From Burkholderiaceae bacterium (GTDB taxonomy: Bacteria > Pseudomonadota > Gammaproteobacteria > Burkholderiales > Burkholderiaceae), in the NCBI GenBank assembly GCA_030151165.1, contig JASLEM010000336.1, positions 1 to 13,306 of the forward strand: 13,306 nucleotides of DNA. The letters are read 5' to 3'. This document shows positions 1 through 13,306 of this stretch, piece by piece. The notes under the pieces were generated by a model. That model had not been told where the DNA came from and made no database searches. It saw only the letters and a program-made list of their open reading frames with translations. Both the position numbers and the translations under genes were made by a program. Every line of letters begins with the position of its first letter. Within the stretch, counting starts at the first letter, position 1.

Positions 1-573
1 CGGCAGCACGACGCTCCAGAACGTGCGCAGCTCGCCGCAGCCGTCCATGCGCGCGGCGTCGATCAGGTCGCGCGGGATCGCGCTGCCGATGTACTGGCGC
101 ATCAGGAAGATGCCCAGCGCGCCGGCCGCGCCGGGCACGTAGAGCGCGCGCGGCTCGTCGATCCAGCCGAGGAGGTCCATCACCATGAACGTCGGGATCA
201 TGTTGAGGAAGCTGGGCAGCATCATCGAGCCCACGACGAGCGCGAACAGCGGCTTCTTGAAGCGGAACTCGTGCACCGCGAACGCGTAGCCGGCGAGCGA
301 GCACAGCAGCAGGTTCAGCGCGGTCGTCATCAGCGCGACGTACAGGCTCAGCTCGAGGTTGCGCCAGAACGGCAGGCGATCGAGCAGCAGCGCGACGTTC
401 GACAGGAAGTGCGTGCCGAACCACAGCGGCGGCGGCGACGCGAAGATGTCGGTGCGCGAGTGCGTCGCGAACACGAACGTGAACCAGAACGGCGCCGCGA
501 GCAGCACGACGCCGGCCGCGATCAGCGCGAGCATCGCCAGGCGGGCGGGCGCGAAGCGTTCAGCGCGCGACAT
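1..573 (-). CDS. Carbohydrate ABC transporter permease, MalG type (3' end cut by window edge)
   Basis: This is an inner-membrane permease subunit of a family CUT1 sugar importer. The 191 residues present begin MSRAERFAPARLAMLALIAA. They show a first membrane segment at about 12-36, a periplasmic loop, then further segments at about 74-100, 108-134 and 142-158. The cytoplasmic EAA loop, which docks on the ATPase, begins at about residue 170 with the readable core DAARMDGCG and runs off the window. MalG-type proteins usually have about 270-290 residues, so roughly a third is missing. The ATG at 571-573 lies inside the upstream permease gene, giving a 14-bp overlap typical of translational coupling. 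It is the last gene seen of a leftward operon: TonB receptor, binding protein, MalF-type, MalG-type. The family is clear; the sugar cannot be read from the sequence. Confidence 0.93.
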   Translation of the reverse strand, partial: MSRAERFAPARLAMLALIAAGVVLLAAPFWFTFVFATHSRTDIFASPPPLWFGTHFLSNVALLLDRLPFWRNLELSLYVALMTTALNLLLCSLAGYAFAVHEFRFKKPLFALVVGSMMLPSFLNMIPTFMVMDLLGWIDEPRALYVPGAAGALGIFLMRQYIGSAIPRDLIDAARMDGCGELRTFWSVVLP

Positions 574-1534
574 CGCTCGCCCCTTCCTTGCCGAACAGGC
601 GCGCGTTGCCCCAGGTCAGCGCCGCGATGAGGAAGAACAGCAGCCACGAGACGGCGGACGCGGTGCCGAAGTCGCCGTCCGAGAACGCGATGCGGTACAT
701 GAACATCGCGGTGGTCATCACGTCCGTCGCGACGCCCGAGTCCGCCGGGATCAGGATGAACGGTTCCTCGAACAGCTGCAGGTTGCCGATCAGCGTGAGC
801 GTGATCGCGAAGAACATCATCGGCTTGAGCAGCGGCAGCGCGATGAGGCGGAACTGCTGCCATCGCGACGCGCCGTCCAGCGTCGCGGCCTCGTAGAGAT
901 CGCCCGAGATCACCTGCAGCGCCGACAGGTACAGCACGACGTTCCAGCCGAGGTAACGCCAGAACACGACGAAGGCGATCGTCACGTGGGCCCAGAACGC
1001 GTCGCCGAGCCAGTCGATCGGCGGGCCGGGCAGCAGCGCGTTGACGACGCCGAAGTCCTTCGAGAACAGCGTCGTGAAGATCAGCGCGATCGCGACACTC
1101 GAGGTCACGTACGGCACGAAGTACGCGCCGACCACGAAGTTCCGGCTGCGCTTCAGGGTCATGTGGATGAAGAACGCGAGCGGCAGCGCGACGAGGTGCT
1201 GCGGCACGCCCGACGCGACCGCGAACCACAGCGTGTTGAGCAGCGACTTCGCGAACCACGGGTCGGTGATCGCGTACTTGTAGTTCTCGAGCCCGACCCA
1301 GTGCATCGCGGCCAGGCCCGACGCGGCGTCCCACTGGTGCAGCGACAGCCAGATGGAGAACAGCAGCGGGAACAGGCCGAACACGCCGAACAGCAGGAAG
1401 AACGGCGCGATGAATGCGTAGGGCGCGAGCTTGCGAAGCAGCACGCGCCGGCGTGCGGCACGCGTACGTGCAAGGGTATGCGCGACGGCCGGAGCGGCTT
1501 GCGGCGCGAGATCGTCGGAGGTCATCGTCTGCAT
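560..1534 (-). CDS. Carbohydrate ABC transporter permease, MalF type
   Basis: This is the partner inner-membrane permease of the MalG-type protein, 324 residues, a normal length for a CUT1 MalF-like subunit without a large periplasmic insertion. After a basic cytoplasmic N-terminus (RTRAARRR at about 23-30) comes a first membrane segment at about 38-63. Further hydrophobic segments follow at about 100-124, 134-156, 182-206, 236-256 and 290-310. The EAA loop is at about 215-238 (EAATLDGASRWQQF, then ALPLLKP). The ATG at 1534 is six bases after the binding-protein stop; an in-frame ATG at 1525 is an alternative and neither has a strong Shine-Dalgarno. The stop overlaps the next permease start. 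It is probably co-transcribed with its neighbours and forms a heterodimeric channel with the MalG-type subunit. Confidence 0.95.
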   Translation of the reverse strand: MQTMTSDDLAPQAAPAVAHTLARTRAARRRVLLRKLAPYAFIAPFFLLFGVFGLFPLLFSIWLSLHQWDAASGLAAMHWVGLENYKYAITDPWFAKSLLNTLWFAVASGVPQHLVALPLAFFIHMTLKRSRNFVVGAYFVPYVTSSVAIALIFTTLFSKDFGVVNALLPGPPIDWLGDAFWAHVTIAFVVFWRYLGWNVVLYLSALQVISGDLYEAATLDGASRWQQFRLIALPLLKPMMFFAITLTLIGNLQLFEEPFILIPADSGVATDVMTTAMFMYRIAFSDGDFGTASAVSWLLFFLIAALTWGNARLFGKEGASDVAR

Positions 1535-1540
1535 GGCCGT

Positions 1541-2788
1541 TCAGCGTCGCGCGCGGTGTTCGATCAGCGACTTCGCATCGGCGAGCGCCTCGTGGATGTC
1601 CTTGCCGTGCTTGACGACGTTCTCGTACTCGGCGCGCACCACGTCGGTCGCCATCGAGTCGTACTTGTCGACCGGGATAGCCGGCACGCGCGCGGCGATG
1701 TCGCGCCACAGCGCGCGCGCCTTCTGGCCGCCGAGGAAGGGCATGGGCTCGTCGATGACGGGGTCGCGCTGCGCGTCGATGAGCGCGGGGAAGGTGTCGA
1801 GCGCGCGCAGCGATGCGAGCTGGGTGTCGCGGTCGGCGGTCATGAACTTCACGAACTCCCAGGCCAGCGCCTTGTGGTCGCTGTGCTTCGGGATCGCGTA
1901 GAACGAGCCGCCGTACGACGCCACCGCGCCGGCCGGCAGCACGGTCGAGCGCCACTTGCCGGCGGTGTCGGGCGCGAGCCAGTTCTTCAGGTGGCCCGCC
2001 AGCCACGCGCCCATCATCGCGCCGGCGATCTTGTCGGAGCGAAAGCCCGCGACCCACTCGTTCGTCCAGATCGTCGCGCCCGCGTCGATGCCCGCGCGGT
2101 GCGCGGCGCGGCCCAGTTCGAAGGCGCGGACGAAGCGCGGGCTGTCGACCAGCACCTTGCCGCGGCGGTCGAAGAACAGGCCTTCGCCCGCGGGCACGCC
2201 GGAGCGCAGCACGATGTCGCAGATGTCCTGGCTGTCGGCGAGGAGGTAGGCGCCGGTCGCGCGCTTGAGCTTGACGCCGGCGGCGATGAACGACTCCCAG
2301 CTCGCCGTCAGGTCGGGCTCGGCGAGCCCGGCCTTCGCGAGCAGGTCGGTGCGATAGAGCAAGGTGCCGGGGCCGATGTCGGCCGGCAGCGCGGAGAGCT
2401 CGCCGGCGTGGTTGGTGGCCTGCGCGATCGTGTAGGGCACGAACCGGTCGCGCAGCGCCGCGCCGTCGTAGGGCGGCTTGCCCAGGTCCTCGAAGCCGCC
2501 CGATTCGGCGAACTTCCCGATGAAGCGGAAGTCGACGGCCATCACGTCGGGCAGGTACGAGCCGGTCGCGAGCGAGGTGGTCATGGCGGTGTGGTGGTCG
2601 GCGTACTGGCGCGAGACGATCTTCACGTCGACGTCCGGATGCAATGCGCGCCAGCGCGGCAGCGCGGCCTTCGCGGCGCGGTCGAGGTCGGGGAACGTGG
2701 CGACGGTGATCGTCGTGGTCGCCGCGTGCGCCGCGAGGGCGCAGAGGCCGGCCGCGGCGAGCGCGATCGCCTGGAGGAGCTTGGGCAT
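1541..2788 (-). CDS. Extracellular solute-binding protein family 1 (sugar ABC transporter)
   Basis: This is a periplasmic sugar-binding protein of 415 residues, a typical length for the MalE/UgpB-like family. It begins MPKLLQAIALAAAGLCALAA and has a signal peptide with likely cleavage after AHA (about residue 22). The mature start TITVATFPDLDRAAK, the segment LPDVMAVDFRFIGKFAESG and the later PKHSDHKALAWEFVKFMTAD are characteristic of the fold. The open frame extends upstream into the TonB receptor gene, but the only start that begins a signal peptide is the ATG at 2788. It is preceded by a C-rich stretch without a Shine-Dalgarno and by stem-loops (see 2804-2855). It delivers substrate to the two downstream permeases and probably receives it from the TonB receptor encoded just upstream. 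The ligand is unknown; an oligosaccharide is likely from context. Confidence 0.94.
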   Translation of the reverse strand: MPKLLQAIALAAAGLCALAAHAATTTITVATFPDLDRAAKAALPRWRALHPDVDVKIVSRQYADHHTAMTTSLATGSYLPDVMAVDFRFIGKFAESGGFEDLGKPPYDGAALRDRFVPYTIAQATNHAGELSALPADIGPGTLLYRTDLLAKAGLAEPDLTASWESFIAAGVKLKRATGAYLLADSQDICDIVLRSGVPAGEGLFFDRRGKVLVDSPRFVRAFELGRAAHRAGIDAGATIWTNEWVAGFRSDKIAGAMMGAWLAGHLKNWLAPDTAGKWRSTVLPAGAVASYGGSFYAIPKHSDHKALAWEFVKFMTADRDTQLASLRALDTFPALIDAQRDPVIDEPMPFLGGQKARALWRDIAARVPAIPVDKYDSMATDVVRAEYENVVKHGKDIHEALADAKSLIEHRARR

Positions 2789-2803
2789 GGGGTTCGGCGA
2801 GAG

Positions 2804-2855
2804 GCCGGGCGGGTCGACGACCTCGGTCGATCGCCCGGCATGAGCCTTCGGGCTC
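2804..2855 (-). repeat. Paired stem-loops between TonB receptor and binding-protein genes
   Basis: Two inverted repeats fill the 68-bp gap. The first is GAGCC-TTCG-GGCTC at 2842-2855, a 5-bp stem with a four-base loop starting one base past the receptor stop. The second has perfect 8-bp arms, GCCGGGCG at 2804-2811 and CGCCCGGC at 2832-2839, enclosing 20 bases that can also pair internally (CGACC-TC-GGTCG at 2818-2829). No T-run follows in the direction of transcription, so a full intrinsic terminator is unlikely. A role in mRNA processing, or in setting the ratio of receptor to binding protein, is an inference. Confidence 0.5.
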
Positions 2856-2856
2856 G

Positions 2857-5289
<2,433 letters not shown>

Positions 5290-5292
5290 GTT

Positions 5293-5298
5293 GTCTCC
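5293..5298 (-). promoter_or_regulatory. Ribosome binding site deciding the GTG start of the TonB receptor
   Basis: Read on the minus strand the sequence is CTGGAGACAACGTG, which places GGAGA four bases before GTG at 5289-5287. The competing ATG at 5319 has only a weak GAAGA upstream. Confidence 0.55.
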
Positions 5299-5503
5299 AG
5301 TATTTTGATGGTGCGTCATCGGCCGTCTTCGCGGCGATTCTTCTCGTCGGCGGCGTCGTGCCGCGGGCCGCGCGCAGTGCGTGCGCAGCCGGCGCCGGCC
5401 CTTCTCCACGCGTTCCGGGCGGTCGTCGCGCGCCCTGCGGCGCGGCGTGGCGCCCTGCCGTCGCGGGCCTCTTGAGCCCGGCTTTCCGGCTGGAATGCGT
5501 CGC

Positions 5504-5532
5504 ATGATGCCGACCGATGACAACGCTGTCAA
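5504..5532 (-). promoter_or_regulatory. Predicted promoter of the TonB receptor / ABC transporter operon
   Basis: On the minus strand there is a consensus -35 TTGACA at 5532-5527, a 17-base spacer, and a -10 of CATCAT at 5509-5504 (four of six matches to TATAAT). Transcription would start near 5497, leaving a leader of about 200 bases. The -35 shares five bases with the 14-bp palindrome at 5518-5531, so a bound repressor would block RNA polymerase. This was identified by eye. Confidence 0.65.
5518..5531. promoter_or_regulatory. LacI-family operator 1 (TGACAACGCTGTCA)
   Basis: This is a 14-bp dyad with arms TGACA/TGTCA around a central CpG, the signature of LacI-family operators. It overlaps the -35 of the leftward TonB-receptor promoter. 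Its half-sites, TGACAAC and TGACAGC, match those of operator 2. The natural ligand is the LacI protein encoded at 7315-8421, possibly also its paralogue at 10910-11995. Confidence 0.8.
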
Positions 5533-5539
5533 CAAAGAA

Positions 5540-5569
5540 ATGACAGCGATGTCATTTCGCATTTATCAT
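5540..5569 (+). promoter_or_regulatory. Predicted promoter of the halogenase-lacI operon
   Basis: There is a -35 of ATGACA at 5540-5545 (five of six matches), an 18-base spacer, and a -10 of TATCAT at 5564-5569 (five of six). Expected start is near 5576, about 90 bases before the ATG. The -35 is embedded in the second palindrome (5541-5554), so this arm should be repressed together with the leftward arm. Since the operon includes lacI, the regulator would be autoregulated. Confidence 0.65.
5541..5554. promoter_or_regulatory. LacI-family operator 2 (TGACAGCGATGTCA)
   Basis: This second 14-bp dyad matches TGACAnCGnTGTCA and lies 23 bp (about two helical turns) from operator 1. It overlaps the -35 of the rightward promoter. 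The AT-rich spacer ACAAAGAAA (5532-5540) separates the two sites. No further copy of the motif was found elsewhere in the window. Confidence 0.8.
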
Positions 5570-5665
5570 CCGCTATATGAAGCGCCGCGAGCGGTCTACG
5601 GGAATACGCCGAGATCGCCGCGCCGCCCTTTCCATTCACGTTTGCGCGCCGACAGGCGACCCTCC

Positions 5666-7312
5666 ATGAACGCGATCCGGGACATCCTCATCGTCGGCGG
5701 CGGCACCGCCGGCTGGCTCACCGCGGCCTATCTCGCGCGCGCGCTCGGCACGGCCTCGGGCGGCGTGCGCGTGACGCTCGTCGAGTCCAGCGCCATCGGC
5801 ATCATCGGCGTCGGCGAAGGCACCTTCCCGTCGATCCGCGGCACGCTCGCGGCGATCGGGCTGGACGAGGCGCGCTTCGTCCGCGAGTGCGACGCGACCT
5901 TCAAGCAGGGCGTGAAGTTCGTCGACTGGCTGCATACCCCGAACCGTATCCCGGAAGGCGGCTTCGACCACTACTTCCATCCCTTCAACGCGCCGAGCCA
6001 GCGCGCCGGCGCGCCCGACCTGCTGCCGTACTGGCTGCTGGGCGGCGCGCCCGGACGCGCGTTCGCGGACGCGGTGTCGATGCAGAAGCGCGTGGCCGAC
6101 GCGTCGCGCGCGCCCAAGCGCGCGGGCGACGGCGACTGGCTCGGGCCGATGAACTACGCTTACCACTTCGACGCTGGCAAGTTCGCCACGCTGCTCGCCA
6201 CGCACGCGAAGTCGCTGGGCGTCGCGCATGTCGTGGCGACGGTCGACCGCACGGAGCTCGCGGACGACGGCCGCATCGAGTCGGTCGTCACGCGCGAGCG
6301 CGGCGCGATCCGGGCCGACCTGTTCGTCGACTGCACGGGCTTCCGTGCCGCGCTGATCGGCCAGGCGCTCGGCGCGCGCACGACGCCGGTGGACGACGTG
6401 CTGTTCGTCGACCGCGCGCTCGCGCTGCAGGTGCCGTACGCCGAGGCCGACGCGCCGATCCCGTCCTTCACGATCTCCACCGCGCACGAGGCCGGCTGGA
6501 CGTGGGACATCGGCCTGCACCGGCGGCGCGGCATCGGCTATGTCTACTCGAGCCGCCACACCGACGACGCGCGCGCCGAAGCCGTGCTGCGCCGCTACAT
6601 CGGGCCCGCCGCCGACGGCCTGGCGCCGCGCGCGCTGACGCTCGAGACCGGCTACCGCAAGACGCCGTGGATCGGCAACTGCGTGGCGGTCGGGCTGTCG
6701 GCGGGCTTCCTCGAGCCGCTGGAGTCGTCGGGCATCGGCCTGATCGAGACCGCCGCCTACCTCATCGCGCACCTGTTCCCGGCCGACGGCGACATGGCGC
6801 CGGTCGCCCGCCAGTTCAACGAGATGATGACCGCGCGCTTCGAGCGCATCGTCGACTTCCTGAAGCTGCACTACGCGCTGACGCGTCGCACCGACACCGC
6901 GTTCTGGCGCGACAACGCCGATCCGTCGACGTGGACGCCCGCGCTGCGCGACAAGCTCGCGATGTGGCGCTCGCGCCCGCCGCACCGGCTCGATTTCGTG
7001 GTCGACCTCGAGATGTATCCGCCGTCCAGCTGGCAGTACGTGCTGTACGGCATGGGGTATCCGACCGATCTCTCCGCCTCGCGCGCCGCGTGGCCGCGCA
7101 TGGCGCAGGCGCAGCAGGAGTTCGCGATGATCGCGCAGGTGGCGCAGCGCGCGGTGGCGGATCTTCCGGGGCATCGCACGCTCGTCGAGGCGATGGCCGA
7201 GCGCGGCGGCGACGCGGCGGCGCCGGTGCGCACGCCCGTCGAAGCGCGCGGCGCGAAGCCGTCGCTCGCCTCGCTGCAGCAGGCGGCCGGCGACGCCGGC
7301 GGGCGGGCGTGA
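5666..7312 (+). CDS. Tryptophan halogenase-family flavoprotein
   Basis: This is an FAD-binding protein of 548 residues, the usual length for the flavin-dependent halogenase family (about 510-550). The FAD site GGGTAGW is at 11-17 and GVGEGTFP at 48-55. Lys80 in ATFKQGVKF aligns with the catalytic lysine of PrnA/RebH. Glu354 in FLEPLESSG corresponds to the conserved catalytic glutamate. The WxWxIP signature is changed to WTWDIG at 279-284, so the proline is lost. The ATG at 5666 starts directly at the Rossmann strand. It is encoded divergently from a TonB receptor and sugar transporter and two bases before a lacI gene, not among antibiotic genes, so a role in sugar or plant-derived substrate use is more likely than tryptophan chlorination. 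Whether it halogenates at all is not known. It was probably repressed through operator 2. Confidence 0.9.
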   Translation: MNAIRDILIVGGGTAGWLTAAYLARALGTASGGVRVTLVESSAIGIIGVGEGTFPSIRGTLAAIGLDEARFVRECDATFKQGVKFVDWLHTPNRIPEGGFDHYFHPFNAPSQRAGAPDLLPYWLLGGAPGRAFADAVSMQKRVADASRAPKRAGDGDWLGPMNYAYHFDAGKFATLLATHAKSLGVAHVVATVDRTELADDGRIESVVTRERGAIRADLFVDCTGFRAALIGQALGARTTPVDDVLFVDRALALQVPYAEADAPIPSFTISTAHEAGWTWDIGLHRRRGIGYVYSSRHTDDARAEAVLRRYIGPAADGLAPRALTLETGYRKTPWIGNCVAVGLSAGFLEPLESSGIGLIETAAYLIAHLFPADGDMAPVARQFNEMMTARFERIVDFLKLHYALTRRTDTAFWRDNADPSTWTPALRDKLAMWRSRPPHRLDFVVDLEMYPPSSWQYVLYGMGYPTDLSASRAAWPRMAQAQQEFAMIAQVAQRAVADLPGHRTLVEAMAERGGDAAAPVRTPVEARGAKPSLASLQQAAGDAGGRA

Positions 7313-7314
7313 CG

Positions 7315-8421
7315 ATGGCGGAAAAGCCGCCGGCCACGGACGACGCCGCATCGCCGCCCCGCAAGACGAGCAATGGCGCGGGCACGACGATCAGCGACGT
7401 CGCGCGGCTCGCCGGCGTGTCGATCAAGACCGTCTCGCGCGTGATGAACAACGAGCCCGGCGTGCGGCCGCAGACGCGCGCCGACGTCGTGCGCGTGATG
7501 GCCGAGCTGCGCTACCGGCCGAGCCAGTCCGCGCGCAGCCTGGCCGGCGCGCGCTCGTTCCTGATCGGGCTGCTGTACTTCGACCCCAGCGCCGCGTTCG
7601 TCGCCGGCGTGCAGCAGGGCGCGACGATGCGCTGCCGCGAGGCGGGCTACCACCTCGTCGTCGAGTCGATGGACAACGACGCCGCCGACCTGCGCGAGCA
7701 GGTGCACCGCATGGTGTCGACGCTGCGCCCGGACGGCATGATTCTCACGCCGCCGCTGTGCGACAACCCGCACGTGCTGAAGGCGCTGCGCGAGAGCGGG
7801 ACGCCGACGGTGCTCGTCTCGCCGGCGCGCCAGCGCAAGGACATGCCCAGCGTGCGCATGGACGACGTCCACGCCGCCGAGGAGATCACCAACCTGCTGC
7901 TGAGCCTCGGCCACCGCCGCATCGCGTTCATCCGCGGGGCGCAGGACCAGGCCGCGTCGGCGCTGCGCCACCAGGGCTTCGTCAACGCGATGCGCGCGCA
8001 CGCGCTCGAGATCGACGACGCGCTGGTGGTCGACGGCGCGTTCACCTTCGACTCGGGCGTCGCCGCGGCGCACCGGCTGCTCAAGCTGCGCGACCGACCC
8101 ACCGCCGTCTTCGCCAGCAACGACGACATGGCGCTCGGCGTGCTCGCGGCGGCGCAGCGCCAGGGCCTGGACGTCCCCGACGACCTCTCGATCGCCGGCT
8201 TCGACGATTCGCCCGCCAGCAGCCTCGTGTGGCCGCCGCTCACGACCGTGCTGCAGCCGACGGTGGCGATGGCGCGCACGGCCGTGGAGCTGCTGATCGC
8301 CTCGCGCGCGGGCGACGGCGCGTCCGCGCTGCAGCGCGTGCTGCCGCACGAACTCGTGGTGCGCGACTCGACGAGCGCGCCGCTGATCCGCGAGCTCAGG
8401 CCGCGGCGCGCGCCGCGCTGA
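7315..8421 (+). CDS. LacI-family transcriptional regulator (local regulator of the uptake locus)
   Basis: This is a cytoplasmic ligand-responsive repressor of 368 residues. An N-terminal extension of about 23 residues precedes the helix-turn-helix (TTISDVARLAGVSIKTVSRV, about 24-43). The hinge-type segment LRYRPSQSARSLAG (66-79) and a periplasmic-binding-protein-like effector domain follow (TAVFASNDDMALGVLAAAQR; SIAGFDDSPASSLVWPPLTT). The ATG at 7315 follows the halogenase stop by two bases, so the two are one operon; a GTG at 7309 is a less likely start. It ends with a 26-bp tail-to-tail overlap with the PEP-CTERM gene. By location it should bind the two palindromes at 5518-5554. The inducer is unknown, presumably the imported sugar or a product of it. 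Confidence 0.94.
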   Translation: MAEKPPATDDAASPPRKTSNGAGTTISDVARLAGVSIKTVSRVMNNEPGVRPQTRADVVRVMAELRYRPSQSARSLAGARSFLIGLLYFDPSAAFVAGVQQGATMRCREAGYHLVVESMDNDAADLREQVHRMVSTLRPDGMILTPPLCDNPHVLKALRESGTPTVLVSPARQRKDMPSVRMDDVHAAEEITNLLLSLGHRRIAFIRGAQDQAASALRHQGFVNAMRAHALEIDDALVVDGAFTFDSGVAAAHRLLKLRDRPTAVFASNDDMALGVLAAAQRQGLDVPDDLSIAGFDDSPASSLVWPPLTTVLQPTVAMARTAVELLIASRAGDGASALQRVLPHELVVRDSTSAPLIRELRPRRAPR

Positions 8422-9433
8422 CCGGCGAACGGCGACGCGCCGCCAGGCCGATCGCCACCAGCCCGGCCAGCATCATCGCGACGCTCGCCGGCTCGGGCAC
8501 GGCGTTGACGTCGAACACCTCGAGGCTCACGAGGTTCGACACCCAGCGCCCGGCCTTGACGTCGTCCGGCGCGACGATGCGCGCGAAGCCGTTGTCCGTC
8601 AGCGGCACGCCGTTGTCGGCGAACGCGACCAGGTCGGGCTCGGCGCCGAAGTCGGGGTCGATCTCGCCCATCGAGAACACGGCCTTGTAGCCGTCGCTGC
8701 CGGTGGCCACGACATACATGCCCAGCACGTCGTTCTTGATCGCGGGATCGGTGTCGAGGCCCGTCACGCCGTTCAGCAGGCTCCACAGGCTGACACCCGT
8801 GTAGGTATCGCTGCCGACGGTGCGCGTCACCTCCGGCAGCGCCTGCAGGTCGGCGAGGTCGAAGCTCTCGGCATGGTGGACCGCGCCGCGGACCGCGAAC
8901 GACGTCGTCGGCTGACGGGTCGTCGCGCCTTGCGTCGAGCCGGAGCTCTCCACCGTCAGCTCGGCGAGGTTCGAGACGTAGCGGCCGCCCTTGTGGTCGC
9001 CGGGCGAGGTCACGCGCGCGAAGCCGTCGGCGCCGAGCGGCACCCCGGCATCGGACGTCGCGACCAGGCTCGCGCGGTGACCGAAGTTGGGGCTCAGCTC
9101 GCCGAGCGCGAAGACCGACTTGTAGCCGTCGCTGCCTTTCGCCACGACGATCTTGTTCAACACGTCGTTCTTCACGTTCGAGTCGACGACGATGCCCGCG
9201 TCGTTCAGCGTGCCCCACAGGCTAGGGCCGGTGTAGGTGTGCGTCTGCGGGGTGCCGGCGCTGGAGAAGGTGTCGGTCTGCGTGACCTGCGGCAGCGCCT
9301 GCAGGCGGGCGAGGTCGTAGCTGCCCGGGTGCGCGACGCCGCCGTCGACGACGACGCGGGTCGTCGGGCCGGCGGCCTGCGCGGCGCCGGCGAGCGCGAG
9401 GCAGGCGATGGCGGCGGCGATGTTCGTTCTCAT
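8396..9433 (-). CDS. Secreted PEP-CTERM protein with two molybdopterin-oxidoreductase-like domains
   Basis: This is an exported protein of 345 residues. It has a signal peptide (cleavage near AQA, residue 20), two homologous domains at about 25-162 and 178-308, and a C-terminal sorting signal. The sorting signal is VPEP at 312-315, a hydrophobic helix and an AARRR basic end. Each domain resembles the small Oxidored_molyb (sulfite-oxidase) fold: G.V..P.S.DLA.LQALP, a TYTG.SLW.LLN segment, and GSDGYK.VF..GE. The repeats share KNDVL, VVA-GSDGYK and the DFG/NFG motif; 18 bases (8684-8701 and 9119-9136) are identical in DNA. The mature protein has no cysteine, so the molybdenum-ligating Cys of the family is absent. 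The ATG at 9433 has GGAG eight bases upstream. It is divergent from a ModE-like regulator and may be controlled by it. Exosortase is not in the window. Function is unknown. Confidence 0.85.
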   Translation of the reverse strand: MRTNIAAAIACLALAGAAQAAGPTTRVVVDGGVAHPGSYDLARLQALPQVTQTDTFSSAGTPQTHTYTGPSLWGTLNDAGIVVDSNVKNDVLNKIVVAKGSDGYKSVFALGELSPNFGHRASLVATSDAGVPLGADGFARVTSPGDHKGGRYVSNLAELTVESSGSTQGATTRQPTTSFAVRGAVHHAESFDLADLQALPEVTRTVGSDTYTGVSLWSLLNGVTGLDTDPAIKNDVLGMYVVATGSDGYKAVFSMGEIDPDFGAEPDLVAFADNGVPLTDNGFARIVAPDDVKAGRWVSNLVSLEVFDVNAVPEPASVAMMLAGLVAIGLAARRRSPVSAARAAA

Positions 9434-9473
9434 GGGCGATCTCCTCGGACAAAGTCGGTGAAGGTGTGAAAAG

Positions 9474-9497
9474 CGTCATATCCATTCTGACATGACG
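9474..9497. promoter_or_regulatory. Predicted ModE-type operator between the PEP-CTERM and modE-like genes
   Basis: This is a 24-bp dyad, with left arm CGTCATAT (9474-9481), spacer CCATTCTG (9482-9489) and right arm ACATGACG (9490-9497). Seven of eight arm positions are symmetric. From memory, the E. coli modA operator has the same 8-8-8 layout (CGTTATAT-N8-ACATAACG), differing here at one position per arm. It lies in the only space shared by the divergent modE-like and PEP-CTERM genes. A TTGACG at 9507-9502 on the minus strand could be a -35 next to it, but no good -10 was found. Confidence 0.65.
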
Positions 9498-9547
9498 CCT
9501 GCGTCAATCGCGTGACGGCGGCCGCCGCTGCGGCTAGGCTTGAGGCC

Positions 9548-9946
9548 ATGCCACGCTCGACACCCTCCCCCGCCCCGGCGCCGAAAGCGCCGCCCGCCAC
9601 CCCGCAGCTGCGCCTGCGCATGCGCATCACCGACGGCGACACCGTCGCCATCGGCCCGGGCAAGATCGCGCTGCTCGAGGCCGTGCAGGCGCAGGGCTCG
9701 ATCACGGCGGCCGCGAAGAGCCTGGGCATGTCGTACCGCCGCGCCTGGGTGCTGGTCGACGAGCTCAACGGCGCGCTGCGGACGCCGGCCGTGACGTCCG
9801 AGCAAGGCGGTCCGCGCGGCGGCGGCAGCGTGCTGACGCCGGCCGGCGAGAAGGCGGTGCGCCTCTACCGCGCGATCGAGACGAAGGCGCTCGCGGCCTG
9901 CGCCGCGGACATCGCGCGGCTGCTCGCGATGGTGCCCGGCCGCTGA
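9548..9946 (+). CDS. ModE-type winged-helix regulator, DNA-binding domain only
   Basis: This DNA-binding protein has 132 residues. After a proline/alanine-rich start (PSPAPAPKAPPATP) comes the ModE/LysR-type winged helix. It begins LRLRMRITDGDTVAIGPGKI, continues through the helix-turn-helix (ALLEAVQAQGSITAAAKSLG, then MSYRRAWVLVDELN), and the wing ends in the typical GGGSVLTPAGEKAVRLYR. Full-length ModE is about 260 residues with two C-terminal molybdate-binding (Mop/TOBE) domains, which are absent here. It therefore either senses something else or depends on a partner. The ATG at 9548 is chosen because AGG lies nine bases upstream; an in-frame GTG at 9512 would add 12 alanine-rich residues. 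It likely acts at the dyad at 9474-9497, repressing itself and the divergent PEP-CTERM gene (inference). No molybdate transporter genes are adjacent. Confidence 0.88.
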   Translation: MPRSTPSPAPAPKAPPATPQLRLRMRITDGDTVAIGPGKIALLEAVQAQGSITAAAKSLGMSYRRAWVLVDELNGALRTPAVTSEQGGPRGGGSVLTPAGEKAVRLYRAIETKALAACAADIARLLAMVPGR

Positions 9947-9978
9947 ACGGCCGCGGCGCCGCGCGTCGCGTCAGGCGA

Positions 9979-10839
9979 TCACTTCTTCTTGCGCGCGAAG
10001 GCCTGCTGCAGCACGTCCGGATCGAATCCCGCGCCCGCGGCGCCGGTGGTCGCGTAGCGGTACAGCGCGGCCGAGTAGATTCCCGACAGCGCCGAGTGCG
10101 CCAGGGCCAGCGCCAGCAACGCGGCGACGCTCGCGGCGACGGCCAGCACGATGAGCGCCACGCTGCCGGCCATCGCCGCGCCGACGCACAACGCCGCCGC
10201 GCCGAGCGCCGCGGCCACGTACAGCAGCCCGAACGCGACGCTCAGCCCGCCCTGCCCGATGACGTTCTCGCCCCACGTCTTCTTCAGCATGCTCGCGCTT
10301 TCCCTGACGGCCTCGACCGGGCCGACGTCGCGGTGGACGAGGATCGGCACCACCATCGCGGTGGCCACCGTCCAGCCCACGCCCAGCAGGCCGACGACGA
10401 TGCGCCCGAGGAAGCCGACGCGCTCCTGGATCGCGCGCAGCACCATGCCGACGGTCGCCGCGATGATCGCGTAGCCGAGCAGGCTGCCGGCGCGCGAGCG
10501 CGCGACCTGCCAGCCGGCCGCGACCGTCGGCTCGCCGCCGTCGAAGCGGATCATCGCCGCGCCGACCAGCGCGGTGTTGCAGAAGAAGATCACGAAGTAC
10601 GAGCTGACGTAGAACAGCACGCCGAAGCAGAACATGGCCGGCGACACGTGGCCGCCGTCGCGCACCTGCGTGAGGCCGTCGATCGACCACAGGCCCACCG
10701 CGCCGAGCGCGAAGGCCGCGGCGACCAGCACCGTCGCCAGCGCCGAGACCAGCGGGAAGGCCAGCAGCTGGGTGTCCTGCTTCAGCACGGCCCAGCTCGC
10801 CCGGGTCAGGCTCCAGCTGCGCGAGAAACGTTCGAACAT
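9979..10839 (-). CDS. DUF6159 family integral membrane protein
   Basis: This is an uncharacterised inner-membrane protein of 286 residues. It opens with the family-typical MFERFSRSWSLTRASWAVLK, then membrane segments at about 27-50, 68-95, 118-138, 143-168, 198-222 and 225-250. The cytoplasmic loop HRDVGPVEAVRESASMLKKT (169-188) and a lysine-rich tail (ARKKK) complete it. The ATG at 10839 is supported by GAGGAG about eight bases upstream; an upstream extension in the same frame has no such site and no hydrophobic character. It lies 70 bases downstream of the second lacI gene on the same strand, with a strong hairpin between, so co-transcription is possible but not certain. It converges on the modE-like gene with a 32-bp gap. 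No molecular function is known for this family. Confidence 0.85.
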   Translation of the reverse strand: MFERFSRSWSLTRASWAVLKQDTQLLAFPLVSALATVLVAAAFALGAVGLWSIDGLTQVRDGGHVSPAMFCFGVLFYVSSYFVIFFCNTALVGAAMIRFDGGEPTVAAGWQVARSRAGSLLGYAIIAATVGMVLRAIQERVGFLGRIVVGLLGVGWTVATAMVVPILVHRDVGPVEAVRESASMLKKTWGENVIGQGGLSVAFGLLYVAAALGAAALCVGAAMAGSVALIVLAVAASVAALLALALAHSALSGIYSAALYRYATTGAAGAGFDPDVLQQAFARKKK

Positions 10840-10876
10840 GGCTCTCTCCTCTTCGTCGTTGATGTGTCTTTCGCCG

Positions 10877-10906
10877 GCGCGCGGCGCCCCGCGAGGCGCC
10901 ACGCGC
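10877..10906 (-). terminator. Strong GC hairpin after the second lacI gene (terminator or attenuator-like)
   Basis: The arms are GCGCG-C-GGCGCC (10877-10888) and GGCGCC-A-CGCGC (10895-10906). They form a 12-bp stem with one mismatch and a six-base loop. On the minus strand it starts three bases past the lacI stop at 10910. There is no T-run after it, so it is not a canonical intrinsic terminator. It could slow transcription into the DUF6159 gene or protect the lacI mRNA. Confidence 0.45.
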
Positions 10907-10909
10907 GCA

Positions 10910-11995
10910 TCATGCGCGCCTGCCCGCGGGCTCGCGCGCGCGGGCAGGCGATCGTTCGGCGGCACCGTGCGCCGGCGCGGCGGTCGATCCCCGCACCATC
11001 ACCTCGTGCGCCAGCACGCGCGTGGGCGGCTCGGTCGCGGCGCCCGGCTTGAGCTCGCCCGAGAGCAGCAGGTCGACCGCGGCCATCGCCATCTCGGCGA
11101 CCGGCTGGCGCACCGTCGTCAGCTCGGGCCAGACGAGCGTGGCCGCGCGCGAGTCGTCGAAGCCGACGATGGACAGCTCGCGCGGCACCGCGATGCCCAG
11201 GCGCTGGGCGGCGGCGAGCACGCCGAGCGCCATGTCGTCGTTGGCCGCGAAGACGGCCGTCGGCGGCACCGGACGGCTCAGCAGGCTGTGCGCGCCGTCG
11301 ACGCCGGAGTCGAAATCGAACCGGCCGGGGATGACGAGCGCCGGGTCGACCTCGAGGCCGTGCGCCGCCATCGCCCGCTCGAAGCCGTGCTGGCGCCGCT
11401 CGCTCGCGGCCTGGTCGCCCTGGATGAACGCGATGCGCCGGTGGCCCAGGCTCGCGAGCAGGTTGGTGAGTTCCTCGGCGGCGAGCGTGTCGTCCATCAC
11501 GACCTGCGCCATGCCGTGGCCGCCGCCGGCCGGCGAGATCAGCACGGTGGGCGTGCCGTGCGCGCGCAGCGTGGCGAGGACGCCGGGGTTGTCGCACAGC
11601 GGCGGCGTGAGGATCATGCCGTCGGGCCGCAGCGCCGACAGCATCGCCTCGGTCTGCGGCTGCAGGTCGGCGCCGTCGCTCTGCAGCGATTCGACGACGA
11701 GGTGGCGGCCGGCCTCGCGGCAGCGCAGCGTGGCGCCGCGCTGGATGCCCGCGACGTAGGCCGCGCTCGGTTCGTAGTACAGCAGGCCGATGAGGAAGGA
11801 CTTCGCGCCGGCGAGGCTGCGCGCGGACAGCTGCGGGCGGTAGTTCAGCTCGGCGACGACCTGGAGCACCAGCGCCCGCGTCTCCGCGTGCACGGTCGCC
11901 TCCTTGTTCATCACGCGCGAGACGGTCTTGATCGACACGCCGGCCTTCTTCGCGACGTCGACGATGGTGGGCGGTGCGCCCGCTCGCTTGTTCAA
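10910..11995 (-). CDS. LacI-family transcriptional regulator, paralogue of the one at 7315-8421
   Basis: This is a repressor of 361 residues. The helix-turn-helix is at about 10-29 (TIVDVAKKAGVSIKTVSRVM begins it). The hinge LNYRPQLSARSLAG and the effector domain follow (TAVFAANDDMALGVLAAAQR; SIVGFDDSRAATLVWPELTT). Over the 98 residues from RSLAGA to SPA, 73 are identical by eye to the other LacI protein, and the recognition-helix core AGVSIKTVSRVMN is the same. The TTG at 11995 is chosen because GAGGGG sits five bases upstream and the product then begins nine residues before the helix-turn-helix. The first in-frame ATG upstream is about 290 bases away, in a stretch without LacI-like sequence. 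Its target is unclear: no matching operator is seen at its own promoter, so it may act at 5518-5554 or outside the window. Confidence 0.92.
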   Translation of the reverse strand: MNKRAGAPPTIVDVAKKAGVSIKTVSRVMNKEATVHAETRALVLQVVAELNYRPQLSARSLAGAKSFLIGLLYYEPSAAYVAGIQRGATLRCREAGRHLVVESLQSDGADLQPQTEAMLSALRPDGMILTPPLCDNPGVLATLRAHGTPTVLISPAGGGHGMAQVVMDDTLAAEELTNLLASLGHRRIAFIQGDQAASERRQHGFERAMAAHGLEVDPALVIPGRFDFDSGVDGAHSLLSRPVPPTAVFAANDDMALGVLAAAQRLGIAVPRELSIVGFDDSRAATLVWPELTTVRQPVAEMAMAAVDLLLSGELKPGAATEPPTRVLAHEVMVRGSTAAPAHGAAERSPARAREPAGRRA

Positions 11996-12357
11996 ATCTT
12001 CCCCTCTCGGACTCGTTCGGCTTCCCGGGCGCGCCGGCCGGATGGTCGCCCGGCCCCGTCGACGCGCCCGTGGATCGCGGGCGCGCGCCCCTGTTCCGAT
12101 GCAATGTGCCACAGGGCCGGGCGCGCGCCGCGCGGGAGCTTCACCTAGGCGTGGCTCAATCCCCAAGTCGTGTTGCCGGATGCGACGAAAGCTTGCCGTT
12201 AGCTGAAGCTCTGTTGCTCCGAGCCTTCGCGAGCCGGCCGCGAGACAAAACGAAACACGGCGATACGGCGATGAAAGCATCATCCGGGCCGCGAAGTGCG
12301 TAATAGGGACGTGCCGATCGACAAGGCCGGCACACCACCAACCCCAAGGAACAGATC
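11996..12357. other. Intergenic region between the divergent lacI paralogue and spy-like gene
   Basis: The 362 bases contain no gene with recognisable protein content; the open frames crossing them are low-complexity Arg/Ala/Pro products. The start-proximal ends hold the lacI ribosome site (GAGGGG, 12001-12006) and the spy-like ribosome site (AAGGA, seven bases before 12358). The part at 12170-12260 is less GC-rich and may carry both promoters, but no convincing -35/-10 pair was found. An imperfect dyad AGCTT-N11-AAGCT occurs near 12190-12210. No TGACAnCGnTGTCA operator is present. Confidence 0.5.
12001..12006 (-). promoter_or_regulatory. Ribosome binding site deciding the TTG start of the second lacI
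   Basis: On the minus strand the sequence is GAGAGGGGAAGATTTGAAC, which places GAGGGG five bases before TTG. It is the only plausible initiation signal upstream of the helix-turn-helix. Confidence 0.65.
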
Positions 12358-12867
12358 ATGAAGACGAACTGGCTCAAGCGCACCCTGATGGGTGTGGCCG
12401 CCTCCGCAGCCCTCATCGGCGTCGCCGCTTACGCGCAAGGCGCCTTCCACGGCGGCCCGCCGTCGGCCGCCGACATGGCCGCCCACCAGGCCCGCATGCT
12501 CGAACACATCGGCAAGCGCCTGAACCTCGACGCCGCCCAGCAGGCCAAGCTGCAGGCGCTCGCCAACACGCTGCACGCGCAGCACCAGGCGATGATGACC
12601 GGCGCCGCCGACCCGCACGCCCGCATGCAGGCGCTGATCGCCGGCAACACCTTCGACCGCGCCGGCGCGCAGCGGCTGGTCAACGAGAAGGTCGCGCAGG
12701 TCCAGGCCAACAGCCCCGCGATCATCGCCGCCGCCGGCGACTTCTTCGACAGCCTGAACCCGACCCAGCAGCAACAGGTGCGTGATTTCGCGGCCAAGCA
12801 CCACGGCATGGGCGGCCACATGGGCCACCACGGCCAGGCGCCGGCGTCGGCGACGACGACCAACTGA
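12358..12867 (+). CDS. Spy/CpxP-like periplasmic protein (LTxxQ family)
   Basis: This is a periplasmic helical protein of 169 residues, as usual for the Spy/CpxP family of chaperones and stress modulators. It has a signal peptide with cleavage after AYA (residue 26) and two degenerate LTxxQ motifs, LNLDAAQ (55-61) and LNPTQQQ (133-139). Long amphipathic helices lie between them. A His/Met/Gly-rich tail follows ([12 protein letters not shown], about 148-159) that could bind copper or another metal. The ATG at 12358 has AAGGA seven bases upstream. The next gene on the strand, 133 bases on, encodes a response regulator, so this is probably the CpxP- or Spy-type accessory of that two-component system, acting at the sensor or as its output. 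The family call is firm; the signal is inferred. Confidence 0.88.
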
Positions 12868-12874
12868 GCCGGGC

Positions 12875-12897
12875 GAGGTGGACGAGACATCCACTTC
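12875..12897 (+). repeat. Short inverted repeat after the spy-like gene
   Basis: GAGGTGGA (12875-12882) pairs with TCCACTTC (12890-12897) across a seven-base loop, giving eight RNA base pairs including one G-U. It lies eight bases past the spy-like stop. No T-run follows, so it would be at most a partial terminator or an mRNA end-stabiliser before the response-regulator gene. Confidence 0.35.
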
Positions 12898-13000
12898 GCG
12901 CCGATATTTCCGGGGCGCGCCCAGGCCGGGCCGCGCTTCGGCCTCGATTTCCTCGCGCTTTGGCGCACTGCATGTCCGCGCAGGGTCGGCTTCTCCTAAC

Positions 13001-13306
13001 ATGACCTCCATGCGCCGCATCCTGATGATCGACGACGACGCGCTCCTCGCCGCGCCGCTCGCCACCTATTTCCGCCGCTTCGACTTCGAGCTCGACAGCG
13101 CCACCAGCCCCAGCGAGGGCCTGGCCAAGCTCGCCGCGCAGCCTTACGACGCCGCGATCCTCGATGTGATGCTGCCCGAGATGGACGGCTTCGAGCTGTG
13201 CCGCGCGATCCGCAAGGACAGCGACATCCCGATCGTCATGCTCACCGCGCGCGGCGACGTGATGGACCGCATCGTCGGCCTCGAGATCGGCGCCGACGAC
13301 TACATC
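13001..13306 (+). CDS. Response regulator, receiver domain (cut by the right window edge)
   Basis: The 102 residues present are the phospho-acceptor receiver domain of a two-component response regulator, most like the OmpR/CpxR group. The acidic pair and following residue are DDD (11-13), the phosphorylated aspartate is Asp55 in [13 protein letters not shown], the conserved threonine is Thr82 in VMLTARGD, and the sequence ends at GADDYI just before the conserved lysine. The DNA-binding half lies beyond the window. ATG at 13001 and an in-frame ATG at 13010 are both possible starts; neither has a clear Shine-Dalgarno. The preceding spy-like gene on the same strand suggests an envelope-stress or metal-responsive system, with a histidine kinase expected downstream. 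Confidence 0.93.

Follow-up and report, generated by a model that had tools for sequence, protein, structure and literature searches.

A putative ModE-type operator conserved before genes for a secreted SUOX-fold protein, at a Burkholderiaceae locus

The window we analyzed is a stretch of 13,306 nucleotides from a Burkholderiaceae bacterium. We found that it contains two divergent genes, one for a secreted protein (the target) and one for a short regulator, with a dyad in the gap between them. This gap of 114 bases runs from the ATG of the PEP-CTERM gene (9433, minus strand) to the ATG of the regulator gene (9548, plus strand). The regulator could alternatively start at a GTG in the same frame, at 9512. 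The features are as follows.

8396..9433, minus strand: target gene, 345-aa secreted tandem SUOX-fold (Oxidored_molyb) PEP-CTERM protein (PF00174, PF07589, AlphaFold2)
9371..9433, minus strand: signal peptide, about residues 1-21 (MRTNIAAAIACLALAGAAQAA; boundary by eye)
8939..9370, minus strand: SUOX-fold domain 1, about residues 22-165 (Pfam, AlphaFold2; boundaries by eye)
8510..8911, minus strand: SUOX-fold domain 2, about residues 175-308 (AlphaFold2, conserved residues; boundaries by eye)
8429..8503, minus strand: PEP-CTERM sorting signal, residues 311-335 (PF07589, TIGR02595)
9474..9497, no strand: putative ModE-type box (operator) (8-8-8 dyad, consensus match, conservation)
9548..9946, plus strand: single-domain ModE-type regulator (ModES-like), 132 aa (TIGR00637, PDB matches, no TOBE)

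The dyad reads CGTCATAT CCATTCTG ACATGACG in the window sequence. In the 8-8-8 register its arms, CGTCATAT-N8-ACATGACG, pair at seven of eight positions (repeat search). The arms can be extended to 9473-9482 and 9489-9498; that is, to a 10-6-10 form with a 6 nt spacer and 90% complementarity (9/10 pairs). The dyad agrees with the half-sites CGTTATAT-N8-ATATAACG at 13 of 16 positions, and no other site in the window matches CGTYATAT-N8-ATATRACG when up to 3 mismatches are allowed. The 100 bases ahead of the target ATG were put through 4000 dinucleotide shuffles, and the best score was 11/16 (p <= 0.00025; the shuffle p-values are bounded by the number of shuffles).

The consensus for E. coli ModE given in a passage of PMC545781 is ATCGNTATATA-N6-TATATANCGAT, which becomes CGNTATAT-N8-ATATANCG when rewritten in 8-8-8 form. 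The window dyad lies near this consensus and departs from it at half-site position 4 (T to C, partner A to G). Because the change is made in both arms, the symmetry of the dyad is kept. One further box with the CGTCATAT half-site, on the other strand, lies between the regulator gene and modA in genome G516 (L126 3368-3391). A scan of 9380-9600 found no sigma-70-like promoter, so overlap of the box with a promoter is judged from distance alone.

The regulator matched TIGR00637 with 82.1 bits, which is below the curated cut-off of 98.5. Its closest solved structures were PDB 2ijl (E 3.3e-20), a 135-residue 'molybdenum-binding transcriptional repressor', and E. coli ModE, 1b9m (E 4.7e-11). Pfam found only HTH families and no TOBE domain in the 132 residues. 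Since the TOBE molybdate-binding domains are lacking, the regulator is, by its domain content, a ModES-type protein consisting of the DNA-binding domain only, and not a full-length ModE with two TOBE domains. The initial annotation, made from the letters, had claimed a dyad of 8-8-8 geometry between a ModE-type regulator gene and a PEP-CTERM gene. The dyad and its position held up, and it is the sole such dyad in the gap; the ModE-type label holds for the DNA-binding domain (2ijl, 1b9m) and fails for the molybdate-binding TOBE domains.

We compared this arrangement to three known ones. Like the short ModE of Agrobacterium tumefaciens, the regulator has the ModE DNA-binding domain without molybdate-binding domains. 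The A. tumefaciens protein reportedly represses modABC through Mo-boxes and is said to follow the status of the molybdenum cofactor (Moco) rather than molybdate. In contrast, the adjoining boxed gene here encodes a secreted surface protein. E. coli ModE shares the 8-8-8 dyad, the half-site near CGNTATAT and the homologous winged-helix domain; the window system differs in lacking TOBE domains, in position 4 of the half-site CGTCATAT and in a new class of target. The single-domain ModE of Desulfovibrio also has only the DNA-binding domain, but the site predicted for it before mod genes, CGGTCACG-N14-CGTGACCG (from a passage of PMC545781), is unlike the window box.

ModE-domain matches occurred in all 15 genomes of a census. 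The strong matches (over 75 bits) in G451, G516, G458, G611, G529, G001, G006 and G008 lay in frames of 131-205 aa, and we therefore saw no full-length ModE in those eight genomes. G003 had a second ModE-domain match in a 327-aa frame.

The target protein matched PF00174 in two stretches (37 bits, cut-off 24). Its tail matched both PF07589 (29.7 bits, cut-off 20.7) and TIGR02595 (22.6 bits, cut-off 16), and this tail together with the signal peptide recognized by eye marks it as cargo of a PEP-CTERM/exosortase system. The AlphaFold2 model had a pLDDT of 92 and a pTM of 0.86, and the conserved residues of domain 2 echo those of domain 1 at an offset of about 145. An exosortase scored above cut-off in four of ten relatives (G516, G451, G003 and G592). 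Four relatives have a lipobox in place of PEP-CTERM. In three loci with the lipoprotein form (L130, L131 and L132), a gene for a MauG-like di-haem cytochrome c peroxidase follows the target gene (Pfam for L131, tblastn for the others).

The target has no cysteine outside the signal peptide, and 100 of the 120 listed homologues have none after residue 35. The loop with the molybdenum-ligand cysteine is an insertion relative to our profile A2 in a profile alignment; A2 matches SorA (E 7.8e-8). A PDB search with the window target protein alone gave no match. Sulfite oxidase, SorA and YedY share the PF00174 fold with the target but have the cysteine loop that it lacks. Because the cysteine is missing, we do not expect the target to be a molybdoenzyme, and we rejected its assignment to the sulfite-oxidase type. 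The proposal of a secreted molybdopterin-fold protein thus survives as to fold and signal peptide, and falls short at the cysteine ligand of molybdenum.

As judged from domain content, the target is closest in kind to PruR, described in part of PMC13259868 as a periplasmic pterin-binding protein (PDB 7kos, 7kom, 7rkb). Both are secreted SUOX-fold proteins without the molybdenum-ligand cysteine. However, PruR has only one domain, about 170 aa long, and its gene accompanies one for a dcpA/DTB regulator. In contrast, the target has two tandem domains, a PEP-CTERM signal (lipid in some relatives), a ModE-type box and the context of a molybdenum regulon.

We found that the dyad is conserved before homologous genes. 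The comparison of upstream regions covered the window plus 19 homologue loci, 20 places in all. The 20 wide stretches came from 13 of 24 matches (found in 21 of 399 genomes) and from seven places in other homologue searches; the remaining 11 of the 24 matches were examined among the weaker matches. Start codons for the distances were picked by eye as the ATG that gives a signal peptide. Many tail-only or weak matches from another homologue listing were left out, and the closest homologues, P0002-P0005 (76-79% identical), lie outside the comparison. We excluded from the count L144, where the gene is without its 5' part. This second target copy in G003 (L003 1-1505 / L144) starts abruptly after what looks by eye like an unrelated gene, and an assembly junction may lie there.

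A box scoring at least 11/16 was found upstream of the gene in 10 of the 20 places, with scores of 11-15/16. The distance from the end of the box to the ATG was 40 bases in the window, 27 in L125, 16 in L126, 26 in L127, 14 in L128, 17 in L129, 14 in L130, 14 in L131, 15 in L132 and 16 in L133. The nine boxed homologues share 34-61% identity with the window protein (tblastn or genome search), and all have two domains except the one in L133, which has a single domain. The versions before the target in G451 and G611 scored only 12/16 and 11/16. Shuffle p-values per locus ranged from 0.00025 to 0.03, and the Fisher-combined p, uncorrected for shared ancestry, was 7e-22 over the 10 loci, which are homologous and not independent samples. 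Conservation of the dyad in orthologous upstream regions, the check proposed with the initial annotation, was thus borne out in half of the places, and the boxes 14-27 bases before the gene in nine other loci support an operator ahead of the secreted molybdopterin-fold protein. The window site, an 8-8-8 dyad near CGNTATAT-N8-ATATANCG that is kept before orthologous genes, is very probably a ModE-family operator of the secreted-protein gene.

The other ten places (L134-L143) had no box near the gene. At L137, L139 and L143 the gene lies within a longer cluster, and boxes occur further up, before the TonB receptor or the preceding gene. Among 20 weaker matches, six of which (L072-L076 and L078) are the same places as L140, L141, L142, L137, L138 and L139, a box of at least 12/16 lay within 400 bases upstream in four (L072, L081, L119 and L124) and not in 16. 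Because these 10 places and 16 of the 20 weaker matches lack the box, we take it to be characteristic of the two-domain family, plus a few others, and not of PF00174 as a whole. Searches in the genus (1, 5 and 1 genomes) gave no further homologue. In the order, 10 of 399 genomes matched, all of them previously matched and G516 among them; in the class, 3 of 369 matched, two of them new and weak. On plasmids, 138 records had short DNA similarity, none covering 80%, and six had a protein match.

We also scanned 10 host genomes (about 51 Mb) with the pattern at up to 3 mismatches. There were 26 boxes, compared to 6 for a reversed-pattern control. Of these, seven are 14-27 bases ahead of target-type genes (G673, G003, G592, G458, G516, G566 and G529), and in G458 the box before the target is the single one in the genome. 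Another eight are found at modE or mod genes (G673, G003, two each in G516 and G566, G529, and G611, where the assignment rests on a weak similarity of 29%). One precedes an HTH-nitroreductase gene (G783). We linked none of the remaining 10 to molybdenum; flanking genes were compared at five of these loci (L177, L180, L188, L190 and L191), where our queries found no mod, ModE or SUOX-fold match beside the box. At L190 there was a 34% match to a TonB receptor about 1 kb from the box.

A short regulator gene lies at most 1.6 kb from the target in 6 of the 10 places with a two-domain gene or fragment. It is divergent in the window and L132, convergent in L128 and downstream in L125, L126 and L144. 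Some boxed loci had no regulator gene that we could find nearby. In G516 (L126) the regulator gene is followed by modA, modB and modC (by Pfam a binding protein, a permease and an ATPase); one box precedes the regulator gene, another separates it from modA, and this regulator at the head of modABC is 1.4 kb from the secreted-protein gene. In addition, L001 (Methylotenera) and L010 (Roseateles) each have modABC with a short regulator gene in divergent orientation, and at neither locus was a box of 13/16 or more listed. Because in G516 the short regulator heads modABC near the secreted-protein gene, the target seems to be a further member of the molybdenum regulon. It had been suggested that the operator serves a secreted protein rather than a molybdate transporter, which is wrong for the group; 'as well as' describes it better. 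The picture of a regulator/surface-protein pair is right in that the two genes adjoin with a box between them, but it does not look like an isolated one, and modABC shares the context in relatives.

Our model is based on observations of the box, of where it lies and how far it is conserved, of the domains and anchor signals of the proteins, and of the modABC context in relatives. Its best reading is that the secreted protein is likely an envelope-tethered member of a regulon for molybdenum or Moco starvation. We infer that the short, ModES-type repressor, encoded divergently from the target, uses the dyad as its operator. With sufficient molybdenum, or more exactly Moco, a ModES dimer would sit on the box near the transcription start and turn off the gene for the secreted protein, and probably also its own. 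The Moco signal enters the model because the short ModE of A. tumefaciens is said to follow Moco status. When molybdenum or Moco is short, repression of the target would be lifted, as would that of modABC at another place in the genome. The tandem SUOX-fold protein would then be exported and anchored in the envelope, here by PEP-CTERM and exosortase and in some relatives by lipid. There it would bind a pterin or a molybdenum species and help the cell keep or collect that ligand. A role for the target in binding or acquiring molybdenum or pterin is possible, though we hold it with some doubt.

Operator assignment and repression have to be weighed against other readings. A chance palindrome, or the site of another regulator, is extremely improbable. 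The window dyad does differ from the consensus at 3 of 16 positions, and a single box could be chance; however, the shuffles of the window (p <= 0.00025), the combined p over the 10 loci of shared ancestry and the excess over the reversed pattern in the genomes are hard to explain that way, and we rejected this reading on the shuffles and conservation. It is also possible that the box serves only the regulator, by autoregulation, and that the secreted-protein gene is a bystander of the divergent arrangement. The window and L132 each have one box between the two genes, so that the window alone cannot separate the two cases, and boxes also occur upstream of ModES genes in L125, L126, L144 and Aquimarina loci such as L028. 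But eight homologues without a divergent regulator (L125, L126, L127, L128, L129, L130, L131 and L133) are each preceded by a box, 14-27 bases from the ATG. Since the target is boxed where no divergent regulator lies, we rejected a box for the regulator only, which we consider highly unlikely.

E. coli ModE acts not only as a repressor but also as an activator (of moaA). A molybdenum-loaded or Moco-signalled ModE-type protein might thus turn the target on when molybdenum is plentiful, for storage or detoxification, and the window box is the one furthest from its ATG. In 9 of the 10 loci, however, only 14-27 bases separate the box from the ATG, and in six of them 14-16, which leaves too little room for an activator upstream unless the transcripts have almost no leader. 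We regard activation as improbable. Repression under molybdenum or Moco sufficiency is the probable sign of control, judged from the fact that most relatives' boxes lie directly before the ribosome-binding site. Even if the target is repressed, it could be a PruR-like receptor of a pterin signal outside the cell, with the molybdenum regulon setting only its amount and no part in molybdenum uptake. No dcpA-like or sensor-kinase-like partner was found among the five window neighbors scanned in frame, the relatives sit with modABC and TonB receptors, and the target has twice the domains of PruR; we think such a receptor rather unlikely.

We also considered Marinobacter atlanticus, for which PMC8233155 reports a joint rise of tupABC and a hypothetical PEP-CTERM gene at anodic potentials. 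Profile A1 found no two-domain relative in 81 Marinobacter genomes. There were eight weak matches in 7 of the 81 genomes (best E 2.1e-5), two over one domain and six over the tail region. We rejected this case as expression evidence.

Known instances of ModE-type control concern modABC and molybdoenzymes. The regulator and the site proposed here are, by their sequences, of known kinds and the target is the new part; the open-licence literature we searched yielded no ModE-type box before a PEP-CTERM or PruR-like gene. A conserved ModE box before an envelope-anchored, cysteine-less SUOX-fold protein would extend the molybdenum regulon to the cell surface, and hints that some bacteria, when short of the metal, may display binders of molybdenum or pterin on the outside of the cell. 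It would also join the short ModE proteins, reported to follow Moco status, with the PruR-like secreted pterin-binding proteins, a link that we did not find in the same literature. A more speculative and unlikely extension is that the target is a two-site binder of pterin or Moco, tethered on the outer face under Moco shortage as a scavenging arm of the molybdenum regulon. If so, molybdenum would be captured as a pterin or chelate complex and not just as free molybdate, and the binder would work alongside modABC and, in other lineages, together with a TonB receptor dedicated to this task.

Several other arrangements were seen in the window and in the loci we compared. The boxed pair in the window is flanked (2857-8421 and 9979-12283) by a TonB receptor, an FAD-dependent protein that resembles halogenases in weak matches, a LacI-type regulator and DUF6159, and by eye by a second LacI-type frame and ABC permease-like frames. 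The flanks are perhaps a sugar-uptake island, with no evident link to molybdenum. A fusion of HTH_1 and nitroreductase recurs beside a short ModE or SUOX-fold gene (L133:6610-7497 by Pfam; L134 6632-7471, L005-L007 and L152 by tblastn). A ModE-type box lies between the genes or upstream in L005-L007, L133 and L134, and none was listed in L152.

Clusters of a TonB receptor, a SUOX-fold protein and a ModE of the full-length type occur in L143 (1367-7042), L137 (4210-11001), L138 and L139. The SUOX-fold protein has cysteine in L138, L139 and L143 and a cytochrome c domain in L137; TOBE was found by Pfam in L137 and L143, modABC is present in L137, L138 and L143, and ModE boxes lie nearby. From its gene content the cluster looks like a molybdenum-regulated module for uptake across the outer membrane. 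In the Aquimarina loci L020, L023, L024, L027-L029, L031-L036 and L049, a ModE box ends 0-15 bases before the start of the ModE-type match, which suggests that ModE may be autoregulated in Bacteroidota too. On a plasmid of Deinococcus psychrotolerans (L194 3904-6274), a gene for a SUOX-fold protein lies inside a mod-type operon with modA, a TOBE protein, a 'molybdopterin-dependent oxidoreductase' and an ABC permease.
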